From the NCBI RefSeq assembly GCF_001514065.1, contig NZ_KQ948425.1:748519-812518 (forward strand): a stretch of DNA of 64,000 bases, written 5' to 3'. Every line of letters begins with the position of its first letter. The stretch's first letter is position 1. The notes beneath the pieces were generated by a model, which was not told where the DNA came from, searched no databases, and saw only the letters and a list, made by a program, of their open reading frames with translations. This document shows, one piece after another, positions 1 through 64,000 of this stretch. The DNA comes from Streptomyces antibioticus. GTDB taxonomy: Bacteria; Actinomycetota; Actinomycetes; Streptomycetales; Streptomycetaceae. The translations under genes were made by a program, and so were the position numbers.

Positions 1-3000
1 TCTTGCCGTCGGAGCCGGTCACTTCGTACGTCACCGGCTTGCTGAAGTCCTGGACACTGCCGGAGGCGGGGCTGATGGCTGCGCCATGGGCGAGGGTGAA
101 CTCCGGTGCCAGTGAAGTGAGATCGCTGCCTTCCTTCAACGGCAGCGTGATCTTGCTGTCCGCGTTGTCGATGATCGCGTCGACCTTCAGACCGGTCTGC
201 GTCGCCTTGGCGATGCCCGCGGTGTTGCCGCTGAGCTCCATGACCTCCGCGGGCGTGAGGGCGCGGTCGTAGATGCGGAAGTCGTCGACCTCGCCGCCGA
301 AGTAGGGGTCGGCCGCGTACAGGGAGCGGCCGATGTAGCCGGTGTAGTCCTTGTTCGCGTCGTACAGTTCGGACGGCTTGATGCCGGTCGTGGTGCGGGC
401 CGCCTCGACGCCGTCGACGTAGAGGACCATCGTGCCGGTCGTGCCGTCGAGGGTGACGGTGACGTGCTGCCACTTGCCCGGGGTGAGCCCGGAGCCGGCC
501 GTCAGCTTGGACTCTGCGGACCAACTCGCCTTGGTGATGGCGGAGTAGAGGCTGGAGCCGCCGTTGGACGGGGTGGCGAACAGGTACTTGTTGCTGTCGG
601 GGCCGAGCCCGAACAGCCACTGGAAGCTCGCGCCGCCCTGCCACTTGGCGTACGTCGACACGGTCACGCTGTCGGCGTTCTTCAGCACGCCGTTGGGGAT
701 CTTCACGTACGGGGACGTGGCCGAGTCGCCGGACATCTTGAACGAGCCGCCGTCGACTCCGGTGCCGAACGCGGGAGTTCGGGCGTAGGTGCCGTGGTAG
801 CCGTGGCCGCTGGCGTCGCGGGCGATGTTGCCGCCGGTCTCGTCGAAGTCGTACTCCAGGAGCAGGTCCGCCGGGACGTCCGGCCCCTCCGCCGAGACGG
901 TGACCTGGGCCTGGACCGGCAGTGCGGCGCCGTCGGGCAGGCTGCCGGTGACCGTGAAGGTGCCGGGCTGCGCGTACTCGGACGCCGGGACGTCCTCCCA
1001 GTCGACGGCGACGGGGCGCTTGACGCCGTCGGCGTAGGTGGCGATCACGGTGGCAGGCAGGACCGGGGCCTCACCGGTCCGGGTCTTGACCTGGATGTCC
1101 TCGACGCTCTCCACCAGCTGGTCGGGCTGATAGGCGTGCAGCAGCCGGTCGTACTCGGCCTGCGTGACCGGCAGGACCGTGCCGTGGCGTGGCCTGGACG
1201 GCAGGTCGTAGTCGGCGACCGGGGTCCAGACGCCGGAGTCGAGGTCGGTCGTCTCGAAGGGGAGGTAGCCGCGGCCGCCGAACTCGTCGAGGAACGCGTA
1301 CCACTTCTCCTCGGTGTTCGACTTGAACACCAGCGGCCCCTCGGCGGCGCTCATCGCGCCCTTGCCGATGCCCTCGGCGACCGGGGTCCACGAGCCCAGG
1401 ATGGAGTCGCTCTTCTCCTCGAAGATGAACTTGCTGTTGGGGGTGGAGGAGGAGTTGTTCCGCTCGTCCTTCGACAGACGGTAGTAGGTGCCGTTGTGCC
1501 GGATCATCGTGGAGTCGATGACCGAGTAGCCGCGGTCGACCCAGACCTTGGGCTGGCTGAAGGTGTAGAAGTCGCGGGTGGTCGCGTACATCATGCGGTT
1601 GTACGTGTCGCCGGAGTGCGCCTCGTTGTCGTACAGCTTCGACGCCCAGAAGACGACGTACTCGCCGCGCTCGGCGTCGTAGAAGGCCTCCGGCGCCCAG
1701 GTGTTGCCGGCGCTGTCCGGGGAGACCTTGACCAGGCGCTGGTCGGTCCAGTGGACGAGGTCGGTGGACTCCCAGACCATGATGGACTTGCTGCCGCTGC
1801 GCTGGGCGGCGTCCCAGTCGCCGTTGCCGTAGATCCGCAGGTCGGTGGCGATCTGGTAGAACTTGTCGCCCTCCGGGGAGCGGATGATGAACGGGTCGCG
1901 CAGGCCCTTCTCGCCGAGCGTCGAGGTCAGGACCGGCTTGCCGTCGTTCAACTCCCGCCACTTCAGCGGGTCGTCGCCCTTGCTGAGGGCGGCGTAGAGC
2001 TGTTCGCCGTCCGAGGTGCCCTCGCCGGTGAAGTAGCTGAACATGTAGCCCTTGAGGGCTTCCTGCTTCGGGAGTTCGGGGACCTTCGCGGTGAAGGTGC
2101 GGGTCGTGGACGCCTCGCCCTTGGTGACGGTGGCGGTCAGGTCGACGGTGGTGGCACCGTCGCCATGCGCGGGGCGGTGGACGACTCCGTCGTCGGTGAT
2201 GACGTCCGAACGCGCCGAGGACCAGGCGACCTTGGTGCCGTAATCACCGTCCGCGGGAAGGGTGAGGTTGCCGCGTACGTCGTCGAGGTTGTGGACGGTG
2301 AGGGCCTGCGCGGCCTGCTCGGTGGCGGACTTGTCGTCGAAGGCGGGCAGGACCGTCACGTCGAAGGTCCTGGTGTCCGACACCGTGCCCTTCTTCACCG
2401 TCGCGGTGAGCGTGGCGTGGGCCTCCGGCTCCCCTGCGGCGGGGCGGGTCACCTTGCCGGTGTCCGAGACGGCGGCGGTGTTGTCGCTGGCCCAGCTGAT
2501 CGTGGAGCCGCCCGCCGTACCGGTCCTCGGCAGGTCGAGGTCGGCGGTGACGGCGCTGGTGTCGCCGAGGTCGAGGGCCGCCTTGTCGTCGGCGACGCCC
2601 TGGGTGGCCACGGGGAGCGAGAGCTGCTCGACCTCGGAGGCGGCCAGGGCACGGTCGTAGACCCGGAAGTCGCGGATGCGGCCCTTGAAGAGCCTGTCGC
2701 CCGAGTAGACGGACTTGCCTATGTAGTTGGCGGTGGTGGTGCCGGAGCCGATGGCGCCGGGCGTGATGGTGACCGCGGTGTTGCGGCCGACCTCGACGCC
2801 GTCCTCGTACAGCACACCGGTCGAACCGGTCTGGGTGTAGGTGAGGTGCTTCCACACCGCGCGGGTCAGGTTGTGCGCGTCCGACGGCTTGGTGGTCTGC
2901 TCCGTCGACCAGTTGCCGGTCGCGATCGAGGTGCGCAGCGAGTTGCCGGTGGTGAACAGGTAGCCGTTGCCGCTGCTGCCGCTGGAGTTGCCGAAGCCGT

Positions 3001-3385
3001 AGATGAAGTACGGCGTGGACTGCGTCGCGTCGATCAGCACGTCCGTCGAGACGGTGATCGAGCTCATGCCCTTGAGCACGTCGTTCGGCACCTTGACGTA
3101 GGTGTCGGAGCCGTTGAAGGCGAGCCCCTGGCCGGAGGCCGACCAGTCGGCGGTGCCGCTGACCGTGCCGTCCCGGCCGTGGCCGGAGGCGTCGGTGACG
3201 GTGCTGCCGGAGGCGTTGTCGAGCTTGTACCAGAGGGCGAGTCCGTCGGTGATGTCCGCGGTGTCGGCGGCGGTCGCGGAGGTCACCGGCGCGGTGAGGC
3301 CGAGGAACATGGACACGGCGGTCAGGCCCGCGAGGCGGCCCGCCCAGCGTCTCGCGCGGGGGCGCGGACGTGCGAGGTGCGTCAT
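1..3385 (-). CDS. Secreted LamG / Ig-like / GH43 glycoside hydrolase (3' end outside window)
   Basis: The frame stays open from the ATG at 3385 to the left edge, so the C-terminus is missing after about 1128 residues. AGGGA lies about 9 nt before the start. An arginine-rich N-terminus and hydrophobic stretch ending near ATAAD (about residue 41) form a signal peptide. A LamG/concanavalin-like module (about 46-250) is followed by Ig-like repeats (about 250-450). A five-bladed GH43-type domain (about 465-735) carries RDPFII and SAAEGPLV, the region of the family's base and general-acid carboxylates. Another Ig-like module, a second LamG module (about 855-1040) and the start of a further Ig-like domain follow. 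GH43 enzymes mostly act on arabinan or xylan; the substrate here cannot be read from sequence. It is monocistronic as far as visible. Family is fairly sure, activity is inferred. Confidence 0.85.
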   Translation of the reverse strand, partial: MTHLARPRPRARRWAGRLAGLTAVSMFLGLTAPVTSATAADTADITDGLALWYKLDNASGSTVTDASGHGRDGTVSGTADWSASGQGLAFNGSDTYVKVPNDVLKGMSSITVSTDVLIDATQSTPYFIYGFGNSSGSSGNGYLFTTGNSLRTSIATGNWSTEQTTKPSDAHNLTRAVWKHLTYTQTGSTGVLYEDGVEVGRNTAVTITPGAIGSGTTTANYIGKSVYSGDRLFKGRIRDFRVYDRALAASEVEQLSLPVATQGVADDKAALDLGDTSAVTADLDLPRTGTAGGSTISWASDNTAAVSDTGKVTRPAAGEPEAHATLTATVKKGTVSDTRTFDVTVLPAFDDKSATEQAAQALTVHNLDDVRGNLTLPADGDYGTKVAWSSARSDVITDDGVVHRPAHGDGATTVDLTATVTKGEASTTRTFTAKVPELPKQEALKGYMFSYFTGEGTSDGEQLYAALSKGDDPLKWRELNDGKPVLTSTLGEKGLRDPFIIRSPEGDKFYQIATDLRIYGNGDWDAAQRSGSKSIMVWESTDLVHWTDQRLVKVSPDSAGNTWAPEAFYDAERGEYVVFWASKLYDNEAHSGDTYNRMMYATTRDFYTFSQPKVWVDRGYSVIDSTMIRHNGTYYRLSKDERNNSSSTPNSKFIFEEKSDSILGSWTPVAEGIGKGAMSAAEGPLVFKSNTEEKWYAFLDEFGGRGYLPFETTDLDSGVWTPVADYDLPSRPRHGTVLPVTQAEYDRLLHAYQPDQLVESVEDIQVKTRTGEAPVLPATVIATYADGVKRPVAVDWEDVPASEYAQPGTFTVTGSLPDGAALPVQAQVTVSAEGPDVPADLLLEYDFDETGGNIARDASGHGYHGTYARTPAFGTGVDGGSFKMSGDSATSPYVKIPNGVLKNADSVTVSTYAKWQGGASFQWLFGLGPDSNKYLFATPSNGGSSLYSAITKASWSAESKLTAGSGLTPGKWQHVTVTLDGTTGTMVLYVDGVEAARTTTGIKPSELYDANKDYTGYIGRSLYAADPYFGGEVDDFRIYDRALTPAEVMELSGNTAGIAKATQTGLKVDAIIDNADSKITLPLKEGSDLTSLAPEFTLAHGAAISPASGSVQDFSKPVTYEVTGSDGK

Positions 3386-3652
3386 GTGGGGTTTCCCTGC
3401 TGAGGCATGGCTGACGGAGGAGGGGAGGGCAAGCAGGAGTCAGCCGGGAACGGGCGCCTCGGCCAAGGGCGCCCTGACGTTGCGGCTGTGTGACGTCGTG
3501 TTGCGAGAGTGTCAATCGGGTTGTGGGGCAGCGTCAAGAGGTTTCGAACAATGTCCGACAGGTCGAACAGACGGTATCGGGGGTGCTCAACGGCGGGCGC
3601 GTCAAGGCGCGTTGGCGCGGGCCCCGCAGAGCCCGCGCCCTAGCAGCCCCCC
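3386..3652. other. Intergenic region upstream of the GH43 gene
   Basis: 267 bp without a convincing gene. On the minus strand it must hold the promoter of the LamG/GH43 gene; two TTGAC hexamers lie around 3510-3540. The heptamer TCGAACA occurs twice (3544-3550 and 3563-3569, 19 bp apart), a possible regulator site of unknown specificity. A small GC-rich inverted repeat (GGGCGCC/GGCGCCC) lies near 3449-3471. Confidence 0.35.
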
Positions 3653-4105
3653 TCAGCCCACCGCGCGCTTCACAAGCGCGCCGATCCGTTCCTCCACCTC
3701 GGCCGTCACCTCGGTCAGGGCGAAGGCGGCCGCCCACATCGGACCGTCGTCCAGCTTCGCCAGGTCGCTGAACCCGAGGGTCGCGTACCGTGACTTGAAC
3801 TTCTCCGCGCTCTGGAAGAAACAGACGACCTTGCCGTCCAGGGCGTAGGCCGGCATGCCGTACCAGAGCTTGGGCGCGAGCTCGGGGGCGGCGGCGGTGA
3901 CGACGGCGTGCACCCGCTCGGCCATCACCCGGTCCGAGTCCCGCATCTCGGCGATCTTCGCGAGCACGTCCCGCTCGGCCTCCGCCGCCTTGTCCGCGTT
4001 CGAGCGGCGCCGCGCGGCGGTCTTCATCTCCCGCGCGTGCTCCTTCATCGCGGCGCGCTCCTCGGCCGTGAACCCCTCGTAGGCGCCGTCCTCGGTACTG
4101 GCCAT
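3653..4105 (-). CDS. DUF1801 (YdhG-like) protein
   Basis: 150 residues. The C-terminal two thirds match the DUF1801/YdhG fold: HAVVTAAAPELAPKLWYGMPAYALDGKVVCFF is the usual helix plus WYGMPAY strand region, followed by FSDLAKLDDGPMW. The N-terminal 50 residues are charged and probably helical (ERAAMKEHAREMK). ATG at 4105 has GGGGGAG about 7 nt upstream, better than the in-frame ATG 69 nt earlier. Members of this family are small cytoplasmic proteins of poorly known role, some compared with frataxin-like iron chaperones. No operon partner is evident; the next gene upstream on the same strand begins 95 nt away. Confidence 0.8.
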   Translation of the reverse strand: MASTEDGAYEGFTAEERAAMKEHAREMKTAARRRSNADKAAEAERDVLAKIAEMRDSDRVMAERVHAVVTAAAPELAPKLWYGMPAYALDGKVVCFFQSAEKFKSRYATLGFSDLAKLDDGPMWAAAFALTEVTAEVEERIGALVKRAVG

Positions 4106-4199
4106 CACGCAACTCCCCCTGGTGAACCCTGCTGTCCCGGATTTCGGGAGGGGGACTTTATCCCGGTTGCCCACCAGGGTGCACCCTTTGCGGCAGCGG

Positions 4200-4757
4200 T
4201 CAGCCGTGACCGCCCTGCCCCCGGCGCCACAACTCCGCCGAGAGGTGATGCTGCAACGGCTGCCCGACCGCCGCGAGATCGTGGACGAACGTGAGCGTGT
4301 CGGCGTCGGTCAGCGTGTAACGGCGGCGGGTCGCCTCGACCTCCTTGGCCGTCGGGGTCAGGGCCACCTCATGGGTGGAGAGATCGACCGTGCCCTCCTC
4401 TGCATGGCCCACGGCGATCTCCGCGATGCCGGTGGGCTGGGTGATCAGCGCCTCCACCCGGCCGTCGGGCTGGAGCCGCCACCAGCCGCTCTCGCGGGCC
4501 GCCGGGCGGAGCGGTGTGTCGTCCGCGTCGATCAGCCACGCCCGGGCCTCGTAACGGAGGAAGGGTCGGCCGTCGTGGCTGAAGGTGACCTCCTGCCCGT
4601 AGGCGAACTCCCCGTCGAGAGTCGGATATCCGCCGCGGCCCCGGCCGCGCCAGGTGCCCAGGAGGCCGAGCACCGGCTTGAGCAGGGCGTGCGGGGCGGG
4701 TGCGGCGTCCGGCCCGAGGGCTTCGCCGTACGGGTACTCCGGTGCGGGGTGGGACAC
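4200..4757 (-). CDS. Nitrobindin-like heme-binding beta-barrel protein
   Basis: 185 residues with the nitrobindin/THAP4 C-terminal fold (formerly DUF1794). The hallmark [13 protein letters not shown] lies at about residue 34-46, and the C-terminal HHLSAELWR segment supplies the histidine that binds ferric heme in characterised nitrobindins. In that family the heme reacts with NO and converts peroxynitrite to nitrate. The predicted protein is cytoplasmic, with no signal peptide. The position is unremarkable, but the window also encodes a flavohemoglobin and a DevR system, so NO handling is a recurring theme. Family assignment is strong; catalytic activity is inferred. Confidence 0.85.
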
Positions 4758-4920
4758 GTCTGTGCTCCTCGGGGTCGGGCCGGTCGGGGCAAAGCCTAGG
4801 CCGCACCCGCCCCCGCAACTTCACTTCCGCAGCCGGTAATTCACTCGCCCGGCCGGAAGCCGGGCCAATAGGCTCCGCCCGCGCACCTGGGACGCGACAC
4901 ACGACCGCGAGGGGACCCCC

Positions 4921-5640
4921 ATGGAAACGCCCGGCTCACGCACCGACCGCTTCAGCCTGCTGCTCGACCAGTTCGACCGGGCCCGGGAGATGGCCGAGGT
5001 CCGGCTCATCGGTCTCAGCGACGAGGAGTACCTGTGGGAGCCCGTGGCCGACTGCTGGTCGCTGCGGCGCCGCGAGGAGGCGGTGACGCCCAGGGCGTTC
5101 GGGCCCGGTGACTGGGTGCTCGACCTGGGGGCGCCGGACATCCCCACCAACGAGTACGCGGAGGTCGGCCGGCAGGCCGCCTCCGGCATGTCCGTCGAGA
5201 AGATCGCCGTGGACTGGAGCGTCAGCGTCGAACGGGTCCAGGAGATCCTCGACCACACCGGCCCTCTGGAGCCCGACAAGACGCCGGTCACCACCATCGC
5301 GTGGCGCCTCGGACATCTGCATTTCGAGTTCGCGGGCGCCTGGGAGTGGGCCTTCGGCGAGCGGCGCCAGGATCCGAAGCAGATGGTCGACTTCTCGCCC
5401 TCGGCCGCCGTGACGCTTGAGCAGTTCTGGCCGGTGATCGACCGCTGGCGCGAGAGCGTGGGCCGGATGACGGAGGAGCAGCTCGACACGGTCGGGTTCT
5501 CCCAGTACCCGTACGGCTCCGACGCCGACGAGCCGTACATCGGCGTCCTGTCGGGAGCCAACCTCGAGTTCATCCACCACATGGCCGAGATCGCGCTCCT
5601 GCGCGACCTGTGGCGGGCCCGTTCCGAGAGCGCCGGGTAG
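4921..5640 (+). CDS. DinB-like four-helix protein
   Basis: 239 residues. Helical throughout, with the DinB/YfiT-type pattern: an N-terminal helix FSLLLDQFDRAREMAEVRL, a WEPVADCWSLR segment, WRLGHLHFEFAGAWEWAF in the middle and a C-terminal FIHHMAEIALLRDLW helix. The histidines in these segments are placed like the metal triad of DinB_2 proteins. Related actinobacterial enzymes include mycothiol-dependent transferases, but no specific reaction can be assigned. ATG at 4921 follows GAGGGGACCCCC. The gene stands alone, divergent from the nitrobindin-like gene. Confidence 0.75.
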   Translation: METPGSRTDRFSLLLDQFDRAREMAEVRLIGLSDEEYLWEPVADCWSLRRREEAVTPRAFGPGDWVLDLGAPDIPTNEYAEVGRQAASGMSVEKIAVDWSVSVERVQEILDHTGPLEPDKTPVTTIAWRLGHLHFEFAGAWEWAFGERRQDPKQMVDFSPSAAVTLEQFWPVIDRWRESVGRMTEEQLDTVGFSQYPYGSDADEPYIGVLSGANLEFIHHMAEIALLRDLWRARSESAG

Positions 5641-5835
5641 TCGGAGCCCGGGCCGGGGAAATGCCGTGGAACCGCAGCTCGAGGGCGTGTTAGCGTCCCC
5701 ACGCCGGCCGCGGGACTTCGGTGCGACTTCCGGAACCTGCCTGTACAGCAATGATTCGCAGCTCGTGCCCCCATTCCCCGGCCGGCGTTCAGCAATGGGG
5801 GGCGAGGACAAGGCATGGAGTAGTACAGGGATATC

Positions 5836-6021
5836 GCATTCGCCGTTGACCTGCTTCAGCTCCGCCACCGAGTCCTCACAGACCGTGCGTATGATCTCTT
5901 CGCAGCGGGTCAGCATCTCGTCGTTGAACACTCCGCGCCGCTACTGCGTCACGAAGACCAAGTGCACGTGCATGGCCGAAATGACGTGTCTTCCACGTCT
6001 GTAGTCGTTCTGCCCCTCCAT
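5836..6021 (-). pseudogene. tnpA: Transposase TnpA remnant (IS200/IS605 Y1 family)
   Basis: Reading leftward from ATG 6021 gives a recognisable TnpA N-terminus (RRGRHVIS...MHVHLVFVT). It is interrupted at 5941-5943 by TAG where the family has Tyr in VTKYRR, a one-base TAC to TAG change. The frame then continues as RRGVFNDEMLTRCEEI to VNGE and loses similarity near 5836, before the catalytic HUH histidines and the Tyr nucleophile. The element therefore cannot make a working transposase and could move only with help in trans. Confidence 0.8.
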
Positions 6022-6048
6022 GAGGCCAGTCGTCTTAGGATCTTGGTT

Positions 6049-7293
6049 GTGCAGCTCCGTTACAACTACCGGGTCTACCCGGACGCCGCACAGCGCCGCG
6101 CGCTGGCCCGTGCGTTCGGGTGCGCCCGCGTGGTGTGGAACGACTGCCTGCGCGACCGGAAGGAAGCACACACGGCGGGACTGCCGTACGTGACGTCGGC
6201 CGCGCTGTCCCGGCTTCGCATCACGCAGGCCAAGCGCACCGAGGAACGCGCCTGGCTCGCCGATGTGTCGGCGGTTGTCCTGCAACAGTCCCTGCGGGAC
6301 CTGGATGCCGCCTACAAGAACTTCTTCGACAACCTCAGAGGCAAGCGGCCCGGCCGCAAGGTCGGACCTCCCCGCTACAAGTCGAAGAAGGACACCCGGC
6401 AGTCGATCCGCCTCAACACCAACGCGTTCTGCCTTCAGAGCGACGGCACGGTGTACGTGGCCAAGGCCGGCAGCCTCAAGGTCAAGTGGTCCCGCCGGCT
6501 CCCGGCCGCACCCACGTCCCTGACCGTCACCAGGGACAGATCCGGCCGGTACTTCCTCAGCTTTGTCGTGGACACCGAGCCGGACCTCCTGCCCGAGCTT
6601 GAGGCCGACGCCGGTGTCGACCTCGGTCTGTCCGCCTTCGCCGTCCTGTCCGACGGCACCAGGATCGACAGCCCGCGCTTCCTGCGCCGGGCGGAGAAGA
6701 AGCTCAAGCGTCTTCAGCGGGAGCTGTCCCGAAAGGCCAAGGGGTCGAAGAACCGGGCCAAGGCCCGCATCAAGGTCGCACGCCAGCACGCCAAGGTGGC
6801 GGACCGGCGCCGGGACTTCCACCACAAGGCTTCCACACAGATCATTCGCGACAACCAAGCGGTGTACGTGGAAGACCTTGCGGTGTCCGGCCTCGGCCGT
6901 ACCCGGCTCGCCAAGTCCGTGCACGACGCGGGATGGTCTGCGTTCGTCGGCATGCTGGAGTACAAGGCGGCTCTGCACGGCCGCACCTTCGCCAAGGTGG
7001 ACCGGGCTTTCCCGTCCTCTCAGGTCTGCTCGGCCTGCGGATTCCGGGACGGCCCCAAGCCCCTGCACGTGCGGGAGTGGAGGTGCGGGGCCTGCGGCAC
7101 CGTGCACGACCGCGATCACAACGCAGCCCGCAACGTCCTCTTCGAAGGACGCCGAATCGTCGCCGCCGGACGGGCGGAGACACTAAACGCCTGTGGAGCG
7201 CCGGTCAGACGGGCACCCGTGCCCGCACAGCGCGGTGAAGCAGGAAGCCCCCGGAAGGGTCAGACGACCCAGGCCGGAATCCCTGGACACTAG
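6049..7293 (+). CDS. tnpB: TnpB, RNA-guided RuvC nuclease of an IS200/IS605 element
   Basis: 414 residues from the GTG at 6049, preceded by AGGA about 9 nt upstream; the frame is open further upstream but similarity starts at VQLRYNYRVYPD. It has an N-terminal helical DNA-binding region, a split RuvC domain and a zinc ribbon. The RuvC triad is complete: Asp191 (AGVDLG), Glu275 (VYVEDL) and Asp356 (HDRDHN). The ribbon has both CxxC pairs (CSACG and CGACG). Length and acidic positions are almost those of ISDra2 TnpB, which uses a right-end RNA (omega RNA) to cut DNA. All catalytic residues survive although the partner tnpA is dead. It ends in the same frame as, and just before, the truncated ARPP-2-like gene. 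Confidence 0.93.
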   Translation: MQLRYNYRVYPDAAQRRALARAFGCARVVWNDCLRDRKEAHTAGLPYVTSAALSRLRITQAKRTEERAWLADVSAVVLQQSLRDLDAAYKNFFDNLRGKRPGRKVGPPRYKSKKDTRQSIRLNTNAFCLQSDGTVYVAKAGSLKVKWSRRLPAAPTSLTVTRDRSGRYFLSFVVDTEPDLLPELEADAGVDLGLSAFAVLSDGTRIDSPRFLRRAEKKLKRLQRELSRKAKGSKNRAKARIKVARQHAKVADRRRDFHHKASTQIIRDNQAVYVEDLAVSGLGRTRLAKSVHDAGWSAFVGMLEYKAALHGRTFAKVDRAFPSSQVCSACGFRDGPKPLHVREWRCGACGTVHDRDHNAARNVLFEGRRIVAAGRAETLNACGAPVRRAPVPAQRGEAGSPRKGQTTQAGIPGH

Positions 7294-7310
7294 ACCAGGG
7301 AGCACGTCAA
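7130..7310 (+). ncRNA. Candidate omega RNA (reRNA) at the tnpB 3' end
   Basis: In IS200/IS605 elements the guide RNA scaffold overlaps the tnpB 3' end and stops at the element's right end, with the guide taken from the flank. Here the last part of tnpB and the right-end hairpin (7280-7301) occupy that place. The predicted guide begins near 7311 and runs into the interrupted gene. This follows from family knowledge; boundaries are approximate and no expression evidence is available. Confidence 0.45.
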
Positions 7311-7313
7311 TGC

Positions 7314-8259
7314 TCCTACATCCCGCACACAGATTTTCGTCGCCGAGTGGACGGGTGACGGCTCCCCGGCCGCCGCCTACGGCACACAGCTGGCCGAGGG
7401 CCCGGCGGAGCAGGCGGCGGTGGCCGCGGTACGGCTGCACTTCCATCGCCGGATGGCGCGTCAGGAAGGCCGGCGACGGCTGCGGTTCCTGCCGCTGCAT
7501 CTCGCGCTGGAGGGCTATCTCGCGCTGCACTTCGGCGGCCCCACCATCGCCTGGGAGGAGTGGTCGCGGCAGGCTCTGCGGCAGGGGCTCTCGCCGCGCG
7601 TCGAGGCCGCCTACCTGGGGCTCCAGGTGCCGGGGCTGGCCGACGCGCTGAGCGTCTTCGAGATCCACCCCGGCCAGTGCGGTGTCCTCGTGTACCTGGC
7701 GGACGCGCTGGCCGCCGCGTTCGTGGTGCCGCATCCGGAGGACTACCGGACGCTGCATCCGACGCTGGTCCAGGACCTGTACGGCGACCTGGTGCACCAC
7801 TACGCGACGCTGATGCCTCCGGTGCCGGACTTCCGGGCGCGCATCAGCGACACCGGCATCCGTACGCTGAGTGAACTGCGCGCCGCCGCGGCCGAACAGA
7901 CCGACCGGTGGGAGGAGTTCCACGACACCACCATGGCCGCCGGGCTGGTGGAGCAGAAGAGCAGCTGGCAGCAGGTCCGGCGGATGGGCCGCTTCACGCT
8001 CTCCCGCTTCCTGCCCGAGTTCCGCCCGAAGCAGGACAACCACATCGGGGAGGCGATCCTCGACGAGCACGGCCGGACCGTCTATCTCAAGACCTTCCGG
8101 CTCTCCGAGAACCAGGTCCGCCGCGGCTTCCTGCTCAGCCGTCTCGCCGCGCACGACTGGCATCTCGCGGACACCGCCGCCGAGTTCGGCATCGACGAAG
8201 CCGCGCTCGCCAAGCGGTTGGAGACGGCCGGCTTCGGCTATCTGCTGCGGCAGCGCTGA
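7314..8259 (+). pseudogene. ARPP-2-like protein, 5' part lost at IS insertion
   Basis: An open frame runs from just after the tnpB stop to 8259, reading FVAEWTGDGSPAAAYGTQLAEG from about 7336. It has the look of actinobacterial ARPP-2 domain proteins: LHLALEGYLALHFGGP, IHPGQCGVLVYLADAL, KTFRLSENQVRRGFLL and a C-terminal Fis/HTH-like segment ending GFGYLLRQR. The residues SYIPH that should precede FVAEW are readable at 7314-7328 but in another frame, so a small indel sits at about 7329-7335. The usual first 60 or so residues are missing at the IS right end. An internal GTG at 7420 could still give a 279-residue product. The family name is from memory of homologues and is moderately sure; the function is unknown. 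Confidence 0.6.
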
Positions 8260-8265
8260 TCCGCG

Positions 8266-8724
8266 TCAGAGGGCGTGGTTCACCGGGGTGCGGACCATGT
8301 ACACGTCCACCTCGTCCTGGGACTCCAGGACGAAGCCGTGCCGCTCGTACAGCCTGCGGGCCGCGCTGCCCTGGAGGACGTTCAGCCGGGTCAGGGCGCC
8401 CTCCTTGTCGGGGCGTTCCAGCAGGCTGCTCAGGACGGCCGAGCCGATTCCCTTGCCCTGGAGCTCCGGTACGAGGAGGAAGTGCTCCAGCCAGTAGACG
8501 TCGTCGGCCGGGCGCAGCGCCACGCAGCCGACCAGGGCACCGGCCACCTCGATCGCCGAGGTGTGCTCCGGCTGATAGGCGTCGCGCAGGCGCTGCCGCA
8601 CCCGGTGCTCGTCGTACCGTCCGAGCCGCTCCAGGTCCGCCTTCATCGCGACGGCACGGATCTCGACGATCTCCTCGAGATCCGCCATTGACGCCGCCCG
8701 CAGTTCCCAGTCCGCCATGATCAT
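8266..8724 (-). CDS. GNAT family N-acetyltransferase
   Basis: 152 residues forming one GNAT domain. The acetyl-CoA loop is visible as VPELQGKGIGSAVL (about residue 87-100, the Q/RxxGxG motif). The LNVLQGSAARRLYERHGFVLESQDE strand-helix at the C-terminus is typical of the fold. The likely substrate is an amine of unknown identity. ATG at 8724 or the third codon ATG at 8718 are both possible; neither has a strong ribosome site. It converges on the ARPP-2 remnant, with stop codons only 6 bp apart. Confidence 0.85.
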   Translation of the reverse strand: MIMADWELRAASMADLEEIVEIRAVAMKADLERLGRYDEHRVRQRLRDAYQPEHTSAIEVAGALVGCVALRPADDVYWLEHFLLVPELQGKGIGSAVLSSLLERPDKEGALTRLNVLQGSAARRLYERHGFVLESQDEVDVYMVRTPVNHAL

Positions 8725-8752
8725 GATGTTATCGCCCGGACCGGGTGCCGCC

Positions 8753-9412
8753 TCAGCCGACGGGAGCCGTGCGGATGGCCGCGATGTCGAACTGCAGGCG
8801 CACCTTCTCGCTCACCATGGCGCCGCCCTCGGCCAGCCTGGAGCTGTAGTTCAGGCCCCACTCCGTGCGGTCGATCGTCGTGGTGCCGTCGAAGCCCGCC
8901 CGCTGATAGCCGAAGGGGTCGGTGACGTGGCCGATGTAGGTGAGTTCGAGGACCACGGGTCGGGTGGTGGCCTTGATGGTGAGGTCGCCGGTCATGCGAA
9001 AGACATCGCTGCCAAGGGGCTCGACCGCGGTGCTGGTGAAGCGCATGCGCGGATGGTTCGCCGAGTCGAAGAAGTCGCGGCCCACGAGATGGGCGTCGCG
9101 CTGTTCCACTCCGGTGTCGACGCTGGCCGTGGACACCATGATCTCGGCCTGCGAACGGGACGGGTCACGGCCGTCGAAATAGAGGCGGCTCTGGTATTCG
9201 GCGAAGGCTCCGCGGACCGTGGTCACCATGGCGTGCCGTACGGAGAAGCCGATCCTGCTGTGTGCCGGGTCGATGACCCATTCGCCGGTCAGGGCGGCAA
9301 GAGTGGGGTCCGGCAGGAGCGTGGTGGGGGTGCCCGGCCGGCCGGTGGGGGGTTCGGGGGTGAGTGTGGGCTCCGTGCGGCGGAACGGGGTACCACGGCT
9401 GAACAAATTCAT
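8753..9412 (-). CDS. YceI family protein
   Basis: 219 residues. After a proline-rich N-terminal 35 residues comes the YceI lipocalin-like barrel: GEWVIDPAHSRIGFSVRHAMVTTVRGAF, then FFDSANHPRMRFTSTAV, then LTIKATTRPVVLELTYIG, and a final DRTEWGLNYS strand. YceI barrels bind long isoprenoid-type lipids; the ligand here is unknown. No cleavable signal peptide is seen, so it is probably cytoplasmic, as in many actinobacterial members. The start region is AT-rich for this genome. Confidence 0.88.
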   Translation of the reverse strand: MNLFSRGTPFRRTEPTLTPEPPTGRPGTPTTLLPDPTLAALTGEWVIDPAHSRIGFSVRHAMVTTVRGAFAEYQSRLYFDGRDPSRSQAEIMVSTASVDTGVEQRDAHLVGRDFFDSANHPRMRFTSTAVEPLGSDVFRMTGDLTIKATTRPVVLELTYIGHVTDPFGYQRAGFDGTTTIDRTEWGLNYSSRLAEGGAMVSEKVRLQFDIAAIRTAPVG

Positions 9413-9783
9413 GATTCATCTAATTACTGCACGGGAGTTGGCGAGGCAAGCCCGCGTGGGCCATCGACGAAATATCCACAAGTCCCCCACCAACTCCCCC
9501 ACGGCGAGGACAATTGACTACTTCTCACCGATTCCCACCAACGCACACACAGGGAAGTCGGCATATTGTTTTCCGGCATTTCGGGGCGGGGATTCTCGTA
9601 GCGTGCCCGCCGAACTCCCAAAGGGCTGCGCGAGGGGACATTAATAGGTCTGCATCTTCCTCCGGCCAGGTTGTCTCAAATACAGCGCACCGGAACCACG
9701 GGAAGGTCATGCTTTACCCCCGTTTTGCCCTGCTGTTGGTAACGCGGCGGACCGGAGTCGGACTCGGACATACGTTCCTCTCC
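9413..9783. other. AT-rich intergenic region between yceI-like and carbonic anhydrase genes
   Basis: 371 bp with clearly lower GC than its surroundings, especially 9470-9690. It must contain the divergent promoters of the YceI and carbonic anhydrase genes. A TTGACT hexamer lies near 9512. ATGAAT/ATTCAT repeats flank the YceI start (9408-9420), a possible operator. No convincing coding frame was found, although the carbonic anhydrase frame is open back to 9709. Confidence 0.35.
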
Positions 9784-10512
9784 GTGAACTCTCAAGCCAC
9801 CCCCCACCGCCCCGTCCGCCGTACGTTCCTGCGGGCCGGGCTGACCGGCGCCGCGGCCCTCGGCACGGGCCTCGCGCTCGGCGCGTCTCCCGCCGCCGCG
9901 GCCTCCCCCATGGCCCGCCCTCGCCCCGACACTCCCGACGAGGCACTCCGGGAACTGGCGGCCGGCAATCGCCGCTGGCGCGCCTTCCGTGAGCAGCACC
10001 CGGACGAGACACCGGCCACCCGCCAGGCGCTGGTCTCGGGACAGCACCCCTTCGCGGTCGTCCTGGGCTGCATCGACTCCCGAGTGCCTCCGGAGCTGGT
10101 CTTCGACCAGGGGCTGGGGGACCTGATGACCGTGCGCAGCGCCGGAGAGGTGCTGGACGAGGCGGTGCTCGGCAGCATCGCGTACGGGGTGCTGGAGCTC
10201 GGGATACCGCTCGTCCTCGTCCTCGGCCACCAGTCGTGCGGCGCGGTGCGGGCGGCCGTCGAGGCCGAGGCGTCCGGTGCGCAACTGCCCTCGCACATCC
10301 AGTACTTGGCCGACCAGATACGACCGAACATCGATCACAGCAAGGAGGGCGACGCCCGGATCGACGCGACCATCGACGCCAACGCAAGGGCGGTCCGCGC
10401 ACGCCTGGCGGCGGAGCCCGACCTCGCGGCGAAGATCGCGGGCGGAGCGCTGGCCGTCGTGGGCGCACGCTACGAGTTGAGCAGCTGGCGCGTGCATCAC
10501 CTCGCCGGCTGA
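9784..10512 (+). CDS. Tat-exported beta-class carbonic anhydrase
   Basis: 242 residues from GTG 9784, chosen because it places the twin-arginine signal VRRTFLRAGLTGAAALG at the N-terminus; an upstream in-frame ATG at 9709 would bury it. The mature part is a beta-carbonic anhydrase. Zinc ligands are Cys96 (LGCIDSR, with the Asp-Arg dyad), His149 and Cys152 (GHQSCGAV). It hydrates CO2 to bicarbonate; export by Tat suggests action outside the membrane in folded, metal-loaded form. It is followed by a hairpin terminator at 10523-10549, so it is probably transcribed alone. Confidence 0.88.
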   Translation: MNSQATPHRPVRRTFLRAGLTGAAALGTGLALGASPAAAASPMARPRPDTPDEALRELAAGNRRWRAFREQHPDETPATRQALVSGQHPFAVVLGCIDSRVPPELVFDQGLGDLMTVRSAGEVLDEAVLGSIAYGVLELGIPLVLVLGHQSCGAVRAAVEAEASGAQLPSHIQYLADQIRPNIDHSKEGDARIDATIDANARAVRARLAAEPDLAAKIAGGALAVVGARYELSSWRVHHLAG

Positions 10513-10522
10513 CGGACGAGGA

Positions 10523-10549
10523 CGGCCCCGGACCAGAACCTCGGGGCCG
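10523..10549 (+). terminator. Hairpin terminator after carbonic anhydrase gene
   Basis: An 8-bp perfect stem, CGGCCCCG (10523-10530) with CGGGGCCG (10542-10549), starts 11 nt after the stop codon. There is no U tract, which is usual in Streptomyces. The rest of the gap to 10820 shows no gene; it should contain the PPK2 promoter. Confidence 0.6.
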
Positions 10550-10820
10550 CCCCGCACCCTTCGACCTTCACGCGGAAGCACGCCTGTGCGCCTCAGGACT
10601 CCGGGTGACTCGCCCGGCAGTCCGTCGTCCGCCAGTACGGGCCGGTGATCTCGCGAGGCAGGGAGCCCGCCTCGACCAGCACACCTTGAATCCCGGCTCC
10701 TCCACGCATCTCCCCCGGGGGTTTCGTCGGTTCCGGCGTCCCCGCCTGCCGGACCTCGCGCTGATCGGACAGTACTGTGCCGACACGGGGACTCGACCAC
10801 GTATGCGAAGAGGTGGACGC

Positions 10821-11624
10821 ATGGCAGGCAAGGCGAAGGAGAAGTTGTCGCGCAAGGTCTACGAGGGTGAACTGCTGCGTCTTCAGACCGAGTTGGTGAA
10901 GCTGCAGGAGTGGGTGCGGGCCGAGGGCGCGCGGCTGGTCGTCGTGTTCGAGGGGCGGGACGCGGCCGGCAAGGGCGGCACCATCAAGCGGGTCGCCGAG
11001 CACCTCAACCCCCGCGTCGCCCGGATCGCCGCCCTGCCGAAGCCGACCGAGCGGGAGCGGACGCAGTGGTACTTCCAGCGGTACGTCCAGCATCTGCCGG
11101 CCGCCGGGGAGATCGTGCTGTTCGACCGGTCCTGGTACAACCGGGCCGGTGTGGAGCATGTGATGGGCTTCTGCACGAAGGAGGAGTACCAGCTGTTCCT
11201 GCGCCAGTGCCCGATCTTCGAGCGGATGCTGATGGAGGACGGCATCCTGCTGCGCAAGTACTGGTTCTCGGTGAGCGACACCGAGCAGGAGGACCGTTTC
11301 CGGCGCCGCCTTGAGGACCCGCTGCGCCGCTGGAAGCTGTCCCCGATGGACCTGGAGTCACTCACCCGCTGGGAGGCGTACTCCCGGGCCAAGGACGAGA
11401 TGATGGTGCACACCGACATCACCGACTCCCCTTGGTACGTCGTCGAGAGCGACGACAAGAAGCGGGCCCGGCTGAACATGATCGCCCATCTGCTGGACTC
11501 GGTGCCCTACCGGGAGGTGCCGCCGCCGGTGCTGAAGCTCCCGGAGCGTCCGGAGTCCACCGGCTATGTACGGACACCGCGCGAGCTCCAGACCTACGTC
11601 CCGGACCACGCGGCAGGTCTCTGA
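10821..11624 (+). CDS. ppk2: Polyphosphate kinase 2 (PPK2)
   Basis: 267 residues, the length of single-domain PPK2. The P-loop is GRDAAGKGG (about residue 45-53), the Walker B/DRSWYNR segment is LFDRSWYNRAGVE, and a lid-type arginine-rich segment lies at FRRRLEDPLRRWKLSPMD. PPK2 enzymes transfer phosphate between polyphosphate and nucleoside di- or monophosphates. The short one-domain form with these motifs resembles the class using ADP/GDP, but class cannot be fixed by eye. ATG 10821 follows GAGGTGG; an ATG six codons earlier is less well spaced. It converges on an ArsR gene with a 9-bp gap. Confidence 0.9.
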   Translation: MAGKAKEKLSRKVYEGELLRLQTELVKLQEWVRAEGARLVVVFEGRDAAGKGGTIKRVAEHLNPRVARIAALPKPTERERTQWYFQRYVQHLPAAGEIVLFDRSWYNRAGVEHVMGFCTKEEYQLFLRQCPIFERMLMEDGILLRKYWFSVSDTEQEDRFRRRLEDPLRRWKLSPMDLESLTRWEAYSRAKDEMMVHTDITDSPWYVVESDDKKRARLNMIAHLLDSVPYREVPPPVLKLPERPESTGYVRTPRELQTYVPDHAAGL

Positions 11625-11633
11625 CACCCCGCG

Positions 11634-11996
11634 TCACCGGCCGGTGCCCAGGGGTTCGGCGGGGGCGTCGTCCGCCTGCTGGAGTGCGGTGAGCAGCTCG
11701 TTCTGGCCGGTGAGCAGCTCGGTGAGGATCCGGCGGGCGGCGCGCAGGAGTTCGGCGACATCGCCGCCGGCGAGCGCGTAGCGGACGGTCGAGCCCTCGC
11801 GCATCGACACCACGATCCCCGAGCGGCGCAGCACGGCCAGCTGCTGGGACAGGCTGGACGGCTCGATCTCGATGTCGGCGAGCAGGTCCCGCACGGAGAC
11901 GGGCCCGTGCTGGAGGAGCTCCAGCACCCTGATGCGCACGGGGTGGCCGAGCATCCGGAAGAACTCCGCCTTGACCTGGTAGAGGGGGGCTTGCAT
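11634..11996 (-). CDS. ArsR/SmtB family transcriptional regulator
   Basis: 120 residues. A winged helix-turn-helix occupies about residues 10-85: FFRMLGHPVRIRVLELLQHGPVSVRDLLADI then PSSLSQQLAVLRRSGIVVSMREGSTVRYAL. No cysteine pairs of metal-sensing ArsR types are present, so the signal is unknown. ATG 11996 has AAGGAG about 10 nt upstream. It is transcribed leftward and could control itself or the neighbouring genes; no operator was identified. It sits at the left border of the DevR-box island. Confidence 0.85.
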   Translation of the reverse strand: MQAPLYQVKAEFFRMLGHPVRIRVLELLQHGPVSVRDLLADIEIEPSSLSQQLAVLRRSGIVVSMREGSTVRYALAGGDVAELLRAARRILTELLTGQNELLTALQQADDAPAEPLGTGR

Positions 11997-12194
11997 GGCT
12001 GCTCGCTCCTTGTCGGCTGGGGAACTGCGGTGCGACGGCACCTGAGGGGGCACCGCCGCATCACAGGCCGCCCTCGGATGCCGATCCTTCACGCCCCGGG
12101 CCGTGCGCGAACACACATTGGGACCATGCTGATGTGGTGACTTGAAGAAGTCTTCACATGATGGGCAGCGGTGGCCCCGGCTGCGGCGCCCGGG

Positions 12195-12569
12195 TCAGAT
12201 CTCGATCGCCTCCTCGACGCGTTTGAGCTGGTGCCGGGCCATGGCCAGGTTCGAGCGGGCCTTGTCGAGGACGAGGTAGAGGAACAGGCCGTTGCCGCTG
12301 CGGCCGGTGACCGGCCGGATCAGGTGGTACTGGCTGTCCAGCGTGATCAGCATGTCCTCGATACGGCCCTTGAGGCCGACCTGCTCCATGGTGCGCACCT
12401 TGGCCCGGACGACGTCCGTGTTGCCGGCCGCGGCGACCGTCAGGTCCAGGTCCTTGTTCCCGCCCAGGGTGCCCAGCGCCATTCCGCTGGTGTAGTCGAC
12501 GACCGCGGCTCCCACGGCCCCTTCGACCCCGGCCATCATCTCCTTCAGCGACACTTCCACACTCGCCAC
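12195..12569 (-). CDS. Roadblock/LC7-like protein
   Basis: 124 residues from GTG 12569, preceded by AGGGAGG. The sequence follows the roadblock/LC7 alpha-beta pattern: LKEMMAGVEGAVGAAVVDYTSGMALGTL, then AAAGNTDVVRAKVRTMEQ, then IEDMLITLDSQYHLIRPV and a final LFLYLVLDKARSNLAMARHQLKRVE helix. Such proteins in actinobacteria often work with small GTPases, but no GTPase gene is adjacent. It is divergent from the flavohemoglobin gene and shares a 381-bp regulatory region with a DevR-type box, so it may belong to the same regulon. Confidence 0.75.
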   Translation of the reverse strand: MASVEVSLKEMMAGVEGAVGAAVVDYTSGMALGTLGGNKDLDLTVAAAGNTDVVRAKVRTMEQVGLKGRIEDMLITLDSQYHLIRPVTGRSGNGLFLYLVLDKARSNLAMARHQLKRVEEAIEI

Positions 12570-12950
12570 AGTGCCTCCCTTGCGCTCGTTGACTGCGACG
12601 GACCGGCGCCGCCGGCCCGCCTCGATGCCCCCGGACCGTACGCATGCCACCGGCTCGCGAGGACCGACTCTCTGGGACTGACCGTGCGCGCCGGACAACG
12701 ACCGGACAACGACGCGAACGGACCGTTCGGTGGACCGGAACTGCCGTGACAGGCCGCGAAGTTGACTCCCGGGCGATGCGAGCGGGGTCGCCTCCTCGTA
12801 CCGGGAGGCCCTGTCGCCGTGGGGCCGATCGGCCCTGTGTGCCGCCCCCATGGGGCCCTGGAACGCCTCAGGGGTCGGCGGCGAGGGTGGTGTGCCGCGG
12901 TGCCCGTGGCCCCGTACTGCTGTGTTCCACCCCCTTTCCCCGGAGGCTTC
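12570..12950. other. Divergent regulatory region, roadblock gene / flavohemoglobin
   Basis: 381 bp without a gene. It contains the DevR-type palindrome at 12822-12835 and a separate inverted repeat CGAACGG-A-CCGTTCG at 12715-12729, nearer to the roadblock gene. It is GC-rich, with several smaller repeats of GGCCC type. The flavohemoglobin ribosome site CGGAGG ends 6 nt before 12951. Confidence 0.5.
12822..12835. promoter_or_regulatory. DevR/OsdR-type box upstream of flavohemoglobin gene
   Basis: Perfect 14-bp palindrome GGGCCGATCGGCCC, centred about 122 bp before the flavohemoglobin start. It matches the box repeated through 12.8-23.2 kb. Assignment to the island's DevR regulator is inference from distribution and from the GGGxC...GxCCC shape of mycobacterial DosR boxes. 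Confidence 0.65.
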
Positions 12951-14135
12951 ATGCTGTCCGCAGAGTCCGCCGCCGTCGTCCGGGCCACGCTGCCCGCCGT
13001 GGCCGGAGCCCTCGACGAGATCACCACGCGCTTCTACGGCGCGATGTTCCGCGACCGCCCTGAACTGCTGGACGGCTTGTTCAACCGGGGCAACCAGGCC
13101 AGCGGCGCCCAGCGCCGGGCCCTGGCCGGGGCGATAGCGGGCTTCGCGAGCGCGCTCCTCGCCGACCCCGACGCCCGCCCGGACGCGCTGCTGGCGCGGA
13201 TCGCCCACAAGCACACCGCGGTCGGGGTCACCGAGGACCAGTACACGGTCGTCCACAAGTACCTGTTCGGTGCCATCGCCGAGGTGCTCGGCGACGCGGT
13301 CACCCCGGAGGTGGCCGCCGCCTGGGACGAGGTGTACTGGCTGATGGCCGGCGCGCTCATCGCCCAGGAGGCCCGTATCTATCGGGAGGCGGGTGTCGTG
13401 CCGGGTGAGGTGTGGCGGCCGTGGACGGTCGTCGAGCGGCACGAGGAGACCGCCGACGTCGTCTCCTTCGTCCTGCGTCCGGCCGACGGCGGTCCGGCCC
13501 CCGCGGCGAAGGCCGGACAGTACGTCAGCGTCCGGGCCCTGATGCCGGACGGCGTCCACCAGTTGCGCCAGTACAGCCTGTCCGGCGACCCGGGCGGCCA
13601 GCTGCGCCGCATCACCGTCAAGCGGGTCGGCGGCGGGGAGGTGTCCACCCTCCTGCACGGCACGGTGCGGGCCGGGGACGAACTCACCCTGTCCGCGCCT
13701 TTCGGTGACGTCGTCCTCGACGAGACGGACACGCCGCTCGTCCTGGTCTCCGCCGGCATCGGCTGCACCCCCATCGTCGGCATGCTCGCCCGCCTCGCCG
13801 CCACCGACTCCACCCGACGGGTTCTCACCCTCCACGCCGATGTCTCCCCCGGCACCCACGCCCTGCGCACCGAGACCCGCGCGCTCACCGCACAACTGCC
13901 CGACGCCGAGGCCGTGTTCTGGTACGAGCGGTTCGGCATCGCCGAACCCGGCGCCCGCGAGGGCCTGATGGACCTCGCCGGGATCGACGTGCCGGCGGAC
14001 GCCACCGTCTACCTGTGCGGCCCGCTGCCGTTCATGCGCGCCGTCCGCACCCAACTGCTCGACCTCGGCATCCCGCCACGGCACATCCACTACGAGGTGT
14101 TCGGCCCCGACCTGTGGCTCCCGGACGCGTCCTGA
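12951..14135 (+). CDS. hmp: Flavohemoglobin (nitric oxide dioxygenase)
   Basis: 394 residues, full length. The globin domain (1-140) has a distal Tyr in TTRFYGAMF, Gln in NRGNQAS and a proximal His88 in IAHKHTAVG. The ferredoxin-reductase part has the FAD motif RQYSLSG (about 205) and the NAD-binding motif SAGIGCTPIVGML, ending in YEVFGPDLW as usual for Hmp. It oxidises NO to nitrate using O2 and NAD(P)H. ATG 12951 follows CGGAGG. A DevR-type box lies upstream, which suits an NO/hypoxia-responsive regulon. The gene is probably monocistronic, with a hairpin at 14368-14406 further on. Confidence 0.95.
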   Translation: MLSAESAAVVRATLPAVAGALDEITTRFYGAMFRDRPELLDGLFNRGNQASGAQRRALAGAIAGFASALLADPDARPDALLARIAHKHTAVGVTEDQYTVVHKYLFGAIAEVLGDAVTPEVAAAWDEVYWLMAGALIAQEARIYREAGVVPGEVWRPWTVVERHEETADVVSFVLRPADGGPAPAAKAGQYVSVRALMPDGVHQLRQYSLSGDPGGQLRRITVKRVGGGEVSTLLHGTVRAGDELTLSAPFGDVVLDETDTPLVLVSAGIGCTPIVGMLARLAATDSTRRVLTLHADVSPGTHALRTETRALTAQLPDAEAVFWYERFGIAEPGAREGLMDLAGIDVPADATVYLCGPLPFMRAVRTQLLDLGIPPRHIHYEVFGPDLWLPDAS

Positions 14136-14156
14136 CGCGGTACCACCGCGCGCCCG

Positions 14157-14192
14157 AGGGCCGTTCGGCCCTGCGCGGGGGCCCGATGGCCC
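14157..14192. promoter_or_regulatory. Pair of DevR/OsdR-type boxes, 21 bp centre to centre
   Basis: The first box, 14157-14172, is AGGGCCGTTCGGCCCT. The second, 14179-14192, is degenerate (GGGCCCGATGGCCC, 10 of 12 fixed positions). The centres are 21 bp apart, two helical turns, the arrangement expected for cooperative binding of NarL/DosR-type dimers. Confidence 0.6.
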
Positions 14193-14367
14193 GGTTCCGG
14201 ACGGCCGCGTGCTCCGGAGGATGGTGAAAGCGCAACCGACGCGTCTGTGGTCGCACTTGGACCAGCCTCGTCCCCGCGTCCCGCTCCGGCCGCACGCTCG
14301 CTCGTGCGCCGCGCCACGGGGACGATCCATGCGAGGCCGTGCGGTGGGGGCCGTACCGCCTCGCCCG

Positions 14368-14406
14368 GGCGGCCGCCGCCGGACCGGACAGCCGACGGCG
14401 GCCGCC
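14368..14406 (+). terminator. Strong hairpin between hmp and PAS-SpoIIE genes
   Basis: Arms GGCGGCCGCCG (14368-14378) and CGGCGGCCGCC (14396-14406) give an 11-bp stem with a 17-nt loop. It could end transcripts from hmp or act in the leader of the next gene. Confidence 0.4.
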
Positions 14407-14597
14407 GAGTGCCGCACCCGCCGTACAGCCGGAGAGCCGCGACCGTTGACCGTTGTACCGTCGCGAGACGGCCACGAGTCGCATATGCGGCGGACAGGTT
14501 CCGCCGGGGTGCGGACAGTAAGTGACATACCGTCTCGACTCCCGTCCGGGTGCGGTGAGATGACCCGAACCGGCACCGGCAGCGGTTGGGGAGAGAC

Positions 14598-16544
14598 ATG
14601 GGTCTGATTCCAGTACCGGACGTGGCGGACGGCACCGAGCGGACGCAGTGCGCCTGCGGCGGAGCGGCGCGTCCGATCGAGCCAGGGGCCGACGAAGACC
14701 GGTTCCGGGGTCTTCTGGAAGCCGCCCCGGACGCCATGGTCATCGTCGACAACGGCGGCATCATCAAACTCGTCAATGCCCAGACCGAGGCCCTGTTCGG
14801 CTACCGCCGCGAGGAACTCCTCGGCCATCCGGTGGAGTTGCTGATCCCGCACCGCTTCCGCCCGCACCACACCCGGCATCGCGGGGGCTACGCCGCCAAC
14901 CGCCAGGTCCGGCCCATGGGCGCCGGCCTCGATCTGCACGGACTGCGCAAGGACGGCACCGAGTTCCCCGTCGAGATCAGCCTGTCCCCGCTGGAGACCG
15001 CGGACGGGCTCCTGGTCTCCGCGGCGGTCCGCGACGTCAGCGACCGCCGAGCCGCCGAGGCCCGGATCAACGAGCTCGCCGCGCTCGTGGAGTCGTCCCA
15101 GGACGCGATCCTCGCCAAGACCCTCGACGGCTACATCACCTACTGGAACGCCGCCGCGCAGAGCCTGTACGGCTACACCGCCCAGGAGGCCATCGGCCGG
15201 CACGTGTCCGTGCTGGCCCCGCGGGAGAAGCGGGGCGAGGTCACCGCCCTCCTCAAGCGGCTGTGCCACGGGGAGAAGGTCGAGCACTTCGAGACGCTGC
15301 GCCTGACCCGCTCCGGCGAACTGCTGGACGTCGACGTCACGTTGTGGCCCACCCGGGACACGGCGGGCACGGTCGTCGGCGCCTGCGCCATCGTCCGGGA
15401 CATCAGCGACCGCAAGCGCGCCGAGGCCGAACTCACCGTCCTCTACGAGCAGCAGCGGCACATCGCGCTCACCCTGCAACGCAGCCTGATGGGCACCCCG
15501 TCCGCGGTCCCCGGTCTGGCCATGGCCAGCCGGTACCGGCCCGCCACGCAGGGCGCGGGCGTGGGCGGCGACTGGTTCGACCTGATCCCGCTGGGCGCCG
15601 GCCGGGTCGGGGTCCTCATCGGTGACGTGATGGGCCGCGGGCTCGAAGCCGCCGCGGTGATGGGGCAGTTGCGCTCCGCCGCGCATGCCCTGGCCAAGAC
15701 CGGCATGCAGCCCCGACAGCTGATGCAGGCCCTGGACACCTGTGTCGCCGACCTGGACGTCCCCGACCAGTTGGTCACCTGCTGCTATCTGATCGTCGCC
15801 CCGGACAGCGGAACCGTCACCGTCTGCTCGGCCGGTCATCTGCCGGTACTGGTGGCTCCCCCGAGTGGCCAGGTCCACGGCCTGAAGACCCCGGTGAACG
15901 CGCCGCTCGGCGTCGGCGACATCCTCTACGAGCAGTCCTGCGCCGACATTCCGCCCGGCGCCACACTGGTCCTCTACACCGACGGCCTGATCGAGACGCC
16001 CGGCAGCGACATCGAGGAGCGCCTCGGTCAACTCACCTCCGTCCTCGACGGGTTCTTCATCGACGCCCCCCGTCTGGAGACCGCCGCGGACCACGTCCTG
16101 ACCAGTCTGCTGCCCGACGCCGACAGTCATGACGACGACGTGACCCTGCTGCTGGCCCAGCTGCCGGCGGCGCCGCTGGCGGCGCTCACCACCGATCTGC
16201 CGGCGCTGCCGTCCTCGGTCCCGGAGGGGCGCACGTTCCTCAACAAGGCGCTCATGGCCTGGGAGTGCCCCGAACCGGCGGAGGAGGCCCGGCTGCTGCT
16301 CTCCGAGATCCTCACCAACGCGGTCCAGCACGCCGAGGGCCCGATCACGCTGCACCTGTGCCGGACGGTCACGGACCTCACGGTCGAGGTGAGCGACCGC
16401 AGTCCGCACCTGCCCCAGCCGCGGATCGCGGCGGAGGACGAGGAGTCCGGCCGCGGTCTGCTGCTGGTGCGGGCCCTGGCCGACGGGTGGGGGGTACGGC
16501 CCACCGACGAGGGCAAGACCACGTGGTTCACGCTGAAGCTGTGA
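14598..16544 (+). CDS. PAS-PAS-SpoIIE phosphatase-HATPase regulator
   Basis: 648 residues. Two PAS domains (about 30-150 and 160-285) have the linking motifs FGYRREELLG and YGYTAQEAIGRHVS. A PP2C/SpoIIE phosphatase domain (about 310-520) follows, with GGDWFDLI, LIGDVMGRGLEAA, LYTDGLIE and DDDVTLL. The C-terminus (about 540-645) is an anti-sigma-type HATPase with LLLSEILTNAVQHAEGP. Such proteins dephosphorylate or phosphorylate STAS anti-sigma antagonists in response to a PAS-sensed signal. A STAS protein is encoded at 21655. ATG 14598 follows GGGGAGAG; an in-frame TTG lies 12 nt earlier. The last 12 nt are part of a 29-bp duplication that continues past the stop. Confidence 0.9.
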   Translation: MGLIPVPDVADGTERTQCACGGAARPIEPGADEDRFRGLLEAAPDAMVIVDNGGIIKLVNAQTEALFGYRREELLGHPVELLIPHRFRPHHTRHRGGYAANRQVRPMGAGLDLHGLRKDGTEFPVEISLSPLETADGLLVSAAVRDVSDRRAAEARINELAALVESSQDAILAKTLDGYITYWNAAAQSLYGYTAQEAIGRHVSVLAPREKRGEVTALLKRLCHGEKVEHFETLRLTRSGELLDVDVTLWPTRDTAGTVVGACAIVRDISDRKRAEAELTVLYEQQRHIALTLQRSLMGTPSAVPGLAMASRYRPATQGAGVGGDWFDLIPLGAGRVGVLIGDVMGRGLEAAAVMGQLRSAAHALAKTGMQPRQLMQALDTCVADLDVPDQLVTCCYLIVAPDSGTVTVCSAGHLPVLVAPPSGQVHGLKTPVNAPLGVGDILYEQSCADIPPGATLVLYTDGLIETPGSDIEERLGQLTSVLDGFFIDAPRLETAADHVLTSLLPDADSHDDDVTLLLAQLPAAPLAALTTDLPALPSSVPEGRTFLNKALMAWECPEPAEEARLLLSEILTNAVQHAEGPITLHLCRTVTDLTVEVSDRSPHLPQPRIAAEDEESGRGLLLVRALADGWGVRPTDEGKTTWFTLKL

Positions 16545-16592
16545 GGCACGGCGCGGCCGCGTACTGAAGCTGTGAGGCACGGCGCGGCCGCG
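16533..16592. repeat. Perfect 29-bp direct repeat across a stop codon
   Basis: The 29 bases at 16533-16561, which include the last codons and TGA of the PAS-SpoIIE gene, recur exactly at 16564-16592 (period 31). The second copy is non-coding and lies in the 71-bp gap between two convergent genes. It looks like a recent local duplication. Confidence 0.9.
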
Positions 16593-16615
16593 AGGTCTCC
16601 TCCGCGGTGCGCGCG

Positions 16616-19155
<2,540 letters not shown>

Positions 19156-19236
19156 CGAACGCTCCTCGTCCCGTGTGCCGTGCCGGTGCCCGCTCGTGGG
19201 TCGCATCGGCCTCTCCTGGAGATCCTTCTCGCTCCC

Positions 19237-19326
19237 GGGCCGAAAGACCAGGGCCGTTCGGCCCCCTTTCGCCCCGGCCGTGCCCCCGAGGGGCCGGACG
19301 GACGACGGGCAGGGCCGAACGGCCCT
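19237..19326. promoter_or_regulatory. Cluster of DevR/OsdR-type boxes between devR and PPOX genes
   Basis: Two strong boxes, GGGCCGTTCGGCCC at 19251-19264 and AGGGCCGAACGGCCCT at 19311-19326, lie between divergent genes. A weaker copy at 19291-19304 is centred exactly 21 bp from the second. A poorer half-match abuts the first at 19237-19250. The layout suggests control of both devRS and the PPOX gene. Confidence 0.7.
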
Positions 19327-19416
19327 AGTCCTCCCCCGCCACCCGGCGTTCCATCGATCTGTCCCCCACCCTTCGGCAGAACGCACCATCGGCGCCGCAG
19401 CTCACGGAAGACCTTC

Positions 19417-19833
19417 ATGACCATCAAGAGGGAACTGGACAGTTCCGAAGCCCTGAGACTGCTCGGCGGGGTGTCGCTGGGCCGGGTCGTCTTCACCCGT
19501 CACGCGCTGCCGCAGATCCGCCCGGTCAATCACGTGATGGACGGCGGCGACATCGTCATCCGCACCCACGAGGGCGCGGCCCTCACCTCGCACACCGGCC
19601 CTGCGGACGGCCCGGGCGTGGTGGTCGCCTACGAGGCCGACCTCATCGACCCCGACACCCATCTCGGCTGGAGCGTCGTCGTCACCGGCTACGCCCATCT
19701 GGTGACGGATCCGCAGGAGCTGGCCCGCTACCGGGCGATGCTGCGGCCCTGGGTGGAGCAGACCATGGACTACGCGGTCCGTATCCGCCCCGATCTGGTG
19801 ACCGGAATCCTGCTCACCGCGGCGGACACCTGA
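19417..19833 (+). CDS. Pyridoxamine 5'-phosphate oxidase-fold flavoprotein
   Basis: 138 residues with a single split-barrel PPOX domain: LGRVVFTRHALPQIRPVNHVMDGGDIVIRT, then VVVAYEADLIDPDTHLGWSVVVTGYAHLVTD, then a short C-terminal helix. Small proteins of this type in DosR/OsdR regulons bind flavin or F420 and reduce unknown substrates. ATG 19417 has GGAAG about 9 nt before it. Several DevR-type boxes lie within 170 bp upstream. It ends in a very strong bidirectional terminator shared with the DoxX gene. Confidence 0.88.
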   Translation: MTIKRELDSSEALRLLGGVSLGRVVFTRHALPQIRPVNHVMDGGDIVIRTHEGAALTSHTGPADGPGVVVAYEADLIDPDTHLGWSVVVTGYAHLVTDPQELARYRAMLRPWVEQTMDYAVRIRPDLVTGILLTAADT

Positions 19834-19834
19834 A

Positions 19835-19894
19835 CGCCCGCCCGCACAGGGGCCACGCCGCGTCCGTGCGGCGTGGCCCCTGTGCGGGCGGGCG
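19835..19894. terminator. Bidirectional terminator with 27-bp perfect stem
   Basis: Arms 19835-19861 and 19868-19894 are perfect reverse complements over 27 bp with a 6-nt loop. It fills the 67-bp gap between the convergent PPOX and DoxX genes and would stop transcription from both sides. Confidence 0.9.
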
Positions 19895-19900
19895 GGCCGT

Positions 19901-20527
19901 TCACATCAGCCAGCGGTTCCGGCTGACGAACGGCAGCCTCGCCCAGGCCCTGCCCAGCCCCCAGGTGGCGCCGGCGCCCGCGGCGGCGAGGGCGATCAGG
20001 ACGAGGGCGTAGACGACGTGGTAGTCGGTGAACGGGTTGGTCGACATGCTCGGCGATCCGTCGGACAGGTGCTTGGCCGGCGGCCACTCCGCGATCCACA
20101 TCAGCGCCATCATCGCCGTGCCGGCGACCGCGGCGAGGCGCAGCCCGATGCCCGCGATCAGCGCGAGGCCGATACCGAGGAGGCCGAGCATGAACAGCCA
20201 GTCCGCCCAGCCGGCCCCGGCCCAGTCGTGGAAAGTGGACTCCATGGGGCCTGCGGCGACCCCGCCGAGGAAGCCCTTGGTGGGAGAGCCGCCGTCGATC
20301 CAGCCCTTGCCGGACGGGGTGGCGTAGCCGAAGCCGAAGGTCTTGTCGAGGAACGCCCACAGGAAGACGAACCCGGTCAGGATGCGGAGCACGGCCAGGA
20401 CGTACGGGCTGGTCGCCGTCGCCGTCGTGACAGCGCTCGCCTCGGTCGAGGAGCTTGCCGTCCCGCTCCTGCGCAGGGACGGGAAGCGGAATCCCGGGTG
20501 ACGGTGCGGATGATCGTGAACGGCCAT
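19901..20527 (-). CDS. DoxX-family membrane protein
   Basis: 208 residues. After a histidine-rich cytoplasmic N-terminus (VHDHPHRHPGFRF) come about four membrane segments: YVLAVLRILTGFVFLWAFLDK, WLFMLGLLGIGLALIAGIGL, AAVAGTAMMALMWIAEW and VYALVLIALAAAGAGATWGL. The first carries the RxxxGxxF..DK pattern of DoxX/thiosulfate-quinone oxidoreductase proteins. The actual reaction is unknown. ATG 20527 is preferred because GGAAGGG sits about 9 nt upstream; the ATG at 20536 is too close to it. Degenerate DevR-type boxes lie upstream, suggesting membership of the regulon. Confidence 0.85.
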   Translation of the reverse strand: MAVHDHPHRHPGFRFPSLRRSGTASSSTEASAVTTATATSPYVLAVLRILTGFVFLWAFLDKTFGFGYATPSGKGWIDGGSPTKGFLGGVAAGPMESTFHDWAGAGWADWLFMLGLLGIGLALIAGIGLRLAAVAGTAMMALMWIAEWPPAKHLSDGSPSMSTNPFTDYHVVYALVLIALAAAGAGATWGLGRAWARLPFVSRNRWLM

Positions 20528-20615
20528 GGTGCTCATCCCTTCCAGGGGTGACGCTCGGGCACTCGACGACTGTCGTCGCACCCTCAATGTCCCGCTGCGC
20601 CGGCCGCAGGCGGAG

Positions 20616-20675
20616 GGGCTGCGGGGCCCGCGGCGGAGGGCCTAACGGCCTTGCCCGCAGGGCCCGTTCAGGCCC
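20616..20675. promoter_or_regulatory. Degenerate DevR/OsdR-type boxes upstream of DoxX gene
   Basis: Copies at 20616-20629 and 20638-20651 each match 10 of 12 fixed positions of the box and are 22 bp apart centre to centre. A related 16-bp near-palindrome GGGCCCGTTCAGGCCC at 20660-20675 overlaps the stop codon of the upstream HTH-PPOX gene. Weaker evidence than the perfect sites. Confidence 0.45.
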
Positions 20676-21405
20676 GTCGGGCAGACTCGTCGTCGAGGTC
20701 GCCGGGGATCTCGCGGATCTCCCGGCCGGTGATCTCGTCGGCGTCGACGCACACCCACAGCTCGCGCGGGCCGCCCGCCCAGGGTGCGCTGTACGCCCGT
20801 TCCGTCAGCCGGCGGACCGTGGCGGGCTCCTGCGCCTGCCTGGCCCGGCCACGGACGAGGACGCTCCAGCCCCGGCTCATGGCCTCGTCGATGTGATCGA
20901 CCTCGAAGGCGATCCGCCGGCCCAGGGCCTCGGCGGGAGCGGTGCCGGGCTTCGTCCGGAAGGCGATCATGCCGTCGACGACGGCGTAGTTGACGGGCAG
21001 GACCGTCGGCCCGTCGGCCGTGGTCACCGCGATCCGGCCCACCCCGTGCGTACCCAGCCGACGGCGGCACTCCGCGTCGCTCAGCGCGACCAGTTCGGCA
21101 TGCCGGTCAGCCGGCTCCCGGCCCGGCGGGGCCTCGGTCTCGCCGCCGGTGAGGGCGGTGACTCCGGTCTCCAGCGCGGCGGCGAGCCGTAGCAGGGCGC
21201 TTCTGCCCGGGACCGCGGCGGAGGACTCCTCCAGGTACCGGAGGTAGGAGCAGGACATGCCCGCCCGGTCCGCCGTGTCGGTCCGGGTCAGCCCGAGTTC
21301 CGTGCGACGCCGTACGAGGCGTCGGCCCAGGTCGCCTCCGGGGTGTCCGGTGCGAGCCGTCGTACCGGATGATGCCGTCGTACCGGATGATGTCGTGTCG
21401 GCCAC
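20668..21405 (-). CDS. HTH-PPOX fusion regulator/flavoprotein
   Basis: 245 residues from GTG 21405, with AGGAGG 9 nt upstream. A duplicated SSGTTA stretch opens the protein. An XRE-type helix-turn-helix (about 25-85) reads GRRLVRRRTELGLTRTDTADRAGMSCSYLRYLEE, and a PPOX split barrel (about 105-235) reads GVGRIAVTTADGPTVLPVNYAVVDGMIAFRT and SRGWSVLVRGRARQ. The fusion suggests a flavin- or redox-responsive DNA-binding protein, which is inference. DevR-type boxes lie at 21524-21619 between it and the divergent STAS gene. Confidence 0.85.
   Translation of the reverse strand: MADTTSSGTTASSGTTARTGHPGGDLGRRLVRRRTELGLTRTDTADRAGMSCSYLRYLEESSAAVPGRSALLRLAAALETGVTALTGGETEAPPGREPADRHAELVALSDAECRRRLGTHGVGRIAVTTADGPTVLPVNYAVVDGMIAFRTKPGTAPAEALGRRIAFEVDHIDEAMSRGWSVLVRGRARQAQEPATVRRLTERAYSAPWAGGPRELWVCVDADEITGREIREIPGDLDDESARRA
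21356..21391. repeat. 18-bp tandem repeat encoding duplicated SSGTTA
   Basis: Two perfect 18-bp copies (21356-21373 and 21374-21391) near the start of the HTH-PPOX gene. They keep the frame and add six residues per unit, so unit number could vary between strains. Confidence 0.85.
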
Positions 21406-21523
21406 GACCCCTCACCTCCTGCCGGTGCCGGGCCGCCGGACGGCCCGGGGCGGACCGGACCTTGCCGCCGGCCCCCTCGCGTCCTCGTGATTCAGCATCG
21501 CCCCCGGTGGCCGGTGCACGCTT

Positions 21524-21537
21524 GGGCCGGTCGGCCC
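21524..21537. promoter_or_regulatory. DevR/OsdR-type box
   Basis: GGGCCGGTCGGCCC matches all 12 fixed positions. It lies 119 bp upstream of the HTH-PPOX start and between this gene and the divergent STAS gene. Confidence 0.6.
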
Positions 21538-21603
21538 CCTTTGCCCGGTTCCGGCGCCCGCCGCGGCGAGCCGCACGCCAGGGCCCCGGCCAGCCTCCCG
21601 AAC

Positions 21604-21619
21604 AGGGCCGATCGGCCCT
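21604..21619. promoter_or_regulatory. DevR/OsdR-type box upstream of STAS gene
   Basis: AGGGCCGATCGGCCCT is a perfect 16-bp palindrome centred about 43 bp before the STAS start at 21655. This is a position suited to activation at the -35 region. Confidence 0.65.
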
Positions 21620-21654
21620 TCCACCGGCCCGGGCCGACGGGGTTGGCTCGGACC

Positions 21655-22047
21655 ATGTTCAAGGACCACGAGGAGTCCATGCCCTGCCACACGGAGCGTC
21701 TCGCCGGCGGCACGACCGTGGTGGAACTGCGTGGTGAGATCGACCTGTGCACGGGGCCGCCGCTCTCGGCCCGCCTCGACGCCCTGACCGCCGGGCCCTT
21801 CCCCGACCTGGTGCTGGACCTGCGCCCGGTGTCCTTCGTCGACTGCAGCGGACTGCGCGCCCTGTGCCGGGCGCGCAACCGGGTCCTCGCCCGCGGCGGA
21901 CGGTTCCGCCTGGTCACCGAGAGCCCCCGGCTGCTGGGGATTCTGCGGTGTGTGGATCTGGGCGACGCTTTCGAGGTGCTGTCCCGGCTGCCCGAGGGGG
22001 TCGTCTCCGCACCCCGCCCGGGGATCGTCCCTGTCGCCGTCGGCTAA
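21655..22047 (+). CDS. STAS-domain anti-sigma factor antagonist
   Basis: 130 residues forming one STAS domain: TTVVELRGEIDLCTGPPLSARLDAL, then LVLDLRPVSFVDCSGLRALCRARNRV, with the phosphorylatable Ser in VDCSGL. Such proteins are released by SpoIIE-type phosphatases and bind anti-sigma kinases; two phosphatases with HATPase domains flank it within 8 kb. ATG 21655 is used; an in-frame ATG at 21679 follows GAGGAG and is an alternative. A perfect DevR-type box lies just upstream. Its stop overlaps the stop of the convergent nitroreductase gene by 3 bp. Confidence 0.87.
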   Translation: MFKDHEESMPCHTERLAGGTTVVELRGEIDLCTGPPLSARLDALTAGPFPDLVLDLRPVSFVDCSGLRALCRARNRVLARGGRFRLVTESPRLLGILRCVDLGDAFEVLSRLPEGVVSAPRPGIVPVAVG

Positions 22048-23045
22048 CTGGGCGGCGCCTGTGTGTCGAGCACGGCGTGCGGGTCGTAGCGGGGTGTGAG
22101 GGGGCCCTCGATGCCGTAGCCGAGGCGGATCAGCATCTGGGCATGTCCGCTGTGAGCGGGGTCCGGGCTCAGGGTGCGTCGCAGGTCGGGCCACTCCATC
22201 GGCTGGTGCAGCAGTGACGCGCGCAGCCCGTGGACGGTGGCGACGAGCAGGGCGTGTTCGAGTGCCTGCCCGGCGCGCAGCCAGTCGGTGCGGCGGTCGT
22301 GGCCCGTCGTGAGGAGCCCGACGACCGGTTCCGTCTCGAAGGGCTGGGCGGGGAGCCGCTCGGTGTGCCGCTGCGCGGTGAAGTCGCGCAGGGGGATGCG
22401 CTCCCCGGAGTCCTGCGGGCCGAGCACGGACCACGGCAGGCCGGTCCGCGCCGGCGAGTCCGGGTCCTGGTGCACCCAACGGCGGCTCTCGGCGCCGCGC
22501 GCGCCGTCCGCACGGTTGCGGAGTTCGGCTTCCCTCACGACCCGGAGCAGACGGGCGGTCTCGTCGACGGCAGGGAAGCCGAGCGAAGCGCCTTCGGTCC
22601 GGGCGGCGTCGGCGAGTTCGGCGAGGACGTGACGCGGCAAGGGGCGACCGGAGAAAGGGAAACGGCTGCTGTGCCGGCGCCAGACGGCCGGGTAGAGGTC
22701 GTCGCGGTGGCCGGTGGCGTGCCCGCTGCGGCAGCCGTCCAGACGGACGGTGGCGAGCAGGCCGGGGTCGTCCGGGCGGGGCAGCAGCCGGACGAACGGC
22801 GACCAGCCGAAGTGGGCGGCCGCCACACGGAGGTTGAAGACGGACGCCCCCACCGACAGATGCAGGGCGCGGCCCACCGGGTCGGTGTGACGCAGGCTCC
22901 GCTCCGCCGCGGCCCGCACCTCGAACGCCGGGATCTCGGCGTCCAGCCGGAACCGCCACGGCTGGGTGTTGTGGATCGACGGCGCGGCCACGGCCGCGGC
23001 GAGGCAGGCTTCCAGAGTCGTGGCGTCGAGAGGCGTCGATCGCAT
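22044..23045 (-). CDS. Acg-like nitroreductase-family protein
   Basis: 333 residues from ATG 23045, with AAGGAGG 6 nt upstream. The N-terminus LEACLAAAVAAPSIHNTQPWRFRLD and the C-terminal ALLVATVHGLRASLLHQPMEWPDLR and PQMLIRLGYG-like segments follow the nitroreductase fold in the divergent form seen in mycobacterial Acg (Rv2032), a strongly DosR-induced flavoprotein proposed to sequester FMN. No reaction has been assigned to that group. A pair of DevR-type boxes lies about 100 bp upstream, matching that regulation. Its stop shares bases with the STAS gene stop. Confidence 0.85.
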   Translation of the reverse strand: MRSTPLDATTLEACLAAAVAAPSIHNTQPWRFRLDAEIPAFEVRAAAERSLRHTDPVGRALHLSVGASVFNLRVAAAHFGWSPFVRLLPRPDDPGLLATVRLDGCRSGHATGHRDDLYPAVWRRHSSRFPFSGRPLPRHVLAELADAARTEGASLGFPAVDETARLLRVVREAELRNRADGARGAESRRWVHQDPDSPARTGLPWSVLGPQDSGERIPLRDFTAQRHTERLPAQPFETEPVVGLLTTGHDRRTDWLRAGQALEHALLVATVHGLRASLLHQPMEWPDLRRTLSPDPAHSGHAQMLIRLGYGIEGPLTPRYDPHAVLDTQAPPS

Positions 23046-23137
23046 GGTGACCTCCTTGCGCACACTCTTCCGCACGGACGTAGGCACAGAAGCGGCGCGG
23101 TCCTTCGAGCGTGCCCCTGCCGCCGGGCGAGGGGACG

Positions 23138-23172
23138 GGGCCGTTGGTCCCTCGTCGGCGGCCGCTCGGCGA
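23138..23172. promoter_or_regulatory. Pair of DevR/OsdR-type boxes between nitroreductase and methyltransferase genes
   Basis: GGGCCGTTGGTCCC (23138-23151, 10 of 12 positions) and a second copy at 23159-23172 (9 of 12) have centres exactly 21 bp apart. They are about 100 bp from each of the two divergent starts. Confidence 0.5.
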
Positions 23173-23275
23173 GCCGGGCGCCCGCTCACCACCGCGCGCC
23201 CCTCGCGGTACAGCCGCGCCGTCATCGGTGCAACTATGAAAAAATCGCCTAAAGCGGCACCGAAGGAGAACTCCT

Positions 23276-23959
23276 GTGAGCAGCCCCGCCGACGAGTCCG
23301 GCTACGGGAACATCCAGCTCGACCGCACGGGTCAGGCCGCGGCCTTCGACGCCCTCGGCGACCGCTACGACGAGGCCTTCCCGCACAAGGAGGGTCAGGT
23401 CGCGGCCGCGGAGTGGCTGATCCGGTCGCTGCCCACCGGGTCCCGCGCCCTTGATCTGGGGTGCGGCACGGGCATTCCGACCGCCCTCCAGCTGGCGGAG
23501 GCAGGCTTCGAGGTCGTCGGTGTCGATCTGTCGGACGGGATGGTGGCGCTGGCGCGCAAGAACGTGCCCGGCGGGCGGTTCCATCAGGCGGACATCGCCG
23601 ATCTGCGGCCGGGCGGCCCGCTGGACCTCGGTCGCTTCGAGGCGGTGGCGGCCTTCTTCTCGCTGCTCATGCTGCCGCGCGCGGAGATCCCGCTGGCCCT
23701 GCGGACCGTCCACCACCTGCTGGTGCCGGGCGGCCTGTTCGCGCTGTCGATGGTGGAGGCCGACGTGGACGACTTCTCCATCCCGTTCGTCGGGGAGAGC
23801 ATCCGGGTCTCCGGCTACCTCAGGGAGGAGCTGCGCGAGGTGGTCGAAGGGGCGGGCTTCGAGATCGTCGACGAGTCGTCGTTCACGTACGCCCCGGCCT
23901 CCGCGGACGTACCGCCCGAGGTGCAGATCTTCCTGCGCTGCCGACGGCGGCACGCCTGA
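23276..23959 (+). CDS. Class I SAM-dependent methyltransferase
   Basis: 227 residues from GTG 23276, with AAGGAG about 8 nt upstream. The Rossmann motif I is ALDLGCGTGIPTAL (about 58-71), followed by GFEVVGVDLSDGMVALAR (acidic end of strand 2) and a motif IV region FEAVAAFFSLLMLP. The substrate is unknown. The gene is followed after 52 bp by the GAF-SpoIIE gene on the same strand, so the two are probably co-transcribed. The start is preceded by a short AT-rich stretch, likely the promoter. Confidence 0.85.
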   Translation: MSSPADESGYGNIQLDRTGQAAAFDALGDRYDEAFPHKEGQVAAAEWLIRSLPTGSRALDLGCGTGIPTALQLAEAGFEVVGVDLSDGMVALARKNVPGGRFHQADIADLRPGGPLDLGRFEAVAAFFSLLMLPRAEIPLALRTVHHLLVPGGLFALSMVEADVDDFSIPFVGESIRVSGYLREELREVVEGAGFEIVDESSFTYAPASADVPPEVQIFLRCRRRHA

Positions 23960-24011
23960 CGACTCCTGTTCCGGCAGCCCCGGCACGGGCCGCCCGGCGG
24001 GAAGGACACCC

Positions 24012-25811
24012 ATGACGAAGCGCCTCGGGAGCGGCAAACGCACCGGCGGCAAGGCGGCCGGGGCGCGCGGGCGTGCCGCTGCCTCCCGTCGGCCGACGCG
24101 CTCCGCCCCGCCGCCCGTCTCCGGCGACCGTGCGGACGAGGACCTGACCGAGGCGCAGACGGACCGGCTGCGGTATCTCGACGCCGCGACCCGCAGCATC
24201 GCCCGCGGCATGGACCTCGACGAGACGCTGTCCGAGCTGTGCCGGGCGGCCGTCCCGGCCTTCGCCGACACGGCGCTCGTTCATCTGTACGACCCGCTGC
24301 CGGTGGGCGACGAGACCGGCCCCGTCCCCGGCGTCCTGCGGCTGCTCACCACCGGGCAGACGTCCTCACAAGCCCTGGCGTCCGCGGCCGAGGCCGTCCA
24401 TCCCGCCGTGGGTGGACCGCTGGCGACACGGCTGCGGGACGGCCGGCCGATCTTCGGCGACGCCCCGAACGCGGCCGCCACGGTGACCGAACTGCTGGGC
24501 GCGGCGCACGCGCCCGGGGCGCTGCCGCCCGGCCGGCGCCTAATCCTCGCCCCCCTGCACGGCCGCAGCCACGTCCTCGGCAGCGTCACCCTCCTGCGCG
24601 GTGCCGGCCGCCCCGGCTTCACCGACGACGATCTGCTGGTCGCCTCCCAGCTCGCCACCCACACCGCGCTCGGCATCGACAAGGCGATGCTGTACGCCCG
24701 CGAGGCGTCCGTCGCCGACGCGCTCCAGCGCACCATGCTCCCGCCGTCGCTGCCCGCACCGCCCGGCGTCCGTCTGGCCAGCCGCTATCTGCCGGCCTCG
24801 CGGACCGCGCAGGTGGGCGGCGACTGGTACGACACGATCCCGCTGCCCGGCAACCGGGTCGCGCTGGTCATCGGCGACGTGATGGGCCACTCCATGACGT
24901 CGGCCGCGATCATGGGCCAGCTGCGGACCACCGTGCAGACCCTGGCCCTGCTCGACCTGCCTCCCGACGAGGTGCTGCACCACCTGGACGAGCAGGCGGA
25001 ACGACTGGGCACCGAGCACACCGCGACCTGTCTGTACGCCCTCTACGACCCGGTCCTGCAGCGGCTGCTGGTCTCCAACGCCGGCCACCTGCCACCGGTG
25101 CTGCTGCATCCCGACGGGCACGGGGAGATCCTGTCGGTCCCGCCCGGGGCGCCGATCGGTGTGGGCGGCGGCGGTTTCGAGTCCACCGAGATCCACGCGC
25201 CGGCCGGGGCGACCCTGCTGCTCTACACCGACGGCCTGGTCGAGTCCCGCGACTCCGACGTGCTGACCGGCATCGAGAACCTGCGTTCCCGGCTCCAGTC
25301 GGCCGCCGCCCGGGACACCTCCCCCGCCCTGGAGACCCTGTGCGACGCTGCGCTCGGCACCCTGGGCGGCGGCGACCGTGACGACGACGTCGCCCTGCTC
25401 GCCGCCCACTTCGAAGGCCTGCTCCCGGAGACCGTCGCCTACTGGTACCTGGCCCCGCGCCCGCAGACCGCCGGCCAGGCCCGCCGGCTGACCCGCAGGA
25501 CGCTGGGCCGCTGGGGGCTCGACTCCCTGATCGAGTCCACCGAGCTCATGGTCAGCGAGGTGGTGGCCAACGCCGTACGGTTCGCCTCGCGCCCGATCAC
25601 CCTGCGCCTGCTCCGCACGGACGTGCTCCGCTGCGAGGTCGGGGACGACTCCCCGATGGTGCCGAGGATGCGGCACGCCCGGTTGAGCGACGAGGGCGGC
25701 CGGGGGCTGTTCCTGGTCGACCAGTTGTCGCAGCGCTGGGGGGCGACGCGGCTGAGCACCGGCAAGGTCGTCTGGTTCGAGCAGCACCTCCCCGACGCCG
25801 CCCCTCGGTGA
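24012..25811 (+). CDS. GAF-SpoIIE phosphatase-HATPase regulator
   Basis: 599 residues. A basic N-terminus (KRLGSGKRTGGKAAGARGR) is followed by a GAF domain (about 55-235), then the PP2C/SpoIIE domain (about 255-465) with GGDWYDTI, VIGDVMGHSMTSAA, LYTDGLVESRD and DDDVALLA. A C-terminal HATPase (about 480-595) has LMVSEVVANAVRFASRP and DEGGRGLFLVDQLSQRWG. It is a second potential regulator of STAS proteins in the island, here with GAF instead of PAS input. ATG 24012 follows GGGAAGGA. It converges on the YCII gene. Confidence 0.9.
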   Translation: MTKRLGSGKRTGGKAAGARGRAAASRRPTRSAPPPVSGDRADEDLTEAQTDRLRYLDAATRSIARGMDLDETLSELCRAAVPAFADTALVHLYDPLPVGDETGPVPGVLRLLTTGQTSSQALASAAEAVHPAVGGPLATRLRDGRPIFGDAPNAAATVTELLGAAHAPGALPPGRRLILAPLHGRSHVLGSVTLLRGAGRPGFTDDDLLVASQLATHTALGIDKAMLYAREASVADALQRTMLPPSLPAPPGVRLASRYLPASRTAQVGGDWYDTIPLPGNRVALVIGDVMGHSMTSAAIMGQLRTTVQTLALLDLPPDEVLHHLDEQAERLGTEHTATCLYALYDPVLQRLLVSNAGHLPPVLLHPDGHGEILSVPPGAPIGVGGGGFESTEIHAPAGATLLLYTDGLVESRDSDVLTGIENLRSRLQSAAARDTSPALETLCDAALGTLGGGDRDDDVALLAAHFEGLLPETVAYWYLAPRPQTAGQARRLTRRTLGRWGLDSLIESTELMVSEVVANAVRFASRPITLRLLRTDVLRCEVGDDSPMVPRMRHARLSDEGGRGLFLVDQLSQRWGATRLSTGKVVWFEQHLPDAAPR

Positions 25812-25820
25812 GCCCTCTGC

Positions 25821-26426
25821 TCAGTCGGCCGGGCGTCCGCCGAACCGCCAGTCGTGGATCTCGACGCTCTCGTACCGCCCCGCCCGCGCGTACGGATCGC
25901 CCGCCATCATGGCCTCGGCGGCCTCGCGGTCCGCCAGCTCGGCCAGCACGGCCGTCCCCAGCCAGGTGACCCCGTCCTCGGCGAGCAGCGGCCCGTACGC
26001 GATCCACCGGTCCCTGAAGCCGTCGTCGAGATAGTGCCGCTGCGCGGCGTCCAGGTCTTCGAGATCCGCGACCGCTTCCGGCCCGCCGTGGGCGATGATC
26101 AGGAAGCGGTCGAATCCGGCCGTCGTTCCCGTGTACTCCCACATGGTGCGCCCCAGCGTGTTGCGCCAGCGGCGGATGAGGACGTCACGGTAGACACCGG
26201 CCTTGTAGTTGGGTTCCTCGAACGCGAACCGCTGGGCGGCGGCCGCGTCGGGCAGGTCGACGATGTGCATGCTGCCGCTCACGCCGTCGCCCTCGGCGGG
26301 GAACGTGGGCCCACGCGCGATCATCTCCTCGGCGTAGCCGTCCATGAACGTCCAGTGGTCCTCGTTCAGTTGCATGCGCAGGTCCAGGGAATCCGCCCGG
26401 TCCCGGCAGTAGATGAAGTACTCCAT
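25821..26426 (-). CDS. Duplicated YCII-domain protein
   Basis: 201 residues made of two YCII-like (alpha-beta dimeric barrel) halves. The first is EYFIYCRDR...LNEDHWTFMDGYAEEMIARGPTF, and the second FDRFLIIAHGG...AAQRHYLDDGFRDRWIAYGPLLAEDG. Each half has the H-x(n)-Y pattern and the final SVEIHDWRFGGRP strand. YCII proteins are small putative enzymes of unknown reaction. ATG 26426 follows GGGGGAG. No operon partner is seen; the MFS gene is divergent. Confidence 0.82.
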   Translation of the reverse strand: MEYFIYCRDRADSLDLRMQLNEDHWTFMDGYAEEMIARGPTFPAEGDGVSGSMHIVDLPDAAAAQRFAFEEPNYKAGVYRDVLIRRWRNTLGRTMWEYTGTTAGFDRFLIIAHGGPEAVADLEDLDAAQRHYLDDGFRDRWIAYGPLLAEDGVTWLGTAVLAELADREAAEAMMAGDPYARAGRYESVEIHDWRFGGRPAD

Positions 26427-26507
26427 GTCGCTCCCCCTGACAGGTCGTCGGCCCGCGTTGGCCGGTTCACATCCTCTCCCGGTCTCGATCTTCTAGGGTC
26501 CGTGGTC

Positions 26508-27764
26508 ATGACAGGCGCTTCGGATCCCTCGCCGCTGTGGCGTGACCAGCGGTTCGTGCTGCTGCTGTGCGCACGGGTCGTCTCCGTGCTGGGCAACGGT
26601 TTCGCGCGCGTGGCGCTCGCGTTCGCGGTCCTCGCCCTGCCGGGGGCCGGCGCGGGCCGCCTGTCCCTGGTGCTGGCCTGTCAGGCGTTGCCGCAGTTGG
26701 TGTTCGTGCCGGCGGGCGGGGTCATCGCGGACCGGATGTCGCGGTCGAGGCTGATGGTCCTGGCGGACGTGCTGGGCACGGCGGCGTACGCCGGTCTGGC
26801 GGCGATGGTGCTGAGCGGTCACGCCCCGCTGGTGGGCATGTGCCTGCTGGCCGTCGCCGCCGGGACGGCCACCGCCCTGTTCGCGCCCGCGATGGACGGC
26901 CTCGTGCCGCTGCTGGTGCCGGCCGACCGCCTGCAACGGGCCAACGGGCTGCTGCGGATGGGCACCAACTCCGCTCTGCTGCTGGGCCTTTCGTTGTCCG
27001 GTGTGACCGTGGCGCTGGTCGGTGCGGGTTGGGCCCTCGCGCTCAACGCGGCCTCCTTCGCCACGAGTGCCGCCCTCACCGCCCGGCTCCCGGTGGCCTC
27101 GCGACCGCGCGCCAAGGCCTCCGGCTGGCACGAACTGCGCGAAGGGTGGCGGGAGTTCGCCTCGCGGCAGTGGCTGTGGGTGGTGGTGGCCCAGAGCGCG
27201 GTCGTGGTGGCCGCGCTCAACGCCAACCTCGGTGTCCTGGGGCCGCTGATGGCCGACCGGCACCTGGGCGGGGCGCGCGCCTGGTCGGTCGTGGTGGCCG
27301 CGCAGGCCGTGGGGACGATCGCCGGGGCCGGGCTGGCCGCCCGGGTGCGGGTGCGCCGTCCGCTCCTGGTCGCCGTGGTGTGCATGTTCCCGGCCGCCGT
27401 CCCCATCGCGCTGCTCGGCGCGCGGGCTCCGGTGTGGTCGATCGCCGCGGCCATGTTCGCCGCCGGAGTCGCCAGTGACGTCTTCGGCGTCCTCTGGTCC
27501 ACGACCGTCCAGCGGGAGATCCCCGAACACGTGCTGTCCCGGGTCAGTTCCTACGACTGGTTCGGCTCCCTGAGTCTCGCCCCGCTCGGCCTCCTGGTCG
27601 CCGGCCCGATCGCCGCCGCCGTGGGCGTCGGCCCGGCGCTGGCCGGCTGCTCGGCCCTGGTGGTGCTGGCCACGGCGGCCGCCCTGCTGTCCCCGCAGGT
27701 CCGCACCCTGCGCACCCCGGTGGGCGGAGTGTCGGCCTCCGCACTGGAGAACGCCGGTTCCTAG
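26508..27764 (+). CDS. MFS transporter (MFS_3 / EntS-like)
   Basis: 418 residues with about twelve hydrophobic segments. The N-terminal half reads FVLLLCARVVSVLGNGFARVALAFAVLAL, then the loop GGVIADRMSRSRLMVLADVLG, the classical MFS A-motif region. A central hydrophilic loop (SGWHELREGWREFASRQWLW) is typical of the EntS/MFS_3 type. It is probably a drug or siderophore exporter; the substrate is unknown. ATG 26508 is used although the open frame extends far upstream over the antisense YCII gene. Confidence 0.88.
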   Translation: MTGASDPSPLWRDQRFVLLLCARVVSVLGNGFARVALAFAVLALPGAGAGRLSLVLACQALPQLVFVPAGGVIADRMSRSRLMVLADVLGTAAYAGLAAMVLSGHAPLVGMCLLAVAAGTATALFAPAMDGLVPLLVPADRLQRANGLLRMGTNSALLLGLSLSGVTVALVGAGWALALNAASFATSAALTARLPVASRPRAKASGWHELREGWREFASRQWLWVVVAQSAVVVAALNANLGVLGPLMADRHLGGARAWSVVVAAQAVGTIAGAGLAARVRVRRPLLVAVVCMFPAAVPIALLGARAPVWSIAAAMFAAGVASDVFGVLWSTTVQREIPEHVLSRVSSYDWFGSLSLAPLGLLVAGPIAAAVGVGPALAGCSALVVLATAAALLSPQVRTLRTPVGGVSASALENAGS

Positions 27765-27794
27765 ACTCGTGGGCCGGATGCGAGGGAGGTCGGC

Positions 27795-27824
27795 ATGCTG
27801 CTGGACGCGGAGTCCGACGGATGA
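27795..27824 (+). CDS. Nine-residue ORF coupled to the kinase gene
   Basis: ATG 27795 has a strong GAGGGAGG site and opens a 9-codon frame (MLLDAESDG) ending in TGA at 27822-27824, overlapping the ATG of the next gene as ATGA. It may serve to couple translation of the kinase gene, or mark an annotation problem of its start. No homologue is known to me. Confidence 0.3.
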   Translation: MLLDAESDG

Positions 27825-28678
27825 GCGGCGAAGGCCCCGAAGCCGTGGCGGCCCGGCTCACCGGGCGGGCCGTGGTGGCGCGGCGGCGGCTCACCGGGGC
27901 GGTCACCGAAGTCACCCTCGACGGTGGGCCGGTGGTCGTCAAGGACGCGGGGAGCGCGGGGGCTGCGCGTGCCGAGGCCGCGGGCCTTGACTGGCTGGGC
28001 GAGGCCGGTGCGGTACGGGTGCCGGTGGTGCACGGTTGTGAGGGGCGGTGGCTGGTCACCGGGTCGGTCCCGGAGGGGCGGTCGGAGGCCTCGGCGGCGC
28101 TGCGATTCGGCCGTGAGCTGGCCGCACTGCATGCCGCCGGCGCAGACGTCTTCGGTGCCCCGCCGCCGGGCGGCCCGGCGGACGCGTACATCGGAGCCGC
28201 CCCGATGAACAACGTGCCGACAGGCAACTGGCCCGACTGGTACGCGCGTTACCGGGTCCTGCCCTATCTGCGCCGCGCGGTCGACGAGGGCACGCTGCGG
28301 TCCGCCGAGGCCGCCGTGATCGAGCGGGTCTGTGAGCGCGTCGACCAGTTGGCCGGGCCCGCCGAGCCGCCCGCGCGGCTGCACGGCGACCTGTGGAGCG
28401 GCAATGTGCTGTGGGGCGCCGATGGCCACGTCTGGCTCATCGACCCCGCGGCACACGGCGGACACCGCGAGACCGACCTGGCCATGCTCCAGCTGTTCGG
28501 CTGCCCGCACCTCACCCAGGTGCTGGAGGGCTACCAGCAGACGGCACCCCTCGCCCCGGACTGGCGACAGCGCGTCGGCCTGCACCAGCTGTTCCCGCTC
28601 CTGGTCCACGCCGTCCTGTTCGGCCGCTCCTACGCCGAACAGGCACTCGCCGCCGCCCGCCCCTACGCGAGCGCCTGA
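27821..28678 (+). CDS. Fructosamine kinase / aminoglycoside phosphotransferase-fold protein
   Basis: 285 residues. The kinase-like fold is shown by VVVKDAGSAGAARAEAAGLDWL (ATP Lys and helix-C Glu), ARLHGDLWSGNVLW (catalytic loop HGDLWSGN) and HVWLIDPAAHGGHRETDLAM (the Asp of the DFG-like motif). HGDLWSGN and IDPA-GHRETDLAM are characteristic of fructosamine kinases, which phosphorylate glycated amines for their repair. ATG 27821 is within a translational coupling signal. A perfect 16-bp palindrome follows at 28686. Confidence 0.87.
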   Translation: MSGEGPEAVAARLTGRAVVARRRLTGAVTEVTLDGGPVVVKDAGSAGAARAEAAGLDWLGEAGAVRVPVVHGCEGRWLVTGSVPEGRSEASAALRFGRELAALHAAGADVFGAPPPGGPADAYIGAAPMNNVPTGNWPDWYARYRVLPYLRRAVDEGTLRSAEAAVIERVCERVDQLAGPAEPPARLHGDLWSGNVLWGADGHVWLIDPAAHGGHRETDLAMLQLFGCPHLTQVLEGYQQTAPLAPDWRQRVGLHQLFPLLVHAVLFGRSYAEQALAAARPYASA

Positions 28679-28685
28679 CGGGGCC

Positions 28686-28701
28686 TTCCGGCGCGCCGGA
28701 A
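28686..28701. terminator. Palindrome after the kinase gene
   Basis: TTCCGGCGCGCCGGAA is a perfect 16-bp palindrome starting 7 nt after the stop codon. It may be a short terminator hairpin, but it also lies about 100 bp before the TerB gene and could be an operator. Confidence 0.4.
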
Positions 28702-28801
28702 CTTATCGGCCCGGCCGCTAGTTTCTACGTTGCTGTAGATATGAGGGGTGCCGGTCCGTCAGCGGGACGGGTCGGGCCCCGACACACCTTTGGGAGTACC
28801 G

Positions 28802-29257
28802 ATGGCTCTGTGGGACCGCATCAAGGAATCCGCGTCGACGATGCAGACCCAGCTCGTGGCGAAGAAGAACGACCTCAAGAGCGGCGCGTTCCGTGATGCC
28901 AGCATGGCGATGTGCGCACTGGTGGCCGCCGCCGACGGCACGGTGGATCCTTCCGAGCGCCAGCGCGTCGCCCAGCTGATCGCCACCAACGAGGTTCTTC
29001 AGAACTTCGATGCCATGGACCTCCAGCGGCGTTTCGACGAGAACCTGAACAAACTGACCACCGACTTCGCCTTCGGCAAGGTCAGCGTGCTCCAGGAGAT
29101 CGGGAAGGCGAAGAAGAAGCCGGCCGAGGCGCGCGCCGTGATCCAGATCGGCATCGTCATCGGCGGCGCCGACGGCGACTTCGACAAGACCGAGCAGGCC
29201 GTCGTCCGCGAGGCCTGCTTCGCCCTCGACCTGCCGCCGCACGAGTTCGACCTCTGA
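28802..29257 (+). CDS. TerB-family tellurite-resistance-like protein
   Basis: 151 residues, all-helical. Two acidic segments characteristic of TerB, AAADGTVDPSER (about 41-52) and GGADGDFDKTEQ (about 122-133), flank the conserved helices; in TerB these bind metal. It acts in the cytoplasm in general stress or tellurite response complexes; no other ter genes are adjacent. ATG 28802 follows GGGAG. The gene ends in a strong terminator shared with the convergent M56 pseudogene. Confidence 0.9.
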   Translation: MALWDRIKESASTMQTQLVAKKNDLKSGAFRDASMAMCALVAAADGTVDPSERQRVAQLIATNEVLQNFDAMDLQRRFDENLNKLTTDFAFGKVSVLQEIGKAKKKPAEARAVIQIGIVIGGADGDFDKTEQAVVREACFALDLPPHEFDL

Positions 29258-29263
29258 GGTCCG

Positions 29264-29303
29264 GCGCGCGGCGGCGCCCCGTCACAGGGGCGTCGCCGCG
29301 CGC
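29264..29303. terminator. Bidirectional terminator between TerB gene and M56 pseudogene
   Basis: 17-base arms 29264-29280 and 29287-29303 pair with a single G-U and a 6-nt loop. The stop codon of the M56 remnant lies in the loop. Confidence 0.85.
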
Positions 29304-30179
29304 AGGGTGAGGACCATCATCACCGCCGAGTTGGCGGAGTACATGGCCGACGCGGCGGTTCCTCGGGCGGCGGCCGCCCAGGCGGCAAGGCCCACGGCGG
29401 TGAACACCGACGGCCTGCGGCGCGGGAGCGGGCCGCAGCAGGGCGGCCACCCGGCGCGGCACCGGCCCGGGCAGCGCGAACCCCGCGAGCGTGGGCACCG
29501 GCGTCCCCCGGGCGACCATGGCCGCCTTGCCGATCGCGCGCGCTACGGCGCGCCGGTCACCGACGGCCCGGGCCGCCTCCTCGTCCGCCCATCGCTCGGT
29601 CGTGCAGGACACGGCCGTGCGCAGCGGTCGCAGGAACGGGTCGGCGCGCGCCGCGAGTTGGGCGACGAGCAGGAACCGGCGGTGGCGGGCGGTCAGATGG
29701 GCCCGCTCGTGCGCGAACAGCGCCCGCCGAGCAGATCCGTCGTCACCACGATCCAGTCCCGGGTCCGGCCGGGCAGGGCGTACGCGTACGGCTCCCTGTG
29801 CGGCAGTACGACGACCCCCTTGTCCGGCAGCCCGGTCAGCGCCCGGTGTGCGCGCCGCCGCACCCGACCGGCCGCCACAGGGTGCGGCCGCACACCACCG
29901 CAACCGCCAGCAGGACGGGGATCGCGGCGCGCCCGGCCCCTCGTCGTAGGGCACGGCCGCGCGCACCTCGGGGTCGGACCAGCCGTCCGGCAGCCGAATG
30001 CCCGGGAGTTGGGCGGTGCCGACCACCATGAACAGCCCGAGACAGACCGTGCTGCACAGCGCCATCACACCGGCCACGGCCGTCAGCAGCCGGCCGGGAC
30101 GCGGGTGCAGATGCCGCTCGGCGAGACGGGCGACCGGCCACGCCGACAAGGGCAGGACCAGCGGCAGAAGGACGAACAC
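29282..30179 (-). pseudogene. M56 (BlaR1/MecR1-like) membrane peptidase, multiply frameshifted
   Basis: Similarity to actinobacterial M56 peptidases jumps between frames. The N-terminus (FVLLPLVLPLSAWPVARLAERH, from GTG 30179) shares its frame with LFAHERAHLTARHRRFLLVAQ, which carries the HExxH zinc motif near 29690-29710. The middle part GVVVLPHREPYAYALPGR...IVVTTDLL is in another frame (29720-29890), and the segment before it (AAIPVLLAVAVVCG) is in a third. The C-terminus (AMYSANSAVMMVLTLRAATPL, stop at 29282) is again shifted. At least three indels are needed, so it is a pseudogene unless the assembly is poor here. It lies 12 bp after the BlaI-type repressor gene, its usual partner. Confidence 0.8.
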
Positions 30180-30191
30180 CCCCCTGAGGTC

Positions 30192-30578
30192 TCAGTCTTC
30201 CCCTTCGCTCTCCGCCTGCCCCAGCAGTTCCCGCAGCAGGCGCTCGTCATCGGGTTCGAGGGAGGTGACGAAACTGGCCAGCACCGCCTCGCGGTCGCTC
30301 TCGCCGTCGAGGAGCCTGCGCATCCGGCGTGCGGCGAGGCCCGCCTCGTCCGACACCGGTGTCCACACGAAGGAGCGGCCCACGCGCTCCCGGGTCACCG
30401 CCCCCTTGGCCAGCAGCCTGGTCAGGATCGTGATCACCGTCGTATAGGCCAGGTCCCCGCCGAGCCGCTCCTGCACCCAGCCCGCGGTCGCCGGTCCGTC
30501 CGCCGCCCGCAGCGCCGACAGGACCTGCACCTCCAGCTCGCCCTGCCCCCGTCGCCGGGGACGCCGATGATCCGCCAC
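30192..30578 (-). CDS. BlaI/MecI family repressor
   Basis: 128 residues from GTG 30578, preceded by GGGAGA. Winged helix: GELEVQVLSALRAADGPATAGWVQERLGGDLAYTTVITILTRLLAKGAVTRERVGRSFVW, the canonical BlaI pattern, followed by a dimerisation helix region. In this family a co-encoded M56 peptidase cleaves the repressor on a cell-wall or antibiotic signal; here the peptidase is a pseudogene, so the repressor may be constitutive or answer to another peptidase. A direct repeat upstream (30628-30655) may be its operator. Confidence 0.9.
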   Translation of the reverse strand: MADHRRPRRRGQGELEVQVLSALRAADGPATAGWVQERLGGDLAYTTVITILTRLLAKGAVTRERVGRSFVWTPVSDEAGLAARRMRRLLDGESDREAVLASFVTSLEPDDERLLRELLGQAESEGED

Positions 30579-30627
30579 AGCTTGTCTCCCTTGCCGCTCC
30601 GCCACGCGCCACGCCCGGGGGGCCTGT

Positions 30628-30655
30628 CAGTACCCGGCACGACAGTACCTGGCAC
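30628..30655. promoter_or_regulatory. Direct repeat, candidate BlaI-type operator
   Basis: CAGTACCCGGCAC (30628-30640) and CAGTACCTGGCAC (30643-30655) form a 13-bp direct repeat with a 15-bp period, 50-77 bp before the BlaI start. Position suggests autoregulation; BlaI operators usually have TACA/TGTA dyads, so the assignment is tentative. Confidence 0.35.
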
Positions 30656-30831
30656 ACGCCCCTGACCTGCTGTTTCCTCGATATTGACGCAGCCCCGCAC
30701 CCCAGCATGGTCAAGGAAGACTCGAAATGAACCCGGCCTACGACTTCTCCGGCAACGCCGGCAATCCAGGTGGCCCCTTCCGACCCGGCCGACGAGACGG
30801 CAGAGAACTTCGACCGGCTCAACCTCACGCC

Positions 30832-30868
30832 GTGGCTGACCGGTGGCAAGACACCGCCGGTCAGCCAC
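30832..30868 (-). terminator. Terminator of the mannanase gene
   Basis: 12-bp perfect stem, 30832-30843 with 30857-30868, loop 13 nt, placed about 30 bp beyond the mannanase stop in its direction of transcription. Confidence 0.65.
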
Positions 30869-30896
30869 AGAACCCGCCCTCAGCCGGGCGCGGGGA

Positions 30897-32570
30897 TCAA
30901 CTGGTCGCGCACGTACTGCCGTTCAGGGTGAAGGCGGTCGGCGCCGCGTTGGTCGTGCCCTTGACGCCGATGAAGCCGACGGTGACCGACCCGGCGGCGG
31001 CGATGCTCGACGCGTAGGACACGGGGGCGACGCTCACGTGCGCACCGCTCTGGGTCGGGGTGCCGCCCCACATGGTGGAGACCGTCTGGCCGTTGGCGAA
31101 GGAGAAACCGAGTGTCCAGCCGGTGATGGCGGTGGTCCCGGTGTTGCGGATGGTGATCTCACCCTGGAAACCGCCCGGCCACTCCCCCACGATCCGGTAG
31201 CCGACCGAGCAGTTGAGCGCCGGGGCCCTGCCGGTCGTGACGTTCACCGCCGCCGAGCGGGCCGAGCGGTTGCCCGCCGCGTCCCGGGCGTAGACGGCGA
31301 AGGTGTACGCCGTCTCGGCCGAAAGCCCGGTCACCGTCACCGAGTTGGTGATGGAGGCGGCGACCCTCGTCTCGGTGCCGCCACTGATCCGGACGACGTC
31401 GTAGCCGGCGACGCCGACGTTGTCGGTGGACGCGGTCCAGGTGAGAGCCGCGGAGGTGGCCGTCACCGCCGAGGCGCTCGGGGGGCCGGGGGTCGCGGGC
31501 GCCTGGGTGTCACCGGGCCCGCCACCGCCGTAGACGGTGGCTTCCTCGGCGGTCTGGGCGATGCCGTTGGCGCCGTTGAAGACGCGCTGCCCCCAGGAGC
31601 TCAGCCGGCTCGGGTCGAAGTCGGTCGCGAGGTCGAGGACCGGGTCGGTGTTGCCGCTCCAGGACCAGGCCAGATAGCCGAGGTCGAGTTGCTCGGCGGT
31701 GGCCATCATGGTGTCCTCGTCCGGGTCGCCCCACTGGTCGGCGGGGCCGCCGAACTCGCCGATGAGGATGGGGAGTCCGGCGTCGACGAAGGCGTGGAGG
31801 TAGTCGGTGATCTCGGCCGCGGTGTCGTAGACGCTGTACATGTGGACCGAGAAGATCAGGTTGCCGGTGGTGTCGGCGTCGTAGACGCTCCGGGCGTTGG
31901 CCCGCATGACGCCCTGCCAGTCCTGGCCCCAGTTGGGCGCGTCCACCATGATCGTGTGCTCGAAGCCGGCGTTACGCAGCTTCTTGACCGCGGCGACGGT
32001 CGGGGCGGTCCAGCCCGCGGGGTCGGTGTTGCCCCAGGGCTCGTTGCCGATGTTGATGATGATGTAGTTCTCCTGGCCCGCCAGGACGCTCTTGAGGCCG
32101 ATCCAGTAGTCGGCGGCCTGGTCGAGGGTGCCGGCCGCGGCGTCCTCTCCGTATCCGGTGGTGTCGTGCACCTCCAGGACGCAGATGAGCCGGTTGGCCT
32201 TGCACTGGCTGACAACGTTGCCAACGTCCGCCGCGCTGTTGGCGGTCCAGCGGTGACCGTCGGCCAGGACGACACGGACGGCGTTGGCGCCGAGGGCCTT
32301 GATGTCGGACAGCGACCGCGTCTCGTTCGGGTACCAGGTGTGGGCGTGGTTGACGCCGCGCATCACGAAATCGTTGCCGTTGCCTTCGACCAGCCGGCCG
32401 TTGCTGATGTGGAGCCCGACGGCCCGGGTGCCCGGCGGCTCGGCCTGGGCGTACGCGGCGGCCGGCCGGAGGGCGCCGAGGAGGACGAGCCCGAGGAGGG
32501 CTGCCGCCAGGCGGGCGAACCGGGTCTTCCCTGATGTGCTCTTCCTTGTCGTGCTTCTTGTTCTTCTCAC
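30897..32570 (-). CDS. manA: Secreted GH5 beta-mannanase with FN3 and CBM2
   Basis: 557 residues from GTG 32570, with AGGAG 5 nt upstream. The signal peptide ends about AAAYAQA (residue 41). The GH5 domain (about 50-340) closely follows Streptomyces mannanase ManA: NGNDFVMRGVNHAHTWYP, CVLEVHDTTGYGEDA, acid/base Glu177 in IGNEPWGN and nucleophile Glu272 in IGEFGGP. A fibronectin type III domain (about 360-445) and a cellulose-binding CBM2 (about 455-557, C...C ends, exposed Trp) complete it. It hydrolyses beta-1,4-mannan outside the cell. A perfect CebR operator lies 54 bp upstream, so repression is probably relieved by cellobiose-type sugars. Confidence 0.93.
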   Translation of the reverse strand: MRRTRSTTRKSTSGKTRFARLAAALLGLVLLGALRPAAAYAQAEPPGTRAVGLHISNGRLVEGNGNDFVMRGVNHAHTWYPNETRSLSDIKALGANAVRVVLADGHRWTANSAADVGNVVSQCKANRLICVLEVHDTTGYGEDAAAGTLDQAADYWIGLKSVLAGQENYIIINIGNEPWGNTDPAGWTAPTVAAVKKLRNAGFEHTIMVDAPNWGQDWQGVMRANARSVYDADTTGNLIFSVHMYSVYDTAAEITDYLHAFVDAGLPILIGEFGGPADQWGDPDEDTMMATAEQLDLGYLAWSWSGNTDPVLDLATDFDPSRLSSWGQRVFNGANGIAQTAEEATVYGGGGPGDTQAPATPGPPSASAVTATSAALTWTASTDNVGVAGYDVVRISGGTETRVAASITNSVTVTGLSAETAYTFAVYARDAAGNRSARSAAVNVTTGRAPALNCSVGYRIVGEWPGGFQGEITIRNTGTTAITGWTLGFSFANGQTVSTMWGGTPTQSGAHVSVAPVSYASSIAAAGSVTVGFIGVKGTTNAAPTAFTLNGSTCATS

Positions 32571-32623
32571 TGCGACTCCTGGGAGTGAGCGCCAAGAAAC
32601 TCAGGCATGAGAGTGGAGCATTA

Positions 32624-32637
32624 TGGGAGCGCTCCCA
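32624..32637. promoter_or_regulatory. CebR operator upstream of mannanase
   Basis: TGGGAGCGCTCCCA is the perfect 14-bp consensus of the Streptomyces cellulose-utilisation repressor CebR. It lies 54-67 bp before the mannanase GTG. Confidence 0.9.
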
Positions 32638-32723
32638 TGAAAGCGATTACGCCAGGTACACGTCAAGAGAATGAGCAAAGACCTGCCAACGTGGGCACGT
32701 TGGCGCAGGGACCGCCCGCCGGC

Positions 32724-34406
32724 TCATCCGCAGCACCCACCCCCTCCCCCGTCCCCCGACACCGCCTCGAGTCGGCAGAAGCAGGACGCCTCGATCGGTA
32801 CGTCCGCCAGCGCGACCGCGATCTTCAGATGCTGGGCGACGATCCGCGCCTCCCCCGCCTTGCCGAGCCGGACCAGGCACTCGTGGAAGCCGTGCAGCGC
32901 CCAGACGTTGCCGGGATGCTGGACCGCGCGCGGCAGGGTGTCGTCCAGACCGAGGTCGGCGCGGTAGACCGCCTCCGCCTCCGCGACCCGGCCCTGTTCC
33001 AGGAGCAGGGCGCCGTAGGCGTGCCGGGTGGGCTGCATCCAGCCCCACGGCTCGTCGTAGGGCAGGTTGTCGTCGAGGGCGATCGACCGCTCCAGCGCGG
33101 CGAAGGCGGCGTCGAAGTCGCCCTTGCGGTAGGCGAGTTCACCGTCGAGCATCTCGGCGGCGATGGCGAGGATGTCGGCGCAGGTGTTGTTGAACAGCAT
33201 CCGGGTCTCCTGGACCCGGGCCACCGCCTCCTGGAACAGGGCGCGTTCGGCCTCGGCCTCGGGCACGCGGCCGAGGGCGGACAGGGCCACTCCGCGGGCG
33301 TAGTGGAGCATCGCGGTCGTCACGCTGTACAGCTCCGGGTCGACAGGCAGAGGGAGTTGGAGGATGTCGGACCAGCGGCCGAAGCGGATCAGCACATGGA
33401 CCCGCATGGCGAGGAAGCCCTCCAGCCAGTCGGCCATGGGCGGGCTCTGCACGCGCAGCAGGTCCTCCGGGATCGACGCCTCCAGCGCGGCGGCGGTCTC
33501 CAGGGCGATGCGGGACTGACCGAGGAACATCGCACCGTAGATCTTGAAGTGGTAGTTGTGCGACCGGTAGAGGGTGTAGAAGTTCATCGCGCCGGCCCGG
33601 GTGCGGTACTTCTCGTCGGCGCTGATGGCGGCGGTGTTGTCGGACACGACCCGGCGGTAGTCGCCGCACAGGACGTCCAGATGGGACGGCATGTGCTGGA
33701 GGTGGCCGGCGTCGGGGACCAGGCCGCGCAAGCGGTCGGCGACGGGCAGGGCCTGCTCGGGGGTCGGGGACATCTCCATGAGGTGGATGTACAGGTGGAG
33801 CACACCCGGATGCCGCCCACCGGTCTCCGAAGTGAGCACACGGTCGAGGACCGCCTTGGCCTCCAACGTGCGGGCGCCTTCCGCCGGTTGCCCCGTCCTG
33901 AGGTTCCACAGCTGCCAAGGGGTGAGGTTCATCAGGGCGTCGGCGTACAGCGTGGCGATGTCGGCGTCGTCGGGGGCGAGGTGATGGACGGCTCGCATGC
34001 TGTCGGCGTACGGCTCGTTCCACACCGAGCAGTCCGCCACCGGCTTCGACTGCGGGTAGCGGGCGCGCAGCGCCTCGATCAGGGCCCGTTCGACGGGGGT
34101 GGCGGCGGCCCGGGCCTTCTCGTGGGCCCGTTCGACCGCGGCATGGGTGCGCTCGACGGTGCGGGTGAGGTCGTCGCCGTCGAAGAACTCCCAGGGCTTG
34201 TTGTAGTTCGGGCCGAGCGCGTACGCGATGCCCCAGTAGGCCATGGCGCAGTCGGGATCGGCCTCGGCGGCGGCCTGGAAGCAGACGACGGCTTCCTCGT
34301 GGTGGAAGGCGTACGTCCACACCAGACCGCGGTCGAACCACAGTTGGGCCTCGGGCGAGGAGGTCGTCACGGTGCGACCGTGGGTGCCGAGGTCGTAATA
34401 GTCCAT
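32724..34406 (-). CDS. TPR-repeat protein of unknown function
   Basis: 560 residues. The body consists of tetratricopeptide-like helical hairpins, for example EAVVCFQAAAEADPDCAMAYWGIAYAL (N-terminal third), HHLAPDDADIATLYADALMNL in the middle, and GDFDAAFAALERSIALDD, YGALLLEQGRVAEAEAVYRADL near the C-terminus. It is probably cytoplasmic, with no signal or membrane segment. The tail is odd: CFCRLEAVSGDGGGGGCCG, with a glycine run ending in two cysteines. ATG 34406 follows GGGGAATCC. The upstream neighbour is a MarR-type gene on the same strand, 96 bp away. The role is unknown. Confidence 0.8.
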   Translation of the reverse strand: MDYYDLGTHGRTVTTSSPEAQLWFDRGLVWTYAFHHEEAVVCFQAAAEADPDCAMAYWGIAYALGPNYNKPWEFFDGDDLTRTVERTHAAVERAHEKARAAATPVERALIEALRARYPQSKPVADCSVWNEPYADSMRAVHHLAPDDADIATLYADALMNLTPWQLWNLRTGQPAEGARTLEAKAVLDRVLTSETGGRHPGVLHLYIHLMEMSPTPEQALPVADRLRGLVPDAGHLQHMPSHLDVLCGDYRRVVSDNTAAISADEKYRTRAGAMNFYTLYRSHNYHFKIYGAMFLGQSRIALETAAALEASIPEDLLRVQSPPMADWLEGFLAMRVHVLIRFGRWSDILQLPLPVDPELYSVTTAMLHYARGVALSALGRVPEAEAERALFQEAVARVQETRMLFNNTCADILAIAAEMLDGELAYRKGDFDAAFAALERSIALDDNLPYDEPWGWMQPTRHAYGALLLEQGRVAEAEAVYRADLGLDDTLPRAVQHPGNVWALHGFHECLVRLGKAGEARIVAQHLKIAVALADVPIEASCFCRLEAVSGDGGGGGCCG

Positions 34407-34502
34407 GGGATTCCCCTGAGCGCGAGCAGGCCTGGATTCGCGACGTTACCGGGTGATTTGCGCGCGACACGCCGACAACCGACACCGTGTCGCTCAGGCG
34501 CC

Positions 34503-34982
34503 TCAGCGCTCGCGCTCCTCCGCGACCGCCGCCTCGTAGGCGAGCAGGGTGTCGACGAACAGGCGGCGCTGTTCCGGCTCCAGCGGGGTGAGCACGCGAC
34601 GCCAGGCCTCGGCGCCGGGGGCGAGCCAGGCGGCGATGGCCTCGTGCTGGTCGGGGGCGATGGCCACGATGCGGCGCCGCCGGTCGGCCGGGTCCTCACG
34701 ACGGTCAAGGACGCCCTTGCCGCTCAGGTCGCCGACCATCAGGCTCACCGTGGTGGGCGCCACCTCCAGACGGGCGGCGAGGTCGTTCACGGTCAGTGGA
34801 CCGTCGAACAACAGACAGGCCAGCAAGGAGAGATGACGGGGCGCCAGCGACAGCGACTCCAGCGCCTCGGGCACGGGGATGCGCTTCACCCGGCCGACCA
34901 TGCGCGGCATGAGCAGCAGCAGCTCACGCACCGCGGTGTCCACGCCATCCGTCCCGGCCTCGCGCCGCACGGATCCGGCCAT
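34503..34982 (-). CDS. MarR family transcriptional regulator
   Basis: 159 residues from ATG 34982, with GAGGAG about 7 nt upstream. Winged helix: LAPRHLSLLACLLFDGPLTVNDLAARLEVAPTTVSLMVGDLSGKGVLDRREDPADRRRRIVAI, with the typical DxRR wing. Regulators of this type respond to phenolic or reactive compounds. It is divergent from a tautomerase gene, and a perfect dyad CTTTGA-CA-TCAAAG lies just upstream of its start, so it probably represses itself and perhaps the tautomerase. Confidence 0.9.
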   Translation of the reverse strand: MAGSVRREAGTDGVDTAVRELLLLMPRMVGRVKRIPVPEALESLSLAPRHLSLLACLLFDGPLTVNDLAARLEVAPTTVSLMVGDLSGKGVLDRREDPADRRRRIVAIAPDQHEAIAAWLAPGAEAWRRVLTPLEPEQRRLFVDTLLAYEAAVAEERER

Positions 34983-35003
34983 CACGCACTCCTCGCCATT
35001 TAC

Positions 35004-35017
35004 CTTTGACATCAAAG
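35004..35017. promoter_or_regulatory. MarR-type operator
   Basis: CTTTGACATCAAAG is a perfect dyad (6-bp arms, 2-bp centre) located 22-35 bp before the MarR start and about 100 bp before the tautomerase start. A further CTTTG half-site follows at about 35021. Confidence 0.65.
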
Positions 35018-35042
35018 ATGCTTTGCTCACAAAGACATCGCG

Positions 35043-35094
35043 ACCAAGAACCAAAACCAAGAACCAAAACCAAGAACGAAAACCGAGAACCGAA
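35043..35094. repeat. 13-bp A-rich tandem repeats in tautomerase leader
   Basis: Four units of 13 bp based on ACCAAGAACCAAA, the first two identical and the last two decayed, with a few more related bases to 35100. The block is A/C-rich and very unlike its surroundings. It occupies the 5' leader of the tautomerase gene. Confidence 0.85.
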
Positions 35095-35112
35095 CCGAAC
35101 GGAGATTCCACC

Positions 35113-35496
35113 ATGCCTCACTTCACCGTGCACATCAGCGAGAGCGCGCTCGACGGCAAGACCGAGGAAGGCCTGATCCGAGGGCTCGCGGATGCGGTCG
35201 GAGCGGTCTACGGCGAGCCGTTCCGCCGCATGGTCGCCGTGGACCTCATCGGCATCCCGCGCCACCGGCGGGGCGTCGGCGGTGTGCCGACCGAGCGGGC
35301 CGCCCCGGACGTCAGGCTGAGCCTCCGCGAGGCGGCCTACCGCCACCCGGACGTGCCGGACGCGCCGGCCCGGTTGATCGCCGCGATCACGGACGCGGTG
35401 GTCGACGTGCTCGGTGAGCCGGTGCGCGAAGAGGTGTCGGTGAGTCTGACGGCCGTGCCCGAGGGGCGTTCGGGCGTGGGCGGCCGGGTGGGCTGA
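35113..35496 (+). CDS. Tautomerase-superfamily protein
   Basis: 127 residues. Pro follows the initiator Met (MPHFTVHIS), giving the N-terminal catalytic proline of 4-oxalocrotonate tautomerase/MIF-fold enzymes. Two beta-alpha-beta halves are visible: ALDGKTEEGLIRGLADAVGAVYGEP...VAVDLIGIP and RLIAAITDAVVDVLGEPVREEVSVSLTAVPEG, so the chain is about twice the 62-residue short subunits. Substrate is unknown. ATG 35113 follows ACGGAG. It is divergent from and probably controlled by the MarR gene, with a repeat-rich leader. Confidence 0.85.
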   Translation: MPHFTVHISESALDGKTEEGLIRGLADAVGAVYGEPFRRMVAVDLIGIPRHRRGVGGVPTERAAPDVRLSLREAAYRHPDVPDAPARLIAAITDAVVDVLGEPVREEVSVSLTAVPEGRSGVGGRVG

Positions 35497-35583
35497 CGGT
35501 CAGCGCGTACGGGCGGACAGCGTCGGCCCGGCGACGCCGAAAACCCGTTGCGGCCGCCCGTCTCCCCCTGGACCCTGGCCCTC

Positions 35584-36510
35584 ATGCCTTACCTCCACCG
35601 CCCCGCGCGGCTCGCCGACGCGCCCGCGATCACCGAGCTGCTCAATGCCGTCGACGAGATCGAGATCGGCCGGCGCGAGACCGACCTCCCCACCGTCGAG
35701 GCCGATCTCAAGCACCCGGAGGTCGACCTGGAGCACGACTCCTGGCTGGCCTTCGACGGGGAGCGGCTGGTGGCGTACGGGCTGCTGTGGGACGACTCCG
35801 GGAACGAGCGGATCGACGTCGACCACTACGTCCTGCCCGACGATCAGGCGGCCGGGGAACAGATCCTCGACGCCCTCCAGATCAGGGCCGTCGAGCGGGC
35901 CCGGGCGAACGGCGCCGACAAGGCCGTCGTCCATCTGCATCTCAACGCCCGGCCGACCCTGGACACTTCACTGATCGAGGCGCGCGGCTGGTACGTCGTA
36001 CGCCGCTACCACGTGCTGGAACGCCCGCTCGACCAAACCCTGGACCGCGCCCCGGAGCTGCCCGAAGGCGTCCGCATCCGTCCATGTGCCACCGAGGCGG
36101 ACCGTCAACGCGCCCATGTGCTCCACCAGTCGAGTTTCGCGGAGCACTTCGACTTCCAGCCACGCGCCTACGAGCAGTGGCTGCACGACATCGACGCCGA
36201 GCGTCTGGACTGGTCGCTGGTGTGGATCGTCGGTACCGAGGAGCGGGGCGATGCCGGGTTCCTGATCGCGCGGGACGACCGTGCGGCCATGGGGTGGATC
36301 CGCAGCGTGGGGGTGCTCAGCGAGGCCCGGGGACAAGGGCTGGGCGGGCTGCTGCTGCGGCACGCCTTCGCCGCGTTCGCCGCGCGGGGGCGGGACACCG
36401 TGGGGCTGGGGGTGGACACGGCCAACGCGACCGGCGCACCCGAGCTGTACGGACGTAACGGGATGAAGCTCCACTACGCCGTCGACACTTGGGAGACGGT
36501 GCTGACCTGA
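35584..36510 (+). CDS. Tandem GNAT acetyltransferase
   Basis: 308 residues with two GNAT-like halves. The first (1-150) reads ITELLNAVDEIEIGRRETDLPTVEADL...SWLAFDGERLVAYGLL. The second (160-308) has the intact acetyl-CoA motif SVGVLSEARGQGLGGLLLRHAF and the terminal GVDTANATGAPELYGRNGMKL. This layout resembles MshD-type and eis-distant actinobacterial acetyltransferases, where only the second half is catalytic. Substrate is unknown. It ends 24 bp before the methyltransferase gene on the same strand, so co-transcription is likely. Confidence 0.82.
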   Translation: MPYLHRPARLADAPAITELLNAVDEIEIGRRETDLPTVEADLKHPEVDLEHDSWLAFDGERLVAYGLLWDDSGNERIDVDHYVLPDDQAAGEQILDALQIRAVERARANGADKAVVHLHLNARPTLDTSLIEARGWYVVRRYHVLERPLDQTLDRAPELPEGVRIRPCATEADRQRAHVLHQSSFAEHFDFQPRAYEQWLHDIDAERLDWSLVWIVGTEERGDAGFLIARDDRAAMGWIRSVGVLSEARGQGLGGLLLRHAFAAFAARGRDTVGLGVDTANATGAPELYGRNGMKLHYAVDTWETVLT

Positions 36511-36533
36511 GCACGGCGGCGAAAGGCAGGCGG

Positions 36534-37310
36534 ATGCCCTCGACCAGGGACTTCTACGACGACCTGGCCTCCGACTACCACCTGATGTTCGCGGACTGGG
36601 ACGCGAGCAGGGCCCGCCAGGCCGCCGTCCTCGACACCCTCGTCCGGCGGCGTCTGGGCGCGGGCCCGCATCGCGTCCTGGACTGCTCCTGCGGGATCGG
36701 CACCCAGGCGATCGGGCTGGCCGGGGCCGGGTACGACGTCGTCGGCAGCGACCTCAGTCCCCGCGCGGCAGCGCGCGCCACGGCCGAGGCGGCGGCCCGG
36801 GGCATCGGTCTCCCGACGGCCGCCGCCGACATGCGCCGACTGCCGTTCGCGCGGTCCGTCTTCGATGTCGTCGTCTGCGCCGACAACTCGCTCGCGCACC
36901 TGCTCTCCGCGCAGGACGTCGCGGCGGCGCTCGGCGCCATGCGACGGGTGCTGCGGGACGGCGGGCTGCTGGTGCTCACGGTCCGGGACTACGACCAACT
37001 CCGCCTGACCCGGCCCACCTCGACACCGCCGCAGGTCAGGGAGACACCGGACGGCCGGGTGATCACCTTTCAGCTCTGGCACTGGCACGAGGACGGCGAG
37101 CGCTACGACCTGGAGCACTTCCAGCTGATCCCCGCCGGGGACGGCTGGAAGGTCCGGCGGCGTACCGCCACCTCCTGGGCGCTGCCCCGGCCGCAGCTGA
37201 CCCGGCTGCTCGCCGAGGCGGGCTACGCCGACGTCATGTGGCACGCCCCGGAGGCGACGGGGTTCCATCAGCCGGTCGTCACGTGTCAGGTGCGGCGGGC
37301 CAGCACGTAG
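36534..37310 (+). CDS. Class I SAM-dependent methyltransferase
   Basis: 258 residues from ATG 36534, preceded by AAAGGCAGG. Motif I is VLDCSCGIGTQAIGLAGAG (about 45-63), with VVGSDLSPRA for strand 2 and FDVVVCADNSLAHLLSA for motif IV. The C-terminal region FQLWHWHEDGERYDLEHFQLI supplies a beta extension. In place of the common GCG the motif has CSCGIG, as in glycine/sarcosine methyltransferase-like proteins. Substrate is unknown. Its 3' end overlaps the convergent methyltransferase gene by 25 bp. Confidence 0.85.
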   Translation: MPSTRDFYDDLASDYHLMFADWDASRARQAAVLDTLVRRRLGAGPHRVLDCSCGIGTQAIGLAGAGYDVVGSDLSPRAAARATAEAAARGIGLPTAAADMRRLPFARSVFDVVVCADNSLAHLLSAQDVAAALGAMRRVLRDGGLLVLTVRDYDQLRLTRPTSTPPQVRETPDGRVITFQLWHWHEDGERYDLEHFQLIPAGDGWKVRRRTATSWALPRPQLTRLLAEAGYADVMWHAPEATGFHQPVVTCQVRRAST

Positions 37311-37927
37311 GCGCGGCGGGTCTCCGCCTCGTGGGCGTAGTGCGTGCGCTCCAGCTGCATCTCCACCGTGAAGCCGACCGATGCGAGCAGGTCCGTGAGG
37401 CGCCCGGGGTCGAGGAAACGGAAGTCGACGTCGACGGAGTGACCCCACCATTCGTCCAGGTGCCTGACCTCCTCGCCGACGTGGAAGGAGAGGAGGAGCA
37501 GGCCCTCAGGGCGCAGGACCCGCTCCATCTCCTCGAAGGCGCGCCGCAGTTCGCCGGGTTCGAGGTGGATGACGGTGTAAAGGGCGATCAGGGAGCCGAA
37601 CTCTCCGTCCTTCGCCGGGAGTTCCAGCAGGTCGCCCTGGCGGAACTCGACCTCCGGGAAGCGGCTGCGGCCCGCCTCGACCATGCCCGCGGACAGATCG
37701 ATCCCGACCGTTCGCGCGCCCTTCTGCGCCAGCCAGGCCGCCACATGCCCGGGACCGCAGCCCAAGTCACCGATCGCCGAACCCGGTTCGGTCTGTTCGA
37801 GGAGCGCGGTCAGCAACGCCCTGTCCAGGGGCTTGCCTTCGAGCTCGGCATGGAGCCGGGTCGTGTACTCCTCGGCCACGGTGTCGTAGCTGTGGCGTAC
37901 GGAGTCGTGCCGTGTGTGATCACCCAT
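37286..37927 (-). CDS. Class I SAM-dependent methyltransferase
   Basis: 213 residues. Motif I is AIGDLGCGPGHVAAWLAQKG (about 51-70), with TVGIDLSAGMVEAGRSRFP and the acidic FGSLIALYTVIHLEP region. The short chain and DSVRHSYDTVAEEYTTRLH start resemble methyltransferase-11/25 family members acting on small molecules. Substrate is unknown. Tail-to-tail overlap of 25 bp with the preceding methyltransferase gene. Confidence 0.85.
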   Translation of the reverse strand: MGDHTRHDSVRHSYDTVAEEYTTRLHAELEGKPLDRALLTALLEQTEPGSAIGDLGCGPGHVAAWLAQKGARTVGIDLSAGMVEAGRSRFPEVEFRQGDLLELPAKDGEFGSLIALYTVIHLEPGELRRAFEEMERVLRPEGLLLLSFHVGEEVRHLDEWWGHSVDVDFRFLDPGRLTDLLASVGFTVEMQLERTHYAHEAETRRAYVLARRT

Positions 37928-38174
37928 ACGGCCAGCATGTCACCTCGGTGCGGAACGCCGGTCGGGCGGGCCGTCGCCGGCCACCTGGGAGGTGCCGTAG
38001 GGGTTTCCTGACTGGAACTGGACGGGGTCGGTGTAGCCGGGCGGCACGACGATGCCGTCCCAGTGACGGCTCGGCGCGGGGACAGGCGGCGCCGCGGGCG
38101 ACCCGGCCGACCGTCTCCGGAAGGACGAGAGTCCGGCGCGGGCGCGTCGACGCCGCGCCCGCCGGCAGGTGCCG

Positions 38175-38636
38175 TCACTCCATCAACCCGGCCGCGAGCG
38201 TCGCGCCCAGCTCCCAGCAGGCCTGCACGTCGGGCTTCTCCGGCGTTCCGGTCACCGTCACGGCATCCGCCGCGCGGCGCCAGCCGAGGCCCGTGGTGAC
38301 GGCCTCGATGCCGCGTACCGCGCCGGTCACGTCGCTGCCGCCGTGCACCCAGTAGCCGAAGGGCCGCCCTCGCGTCTCGTCCAGGCACGGGTAGTAGACC
38401 TGGTCGAAGAAGTGCTTGAGGGCCCCGGACATGTAGCCGAGGTTCGCCGGTGTGCCCAGCAGGAAGCCGTCGGCGGCGAGCACGTCGGAGGCGGTGGCCG
38501 CGAGCGCGGCCCGCCGCACGACCTGGACGTTCTCGATCTCCGGGTCCGTGGCCCCGGAGACGACGGCTTCCAGCAGCGCCTGGCAGTTGGGCGAGGGGGT
38601 GTGATGCACGATCAGCAAGGTAGGCACACCCCGCAC
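38175..38636 (-). CDS. Flavodoxin-like NAD(P)H-dependent FMN reductase family protein
   Basis: 153 residues with the flavodoxin fold: LLIVHHTPSPNCQALLEAVVSGA (FMN phosphate loop), AADGFLLGTPANLGYMSGALKHFFDQV and RPFGYWVHGGSDVTGAV. The GTPANLGYMSGALKHFFD segment is typical of NADPH-dependent FMN reductases/flavodoxins. GTG 38636 or GTG 38627 may be the start; neither has a clear ribosome site. Isolated between the methyltransferase and DUF4352-like genes; the 247 bp before it (37928-38174) contain no gene. Confidence 0.82.
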   Translation of the reverse strand: MRGVPTLLIVHHTPSPNCQALLEAVVSGATDPEIENVQVVRRAALAATASDVLAADGFLLGTPANLGYMSGALKHFFDQVYYPCLDETRGRPFGYWVHGGSDVTGAVRGIEAVTTGLGWRRAADAVTVTGTPEKPDVQACWELGATLAAGLME

Positions 38637-38685
38637 CCTGCCGTCGGCCGGGCACCCGGCGCAAACGCGGCGGCCGCCGCGCGGG

Positions 38686-39390
38686 TTACTTCACCTTGCC
38701 GGTGAAGATCGCGGTCTCCGACTCGTAGTCGGGCGCCACCTCGATCTGGAGGAAGGACTCGCCCTTGGGCAGTTCGCAGCCCCACGGCACGGAGAGGGAC
38801 CGGCCGGCCAGGATGCTGGTGTCGGGCAGACCGTCGAGTCCGTCGTCGTAGATGGACTCCCCTTCCTTGCCCTCGTCGCCGTAGGCGCAGTTCACCGTCA
38901 TCATCGAGGCGTCGATCTTCTTGTCCGACTTGTTCACGATCTTGATGGTGAACTTGGCGTACGGAGTCTTCTCCGGGGACGCGTACTCGCCGGAGACCGC
39001 CCGTGTGATCTTGGTCAGGCTGATCTCGACGTCGTTATCATAGGCGATGGTGTCGCCGAACCCGTAGGAGTCGTCGCCGGAGTCCTCGGCCGGCGTCTCG
39101 GAGTCCGCCGCGTCGGTGGCGGAGTCGTCGGCGGCGGTGTCACCGCCCTCGGCCGGTGCCGTCTTGGTGACGGTGACGGTCGGCGCCGCCTCGGCCTTGT
39201 CGTCGCCGGTCACGCTCGCCGTGACGACGGCGGCCAGGACCGCCGCGACCACCGCCGCGCCGGCGGCGATGAGGACCGTGGTGGTCTTCTTCGGCGGCTG
39301 AGGCGCTTGCGGCGGCTGCGGCGGGTAGTAGCCGGGCCCCGGCGGCGGGTTGTAGCCGGGCATGGGCGGCTGCGTGTTGTCGTAACTCAT
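38686..39390 (-). CDS. Membrane-anchored DUF4352-like protein
   Basis: 234 residues from ATG 39390, with GGGGGGA just upstream. A proline/tyrosine-rich cytoplasmic N-terminus (PPMPGYNPPPGPGYYPPQPP) is followed by one membrane segment (about 37-60), a threonine/aspartate-rich linker and a C-terminal Ig-like domain with AYDNDVEISLTKITRAV...KFTIKIVNKSDKKIDASMMTVNCAYG and a second Cys in WGCELPKG, as in DUF4352/telomeric-repeat-type extracellular domains. The protein is exposed outside the membrane; its function is unknown. Confidence 0.8.
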   Translation of the reverse strand: MSYDNTQPPMPGYNPPPGPGYYPPQPPQAPQPPKKTTTVLIAAGAAVVAAVLAAVVTASVTGDDKAEAAPTVTVTKTAPAEGGDTAADDSATDAADSETPAEDSGDDSYGFGDTIAYDNDVEISLTKITRAVSGEYASPEKTPYAKFTIKIVNKSDKKIDASMMTVNCAYGDEGKEGESIYDDGLDGLPDTSILAGRSLSVPWGCELPKGESFLQIEVAPDYESETAIFTGKVK

Positions 39391-39490
39391 GGTCCCCCCA
39401 GGGATTTCTGTTTCGCGATCAATCATCGCCCGGGGGACCCTGATTGTGGAGGTGTCGTAATGAAAATGTGCTGATGAGCGGGGTGTTCGG

Positions 39491-41827
39491 CTACTCCGTG
39501 CGCAGTGCCGTCGCGGTGCGGGCCCGCGCCGCCCAGGTCGCCGGGAGCAGCGCGCCGAGCGCGGCGATGAGGATGCCGGCGCAGCCGAGCAGGAGCAGCT
39601 CCGGGGTGTCGTACACGTCGAGGACGGCCTTCGGCAGTCCGGTGTCGGCGGTCTCCGCCATCTTCGGCAGGACGTAGCCGTGCAGTGCGAACCCGACGGG
39701 CACCCCGACCAGTCCGCCGACCACCCCGATCCCGGCCACCGAGGCGAGCACGAGGCTCACCGTCTGCCGCGGCGACATGCCGAGCGCCTTGCACACGCCC
39801 AAGTCGTGGACGCGCTCCCGGGTGTCGAGGACGACGGAGTTGAGCACACCGAGGCCGGCGACGGAGACCAGCATCAGGGTGAGGAGCACCGCCATCGCGT
39901 CGAGGACGAGGATCAGGTTGTCCTGCCGTGAAGGGGAGTTGGCGATGGCCTGGCCGCCGAGCGCGCTCACCGTCTGGTCGAGCTTCATGGCGTACTGGGT
40001 GGCCTGGACGCCCGACCTGAGGTCGGCGAGGAACATCTGCGGCTGGACGGTGGGGAAGTCGGCGAGGCTCGCGTGGAAGCGGAGTCCGTCGTCGGAGGTG
40101 TCGAAGGCCTCGCCGACGATCGTCAGGGTCCGCGCCTGCTTGCCGACCGTCACCCGCAGCGTGTCGCCGACCTCGGTCTCGGTGGTGTTCAGGAAGTGGG
40201 TGGAGACCACGACCTGGCCGGGTCCCGTGATCCAGTGCCCGGAGATCATCTCGTAGGAGGCGGAACGCAGATCACCGTCGTAGAGCACCGCCTGCACGGC
40301 ACCCGAGACGCCGACCGCGGTGCCGTCCGTCTGGGTCCGTTCGTAGTAGGTGTCGGTGCCGGACTGCTGCTCGATGGCCGCGGCGACCTGCGTGGGATCG
40401 GCGGTGGCGGTCTCGCCGCCGCCGGGTCCCGAGCGAGGTTGACCGGTGAACACGGTGACCGGGGCGCGGTCCTCCGGGTCCTGGGCCGAGCCGACCGCGT
40501 TGAGGGACGCGGTCAGCCCGAGCGCGAAGGTCGCCGCGACGGTGCCGAAGGCGACCGCGAGCAGCATGGCGAGGGTGCGCACGGGATGCGCGAAGGGGCC
40601 GGCGAGGCCGTACGTCACCGCGCGCGGCAACGGCAGCCGCCCCGCCGCCCGGTGGGCCCACTGCCCCCGCCCGGTGCGCGGTGCCCGGCCGACCGCGATG
40701 GCCTCCACGGTCGGCAGCCGGCCGGCCCGCAGCGCGGGCACCAGCGCGGCGACCGCGACGACGAACAGCGCGGCGCCGGCCACCAGGACGTCCACCCACC
40801 AGGCCACCGACAGCGACGCGCTGCCGTAGACCGTCTCGGTGTCCTCCAGGAGCGGCATCGCCATCAGGTTTCCCAGGACGACGCCCAGCGCGATCCCGGC
40901 TCCGGCGGGGACCAGCGCCTGGGCGACATAGGCGCGTACGACCTCGCGCGGGGTGAAGCCGAGGGCCTTGAGGATGCCGATCCGGCGCAGGCCGGTGCCG
41001 ACGGCACCGCTGATGACGCTGCCGACGATGATGACCGACATGACGATGCCCAGGACGCCGAACGCCATGAGGAAGGGGATGGTCGGCGCCGCGCTCCGGT
41101 CGGCGGCGCGCTTGGTGTCCAGCCAGGACTCGGTGCCCATCAGCGCCCCGGCGGGCAGGGCGGCGGTCAGCTTTCGGCGGTCGGCGGCGAGCTGCGCCTT
41201 GGTGTCCGCGGAGTCGAAGCGGTAGAGCATCTGGCGGGTGACGCGGGTGTCGTCGGAGGCGAGCGCCGTGACCTGTGCGGGGGTCGCCCAGGCGTCGGCG
41301 GTCTCGCCGACCGAGTGGGCGAAGCCGACGACCGTGAGGGCCGTGCTGTCCGCGGCGTCCGAGGTGTGGAGCGTGGCGCCGAGCCGGAGGGCCGGCCCCT
41401 CGAACCCGCTGGAGAGGACGACCTCGCCGGCCTTCGTCGGCCACCGTCCGGACTTCAGGTTCAGCCGGTCGACGTCGGTGTGCGGTGCGGACCGTCCCAC
41501 CAGCGTCACCGGCGGCAGGTGGCCACCGCCCTCGTCCACCGGCCGGACCGTCGTGACGGGGTAGGGCCCCGCGCTGCCCGTGACCCCGTCGAGCCGTCCG
41601 GTGGCCTTGAGTTGGTCCGTGCTCGCCTTGGCCGGGTCGAACTGCGCGACGAGGTGCGCGCCGTGCTGCGCGGCGAAGGCGTGGTCGAAGGGCGCGTTGG
41701 AGGCGACCATCAGCGATCCGGCGACGACGGCCGAGGCCACGGCCATCAGGGTGGCGAGGGCGATGACGACGGTCTGCACCCGCCGCCGCCCCACCCCGGA
41801 CCGTACGACGCGGCTGAGCGCGCTCAT
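39491..41827 (-). CDS. ABC transporter permease (FtsX/MacB type)
   Basis: 778 residues. An N-terminal membrane segment (VQTVVIALATLMAVASAVVAGSLMV) precedes a large extracytoplasmic domain, then three segments (FLMAFGVLGIVMSVIIVGSVISGAV, GIALGVVLGNLMAMPLL, VLVAGAALFVVAVAALVPAL) and a second, similar half ending in DAMAVLLTLMLVSVAGLGVLNSVVL and LLLLGCAGILIAALGALLP. This is the duplicated FtsX architecture of lipid, peptide or antibiotic export/sensing permeases. It overlaps the ATPase gene by 4 bp (ATGA), so they form one operon. The neighbouring two-component system may regulate it. Confidence 0.9.
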   Translation of the reverse strand: MSALSRVVRSGVGRRRVQTVVIALATLMAVASAVVAGSLMVASNAPFDHAFAAQHGAHLVAQFDPAKASTDQLKATGRLDGVTGSAGPYPVTTVRPVDEGGGHLPPVTLVGRSAPHTDVDRLNLKSGRWPTKAGEVVLSSGFEGPALRLGATLHTSDAADSTALTVVGFAHSVGETADAWATPAQVTALASDDTRVTRQMLYRFDSADTKAQLAADRRKLTAALPAGALMGTESWLDTKRAADRSAAPTIPFLMAFGVLGIVMSVIIVGSVISGAVGTGLRRIGILKALGFTPREVVRAYVAQALVPAGAGIALGVVLGNLMAMPLLEDTETVYGSASLSVAWWVDVLVAGAALFVVAVAALVPALRAGRLPTVEAIAVGRAPRTGRGQWAHRAAGRLPLPRAVTYGLAGPFAHPVRTLAMLLAVAFGTVAATFALGLTASLNAVGSAQDPEDRAPVTVFTGQPRSGPGGGETATADPTQVAAAIEQQSGTDTYYERTQTDGTAVGVSGAVQAVLYDGDLRSASYEMISGHWITGPGQVVVSTHFLNTTETEVGDTLRVTVGKQARTLTIVGEAFDTSDDGLRFHASLADFPTVQPQMFLADLRSGVQATQYAMKLDQTVSALGGQAIANSPSRQDNLILVLDAMAVLLTLMLVSVAGLGVLNSVVLDTRERVHDLGVCKALGMSPRQTVSLVLASVAGIGVVGGLVGVPVGFALHGYVLPKMAETADTGLPKAVLDVYDTPELLLLGCAGILIAALGALLPATWAARARTATALRTE

Positions 41828-42516
41828 CGGACCGCCTCCGCCTGGGTGTCGAGGGCGAGGTGGCCGTCGACGAGGTGGATCGTGCGGCTCGCGACCGCCT
41901 CGGCGAGGGCCGGGTCGTGGGTGACCAGCACGATGGTCTGGCCGCCCCGGTGCAGGTCCACCAGCAGTTCCCGTACGTCGTGGCCCGAGGCGCTGTCGAG
42001 GGCGCCGGTCGGTTCGTCGGCGAGGAGCAGCGCGGGCCGGTTCACCAACGCCCTTGCCACCGCGACCCGTTGCCGCTCACCGCCGGACAGCCGGCCCGGG
42101 TAGGTGCGGGCGTGCTTCTGGATGCCGAGCAGCTCCATGAGCTCGCCGGCCCGGGCGGCGGCCTTGCGGCGTGCGGTGCCGGTCAGTTGGGCGGGGAGCT
42201 GGATGTTGTCGGCGACGGTGAGGTCGTCGAGCAGGTTGAAGAACTGGAAGACCATGCCGATCCGTTCACGGCGGAACCGTGCCGACGCGTGCTCGCTCAG
42301 TTGGTCGACGCGCTCGCCGGCGACGGTCACCGTGCCGCTGGTCGGCCTGTCCAGGCCCGCGACGAGGTTCAGCAGCGTGGACTTGCCGCTGCCGGAGGGG
42401 CCGGTGACGGCGAGGGCCTCGCCCTGGGCGACACCGAGGTCGATCGGTCCGAGCGCGGGCGCGCCGGAACTGTCGTAGCGCTTGGCCACGCCCGACAGTT
42501 CGATCACTTGAGTCAT
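41824..42516 (-). CDS. ABC transporter ATP-binding protein (LolD/MacB type)
   Basis: 230 residues. Walker A is GPSGSGKST (about 40-48), the Q-loop is FQFFNLL, the signature is LSGGERQRVAVARAL and Walker B is LLLADEPTGALDSASG. It is the energy subunit of the FtsX-type permease encoded immediately downstream with a 4-bp overlap. Start ATG 42516 has only a weak GGACGAC site. It is divergent from the histidine kinase gene, sharing a 222-bp promoter region. Confidence 0.93.
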   Translation of the reverse strand: MTQVIELSGVAKRYDSSGAPALGPIDLGVAQGEALAVTGPSGSGKSTLLNLVAGLDRPTSGTVTVAGERVDQLSEHASARFRRERIGMVFQFFNLLDDLTVADNIQLPAQLTGTARRKAAARAGELMELLGIQKHARTYPGRLSGGERQRVAVARALVNRPALLLADEPTGALDSASGHDVRELLVDLHRGGQTIVLVTHDPALAEAVASRTIHLVDGHLALDTQAEAVR

Positions 42517-42738
42517 GGGAGTCGTCCGTCCTTGTGAGTGGAGTGGGCTCTTGCTGTGCACCGGCCCAGCGAAGGTAGGTGCGGGCGCGGGTGCGGCGCG
42601 TCGGCCGGGGCACCGACTTGCGGCCCTTCGCGCGGACGATCCGGGCGGCGGGTCATCCCTGCGGCGTACGCCTCGGGGACGGCCCGACGGCCTCCGAGAC
42701 GGACGCGGGTCCGGGAGGGCTGGTCGCACAATGTGCGG

Positions 42739-44049
42739 ATGGAGACGGAGGACCTGCGCCTACGGCGTACGGAGGACCGGCGCGGGTGGCGGCGGCAGCT
42801 GCGGGACACGCTGCGCCCTGAGCCGCGACGTGAGCCGTTGTCCCGGCGGGCCGTGTGGGGGGACGTGGTGCTGGCGGTGGTGCTGACCGCCGTCGCGCTG
42901 TTCGTCGCGGCGCGCTATCCGGGCGACGGGCCGATGAACGTGACCCCGGTCGATCTCGGCGCACCGGTCCCGCCCCGGCCGCCCGCGCCGGACCGGTGGA
43001 TGGTGGAGAAGGAGCCGGTCACCCCGCCCCTCGTGCTGGTCGTGCTCTCCGCGCTGCCGCTGGCGGTCCGGCGGCGGTACCCGTTCGTGGTGTTCGCGGT
43101 GGTGATGGCCGCGACACTGGCCATCGGGGACGACGCCTCCTGGATCAACGTGCTGACCTGCGTGGTCGGCGCGTACAGCGCCGTCATGTACAGCAGGCAC
43201 CGGGTCGGGGCGCTGGCCGGGCTGTTCGTGGCGGCCGTGCTCGCCGGGCTGGCGTTCCGGGACACCGAGCCGGTGCTGCCGGGGTGGTCGAGCCCCGCGG
43301 TGGTCCTGCTGATCGCCGGGGTGCTGGCCGGGCTGGCCCGGGTGTGGCAGCGGCAGCTGGCGGCGGGCCGGGAGCGCCTCGCCCGTCTGGAGCGCGAGCA
43401 GGAGGAGGCGATGCGCCGGGCGGTCGAGGAGGAACGCGCCCGGATAGCCGCCGAGTTGCACGACGTCGTGACCCACAATGTGAGCGTGATGGTCATCCAG
43501 GCGGGCGCGGCACGCAAGGTGATGGACGCGGCACCGGAGCGGTCGAAGGAGGCGTTGCTTGCGGTGGAGGCGGGCGGCAGGGCGGCGATGGCCGAACTGC
43601 GGCACGTCATGGGGCTGTTGGCGGCCCCGGACCCGGAGCAGCCCGAGGCGCTGGAGCCGCAGCCGGGGCTCGCGCAGCTCGACGCGCTGATCGTCCGCGT
43701 GCGGGCCGCCGGTACGCCGGTCGGTATCGCGGTGTCGCTGCCGCCCGAACCCCTGCCGCCCGGCGTCGACTTGACGGCGTACCGCGTGGTCCAGGAGGCG
43801 CTGACCAACACGATCAAGCACGCGCCGGGCGCCGAGGCGTCCGTCACGATCGGCTACGGCGACGACCGGCTGGAGATCGAGGTGGTCGACACCGGCGCCG
43901 TCCACGCTGCCGCACCGGCGGACGGCAACGGGCGCGGCCTGATCGGGCTGCGCGAGCGACTCGCCGTCTACGGCGGTGAGTTGACCGCAGGTCCGACACT
44001 CGCCGGCGGCTATCGCGTCAGAGCCCTCGTCCCGTGGCGGATCGCGTGA
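42739..44049 (+). CDS. NarL-family sensor histidine kinase
   Basis: 436 residues. Membrane part: about five hydrophobic segments between residues 35 and 205 (DVVLAVVLTAVALFVAARY, PLVLVVLSALPLAV, YPFVVFAVVMAATLAI, VLTCVVGAYSAVMY, AVVLLIAGVLAGLARVW). HisKA_3 has the phospho-accepting His241 in AELHDVVTHNVSVMVIQAG, and the HATPase has VVQEALTNTIKHAPG and GRGLIGLRERLAVYGG. It is coupled to the response regulator gene by a GTGA overlap and divergent from the ABC operon, a common arrangement for self-regulated efflux systems. Confidence 0.92.
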   Translation: METEDLRLRRTEDRRGWRRQLRDTLRPEPRREPLSRRAVWGDVVLAVVLTAVALFVAARYPGDGPMNVTPVDLGAPVPPRPPAPDRWMVEKEPVTPPLVLVVLSALPLAVRRRYPFVVFAVVMAATLAIGDDASWINVLTCVVGAYSAVMYSRHRVGALAGLFVAAVLAGLAFRDTEPVLPGWSSPAVVLLIAGVLAGLARVWQRQLAAGRERLARLEREQEEAMRRAVEEERARIAAELHDVVTHNVSVMVIQAGAARKVMDAAPERSKEALLAVEAGGRAAMAELRHVMGLLAAPDPEQPEALEPQPGLAQLDALIVRVRAAGTPVGIAVSLPPEPLPPGVDLTAYRVVQEALTNTIKHAPGAEASVTIGYGDDRLEIEVVDTGAVHAAAPADGNGRGLIGLRERLAVYGGELTAGPTLAGGYRVRALVPWRIA

Positions 44050-44756
44050 GCGGGCCTGCGCTGCGCGCCGTCATCGCCGACGACCAGGCCCTCGTACGCA
44101 CCGGCTTCGGGATGATCCTCGCCGCGGACGGCATCGAGGTGACCGCGGAGGCCGCCGACGGCGCCGAGGCGGTCGCCGCGGTCCGGCGCACCCGCCCCGA
44201 CGTGGTGCTGATGGACATCCGGATGCCCGGCATGGACGGCATCGAGGCCACCCGGCGCATCCTCGCCGACGACACTGCCGAGGGCACCCGTGTCATCATC
44301 CTGACCACGTACGACCTCGACCACTACGTGTACGCGGCGCTCACCGCGGGCGCCTCCGGCTTTCTCCCCAAGGACGTCACCCCCGAGCACCTGGTCGCCG
44401 CCGTACGCCTCGTGCAGTCCGGCGACGCCCTGCTCGCGCCGGCGATCACCCGTCGGCTGATCGAGCGCTTCGCCCAGCGCGAGGAGCCCCGCCCGGCCGC
44501 GTCCCCGCACCGCGATCTCTCCGCGCTGACCCCGCGCGAAGTGGAGGTGCTGCGGCTGCTCGCGACGGGCCTGAGCAACGCCGAGCTCGCGGAACGCCTG
44601 TTCCTCAGCCCCACCACGGTGAAGACCCACATCGGCCGCATCCTGTCCAAGCTGGAGCTGCGCGACCGCGTCCAGGCGGTCGTCCTCGCCTACGAGTCCG
44701 GACTGATCACACCGGGAAATCCGGAAGACGTCCCGGGCGCCGATCGTTACCGTTGA
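44046..44756 (+). CDS. NarL-family response regulator
   Basis: 236 residues from GTG 44046, which overlaps the kinase stop (GTGA); an in-frame GTG at 44034 is an alternative. The receiver has DDQA, phospho-Asp57 (VVLMDIRMPGMDG) and Lys in GFLPKDVTPEH. The C-terminal LuxR HTH reads LTPREVEVLRLLATGLSNAELAERLFLSPTTVKTHIGRILSKLELRDR. Probably controls the FtsX-type ABC operon. The candidate leader ORF of the alanyl-tRNA-synthetase-like gene begins 3 bp after its stop. Confidence 0.92.
   Translation: MSGPALRAVIADDQALVRTGFGMILAADGIEVTAEAADGAEAVAAVRRTRPDVVLMDIRMPGMDGIEATRRILADDTAEGTRVIILTTYDLDHYVYAALTAGASGFLPKDVTPEHLVAAVRLVQSGDALLAPAITRRLIERFAQREEPRPAASPHRDLSALTPREVEVLRLLATGLSNAELAERLFLSPTTVKTHIGRILSKLELRDRVQAVVLAYESGLITPGNPEDVPGADRYR
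44748..44753 (+). promoter_or_regulatory. Candidate -10 element for a leaderless leader-peptide transcript
   Basis: TACCGT fits the actinobacterial TANNNT -10 pattern and ends 6 bp before the ATG at 44760, the spacing expected if transcription starts at that A. The -35 region is not obvious. Confidence 0.35.
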
Positions 44757-44759
44757 GGC

Positions 44760-44828
44760 ATGGAGGTCACCCAGCACACCCACAGCGCAGCCGCGCGAGC
44801 GACCAGCTCCCCGGCTGCCCCCGCCTGA
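44760..44828 (+). CDS. Alanine-rich candidate leader peptide
   Basis: A 22-codon ORF whose product, MEVTQHTHSAAARATSSPAA plus PA, contains seven alanines. It precedes the free-standing alanyl-tRNA-synthetase-like gene by 113 bp, with a stable hairpin at 44847-44871 between them. There is no Shine-Dalgarno site of usual spacing, but a -10-like hexamer at 44748 would make the transcript leaderless. The pattern suggests ribosome-mediated attenuation responding to alanine charging; this is inference. Confidence 0.45.
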   Translation: MEVTQHTHSAAARATSSPAAPA

Positions 44829-44846
44829 CCTCACGTCATCTCTCCC

Positions 44847-44871
44847 CCGGCGGCCGGAAACGGACCGCCGG
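44847..44871 (+). promoter_or_regulatory. Hairpin in the leader of the AlaRS-like gene
   Basis: Outer stem CCGGCGG (44847-44853) pairs with CCGCCGG (44865-44871); an inner CCG/CGG stem closes a GAAA tetraloop (44857-44860), with one bulged A. It begins 19 nt after the leader-peptide stop and could serve as an attenuator. Confidence 0.5.
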
Positions 44872-44941
44872 TGCAGTGCGCGTACACCTCTCGCTGTTCT
44901 CACGGTCTTTTCCGGTGCCCTGGACCCGAAGGAAGACCGTC

Positions 44942-46114
44942 ATGAACACCGACCGCACCCTGCGCACCTTCACCGACTTCTACGTCGAGCGCGGCCACCA
45001 CCTGATCACCGGCAGCACCCTTGTCCCGCCGCCCTCGGACCCGGTGCTGTTCACCACGTCCGGCATGCATCCGCTCACCCCGTATCTGGAGGGCCGCCCG
45101 CATCCCCGGGGCCGGCGGCTGGTGAACGTGCAGCGCTGTCTGCGCACCACCGACCTGGAGGAGGTCGGCGACCGCACCCATCTGACGGTGTTCGAGATGC
45201 TCGGCTCGTGGTCACTCGGCGACTACGGCCACTCGCAGAGCCTGCGCTGGGGCCACGAACTGCTCCGCGACGGCTTCGGCATCCCGCAGCGGCATCTGTA
45301 CGTCACCGTCTTCGGCGGCGACGACCAGGTCGGCCCGGACACCGAATCGCTGCGCACCTGGGAGGCGCTGGGCGTCCCCGTCGAGCCGACGGTGGAGGAC
45401 AACTGGTGGTCCAACGGCCCCGTCGGCCCGTGCGGCCCCGACTCGGAGATCTTCGTGTGGACCGGCGACACCCCGCCGGAGGGCAGCCCCACCACCGACT
45501 CGCGCTGGGTGGAGGTCTGGAACCACGTCGGCATGCGCTACCGCCGCCACGAGGACGGCAGCCTCACCCCGCTCTCGCAGCAGAACATCGACACGGGCAT
45601 GGGCCTGGAGCGACTGCTGACCGTCCTCCAGGGCCGCGGCTCGGTCTACGAGACGGATCTGTTCGAACCCTGGACGCGGCTGCTCCCGCGGCTGTGGGAC
45701 CTGGACGAGCCGTCGTTCCGCCTGGTCTGCGACCATCTGCGCTCCGGTGTCGTCGTCATCGGTGACGGCGTACGGCCCTCCCCCACCGGGCGCGGCTACG
45801 TCCTGCGCCGGCTCGTCCGCCGCCTTTTGACCACCCTCTGGCAGCAGGACCGCGGCCGCACCCTGTCCGACCTGCCGCGGGAGCTCATCGAGCACACCCT
45901 CGACCACTTCCGCCTGCCGGACGGCACCGACCCCGTGCTCGGCGTCCTCCTGGAGGAAGAGGGCCGCTTCGGCAGGCTCCTCGACCGGGGCCACCGCATC
46001 CTCTCCCGCCCTCAGTACCGAGGGCGGCTGACCGAGGAGGACTACCACTACCTCCACGACACCCACGGTCTGCCGCGCGATCTCGTCGTCGGCCTGCGGA
46101 GTCTCCAGCGATGA
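44942..46114 (+). CDS. Free-standing alanyl-tRNA synthetase catalytic-core paralogue
   Basis: 390 residues. It aligns with the class II aminoacylation part of AlaRS: LVPPPSDPVLFTTSGMHPLTPYL, VQRCLRTTDLEEVGDRTHLTVFEMLGSWSLGDY (motif 2 region), GPVGPCGPDSEIFVW, WNHVGMRY...LTPLSQQNIDTGMGLERLLTVLQG (motif 3), then YVLRRLVRRLL and the DTHGLPRDL segment where the core ends. The editing and C-Ala domains of full AlaRS (about 880 residues) are absent. It may activate alanine for something other than tRNA, or charge a minihelix-like substrate. ATG 44942 follows GAAGGAAG. Leader peptide and hairpin lie upstream; a hemerythrin gene follows. Confidence 0.88.
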   Translation: MNTDRTLRTFTDFYVERGHHLITGSTLVPPPSDPVLFTTSGMHPLTPYLEGRPHPRGRRLVNVQRCLRTTDLEEVGDRTHLTVFEMLGSWSLGDYGHSQSLRWGHELLRDGFGIPQRHLYVTVFGGDDQVGPDTESLRTWEALGVPVEPTVEDNWWSNGPVGPCGPDSEIFVWTGDTPPEGSPTTDSRWVEVWNHVGMRYRRHEDGSLTPLSQQNIDTGMGLERLLTVLQGRGSVYETDLFEPWTRLLPRLWDLDEPSFRLVCDHLRSGVVVIGDGVRPSPTGRGYVLRRLVRRLLTTLWQQDRGRTLSDLPRELIEHTLDHFRLPDGTDPVLGVLLEEEGRFGRLLDRGHRILSRPQYRGRLTEEDYHYLHDTHGLPRDLVVGLRSLQR

Positions 46115-46234
46115 GCCGCCGCACATGATCGAGACCGGGCCGCCCGGCCGGGTTACCCCTCGGGCGGCCGGGGCACTCGGGGGCCGCGGCGGCTCCCCTC
46201 CCGGAGTCGCCCGATCCTGTCGGAGGTGGAGAGC

Positions 46235-46798
46235 ATGGGGCACGGCGGAAACGTGATCGACGAGCTGGTCGCCGATCACCGCGAGGTCGAGGAGTTCTTC
46301 GGTCAGATCGAGGCGCTGCCTCCCGGTGACAAGGGCCGCAAGGTCCATGCCGACCAGGCCACCATCGAGCTGGTCCGGCACTCGGTCGCCGAGGAGGAGT
46401 ACCTGTATCCCGCCGTGCGGGAGCACCTGGCGAACGGCAACACCCTCGCCGACCGGGAGATCGAGGACCACGCGAAGGCCGAGCAGCTCATGAAGGACCT
46501 GGAGTCCCGTGAGGCCGACGACCCGGAGTTCGACCGGATCGTCGGCGAGCTGATGGCCGAGGTGCGCGCGCACATCGCCGACGAGGAGGAGAACCTGCTC
46601 CCCCAGCTCCGCGCGGTCTGCCCGCCGGAGCGCCTGGACGAGCTGGGCGACAAGATCCGCAAGGCCAAGAAGCTCGCGCCGACCCGCCCGCACCCGTCCA
46701 CCCCGAGCGAGCCGCCGGCGAACAAGCTGCTCGCGCCCGGCCTGGGCCTGGTCGACCGGATGCGCGACGCGCTGACGGGCCGCGGCAAGGAGGACTGA
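46235..46798 (+). CDS. Hemerythrin-domain protein
   Basis: 187 residues from ATG 46235, with GGAGG 8 nt upstream. The hemerythrin-like four-helix bundle (about 8-140) shows the metal-ligand pattern: VADHREVEEFF, LVRHSVAEEEYLYPAV, IEDHAKAEQLM and VRAHIADEEENLLPQL. The C-terminal 45 residues are basic and proline-rich. Proteins of this type bind a di-iron centre and respond to O2, NO or redox stress. It lies between the two aminoacyl-tRNA-synthetase genes; whether it shares a transcript with the AlaRS-like gene (120-bp gap) is uncertain. Confidence 0.88.
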   Translation: MGHGGNVIDELVADHREVEEFFGQIEALPPGDKGRKVHADQATIELVRHSVAEEEYLYPAVREHLANGNTLADREIEDHAKAEQLMKDLESREADDPEFDRIVGELMAEVRAHIADEEENLLPQLRAVCPPERLDELGDKIRKAKKLAPTRPHPSTPSEPPANKLLAPGLGLVDRMRDALTGRGKED

Positions 46799-46817
46799 CC
46801 CGGGCCCTCCACAGGTG

Positions 46818-48341
46818 TCAGCGGTGTTCCCGGAGGCGGCCGAAGAGCGGTGCCGCCTCCGGGAGGGCGCGGCCGGCCGGGGCCACCTGGCGGGCGATGC
46901 GTTCCGCCGCGCCCGGCACGAAGGGCCGTAGTTCGTCGGCCAGCACCCGGCATGCCGTGACCAGCGCGGCGAGGACCGCGTCGAGGCGTTCGGCCGCGCC
47001 GGCGTTGCCCTGGCGCTCCGCCCGGGCCAGTTCCCAGGGGCGGGTGGCGTCGATGCAGCGGTCGGCCTCCTCCACGATGTCCCAGGCGGCGTCGACGGCC
47101 CGCCGGAAATCGAAGCCGTCGAGCGCCGCGTCGATCCGCCCGGGCGCCGCCCGGCACACGTCGAGCAGCGGCGTCACCGCGAACCGGTCGGTGCCGAGCG
47201 CCGGCACGGTCCCGGCGCGGTACCGGTGGACCATGGTCACGATCCGGTGGACCAGGTTCCCCAGTCCCCCGGCGAAGTCGGCGTCGGCACGGGCGATCAG
47301 CCGCTCCTCGGTGAAGTCGGCGTCCCCGACCCGGGGGACGTCACGCAGCAGCCACCAGCGCACCGCGTCCGTGCCGTAGGCGGCGGTCAGGGCGACGGGG
47401 TCGACAGTGGTCCCGTTCCCGGACTTGCTGATCTTCCGGCCGCCGACCGTCAGATAGTCGTGGACGAGGATGTCGGTCGGCAGCGGCAGGCCCGCCGACA
47501 GCAGCATGGCCGGCCAGTAGACGGCGTGGAAGCGTACGACGCCTTTGCCGACGAGATGGACGCGACGGTCCCCGGCGGCCCACCACCGCTCGTAGGCGGG
47601 GTCGTCGGTGCCGTAGCCGAGGCTGGTGACGTAGTTGCCGAGGGCATCCCACCACACGTAGACGACCTGGTCGGGGTCGTCGGGCACGGGGATGCCCCAG
47701 CCGCGGGCGCGGGTGTGGGAGCGGGAGACGGAGAAGTCGTGCAGTCCGCCGTCGATGAGGGCGAGGACCTCGTTGCGGCGGGCGGCGGGCTCGATGCGCA
47801 GCGCGCCACCGGTGATCAGTTCGCGGAGTCGGTCGGCGTGCCGCGAGAGTCTGAAGAACCAGTTCTCCTCGGCGACCCGCTGCGGTGCGGTGCCGTGCTC
47901 AGCGCACCGGCCGTCGACGAGTTCCTCCGGGGTGTAGAACTGTTCGCAGCCGACGCAGTACAGCCCCTCGTACGCCTTCCGGTAGAGGTCCCCGGCCGCC
48001 GCGCACCGGCGCCACAGACGTTCCACTCCGGCCCGGTGCCGAGGGTCGCTGCTGGTACGGATGAAGTCGTCGAGGGACAGGGCGAGCGGGTCGCGCAGGG
48101 CGGCGAACGCGTCGGCGTTGCGGTCCACCAGGGTCCGCACGTCCACGCCCGCCGCCTCCGCGGCCAGCACGTTCTTCAGCGAGTTGTCGTCGGTGCCGCT
48201 CAACAGACGGACGTCGTCGCCCCGTTGGCGGCGATGCCGGGCCAGGGTGTCCGCCTGGACCAGCTCCAGGGCGAAGCCCAGATGCGGGCGGGCGTTGACG
48301 TACGGGATGGTCGTGGTGATGTAGTGGCGTGGTGTGGTCAT
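46818..48341 (-). CDS. metG: Methionyl-tRNA synthetase (divergent copy)
   Basis: 507 residues, class I. The HIGH-like motif is ARPHLGFAL (about 17-25) and the KMSKS-like motif is RKISKSGNG (about 302-310). The connective peptide keeps YCVGCEQFYTPEELVDGRCAEHG, part of a zinc knuckle. The C-terminal helix bundle (FAGGLGNLVHRIVTMVHRY) is the anticodon-binding domain, with no C-terminal tRNA-binding extension. HLGF instead of HLGH suggests a specialised paralogue; a house-keeping metG elsewhere in the genome is expected but not visible. A Met-Met leader peptide and a 10-bp-stem hairpin lie upstream. Convergent with the hemerythrin gene, 19 bp apart. Confidence 0.9.
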   Translation of the reverse strand: MTTPRHYITTTIPYVNARPHLGFALELVQADTLARHRRQRGDDVRLLSGTDDNSLKNVLAAEAAGVDVRTLVDRNADAFAALRDPLALSLDDFIRTSSDPRHRAGVERLWRRCAAAGDLYRKAYEGLYCVGCEQFYTPEELVDGRCAEHGTAPQRVAEENWFFRLSRHADRLRELITGGALRIEPAARRNEVLALIDGGLHDFSVSRSHTRARGWGIPVPDDPDQVVYVWWDALGNYVTSLGYGTDDPAYERWWAAGDRRVHLVGKGVVRFHAVYWPAMLLSAGLPLPTDILVHDYLTVGGRKISKSGNGTTVDPVALTAAYGTDAVRWWLLRDVPRVGDADFTEERLIARADADFAGGLGNLVHRIVTMVHRYRAGTVPALGTDRFAVTPLLDVCRAAPGRIDAALDGFDFRRAVDAAWDIVEEADRCIDATRPWELARAERQGNAGAAERLDAVLAALVTACRVLADELRPFVPGAAERIARQVAPAGRALPEAAPLFGRLREHR

Positions 48342-48382
48342 CGGTCCTCCCGCCGGTACCGGGACCTGTCCGCACCACGCGT

Positions 48383-48405
48383 CGAGGCCCCGTCCCGGGG
48401 CCTCG
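48383..48405 (-). promoter_or_regulatory. Hairpin in the leader of the MetRS gene
   Basis: Perfect 10-bp stem, CGAGGCCCCG (48383-48392) with CGGGGCCTCG (48396-48405), 3-nt loop, between the candidate leader peptide and the MetRS start. ACGCGT copies on both sides (48377 and 48414) could give alternative pairings. Candidate attenuator. Confidence 0.5.
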
Positions 48406-48425
48406 GATTCGGTACGCGTCAGCGC

Positions 48426-48479
48426 TCAGCAGCCCCAGTGCGGGGGCATCATCCGGTGCTGAGTCGAAGGCGTGATCAT
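48426..48479 (-). CDS. Met-Met candidate leader peptide upstream of MetRS gene
   Basis: A 17-residue ORF, MITPSTQHRMMPPHWGC, reading in the same direction as the MetRS gene and ending 84 bp before it. It contains two adjacent Met codons besides the start. A TACCCT hexamer ends 7 bp before the ATG, fitting a -10 element of a leaderless transcript. With the hairpin at 48383-48405 this resembles an attenuation leader, parallel to the alanine-rich leader of the AlaRS-like gene. No experimental support is known to me. Confidence 0.45.
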   Translation of the reverse strand: MITPSTQHRMMPPHWGC

Positions 48480-48528
48480 GACGACGAGGGTAGCAACGGC
48501 GCCCGGCGGTGGACATCTGCTTTTCCGG

Positions 48529-48559
48529 CGTCCCCGAGGGTCGATCACCCTCGGGGACG
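48529..48559 (-). terminator. Terminator of the ricin-domain glycosidase gene
   Basis: 13-bp perfect stem, 48529-48541 with 48547-48559, loop of 5 nt, 28 bp beyond the stop codon of the gene ending at 48587. Confidence 0.8.
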
Positions 48560-48586
48560 GCCGGGCGCCGGTGCGCTCCCCCTCCG

Positions 48587-50428
48587 TCAGCTCTTGCCGA
48601 GGAGTCGCCAGATCTGGTTCTTCTTGGTGCTCAGCGCGCTCGCCGGGTCGCAGGTCCACTGGTGGACCGGGGCGCCGGCCGTGGTCGAGACGCCGCTGAC
48701 GTCGACGCACTTGCCGCTGTGCACGGCGACGAGCTGGTAGTCCTTGCCATTGCCGAGTGCGGTGACGGGGTTGAGGGTGAACATCTGGTTCGTGGTGCCG
48801 CTGCACGTCCACTGGATGACGGCGGCACCGTCGGCCGTGGAGGCGCCCGAGACGTCCAGGCACTTACCGCTGAGCTCGTTCACGATGGTGTAGGTGTTCG
48901 CCCGGCCCGCGACCGGCTTGAAGTCGAGCATCTGCTGGTAGCCGCCCTCGCAGAGGTACTGCTGGTACTGCGTGCCGTCGGCGGTGCTGAGGTTGGTGTC
49001 GTCCAGGCACTGACCGCTGTGCTGCACCACCGCGACCGTCGAGACGGTCGTGTCGGACGGGGGCAGCAGCGTGACGGTGTAGCCGTCGGCGGCGTCCGTC
49101 CACGGCACGCTCACCGAGGCCGAGTTGCCGCTGACGGTCAGGGTCTGGTCGGAGACCGTCACCGGACCGGTCACCGCGCCGCCACCGTTGTTCGGTATGC
49201 GCTGGACGACCGCACGCACCCGGCCGTTCTCCACCACCGAGGTGGTGTCGAGGCGGTTGAGGTTGACCGTGACGTTGCCGGTGTTGCCGTTGGTGCCCAG
49301 CAGGATCTTGGCGTTGCGGGCCGTGTTGTCCTTGGTCGCCAGCCCGTCGGTGTTCGTACCGGGCGTCAGGTTCACGATGTTCCCGGTCTGCGAGCCGTAG
49401 TACCGGTAGAGGAACCACTCGCCCTTCGGCAGGTACTGACCGGAACTGTTCTTGGTGAGCAGGTCGGCCGCGTAGTCGTGCAGGCCGGGGCCCCCTCCCC
49501 AGTTGGAACGCAGGCCGTCGGCGCCGGCCCGCTCCAGGCGGCTGATGAACCAGCCGCCGCCCCCGGGGTTCTGCTGCTCGCGTCCGGCGTACTCGTTGAT
49601 CTGGTACGGCCGGGTGTGGGGCAGGCCCGCGGCGGCGAGGGTCGAGTTGGCGTTGTTGACGGCCGTGACGGGGTCGTGCGGGATGGCGTGCCAACTGTAG
49701 ATGTCGGGGGCGACGTTGTTGGTCTTGACGTGGTTCAGGAACGCGGTCCACCAGGAGTTGGAGGAACTGGGCGGGTTGGCGATGCTGGGACCGACGATGA
49801 GCTGGTTGGGGAGCTCGGCCCGGACGCGGGCGTAGAACCGCGACCACATCTGCAGGTACTGGCTCTGGGACCGACCCCAGAAGCCGCTGAGGTCCGGCTC
49901 GTTCCACAGGTCCCACTCCACCGTCATGTTGTTGGCCTTGACGTCGGAGATGAGCTGGTTGACGAAGTTGTCGAACTGCGTCCAACTGCCGTTGTCGCCG
50001 GGAAAGCCCGTGCTGGTGGTGCCGTCGGCGCCCCACAGGTCGTGCGGCAGGATGACGAAGGTGCCGCCGAGCGCCTTGGTGCGCTGGTACTGGGCGAGGG
50101 TGGCGTTCCAGCGGGTCCGGTACTCGGCGAGGCTGGAGGCGTAGCCGCCGCCGTTGAGCTGCGCGCCGCCGGCCCGCTCGAAGCGCCACTTGATGTCTTT
50201 GAAGAAGTGGTCCGGCGGCTGCGTCCCGTCGACGGTCAGCCCGTAGATCATGCCAGAGGCGCGGTAGGTGGGGGCGCCTCCGGCGGTGGCGAAGTCGACG
50301 GTGACGGCGGTGTCCGCGGCCTGGGAGGGGCCGGCGGGGAGCAGGGTCGCGGCCAGTGCGGCCAGCAGGACGGCGAGGGAGGCGGTGGAGCGGCGTCGGG
50401 ATCTGCGGGGCGTGCGGGGCGATGTCAC
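48587..50428 (-). CDS. Secreted clan GH-A-like glycoside hydrolase with ricin (CBM13) domain
   Basis: 613 residues from GTG 50428, with AGGAG 8 nt upstream. A signal peptide with an arginine-rich start ends near PSQAADTA. The catalytic TIM barrel (about 45-390) has Glu177 in DLWNEPDLSGFW (acid/base) and Glu279 in QINEYAGRE (nucleophile candidate), a GH39-like arrangement. A beta-sandwich (about 390-475) and a ricin-type beta-trefoil (about 480-613) follow, with CLDDTNLSTADG, CLDVSGASTADGAAVIQW and CVDVSGVSTTAGAPVHQW repeats. The substrate is a plant or microbial polysaccharide not identifiable here. Ends the LacI/ABC locus; a terminator separates it from the gene upstream. Confidence 0.82.
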   Translation of the reverse strand: MTSPRTPRRSRRRSTASLAVLLAALAATLLPAGPSQAADTAVTVDFATAGGAPTYRASGMIYGLTVDGTQPPDHFFKDIKWRFERAGGAQLNGGGYASSLAEYRTRWNATLAQYQRTKALGGTFVILPHDLWGADGTTSTGFPGDNGSWTQFDNFVNQLISDVKANNMTVEWDLWNEPDLSGFWGRSQSQYLQMWSRFYARVRAELPNQLIVGPSIANPPSSSNSWWTAFLNHVKTNNVAPDIYSWHAIPHDPVTAVNNANSTLAAAGLPHTRPYQINEYAGREQQNPGGGGWFISRLERAGADGLRSNWGGGPGLHDYAADLLTKNSSGQYLPKGEWFLYRYYGSQTGNIVNLTPGTNTDGLATKDNTARNAKILLGTNGNTGNVTVNLNRLDTTSVVENGRVRAVVQRIPNNGGGAVTGPVTVSDQTLTVSGNSASVSVPWTDAADGYTVTLLPPSDTTVSTVAVVQHSGQCLDDTNLSTADGTQYQQYLCEGGYQQMLDFKPVAGRANTYTIVNELSGKCLDVSGASTADGAAVIQWTCSGTTNQMFTLNPVTALGNGKDYQLVAVHSGKCVDVSGVSTTAGAPVHQWTCDPASALSTKKNQIWRLLGKS

Positions 50429-50456
50429 GGTGCGGCTCCTGCAGGGGTGGGGTGGG

Positions 50457-50480
50457 CCCCGGGCCCGGTCGGGCCCGGGG
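50457..50480 (-). terminator. Terminator of the ABC/MGH1 operon
   Basis: 10-bp perfect GC stem (50457-50466 with 50471-50480), 4-nt loop, located 20 bp beyond the stop of the MGH1-like gene. Confidence 0.75.
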
Positions 50481-50499
50481 TGGTGCAGGAGGCGGCCGG

Positions 50500-52230
50500 T
50501 CAGCGGCCGTCTCGGTGGGCGTGCGCCTCGGCCAGCAGGAGATAGCTGGCGGCGGTCCAGGTGTAGGCGCGGTCGCGCAGACCCGTTCCGGTGACGGCGT
50601 CGAAGTTCTCGGCGAAGCCGTGCGTCTCGCACAGGGTCCGGAAGCGGGCGCTGATGTCGTCGGCGAGCCGGTGGTGGCCGGCCCGGCGCAGGCCGTCCTC
50701 GATGAGGATCGTGGCCGGGGCCCAGATGGGGCCGCGCCAGTAGCCGTCGGCGAGGTAGTGCGGGGAGGTGGTCAGTTCGGTGGCCAGGCCGTACGGCGTG
50801 AGGTGGGCCTTGATGTGGTCGGCCAGCGTGCTGCCGACCTCGGCGGGCAGATGCTCGCCCAGCACGACGGGCATCAGGTCGAGAAGGCTGGAGGTGCTCC
50901 AGGTGTCCCCGGTGGCGACTCCCCGGGCGACGAAGCGGTCGCCGGTCCAGAGCTGGTCGAGGAGCGTGGCCTGCATCGCCTCGGCCGTTCGCGTCCACCG
51001 GTGTGCGTCGTCCCGATGGCCCAACTCTCCGGCGAGCGCGGCGAGTTCATGCATCTGGAGGATCAGGAAGGCGGCCAGGTCCGCGGTGACGACCACCCGC
51101 TCGGAGTCGAAGGTGGTGGCGTTGTCCCAGCCGCTGTCGTTGCCGTGCTGGTAGTAGGGCAGTTCGGCGTCGGGAGCGCGGCGAGCGGTGAGCCAGAAGT
51201 GGGTCCAGCGCTCCAATCGCGCGTACACCTCGGCCAGTTCGGCCTGGCTCGGCGGCGTCGGCAACCGGCGGCGCAGCCGGCCGAAGGCCCAGCCGTGGAT
51301 GGGCGGTTTGACGAAGTTGTGCAGCACCTCGGAGTGGGTGACCGAGTCGGGCAGGGCTCCGCTCGCGTCCTGGTGGTCGAAGGGCAGCTGGAACTGGTCG
51401 AGGCCGAGCTCGGGACAACCCGGCGCCAGGGCCAGGGCGTTGAAGCAGTGGTCCCAGCTCCAGACCTTGTCCATCCAGTGCTTGGACATCAGCACCCCGG
51501 GCCGGGTGACGAGTCCCGCCGGCCGGACGGTCGCCGACCAGACGACGTACGCGGCGAGTTCGGCGGCGGGAGTGTCGGCCGAGCGCCAGGGAGCCACGGC
51601 GTCCACGAAGTCCGCGAAGGCACCCCGCGCGGACTCCACAACGTCGTCGAACGTCGCCGAGGACGCGTACGGCGGACGGGCGGTGTCCAGTTCCTCGATC
51701 GCGATCTCCCAGCCGCCGCCCGCCTCCGCCGTGACAGCGAGACCCCGGTCGGTGCTGCCCAGGGTCTGGTCGCCGGGTGTGGCGGTGATGGCGCCGGACA
51801 GCAGGGTGACGCGGTAGCGGCGTCCGGTCTCGTACGACGTGAACACGTGCGCGTCCGCCGCCGGGTCGTGGAAGAAGTACGTGCCGCTGAACGGGGTCAG
51901 GGCCCGCGCCGCGGCGAACACCCCGATGCCCAGGCCGGTTCCCCGCAGCCGTACGGTGTCCGGCGACTCGTAGGCGAGATCGACGCGGCCCGGCTGCGCG
52001 CTCCAGGTGAGCAGTCCCGGTGTCCCCTGCCGGTCGGTCTCCGCCCGTTCGCCCTCGGACAGGGGGACCAGGCGCAGGACGGCGTGCATGCCGTTCTGGT
52101 GCGAGACGAGATGGAGGTCGTCGGCGTACGTCTTCTCCGCCACCACGGGCGAGACGTCGAACCACGAGCCGTAGGTGCTGAACGGGATGTCGGAGAGGGA
52201 GAAGGCCGGGCCGGTTCGGGCGACGGTCAT
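50500..52230 (-). CDS. MGH1-like / GH63-type glycosidase
   Basis: 576 residues, no signal peptide, so intracellular. The N-terminal 200 residues are beta-rich; the rest is an (alpha/alpha) barrel with SKHWMDKVWSWDHCFNALAL, YYQHGNDSGWDNATTFD, DGYWRGPIWAPATILIEDGL and NFDAVTGTGLRDRAYTWTAASYLLL, the signature set of mannosylglycerate-hydrolase/GH63-like proteins. It probably breaks down the oligosaccharide imported by the ABC transporter whose permease gene ends 61 bp upstream. Start ATG 52230 has a poor ribosome site. Confidence 0.85.
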   Translation of the reverse strand: MTVARTGPAFSLSDIPFSTYGSWFDVSPVVAEKTYADDLHLVSHQNGMHAVLRLVPLSEGERAETDRQGTPGLLTWSAQPGRVDLAYESPDTVRLRGTGLGIGVFAAARALTPFSGTYFFHDPAADAHVFTSYETGRRYRVTLLSGAITATPGDQTLGSTDRGLAVTAEAGGGWEIAIEELDTARPPYASSATFDDVVESARGAFADFVDAVAPWRSADTPAAELAAYVVWSATVRPAGLVTRPGVLMSKHWMDKVWSWDHCFNALALAPGCPELGLDQFQLPFDHQDASGALPDSVTHSEVLHNFVKPPIHGWAFGRLRRRLPTPPSQAELAEVYARLERWTHFWLTARRAPDAELPYYQHGNDSGWDNATTFDSERVVVTADLAAFLILQMHELAALAGELGHRDDAHRWTRTAEAMQATLLDQLWTGDRFVARGVATGDTWSTSSLLDLMPVVLGEHLPAEVGSTLADHIKAHLTPYGLATELTTSPHYLADGYWRGPIWAPATILIEDGLRRAGHHRLADDISARFRTLCETHGFAENFDAVTGTGLRDRAYTWTAASYLLLAEAHAHRDGR

Positions 52231-52291
52231 GAAGGGGCTACTCGTTTCTTCAGCGAGGGCGTTTCTTCGGCAAGGGGCTGCGGAGGTCGCT

Positions 52292-53101
52292 TCAGTCCTT
52301 GACGGCACCGGCGGTGACGCCTGCGGCGACATAGCGCTGGGCGAGGACGAGGATGACCGCGGCGGGCAGGGAGGCCACGACGGCGGTGGCCATGATGGCG
52401 TTCCACTCCTGGTTGTTGTTGCCGATGTAGTGGTAGATGCCGAGCGTGATCGGTTCGTGGGCACCGCCGTTGACGAGCGTGCTGGCGAGGACGAAGTCGG
52501 ACCAGGACCACAGGAACGCGAACAGCGACACGGTGACGACGGCGTTGCGGCTCATCGGCAGCACGACGGACCAGAAGGTGCGCAGCGGTCCGGCGCCGTC
52601 GGTCCGGGCGGCCTGGAGGAGTTCACCGGGGATGCCGGACATGAACGCGGTGAAGATGAGCACCGCGAAGGGCACGGCCAGCGTGGAGTCGGCGACGATC
52701 AGGCCGGGGACGGACTGGAGCATGTCGAGCTGGAGGTAGATGGCGTAGAAGCCCATCGCCATGATGATGCCGGGGATCATCTGGGCGGCCAGCAGCAGGA
52801 AGCTCAGGACGCCGCCGCCGCGCGGGCGCAGCTTGGCCAGGGCGTAGCCGGCGGGTGCGGCCAGGGCCACGGTAAGCAGGACGGTGCCGAGGCCGACGAC
52901 GAGGCTGGTGCCGAGGTAGGGCAACTGCTCGTCGAGGACGGTGCGGTAGCCAGCCAGGGTGCCGTGGACCGGGAACAGGTCGGGTGGGCTCTTGCGCATG
53001 TCCTGGTCGCGGGTGAAGGACACGTTGACCATCCAGTAGACCGGGAAGAGCATGATCCCGGTCAGCAGCACCCCGAGGGCCGTCTTGCCTCGTTTCCTCA
53101 T
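52292..53101 (-). CDS. Carbohydrate ABC transporter permease (MalG type)
   Basis: 269 residues with six membrane segments and the EAA loop ELLQAARTDGAGPLRTFWSVVLP (about 165-187), the coupling site for the ATPase. The N-terminal segment TALGVLLTGIMLFPVYWMVNVSF is typical of MalG-like subunits. It overlaps the MalF-type gene by 4 bp (ATGA), so both are translated together. Part of the binding protein-permease-permease-glycosidase operon 55319-50500. Confidence 0.93.
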   Translation of the reverse strand: MRKRGKTALGVLLTGIMLFPVYWMVNVSFTRDQDMRKSPPDLFPVHGTLAGYRTVLDEQLPYLGTSLVVGLGTVLLTVALAAPAGYALAKLRPRGGGVLSFLLLAAQMIPGIIMAMGFYAIYLQLDMLQSVPGLIVADSTLAVPFAVLIFTAFMSGIPGELLQAARTDGAGPLRTFWSVVLPMSRNAVVTVSLFAFLWSWSDFVLASTLVNGGAHEPITLGIYHYIGNNNQEWNAIMATAVVASLPAAVILVLAQRYVAAGVTAGAVKD

Positions 53102-54054
53102 GACAGCGCCTGCTTTCTCTGCACCCGGACGTAGATCAGACCGAAGGCCAGCGCGGCGACCACGAGCAGGTTGCCGACGGCCGCGCCCGGGCCGAAGGCG
53201 GGCACCAGGTTGCCGAAGCCGAGCTGGTAGGACCAGGTGGCGAAGGTGGTGGACGAGTCGGCGGGACCGCCCTTGGTCATGATCCAGATGATGTCGAAGA
53301 CCTTGAGCGTGTAGACGAGGCCCAGCAGCAGGGTGATCGCGGAGACCGGGCGCAGCAGCGGGAAGGTGATCCGCCAGAACCGCTGCCAGGCGTTCGCGCC
53401 GTCGATGGCGGCGGCCTCGTGGAGCGAGGCCGGGATGGACTGGAGGCCGCTGTAGAGGACGACCAGGTTGAAGGGGACGCCGATCCAGATGTTGGCGATG
53501 ATCACCGAGGCCAGCGACCAGTCCGGCGACGTCAGCCAGTTGACCGGGTCGATGCCGACGGCGCTCAACAGGGCGTTCACCACGCCCGATTCGCTGTTGA
53601 GCATCCAGGACCAGGTGGAGGCCGACACGATCAGCGGCAGCAGCCACGGCACGAGGAACAGGGCGCGCAGTGTGGCCGAGAGCCGGAAGTGCTGATTGAA
53701 GAAGACCGCGAGGGCCAGGCCGAGGGCGTACTGGAAGACCAGGCACACGGCGGTGAAGACCACGGTGTGCAGCAGGGCGGGCGCGAAGGTCGGATCGTCC
53801 AGGACGGTGCGGTAGTTGGCGAGGCCGGTGAAGGGCGCGTCGCCCTGCACGAAGGAGCGGACGGTGTAGTGGCGCAGGCTCAGGTCGAGGTTGCGGTAGA
53901 GCGGATAGGCGTAGAAGAGGACGAGGTAGAGGGTCACCGGAGTGAGGAAGGCCCAGGCGGCCCACTGCTGGGAGGTGGGCCGGCGGCGCGGCGCGGTGGG
54001 GGCCGGGCCGCCGAGTGTGGCCCGGTGGTCCGACTTCTGGAGTGTGGCACTCAT
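53098..54054 (-). CDS. Carbohydrate ABC transporter permease (MalF type)
   Basis: 318 residues. After a proline/arginine-rich cytoplasmic tail come six membrane segments beginning AAWAFLTPVTLYLVLFYAYPLY; the EAA loop is SLHEAAAIDGANAWQRFWRITFPLLRP. It partners the MalG-type permease. No ATPase gene is found in the locus, so a shared ATPase of the MsiK type, encoded elsewhere as in other Streptomyces sugar importers, is probably used. Confidence 0.93.
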   Translation of the reverse strand: MSATLQKSDHRATLGGPAPTAPRRRPTSQQWAAWAFLTPVTLYLVLFYAYPLYRNLDLSLRHYTVRSFVQGDAPFTGLANYRTVLDDPTFAPALLHTVVFTAVCLVFQYALGLALAVFFNQHFRLSATLRALFLVPWLLPLIVSASTWSWMLNSESGVVNALLSAVGIDPVNWLTSPDWSLASVIIANIWIGVPFNLVVLYSGLQSIPASLHEAAAIDGANAWQRFWRITFPLLRPVSAITLLLGLVYTLKVFDIIWIMTKGGPADSSTTFATWSYQLGFGNLVPAFGPGAAVGNLLVVAALAFGLIYVRVQRKQALS

Positions 54055-54074
54055 CAGATCGCCCTGACGTGGGG

Positions 54075-55319
54075 TCACTTGACCGCGGACTGGGCGGCGG
54101 CCAGCGCGTCCTTCGGGGACTTCGAGCCGCTGAGGGCGGACTGGACGGCCTTCCACATCTGCTCGGAGATCTTCGGGTACTTGGTGCCGAGGTCGTCGCT
54201 GGTCCGCCCCTTGGCGGCCTTGACCGCGTCGACCCATGGCTTCAACTCGGCGTTCGCCGCGACCTGCTTGGCCTGCACCTCACTGGTGGGGGCCACGTAG
54301 GACAGCGTGGTGTCGGTGTCGTAGAGGTGGTCGGTGTTGGTCAGACAGGCGACCAGTTTCTGTGAGGTGGCGTAGCGGTCGGTGTCGCTCTGGACGGGGA
54401 GGGTGACGAACTCGCCGCCGGTCGGGGCCGCCGCGTTGCCGCCCTTGGCGCCGGGTATCGGCAGGACGCCGTAGTCGAAGCCGGCCTTCTTGGCGTTGGC
54501 GAGCTGCCAGGTGCCGTTCTCGGCGAAGGCGTAGTCGCCGCTGGCGAACTCCTGCCAGCTGGTGGTCTGGGTGTTGTTGATGACCGAGTTGGGCGCGTAC
54601 CCCTTCTTCAGCCAGTCGCTCCACAGTGCGAGCGCCGACACGCCTTCGGCGGAGTCGAGTTGGGTCAGCTGCGCACCCGATCCCCAGAACCACGGCAGGA
54701 ACTGGAAGCTGCCCTCCTCGGTGCCGATCGCGGAGAAGGTGATGCCCTTCTTGCCGGCCTTGTCGACCTTGGCGAGGGCCGCCGTCAGGGAGGCCCAGTC
54801 CTTGATCGAGGCGACGTCGACTCCGGCCTTCTTCAGGACGTCCTTGTTGTAGTAGAGGGCGAGGGTGTTGGCGCCGATCGGGGTGCCGTAGGTCTTGCCG
54901 CCGGTCTGGCCGGCCGCCAGCAGGTTGGGGTCGACCTTGGAGGTGTCCAGCTTGTTGTCGTCGGTGGTGGTGAGCACGCCCGCCTCGGCCAGGGTGGAGA
55001 CCACCGGGTTGTCGACGATGAGGACGTCCGCGGAGTTGTCCTGCTGGGCCGCCAGCAGCGCCTTGTTCGACAGGTCGCTGGTGTCGAAGGCGGTCCGCTT
55101 GACCTTCACCCCGGCCTCGGTGCCGCAGGAGTCCAGCAGCTTCGCCCAGGCCGAGCTCTTGTCGAACTGCGGGTAGGGGTCCCAGATCGTGTACGTCCCG
55201 CTGTCCGCCGTGTTCGATCCGCCGTCCGAGCCGGAGCCACAGGCGGTGGCGGTGCCGGCGAGGGCCAGGGCGGTGAGGGCGGCGGCGGTCAGGCGACGGT
55301 GCCTGGAGGTGCTGTTCAT
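54075..55319 (-). CDS. Sugar ABC transporter substrate-binding lipoprotein
   Basis: 414 residues from ATG 55319. Lipoprotein signal with lipobox LALAGTATAC (Cys at about 27). The mature part is a cluster-B-type sugar-binding protein: YTIWDPYPQFDKSSAWAKLLDSC, LLAAQQDNSADVLIVDNPVVSTLAEAGVL, TYGTPIGANTLALYYNKDVLKKAGV and FASGDYAFAENGTWQLANA. It delivers an oligosaccharide to the two permeases downstream (20 and 4 bp spacing). First gene of the operon; its upstream 190 bp contain a 21-bp direct repeat but no copy of the CGAACCGGTTCG box. Confidence 0.92.
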   Translation of the reverse strand: MNSTSRHRRLTAAALTALALAGTATACGSGSDGGSNTADSGTYTIWDPYPQFDKSSAWAKLLDSCGTEAGVKVKRTAFDTSDLSNKALLAAQQDNSADVLIVDNPVVSTLAEAGVLTTTDDNKLDTSKVDPNLLAAGQTGGKTYGTPIGANTLALYYNKDVLKKAGVDVASIKDWASLTAALAKVDKAGKKGITFSAIGTEEGSFQFLPWFWGSGAQLTQLDSAEGVSALALWSDWLKKGYAPNSVINNTQTTSWQEFASGDYAFAENGTWQLANAKKAGFDYGVLPIPGAKGGNAAAPTGGEFVTLPVQSDTDRYATSQKLVACLTNTDHLYDTDTTLSYVAPTSEVQAKQVAANAELKPWVDAVKAAKGRTSDDLGTKYPKISEQMWKAVQSALSGSKSPKDALAAAQSAVK

Positions 55320-55450
55320 CGCGGGTTCCTTACGGTTTTCGGCATGCGGGTGCCGAGGCACGGACTTTTCGGGCAGGGCGGTGCCGGGACAGTGGGGTGC
55401 CGGGCGGAAACGGGCACGGCAGAGGGTGCCGTGGTGCGATGGCGTCAAGA

Positions 55451-55508
55451 AAGGGTTCCGGGCGAGCCGGGACGGGGGCGAGTCGAGAAGGGTTCCGGGC
55501 GAGCCGGG
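55451..55508. repeat. 21-bp direct repeat upstream of the ABC operon
   Basis: The 21 bases at 55451-55471 recur exactly at 55488-55508 (period 37), ending next to the stop codon of the LacI gene. They could be a duplicated regulator site or a simple local duplication. Confidence 0.75.
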
Positions 55509-55509
55509 G

Positions 55510-56529
55510 TCAGGTGGTGCCGACTCCCGCGGGCCCGGTGCTGGCCCGCAGCGAGATCGGCGGTGTGAGCAGATGGTGGCGGGGCGGTGCGTCGGGCTGG
55601 TCCAGCCGCTCCACGAGCAGTTCGACGGCGAGCCGGCCCAGCTCGGCCGCAGGTACGTCCGCCGCGGTGAGCCGCGGGGTCACCGTCTCCGCCCAGCGGC
55701 CGGCCACCACGCCGGTGACGGAGAAGTCGCGCGGCACATGGCGGCCCGCCTGGGCGAGCCCCCGGTAGAGGCCGCCGAGGGCGGCCTCGTTCAGGGTGAC
55801 CAGGGCGGTGGTGTCCGGGTCGTCGTGCAGGATGCGCTCCACGCAGCCCTGGCCCGAGGCGGCGTCGTCCCCGCAGCAGTACGTCCGGACCGTCAGCCCG
55901 CGCTCGGCCGCGGCCTTGGTGAAACCGTCCAGGCCGCGGTGCGCGGACTCGTACCCGGCCCGCAGCAGTTGCTCGGGCCGGTTGACGAAGGCGACCCGGC
56001 GGTGGCCGAGGTCCGCCAGGTGGTGGACGCACGCCGCCGCGAGGGCGGTGTGGTCCAGGGCCACCCACCAGCTGCCCTCGGGGTGGGCGGTGCGGCCGAT
56101 GGCGACGGACGGGAAGTCCAGCTCGGCCAGGTGATCGACCCGGTCGTCGGCGAGCCTGATCTCCATCAGGATCGCGCCGTCGACCCGCCGCTCGCCCAGC
56201 AGCCGCTGGAAGGAACGGTCGCTGTCGACGCCGCTGGGTGACAGCAGCACGTCGTAGTCGAAGGCCGCGGCGGCCTCGACCACGCTGCCGATGAAATCGA
56301 GCTGCATGCCCGTGTAGTGGTTCCCGGCCGGCGGGAAGACCAGCCCGATCGTGCTGGTCCGCCCGTTGGCCAGGGCCCGGGCGCTGGCGCTGGGCCGGTA
56401 GCCCAGCTCGTCGACGACCTGCTGGATCTTGCGGCGGGTGTCCTCCGAGACCGGGCGCTTGCCGCTCAGCGCGTAGGAGACGGTGCTCCGCGAGACACCG
56501 GCCCTCTTGGCGATCTCACCGATGTTCAC
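55510..56529 (-). CDS. LacI family transcriptional regulator
   Basis: 339 residues. HTH: IGEIAKRAGVSRSTVSYALSGKRPVSEDTRRKIQQVVDELGYRPSASARALA, followed by the hinge and a periplasmic-binding-protein-like effector domain (about 60-335) with TIGLVFPPAGNHYTGMQLDFIGSVVEAAA and DVPAAELGRLAVELLVERLD near the end. The upstream region to the divergent glycosidase gene has three perfect CGAACCGGTTCG palindromes, the likely operators. It probably represses itself, the divergent glycosidase and perhaps the ABC operon until the imported sugar binds. Confidence 0.93.
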   Translation of the reverse strand: MNIGEIAKRAGVSRSTVSYALSGKRPVSEDTRRKIQQVVDELGYRPSASARALANGRTSTIGLVFPPAGNHYTGMQLDFIGSVVEAAAAFDYDVLLSPSGVDSDRSFQRLLGERRVDGAILMEIRLADDRVDHLAELDFPSVAIGRTAHPEGSWWVALDHTALAAACVHHLADLGHRRVAFVNRPEQLLRAGYESAHRGLDGFTKAAAERGLTVRTYCCGDDAASGQGCVERILHDDPDTTALVTLNEAALGGLYRGLAQAGRHVPRDFSVTGVVAGRWAETVTPRLTAADVPAAELGRLAVELLVERLDQPDAPPRHHLLTPPISLRASTGPAGVGTT

Positions 56530-56571
56530 GGGGACTCCTTCGTCGAAGCCGACTCACGCGCGAACCGCAGT

Positions 56572-56583
56572 CGAACCGGTTCG
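56572..56583. promoter_or_regulatory. LacI-type operator 1
   Basis: Perfect palindrome CGAACCGGTTCG, 43 bp before the LacI start, with the central CG typical of LacI-family operators. One of three identical copies in the divergent promoter region. Confidence 0.8.
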
Positions 56584-56690
56584 CGTGAAGTGACGGTAGG
56601 AAGGGCCCGGGCGACTGTCAACACCCCTGACAGCATCGAGAGTTCCTCGTCCCGGGGGATTGTACGCACCCTGCCTCGGTGCTAGCTTGC

Positions 56691-56702
56691 CGAACCGGTT
56701 CG
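56691..56702. promoter_or_regulatory. LacI-type operator 2
   Basis: Second perfect copy of CGAACCGGTTCG, 119 bp from operator 1. Confidence 0.8.
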
Positions 56703-56747
56703 ACAAGAAGATCCTCAGCATCACTTGACCGCCGCATCCAACGCAGT

Positions 56748-56759
56748 CGAACCGGTTCG
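56748..56759. promoter_or_regulatory. LacI-type operator 3
   Basis: Third perfect copy, extended to TCGAACCGGTTCGA, 57 bp from operator 2 and 34 bp before the start of the glycosidase gene, so binding would block its transcription start. Confidence 0.8.
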
Positions 56760-56792
56760 AGTCGCCGAACGCAAGGATTGAGGACGCAATCC

Positions 56793-59700
56793 ATGGCATC
56801 CCCCGACAGACCCGCCCGGCGCCACACCCCACCCGGCCCGCGCCGCGCCTCCGCCGCCGTCGCGCTGACCCTCGGCGCCGGCCTGCTGGCCGCGCCCGCC
56901 GTGCCCGCGCAGGCGGCCGAGACCCCCCGGCCCACCGCCCGCTACACCTTCGACCAGGACGACCTCGCCTCCGGCCGCATCACCGACAGCTCCGGCAACG
57001 GCCTCACCGCGACCCTGGTCAACGGCTCCACCGCCCGCTCGGTGGACGGCACCGGCGGCGGCAAGGCCCTCTCCCTGCCCGGCGGAGCGCCCACCTCCGA
57101 CGGCGCCTACGTCCGACTGCCCCGCGAAGTGGTCGGCGACGCGAACGACCTGACGGTCTCCGCCCGCGTCAGGTGGAGCGGCGAGAAGTCGTCCTGGCAG
57201 CGCCTCTTCGACCTGGGCACCAACACCACGAAATACCTGTTCAGCACCCCGTACAACGGCAACGGACTGTTCCAGACGTCGGTGACCACTGGCGGAGGCG
57301 GCGCGGAGACCCAGGTCCGCGGCTATGCGATGCTCCCGGCGGACGCGTGGCGGACGGTCACCGTCACCCTCGACACGACCGCAGGCCTCCTGACCACCTA
57401 CCTCGACGGCGTCGCGGTCTCCTCCTCCGCGACCGGCATCAAGGCCAAGGAACTGCTGGACGGTTCGGCCACCGCGGCCGGCTACATCGGCAAGTCCTTC
57501 TACCCGGACCCGCTCCTCAAGGGCGCCGTCGACGACTTCACGGTGTGGCACTCGGCGTTGAACGCCGACCAGGTCGCCGCCCTCGTCGACGCCGTCCCGA
57601 CCGTCGGCGCGCTCGCGCGGACCGCCTTCGACGTCCGGACGACGACCGGGACCGCCCCGTCGCTCCCCGCCGCCGTCCGCGCCACGTTCTCCGACGGCTA
57701 CGACCGCGACACCCCGATCACGTGGGACGCCGTACCGTCCGACAAGTACGCGCGGCCCGGCACCTTCACCGTGGCGGGCCGGGCGGCCGGGCAGAGCGTC
57801 GAGGCGAAGGTCACCGTGGTCCGCGAGGGAGCGCTCACCGTCGACCTCGGCTCGGACACGGGCGCCTTCCACGGCGGCGCCTCCGGCACCCTGTACGGCG
57901 TGTACGGACCGGACGTCCCGACGAACAACCTGATGGCGGGCATGGGCCTGCGCACGGTCTCCACCAAGGCGCAGGACGGCCCGCAGCACCCGGGTGCCGA
58001 CGCGCTGGAAGTGGTGAAGCCGCTGGCCGACTCCACCGACGGCGACGTCTACATCTACATGACGGACATCCACCGCGGATTCCCGTACGAGTGGCCCGGC
58101 GACACCCCGGCCGAGAAGCTCAAGCTCTACGAGGAGAAGCTCGCCAAGCAGGTCGACCAGGTGCTCCGGCTGCCCGAGGAATACCAGGACAACATCGTCT
58201 TCGTGCCGTTCAACGAGCCCGAGGGCAACATGTTCGGTACCGGACAGTGGAGTTACGACAAGGTCAGCTGGCTCAGCAAGCCCGACGCCTACTTCGCCGC
58301 CTGGGACTCCGCGTACAAGCTCATCAAGGACAGGATGCCGGACGCCCGGATCGCCGGGCCCAACACCAGTGTCCTGTACGACCAGGTGAAGGGTTTCCTC
58401 ACCCACACCCTGGCCGCCGGTACCCTCCCCGACGTCATCACCTGGCACGAGCTGAGCCACCCGGAGGCGGTCCGCGAGAGTGTCGCCCAGTACCGGGCGT
58501 GGGAGAAGGACCTGTTCAAGGGAACGGCCCGGGAGGGCACCCAACTCCCCGTCAACATCAATGAGTACGCGTTCAACTACCACACCTCGGTCCCGGGCCA
58601 GATGATCCAGTGGGTGTCCGCGATCGAGGAGTCCAAGGTCGACGCCGACATCGCGTACTGGAACATCGACGGCAACCTCTCCGACTCCGCCGTGCAGTCC
58701 AACCGCGGCAACGGCCAGTGGTGGCTGCTGAATGCGTACGCCTCGATGACCGGGCACACGGTGGCGGTGACCCCGCCGTTCCCCGGCGAGAACTACACCA
58801 TGCAGGGCGTCGCCACCCTGGACGCGAAGAAGAAGCAGGCCCGGCTGATCTTCGGCGGGTCCACCGGCAAGGGCCACATCACCTTCGACAAGGTGCCGAG
58901 GAAGCTCTTCGGCTCCCAAGTCCACGCGTGGGTACGGGAGATCGAGTGGAGCGGCCAGGTCGGCGACAACTCCGGCCCGAAGCTGCTCACCGAGACGAAC
59001 CTCAAGGTCGGTGACGACGGCAAGGTGGTCGTGGACTTCGGCGACGGCACCCTGCCGACGCTGAAGGAGTCCTCGGCGTACGAGATCGTCCTCAGCCCGG
59101 CGGGCAGGGCGAAGAGCACCCAGACCCCGCCGGTGCGCTGGCAGGGGTCCTACGAGGCGGAGGACGCCGCCCACACCGGGTCCGGTTGGTCGAAGAACGG
59201 CCCGGAAGGCTCCCCGCGTGACGTGTCGAAGTTCTACACCTCCGGCGGCTACGACGTCGGCGGTCTGCGCACCGGCTCGGACGTCACGCTCGACTTCACC
59301 GTGGACGTCCCCGAGGACGGCACCTACGACCTGAGCGTCTTCGCCAACTCCCTCAACACCTACGACAAGGTGAAGGAGCACGGCCCCACCAACGTGTTCC
59401 TCCGCGTGGACGGCAAGGCGGACGGCGAACAGGAGCTCAACCTGCCGCTCGGCTACAAGTGGGTGGTGTGGGACCACACCGACACCCAGGTCCACCTCAC
59501 CAAGGGCAAGCACACGCTGACGCTCGCCGCCAAGAGCCTCGACGGCAAGCGCGGCACCCAGGGCGACGCCATCGTCGACCGCCTGACCCTGACCCTGCCG
59601 CAGGCCACCGCGGGTACACGGGTGTACGAGGGTGAGCTGGCCTGGCTGGGCGGCGGGGCGCGCCCCGTGTACGACCTGCCGAAGCGCGCGGCCACGGGAT

Positions 59701-60467
59701 CGGGCGCCGCCCGGCTCGCGAAGGGCCAGACCGCCACATTCTGGGTCTACTCCCCCGCCGACCGCGAGGCCACCCTCACGGTCGACACCCTCGGCGGCAC
59801 CGGCGCCCGGCTCTCCGTCAACGGCCACGACGTCCTGCGCCTGGCCAAGGACCGGAGCAGCGTCGCCGTCTCCCTCTCCGGGGGCGTCAACAAGGTGACG
59901 CTGACCGGGAGTTCGAGCACGGTACTGGTTGACCGTCTCTCGGTCACGCCAACCGAGGGCACCCTGCCGGTGAAGACGTACGAGGCCAAGGACGCCGTAC
60001 TCGCGGGGTCGGCCACGCTGACCCCGCTGTCCCTGGCCACCGACGGCACGGCGATCACCGGGATCGGCGGCGCCCCGGGCAACGCCAACACCGCGAAGTT
60101 CACCGTCTCCGCGGACCGGGCCGGCCTCTACGCCCTGCGCATCCGCTACTCCAACCCCGAGCAGTCGGAGGCCACCCACTACAACCCGGACCCGCTCGCC
60201 CGTCACGCCGACATCAGCGTCAACGGCGGCGAGACCCGGCGGGTCGGCTTCCCTCACAGCTTCCACCAGAACAACTTCTGGGAGCTGACCGTCCCGGTCC
60301 GGCTGGAGAAGGGCGCGAACACCGTCACCTTCCGCTCCGAGGAGCTGCCGAACTTCGACGGCACGACCTACGCCTCGGACACCTTCCCCGGCGTACTGCT
60401 CCGCTCCCGGTACGCCCCGCTGATCGACCGGATCACGGTCGCGCCGTACGCGAAGGAGGTCCGGTGA
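56793..60467 (+). CDS. Secreted multidomain glycoside hydrolase (LamG, Ig-like, GH-A barrel, CBM35/6-like)
   Basis: 1224 residues. A signal peptide with an arginine-rich start ends near AQAAETP (about 43). A LamG domain (about 45-270) and an Ig-like repeat (about 275-345) precede a catalytic barrel (about 350-690), with Glu476 in FVPFNEPEGNMFG (acid/base) and Glu591 in VNINEYAF (nucleophile), a GH39-like pattern. A beta-sandwich follows. Two carbohydrate-binding beta-sandwich modules of CBM35/CBM6 type (about 790-945 and 1060-1220) begin with YEAEDAAHTGSGW and YEAKDAVLAGSAT, separated by a smaller beta module. ATG 56793 follows GAGGACG. It is divergent from the LacI gene and controlled by the three operators. 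Polysaccharide target unknown; the domain order recalls the GH43 protein at the left end of the window. Confidence 0.85.
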   Translation: MASPDRPARRHTPPGPRRASAAVALTLGAGLLAAPAVPAQAAETPRPTARYTFDQDDLASGRITDSSGNGLTATLVNGSTARSVDGTGGGKALSLPGGAPTSDGAYVRLPREVVGDANDLTVSARVRWSGEKSSWQRLFDLGTNTTKYLFSTPYNGNGLFQTSVTTGGGGAETQVRGYAMLPADAWRTVTVTLDTTAGLLTTYLDGVAVSSSATGIKAKELLDGSATAAGYIGKSFYPDPLLKGAVDDFTVWHSALNADQVAALVDAVPTVGALARTAFDVRTTTGTAPSLPAAVRATFSDGYDRDTPITWDAVPSDKYARPGTFTVAGRAAGQSVEAKVTVVREGALTVDLGSDTGAFHGGASGTLYGVYGPDVPTNNLMAGMGLRTVSTKAQDGPQHPGADALEVVKPLADSTDGDVYIYMTDIHRGFPYEWPGDTPAEKLKLYEEKLAKQVDQVLRLPEEYQDNIVFVPFNEPEGNMFGTGQWSYDKVSWLSKPDAYFAAWDSAYKLIKDRMPDARIAGPNTSVLYDQVKGFLTHTLAAGTLPDVITWHELSHPEAVRESVAQYRAWEKDLFKGTAREGTQLPVNINEYAFNYHTSVPGQMIQWVSAIEESKVDADIAYWNIDGNLSDSAVQSNRGNGQWWLLNAYASMTGHTVAVTPPFPGENYTMQGVATLDAKKKQARLIFGGSTGKGHITFDKVPRKLFGSQVHAWVREIEWSGQVGDNSGPKLLTETNLKVGDDGKVVVDFGDGTLPTLKESSAYEIVLSPAGRAKSTQTPPVRWQGSYEAEDAAHTGSGWSKNGPEGSPRDVSKFYTSGGYDVGGLRTGSDVTLDFTVDVPEDGTYDLSVFANSLNTYDKVKEHGPTNVFLRVDGKADGEQELNLPLGYKWVVWDHTDTQVHLTKGKHTLTLAAKSLDGKRGTQGDAIVDRLTLTLPQATAGTRVYEGELAWLGGGARPVYDLPKRAATGSGAARLAKGQTATFWVYSPADREATLTVDTLGGTGARLSVNGHDVLRLAKDRSSVAVSLSGGVNKVTLTGSSSTVLVDRLSVTPTEGTLPVKTYEAKDAVLAGSATLTPLSLATDGTAITGIGGAPGNANTAKFTVSADRAGLYALRIRYSNPEQSEATHYNPDPLARHADISVNGGETRRVGFPHSFHQNNFWELTVPVRLEKGANTVTFRSEELPNFDGTTYASDTFPGVLLRSRYAPLIDRITVAPYAKEVR

Positions 60468-60478
60468 GCTGATCGGCG

Positions 60479-60524
60479 CGGGCGATCCCGGCGACCGTCG
60501 GACGACGGGAGCCGGGATCGCCCG
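60479..60524. terminator. Bidirectional terminator after the large glycosidase gene
   Basis: 14-bp perfect stem, CGGGCGATCCCGGC (60479-60492) with 60511-60524, loop 18 nt, between convergent genes. Confidence 0.8.
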
Positions 60525-60539
60525 TGCCTGCGTTTCCCG

Positions 60540-61214
60540 CTACACGCCGGCCGTCACGTAGAAGTGCGCGCGCACCCGCCGCAGCCACGCCTCCACGGCC
60601 GCCTCGTCGGGCTGCTCGGGCAGGGCCGGGCGGCTCTCGGCGAACGCCGACTCGTAGTGGGCGAGGAGCGGGCGCGCGGCCGTGGGGTCGGCGGCGACGC
60701 GGTCGCCGAACTCGACGTATTCCTGCGGGTTCTCGAGGCGGATGGTGAGGTTGCCGGTGGTGTACAGCTCCAGGCCCTGGTGGCACAGCCGCTTGAGGTG
60801 ACGGGCGTGCTTGGCGGTCCGGGCGTCGGCCGCACGGCTCTCCAGGCGGCGGAACTGCTGGGTGGCGTACCCGAGATAGGCGTCCCGGACGCGCTTGGCG
60901 CTCAGGAACGCGGTGCGCAGGCCGATGAGTTCGTCGCCGAGCGGGGTGCGGACCTCGTACAACTCCGGGGGCAGCCAGGCGAGTTCCATCGCGGTCGGGT
61001 TGCCGCCGAGGGCGAGCCTGCACCACTTCGCGGCCTCGTGCAGGGTCCTGTCCGGGGCGGTGCTGACGTGCGACTCCTTGGGCCGGTGCAGGCCGTGCAG
61101 GGCCTCGGTCGGCGCGGCGAACATGCCGAGGCGGTCCACATCGGAGCCCGCGTGGGCGAGGCCGTAGGCGGTGGAACCGACGATGCCGGACAGCAGTACG
61201 TTCGGGACGGGCAT
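60540..61214 (-). CDS. Predicted nucleotidyltransferase (DNA polymerase beta superfamily)
   Basis: 224 residues. The N-terminus LLSGIVGSTAYGLAHAGSDVDRLGMFA contains the GS...SDxD nucleotidyltransferase signature (about 9-30). Downstream helices include HEAAKWCRLALGGNPTAMELAWLP and HLKRLCHQGLELYTTGNLTIRL, as in the YcgL/COG3541 group, some members of which accompany RNA ligases. In the usual motif a second Asp follows SDVD-x-D; here it reads SDVDRLG, so a catalytic residue may be missing. No RNA ligase gene is near. Confidence 0.82.
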   Translation of the reverse strand: MPVPNVLLSGIVGSTAYGLAHAGSDVDRLGMFAAPTEALHGLHRPKESHVSTAPDRTLHEAAKWCRLALGGNPTAMELAWLPPELYEVRTPLGDELIGLRTAFLSAKRVRDAYLGYATQQFRRLESRAADARTAKHARHLKRLCHQGLELYTTGNLTIRLENPQEYVEFGDRVAADPTAARPLLAHYESAFAESRPALPEQPDEAAVEAWLRRVRAHFYVTAGV

Positions 61215-61321
61215 GGTCGGTCACCTCTCCTCGGGGCGGGGTCGTGTGGCCTCATTCTGGTGACCTGCGAGGATGCGGTCATCAGATTTTTGGGGCGGGG
61301 GATCCGAGGGGAGTCGGCGCG

Positions 61322-61990
61322 GTGCTGGTCGGGGTGGGGAAGGCTTGGCGGCGGACGGCTTGCGCGGCCGTGCTGGTGAGCGTGGTGGCGGGCTGCTCCG
61401 GGGCCGCGGAGAAGGACGCCGGGTCGTCGGCGAGCCCTTCGGTGAGCGCCTCCGGGAAGGCCGAGCGCGCGGGCACCATCGGCGGGGCCGGGTCCGCCTG
61501 TCTGCTGCCGGTCGGCTTCGACCTCGCCGCCGAGTGGAAGGCGGACGCCATCGACGGCTCGACGGCGGACGGCAGCGGCAAGGCGGGCGTCGACGAGGAC
61601 ATGGCATCCCTGTTGCGCCAGGGGCCGGTCTCGCTGGTGTGCGAGATCGACGCCAAGCCCGCCGGGCACATCGGCTTCCTGCGGGTCTTCACCGGCGAGC
61701 CGGGCAAGAAGGACCGCGACGCGCGGACCGTGCTGGAGGCCTTCGTCACCGCCCAGGGCGGGGCGGAGAAGGCGAAGTACACCACGTTCGAAGCGGGCGG
61801 CCTCGCCGGTGCGGAGGTCGAGTACGTCGCCACGAGCGAGCTGCTGGACGAGGCGAAGCAGGAGAGCGCCTTCGCGGTCGTCACCGCGGACGGTCCGGTC
61901 GTCGTCCACCTCGGCGGCGCGGACACCGAGGAGCACCGGGGCATGCTGCCGGCGTTCGGGCTGGCGAAAAGGACGCTGCACACCGTCTGA
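61322..61990 (+). CDS. Putative secreted lipoprotein
   Basis: 222 residues from GTG 61322, with GAGGGGAG about 8 nt upstream. A lipoprotein signal (RRTACAAVLVSVVAGC, Cys at about 24) is followed by a Ser/Ala/Gly linker and an alpha-beta domain with two further cysteines (GSACLLPVGF and SLVCEIDAK). The family is not recognised. The product is expected to be anchored outside the membrane. The frame is open upstream to 61244, but that start lacks a ribosome site. Confidence 0.75.
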   Translation: MLVGVGKAWRRTACAAVLVSVVAGCSGAAEKDAGSSASPSVSASGKAERAGTIGGAGSACLLPVGFDLAAEWKADAIDGSTADGSGKAGVDEDMASLLRQGPVSLVCEIDAKPAGHIGFLRVFTGEPGKKDRDARTVLEAFVTAQGGAEKAKYTTFEAGGLAGAEVEYVATSELLDEAKQESAFAVVTADGPVVVHLGGADTEEHRGMLPAFGLAKRTLHTV

Positions 61991-62027
61991 GCCGCCGAGC
62001 GCGGAGAATTAATACCCGGACAATGTG

Positions 62028-62053
62028 CAACCTTTTCAACAACCCGGCTGTCT
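62028..62053 (+). promoter_or_regulatory. Candidate ECF-sigma-type promoter
   Basis: CAACC (62028-62032) and GTCT (62050-62053) separated by 17 bp match the AAC/GTC core of ECF sigma factor promoters; the surrounding DNA is unusually AT-rich. It precedes the AMIN-like secreted protein gene by about 40 bp. Confidence 0.45.
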
Positions 62054-62089
62054 CATGAGATATCAGGCACATGAATCCCGGGGGACATC

Positions 62090-62641
62090 ATGCGACGCAG
62101 CAGAACGACATGGGCCACCGTCGCACTCATGGGTGCGGCACTTGCCGTGGCCACGGTGCCCGCACAGGCCACCACCACCTGCCCCACCGGCTGGGGCAGC
62201 CTCGACAAGAGCCGCGCGGTCGGCACCACGGACTCGGTGACGAACGCCAGGACCGGCCGCCACACCTGCTACGACCGGTTCGTCGTCGACATACCCGGCG
62301 CCGACAAGGCCGAGCTCGGCTATTCCGTCCGGTACGTCAACAAGGTCCACCAGGACGGTTCGGGCCGCGTCATCCCGGTGGCGGGCGGAGCGGTCCTGGA
62401 GGTGCGGGTGACAGCACCCGCGTACGACATCGACACCGGCTCGCCCACCTATCCCGGCCGCGCAGGCCGCCCGCTCCCCGGCGTGGACCTCGACGGGTAC
62501 CGCACCTTCCGGGACGCCCGCTTCGCCGGCAGCTTCGAAGGGGACACGCAGTTCGGCCTCGGCGTCCGCACCCGGCTGCCGTTCCGGGTCCTGCGCGCCG
62601 ACGACCGGGTCGTGGTGGACGTCGCCCACGCCTGGAGGTGA
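62090..62641 (+). CDS. Secreted AMIN-like domain protein
   Basis: 183 residues from ATG 62090, preceded by GGGGGA. The signal peptide ends at VPAQATTT (about 28). The mature domain has CPTGWGSLDKS...TCYDRFVVDIPGADKAELGYSVRYVNKVHQDGSGRVIPVAGGAVLEVRVTAPAYD and ends in RLPFRVLRADDRVVVDVAHAW, as in actinobacterial AMIN-like proteins of unknown role; a Cys pair probably forms a disulfide. A possible ECF-type promoter lies upstream, suggesting an envelope-stress connection. Confidence 0.83.
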   Translation: MRRSRTTWATVALMGAALAVATVPAQATTTCPTGWGSLDKSRAVGTTDSVTNARTGRHTCYDRFVVDIPGADKAELGYSVRYVNKVHQDGSGRVIPVAGGAVLEVRVTAPAYDIDTGSPTYPGRAGRPLPGVDLDGYRTFRDARFAGSFEGDTQFGLGVRTRLPFRVLRADDRVVVDVAHAWR

Positions 62642-62652
62642 ACCGCGGAGTC

Positions 62653-63285
62653 CTACGCTCCCGTGTAGAAGGCGATCGTCGCCGCGGTCGTGGACTCGAC
62701 CGTCTTGGCGTCGGCGCCCGACGCGCGGTACGCCGTGCCCCAGGCGTTGCCGGAGATCGTCGCGCACCGCTTGCCCTCGTCGGAGAGCTGCCAGGCCACC
62801 GACTCCTCCTGGGTCATGGCGCCGCCCGCGAGATGCAGGCCGAGACCGAGGGACATCAGATCCCAGCCGACTCCGGTGGCGCCCGGGCCGAACTGATCCC
62901 AGAACGCGTCCGGTACGACGGCCACGTGCTCCAGCACGAACACGGTCCGCCCGTCACCCTCCGGCGTCAGCCGCACCTCGACCTCGCTGAAGCCCGGGTC
63001 GGGTCCGAACAGCCAGCTCACCCGCAGCCGCTCCGGCGCCACGCACTCGAGGATCTCGCCGCCCGCCTGGCCCTCCAGCTGGTAGTGGCCGCCGACCTTG
63101 AAGTCCCCGCTGACCGGCAGGAACCAGCGGCTGATCCGCTCGGGGGACGTGACCGCGTCCCAGACGTCGGCGATGTCGGCCTCGTAGGTGCGCCGCAGCA
63201 GGACGGTGCGGGCGTCGCCCGCGTCGACCTTGCGGGTGCCGACCTCCCGGTGCAGCCGCTTGATCTCCTCGACGAAGTCAGTCAT
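62653..63285 (-). CDS. SRPBCC/AHSA1-domain protein
   Basis: 210 residues. SRPBCC fold: VLLRRTYEADIADVWDAVTSPERISRWFLPVSGDFKVGGHYQLEG, then GEILECVAPERLRVSWLFG, GDGRTVFVLEHVAV and a C-terminal helical part WDQFGPGATGVGWDLMSLGLG. AHSA1-type proteins bind hydrophobic ligands; function unknown. Its start overlaps the 3' end of the ArsR gene by 8 bp, a very common actinobacterial ArsR-AHSA1 operon. Confidence 0.9.
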   Translation of the reverse strand: MTDFVEEIKRLHREVGTRKVDAGDARTVLLRRTYEADIADVWDAVTSPERISRWFLPVSGDFKVGGHYQLEGQAGGEILECVAPERLRVSWLFGPDPGFSEVEVRLTPEGDGRTVFVLEHVAVVPDAFWDQFGPGATGVGWDLMSLGLGLHLAGGAMTQEESVAWQLSDEGKRCATISGNAWGTAYRASGADAKTVESTTAATIAFYTGA

Positions 63286-63631
63286 CTCCGCTCGTTTCCT
63301 CTCTCAGTCTGCGCTCACGCCTGCCGCGCGCGAGCTCCGTCCCCAGCGCGTCGAGGCGCTGCTCCCAGAACCCCCGGAACCGGTCGAGCCAGGCGTCCAC
63401 CTCCCGGAGGGGCTCGGCCTGGACGGCGTACAGCCGTCGCGTTCCCTCGGCCCGGACGGACGCGAATCCGCTCTCCCGCAGCACCCGCAGATGCTGTGAG
63501 ACGGCCGGTTGGGAGATCCCGAACTCGCTCCGGATCACCGCGCTGACCTCGCCCGACGTCTGCTCACCGGTGGCGAGCAGCTCCAATATCCGGCGCCTGA
63601 CCGGATCTCCCAGTACGTCGAAGGCGTGCAC
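63278..63631 (-). CDS. ArsR family transcriptional regulator
   Basis: 117 residues from GTG 63631 (VHAFDVLGDPVRRRILELLATGEQTSGEVSAVI), then ISQPAVSQHLRVLRESGFASVRAEGTRRLYAV, the winged HTH. The C-terminal WLDRFRGFWEQRLDALGTEL helix is typical of ArsR regulators co-encoded with AHSA1 proteins. An in-frame GTG at 63655 would add eight residues but lies inside a direct-repeat operator, so the shorter start is preferred. It probably represses its own operon. Confidence 0.85.
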   Translation of the reverse strand: MHAFDVLGDPVRRRILELLATGEQTSGEVSAVIRSEFGISQPAVSQHLRVLRESGFASVRAEGTRRLYAVQAEPLREVDAWLDRFRGFWEQRLDALGTELARGRRERRLREETSGDD

Positions 63632-63652
63632 GATCCCGACTATGCCACGGCC

Positions 63653-63680
63653 CACTTATATAAGGCAACACTTAAGTAAG
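63653..63680. promoter_or_regulatory. Direct-repeat operator upstream of ArsR gene
   Basis: CACTTATATAAG (63653-63664) and CACTTAAGTAAG (63669-63680) are 12-bp near-repeats, each nearly palindromic, with a 16-bp period in very AT-rich DNA. A likely ArsR binding site and core promoter. Confidence 0.6.
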
Positions 63681-63685
63681 CGGCG

Positions 63686-64000
63686 TCAGTCGCCGCCCTC
63701 CCGGCGCAGGTACCAGACCGTGGCGGCGACTGCCGCCAGCCACACCCCCGTCACCGCGACCGGCCCGCCGATCAGCTCGCCGTACTTGTAGGCCGGGTCC
63801 GCGAGGGCCACGGCGAACCAGGCGACCAGCCCCCAGCCGGCGAGCGAGCGCGGCAGTGCGTGTCGCGCCCGGACCACGACGACGACGCCCGCGCCGACGC
63901 CGTAGAGCCCGGCCGCGAGCAGGGCGAGGGCGATCGCGGCGTCGAACGCGGGCTCGTCCCGGGTCGCCCAGACCTCATGCGCGGTCAGCACCGTGAAGGC
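63686..64000 (-). CDS. Small membrane protein (5' end possibly outside window)
   Basis: At least 101 residues from a GTG near 63991, but the frame remains open to the right edge, so the start may lie outside. Three hydrophobic segments are visible: AAIALALLAAGLYGVGAGVVVVV, LAGWGLVAWFAVALADPAY and PVAVTGVWLAAVAATVWYL. The C-terminus is charged (RREGGD). No family is recognised. Confidence 0.65.
   Translation of the reverse strand, partial: AFTVLTAHEVWATRDEPAFDAAIALALLAAGLYGVGAGVVVVVRARHALPRSLAGWGLVAWFAVALADPAYKYGELIGGPVAVTGVWLAAVAATVWYLRREGGD

Follow-up and report, generated by a model that had tools for sequence, protein, structure and literature searches.

A candidate DevS-DevR (OsdK-OsdR) regulon island in Streptomyces antibioticus with a flavohemoglobin gene preceded by a DevR-type box

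The window analysed is a stretch of 64,000 nt of the Streptomyces antibioticus genome (GCF_001514065.1, NZ_KQ948425.1, positions 748,519-812,518), within which the region considered here occupies positions 12822-23172. Its genes and the copies of the palindrome GGGCCG-NN-CGGCCC (GGGCCGNNCGGCCC) lying between them are collected in Table 1. The gene identities proposed in a preliminary description of this DNA hold for the flavohemoglobin, HTH-PPOX, DevS, DevR, STAS, PPOX and Acg genes, but not for DoxX, the match of which reaches 17.6 bits against a Pfam cut-off of 23.6.

Table 1. Genes and candidate DevR/OsdR boxes of the region (window coordinates).
Feature	Position	Strand	Remarks
DevR/OsdR box, perfect	12822..12835		115 bp upstream of flavohemoglobin; weak partner 12798 (24 bp)
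Flavohemoglobin (globin + FAD + NAD domains), clade I	12951..14135	+	Pfam; tree
DevR/OsdR box, perfect	14158..14171		>400 bp from next start codon
Weaker DevR/OsdR box	14179..14192		score 6.6; 21 bp from 14158
PAS-PAS-SpoIIE phosphatase-HATPase protein	14598..16544	+	Pfam; possible target of 14158/14179
DevS/OsdK-type histidine kinase (two GAF, HisKA_3, HATPase)	16616..18442	-	Pfam; DosT/DevS GAF structures match
DevR/OsdR response regulator (NarL family)	18460..19155	-	Pfam; M. tuberculosis DevR 3c3w match; residues
DevR/OsdR box, perfect	19251..19264		95 bp upstream of devR
DevR/OsdR box, perfect	19312..19325		91 bp upstream of divergent PPOX gene; 61 bp from 19251
PPOX-fold (Pyridox_ox_2) protein	19417..19833	+	Pfam
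Membrane-type protein, weak DoxX resemblance	19901..20527	-	Pfam E 0.006, below cut-off; membrane nature read from the sequence
Weaker DevR/OsdR box	20638..20651		score 8.6; 110 bp upstream of membrane-type protein; weak partner 20661
HTH + PPOX protein	20668..21405	-	Pfam
DevR/OsdR box, perfect	21524..21537		between HTH-PPOX and STAS genes
DevR/OsdR box, perfect, top score of region (26.4)	21605..21618		36 bp upstream of STAS
STAS anti-anti-sigma-factor-type protein	21655..22047	+	Pfam; TIGR00377 over cut-off; start codon by own reading
Acg/Rv3131-family FMN-binding oxidoreductase	22044..23045	-	NF047509 301.8 vs cut-off 199
DevR/OsdR box, two mismatches	23138..23151		score 13.1; 92 bp upstream of Acg-family gene

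The best match of DevR among solved structures is M. tuberculosis DevR (3c3w, E 4e-79), with which this NarL-family regulator shares the phosphorylation residue Asp54, Thr82, Lys104 and the K179/K182/N183 recognition helix. The adjacent gene encodes DevS, whose HHPPM and NLYLT motifs align with the heme GAF domains of DosT/DevS, so that its GAF is predicted to be of the heme type; the counterparts of the heme-GAF residues His149 and Tyr171, HisKA_3 and HATPase are all retained. A 16-bp form of the palindrome, AGGGCCGATCGGCCCT, stands upstream of devR and of stress genes.

All six perfect palindromes first described are present, three of the positions given for them (14157, 19311 and 21604) being one base too low. 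Six copies in the window compare with 0.17 expected, and six or more were reached in none of 100 shuffles. A scoring matrix was derived from 72 boxes situated upstream of devR in other species. Of the six weaker copies scored on it, those at 14179 (6.6 bits), 20638 (8.6) and 23138 (13.1) stand, whereas those at 19291 (-5.2), 20616 (-8.9) and 23159 (-11.9) amount to background. The nine boxes thus retained all lie outside genes, as had been proposed, and seven of them stand 36-117 bp from a start codon, boxes 14158 and 14179 being more than 400 bp from any. The homologues of the PAS-SpoIIE gene next to these two carry a box with at most one mismatch upstream in none of four relatives, which makes its membership as their target doubtful.

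A genome-wide scan, suggested earlier as a check, gave a divided answer. Indeed, GGGCCGNNCGGCCC occurs 26 times in 10.15 Mb and its reversed control 35 times, i.e., without overall excess, but 11 of the 26 sites fall within 46 kb (C4:723797-770136; binomial P ~1e-19). Likewise, matrix sites of at least 12 bits number 11 in 52 kb, whereas 400 kb of control DNA from the same genome gave 1.25 per 100 kb. The 46-kb cluster opens some 25 kb before the start of the window. Whole-genome abundance was dropped as evidence: in most of 121 genomes of the genus the 14-mer is outnumbered by the reversed control, and the 16-mer AGGGCCGNNCGGCCCT displays a slight excess at best across them (judged by eye, without a sum; 4 versus 1 in this genome). 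The evidential weight of the palindrome lies only in its clustering, position and conservation.

Conservation was assessed in the best 80 of at least 573 devR loci of relatives, to which some genomes contribute two. The palindrome occurs there 147 times, as compared with at most 24 for any other arrangement of the half-site letters. A box with at most one mismatch within 300 bp, against about 8% of random windows, accompanies 64 of 78 DevR homologues, 14 of 16 flavohemoglobins, all five STAS proteins, 16 of 24 PPOX proteins and two sets of usp homologues (16/25 and 11/15), these counts allowing up to three matches per locus at 45% identity or more, so that paralogues may be included. Poorly boxed homologues are those of Acg (1/12), HTH-PPOX (4/12), the membrane-type protein (6/13), the CBS protein (5/16), alcohol dehydrogenase (5/11) and DevS, whose 9 of 45 is expected if devS is read from the devR promoter. 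The methyltransferase query found no homologue among the relatives' loci, and the 0/2 of Usp1 is void because that query was misframed.

Four pairs of boxes 21-22 bp apart had been proposed in this region. Only 14158/14179 (21 bp) survives; 19291/19311, 20616/20638 and 23138/23159 each include a site of background score. Weak partners of 0.1-7.4 bits also give the pairs 12798/12822 (24 bp) and 20638/20661 (23 bp) and, left of the window, three pairs at 20 bp, one at 21 and two at 22. As a general rule, the proposed pairing is confirmed by the relatives' 80 devR loci, where second boxes lie 20-23 bp from strong ones about tenfold over expectation. Among 223 non-redundant anchors, thinned by shared 8-mers, partners at 20, 21, 22 and 23 bp number 10, 18, 17 and 11, versus 1.33 per distance at 46-130 bp, whereas permuted motifs yield 0.52 per distance at 20-23 bp and 0.66 at 46-130 bp. 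This peak is firmly established; a smaller bump at 31-34 bp (8, 4, 4 and 3 partners) is tentative. Two further candidates were rejected, i.e., a second rule at 14 bp (13 in the thinned set), most strong cases of which are one orthologous devR-promoter element, and a strict 10.5-bp periodicity past the first peak, for which distances of 25-60 bp do cluster (Rayleigh P 4e-4, partners scoring at least 0), though with a better fit to periods of 11 and 12.

That a base composition of 72% GC accounts for the palindrome, its nearness to stress genes being coincidental, draws on the genome-wide lack of excess over the reversed control and may well hold for many sites outside the island, of which eight of 15 were inspected and seven overlap a GC3-filtered reading frame (all but L023), but for the island it is hardly credible and is refuted by the clustering, the at least sixfold rarity of other letter arrangements and the spacing, with the six sites of the window outside genes and five left of it placed between start codons (own reading).

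Taken together, the region very probably forms the right half of a Streptomyces core regulon island under DevS-DevR (OsdK-OsdR), a grade that applies to the core island only, the control of the flavohemoglobin being rated apart below. The assignment to a DevR/OsdR regulon made in the preliminary description is upheld by the OsdR consensus, which is identical to the box here and was tested by gel shift in S. coelicolor (Urem et al. 2016), by the functional residues shared with M. tuberculosis DevR/DevS and by the recurrence of boxes at the relatives' homologues; consensus and residues together point to a known kind of system. The regulon cannot be called self-contained, as had been supposed, because a second group of boxes lies 8-25 kb left of the window, adjoining usp, alcohol dehydrogenase, SulP transporter, CBS-BON and PPOX genes, and the predicted OsdR regulon of S. 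coelicolor likewise reaches outside its island (PMC5069765).

A DevR paralogue, 67% identical and with a similar DNA-binding helix, is encoded at C5:459148 beside dehydrogenase-complex genes, a position that would make it the counterpart of SCO3818. Reading of the boxes by such another NarL-type regulator, alone or with DevR, is improbable although OsdK is reported to partner SCO3818 (PMC5069765), since perfect sites are absent from the 20 kb around the paralogue and the two sites with one mismatch there are 3-5 kb from it, whereas the boxes cluster at devR and recur upstream of the relatives' copies, and OsdR binding is published.

The flavohemoglobin deserves separate treatment. Homologues were compared at all 21 clade I places and 43 of the 85 others listed, the DevR places being hand-picked among the matches listed. 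Of 35 clade I flavohemoglobins, 31 have a box of at least 6 bits within 300 bp upstream, as against none of the nine of clade II. Conversely, an NsrR-like palindrome is present at all nine clade II loci checked, a circular fit as the pattern was written from these nine promoters, and at none of 21 clade I loci, an absence free of that circularity, as is its absence in this genome. The single flavohemoglobin match of the genome belongs to clade I and has no AT-rich 11-1-11 NsrR-type palindrome upstream. The genome scan for NsrR-type sites found none convincing (one match with two mismatches, as many as in the control). Rrf2-family matches number 11, six over the cut-off and three strong, none being singled out as NsrR and none ruled out. 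In one draft genome of 1140 contigs (G016), a boxed clade I flavohemoglobin occurs and a DevR match at E <= 1e-60 was not found.

In eight relatives, DevR boxes stand at both the flavohemoglobin and a nar2-type nitrate reductase. Of 66 narG places, 18 were chosen, i.e., 12 "nar2-type" (our label, from the alignment start on the narG model and the neighbourhood) and six others; all 12 have a box of at least 4 bits, which for two of them (L180 and L181) is the same site. As a member of the island, narG was rejected for this genome, whose sole narG over the family cut-off (C7:61568) is without a box. The nar2 operon is an accessory target, not one that defines the DevR/OsdR regulon.

As the boxed clade I has an NsrR-type sister clade and the sole flavohemoglobin here is boxed, control of NO detoxification seems to have passed to DevR from NsrR. 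The reading towards which these promoters lean, with reservations, is that in a Streptomyces sub-lineage activation by DevS-DevR replaced derepression through NsrR, a distinct DevR-boxed flavohemoglobin clade lacking an NsrR-type site travelling with the devR island; boxes at nar2-type narG (source of NO/nitrite) and flavohemoglobin (sink) would close a nitrogen-oxide cycle under one gas sensor in the eight relatives, only the sink being left here. It is rather unlikely that the flavohemoglobin box is a repressor site or serves another transcript, the gene not being activated by DevR. Inhibition of DevS by NO, as one report has it, would sit oddly with DevR activation of an enzyme that removes NO, but 19 of 21 clade I loci have a box of at least 5 bits beginning 120-185 bp ahead of the start codon, a position fairly close to that in several published OsdR targets (-81, -99, -100 and -102, in a table spanning +36 to -391; PMC5069765). 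Publications differ on the sign of the NO effect: NO lowered DevS autophosphorylation in S. coelicolor, whereas in work cited by Urem et al. the region was induced by low oxygen and nitroprusside.

Under the favoured DevS-DevR model, DevS as a heme-GAF histidine kinase would sense oxygen/NO and phosphorylate DevR, hypoxia/NO being the signal suggested by knowledge of the family. Phosphorylated DevR dimers would bind the palindrome, and a second, usually weaker, box 20-23 bp off, two helical turns away on the same face, would let a second dimer join cooperatively, and genes with start codons about 40-150 bp away would be switched on. Binding, activation and cooperativity are here predicted from the boxes. 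What the sequences show directly is the boxes, with their clustering, spacing and conservation, the identities of the proteins and the division of the flavohemoglobins into a DevR-boxed and an NsrR-type group. The putative targets comprise devRS, PPOX flavoproteins, the Acg-type FMN oxidoreductase, STAS, the membrane-type protein, usp genes and, in this lineage, the flavohemoglobin; given the NsrR-type sister clade of the latter, NO removal would be placed under DevR. The island would extend the published Streptomyces dormancy regulon to another species and illustrate a change of control in which one enzyme family answers, judging by its sites, either to NsrR, a repressor destroyed by NO, or to the oxygen/NO kinase DevS. 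The 20-23 bp spacing, with the 31-34 bp bump, also offers a simple promoter rule by which, in GC-rich genomes, true DevR targets can be separated from palindromes that arise by chance.

The DevR box of M. tuberculosis is GGGACT, with a GGGxC core common to the box here. The two regulons differ in that the present box is the GC-rich GGGCCG and the present gene content adds flavohemoglobin and STAS. The regulator and sensor residues, the Acg/Rv3131-type oxidoreductase and the usp genes are alike in the DevR/DosR-DevS/DosT system, and the paired sites and their spacing agree with the cooperative binding of a primary and a weaker adjacent box described there (PMC3029386). In NsrR-hmpA of S. coelicolor, the flavohemoglobin is controlled for NO removal through a 23-bp palindrome of 11-1-11 layout ending in AA/TT (PMC4432287), like those at the clade II promoters, whereas the flavohemoglobin of this genome has a DevR box and no NsrR-type site. 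HmpA1 and HmpA2 of S. coelicolor are predicted to fall in clade II. A close likeness is found in OsdK-OsdR of S. coelicolor (SCO0203-SCO0204; PMC5069765). Table 1 of that paper includes narG2 and lacks a flavohemoglobin, whereas here the flavohemoglobin is boxed and the narG is not; it contains one pair of sites 20 bp apart (SCO0517, -248/-268), the word "spacing" being absent from the paper. Common to both systems are the box consensus, the two-component pair and the usp, alcohol dehydrogenase, nitroreductase and PPOX types of target, and the S. coelicolor island likewise consists of two parts, SCO0167-0181 and SCO0198-0219.

The first GAF domain of the island's kinase matches the GAF domains of DosT and DevS and keeps the histidine of the HPPM motif and the tyrosine of LYLT, residues with a role at the heme. 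The regulator's best match of known structure is M. tuberculosis DevR (3c3w, E 4e-79), with Asp54, Thr82, Lys104 and K179-T-V-K182-N183 all identical, and the nitroreductase indeed belongs to the Acg/Rv3131 family, as initially assigned. The island is a clear-cut example of the known OsdR/DevR system. The published consensus of this system, in the accessible text of PMC5069765, is AGGGCCGATCGGCCCT; it rests on 12 osdR promoters of Streptomyces and was checked in gel-shift assays.

The six perfect palindromes (GGGCCG-NN-CGGCCC, hereafter boxes) of the preliminary description are present in the window, against 0.17 expected, although three of their coordinates were one base too low. Among its weaker boxes, scored with a matrix that combines 72 devR-upstream boxes of other species, three stand above background and three lie at background level. 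The nine boxes kept are all intergenic, as had been described, and a start codon lies 36-117 bp away for seven of them and more than 400 bp away for 14158 and 14179. These two, a perfect box and its partner 21 bp off, stand right behind the flavohemoglobin stop codon; a Pfam search of one reading frame between this stop and the next start gave no match, and the pair may reflect a lost gene, a long leader or a small RNA. Whether the palindrome is equally common elsewhere received a split answer from the scan of the 10.15-Mb genome, because there is no overall enrichment (26 perfect sites, fewer than the 35 of the reversed control) but strong local clustering, 11 of the 26 falling in a single segment (P about 1e-19). 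The matrix scan gives 11 sites scoring 12 bits or more in 52 kb, against a density of 1.25 per 100 kb over 400 kb of control sequence of this genome. The boxes form two groups about 20 kb apart, the left one, outside the window, adjoining usp, alcohol dehydrogenase, SulP transporter, CBS-BON and PPOX genes.

Coordinates of the features discussed (C4 and C5, contigs of the studied genome, G000)
Feature	Location	Remark
Window	C4:748519-812518	
Segment with clustered perfect boxes	C4:723797-770136	
Left box group	C4:723.8-740.7 kb	
Right box group	window 12822-23138	
Flavohemoglobin gene	window 12951-14135 (+)	clade I
Stretch behind flavohemoglobin stop codon	window 14136-14597	box pair
Weak boxes	window 14179, 20638, 23138	above background
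Weak boxes	window 19291, 20616, 23159	background level
Two SpoIIE-type phosphatases and STAS protein	window 14598-16544, 21655-22047, 23451-25811	in or near island
Second DevR-like regulator	C5:459148-459786 (locus L114:9131-9808)	67% identical

In the relatives' devR loci, strong boxes also have partners at a preferred spacing. Around 223 anchors, thinned from 303 strong sites, partners of at least 0 bits occur 10, 18, 17 and 11 times at 20, 21, 22 and 23 bp, against totals of 2 at 15-19 bp and 1 at 24-28 bp, 1.33 per distance at 46-130 bp, and 0.52 per distance for permuted motifs at 20-23 bp. A bump appears at 31-34 bp, and a further peak at 14 bp (n=13) is mostly one devR-promoter element; in many relatives (L034-L113) another box-like element abuts the first one there, at a distance of exactly 14 bp, versus 20-23 bp elsewhere. 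The 20-23 bp spacing fits the cooperative binding of M. tuberculosis DevR to a primary and a weaker adjacent site, as reported in the available part of PMC3029386. One published OsdR pair (SCO0517) is 20 bp apart (PMC5069765, in part), and the accessible portions of PMC5069765, PMC4766573, PMC3029386, PMC4432287, PMC10552308 and PMC12919924 do not mention such a spacing in Streptomyces. DevS would sense oxygen or NO, and phosphorylated DevR (DevR-P) would bind the paired boxes cooperatively and activate; the direction of the NO effect is disputed among published reports, as far as their available text goes.

In the best 80 of at least 573 relatives' devR loci (67 from Streptomyces), the palindrome occurs 147 times, and each of the 14 other arrangements of the half-site letters at most 24 times. 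When one mismatch is allowed, a box in the 300 bp upstream, found in about 8% of random windows, precedes the homologues of DevR in 64/78 cases, flavohemoglobin in 14/16, the two usp genes in 16/25 and 11/15, PPOX in 16/24, HTH-PPOX in 4/12, the membrane-type protein in 6/13, alcohol dehydrogenase in 5/11, CBS in 5/16, DevS in 9/45, Acg in 1/12 and PAS-SpoIIE in 0/4. The conserved box of the STAS gene (5/5) hints that DevR may be connected to partner switching of sigma factors. Elsewhere in the genome, the second DevR-like regulator adjoins what we read as dehydrogenase-complex genes and a gene slightly below the PPOX cut-off, with no convincing DevR boxes around it; it is perhaps the counterpart of SCO3818, which OsdK is reported to partner in the published text available.

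Flavohemoglobin matches occur in 87 of 121 genus genomes, and a tree of 44 separates clade I (n=35, including the window's gene) from clade II (n=9) with support 100/100. An upstream box of at least 6 bits is carried by 31/35 clade I versus 0/9 clade II genes (P 1e-6), whereas an AT-rich 11-1-11 palindrome marks 9/9 clade II versus 0/21 clade I promoters; as this pattern was derived from the nine clade II promoters, its fit there is circular, but its absence from the 21 clade I loci is not. In the accessible text of PMC4432287, the NsrR sites of S. coelicolor are described as having this form. Where the two share a contig, the clade I gene has a DevR (about 70% identity or higher) no more than 110 kb away in 15/16 cases (of 21), and the clade II gene in 3/31 (of 43 typed). 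The two clade I genes without any box (L121, L133) belong to genomes with no such DevR on the same contig; other DevR-unlinked clade I genes (G016, G021, G103, G098) do carry one. Very strong boxes farther upstream at L128 (-840, -781), L136 (-965) and L131 (-318) probably belong to devR or other neighbours. The single flavohemoglobin match of the studied genome is of clade I, and a scan of that genome gave no convincing NsrR-type site.

Of 66 narG places listed, 18 were chosen; among these, a box scoring 4 bits or more precedes all 12 of nar2 type (our label, from where the alignment to the narG model begins and from the neighbourhood), with at least 11 bits in 9/12, versus 0/6 of the others, the studied genome's narG included. 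In eight genomes (G006, G012, G021, G098, G101, G107, G114, G115) the nar2-type narG has a box and so does the clade I flavohemoglobin.

In S. coelicolor, published work, as far as its available text goes, places hmpA under NsrR (PMC4432287) and narG2 under DevR. Control of the flavohemoglobin by DevR, predicted here from its sites, seems to be a regulatory variation open to test, of which no earlier description was found in the listed titles and abstract openings of the literature on flavohemoglobin and DosR/DevR/OsdR. Table 1 of the S. coelicolor OsdR study (PMC5069765), in its accessible part, is without a flavohemoglobin, whereas in S. antibioticus this gene is boxed.
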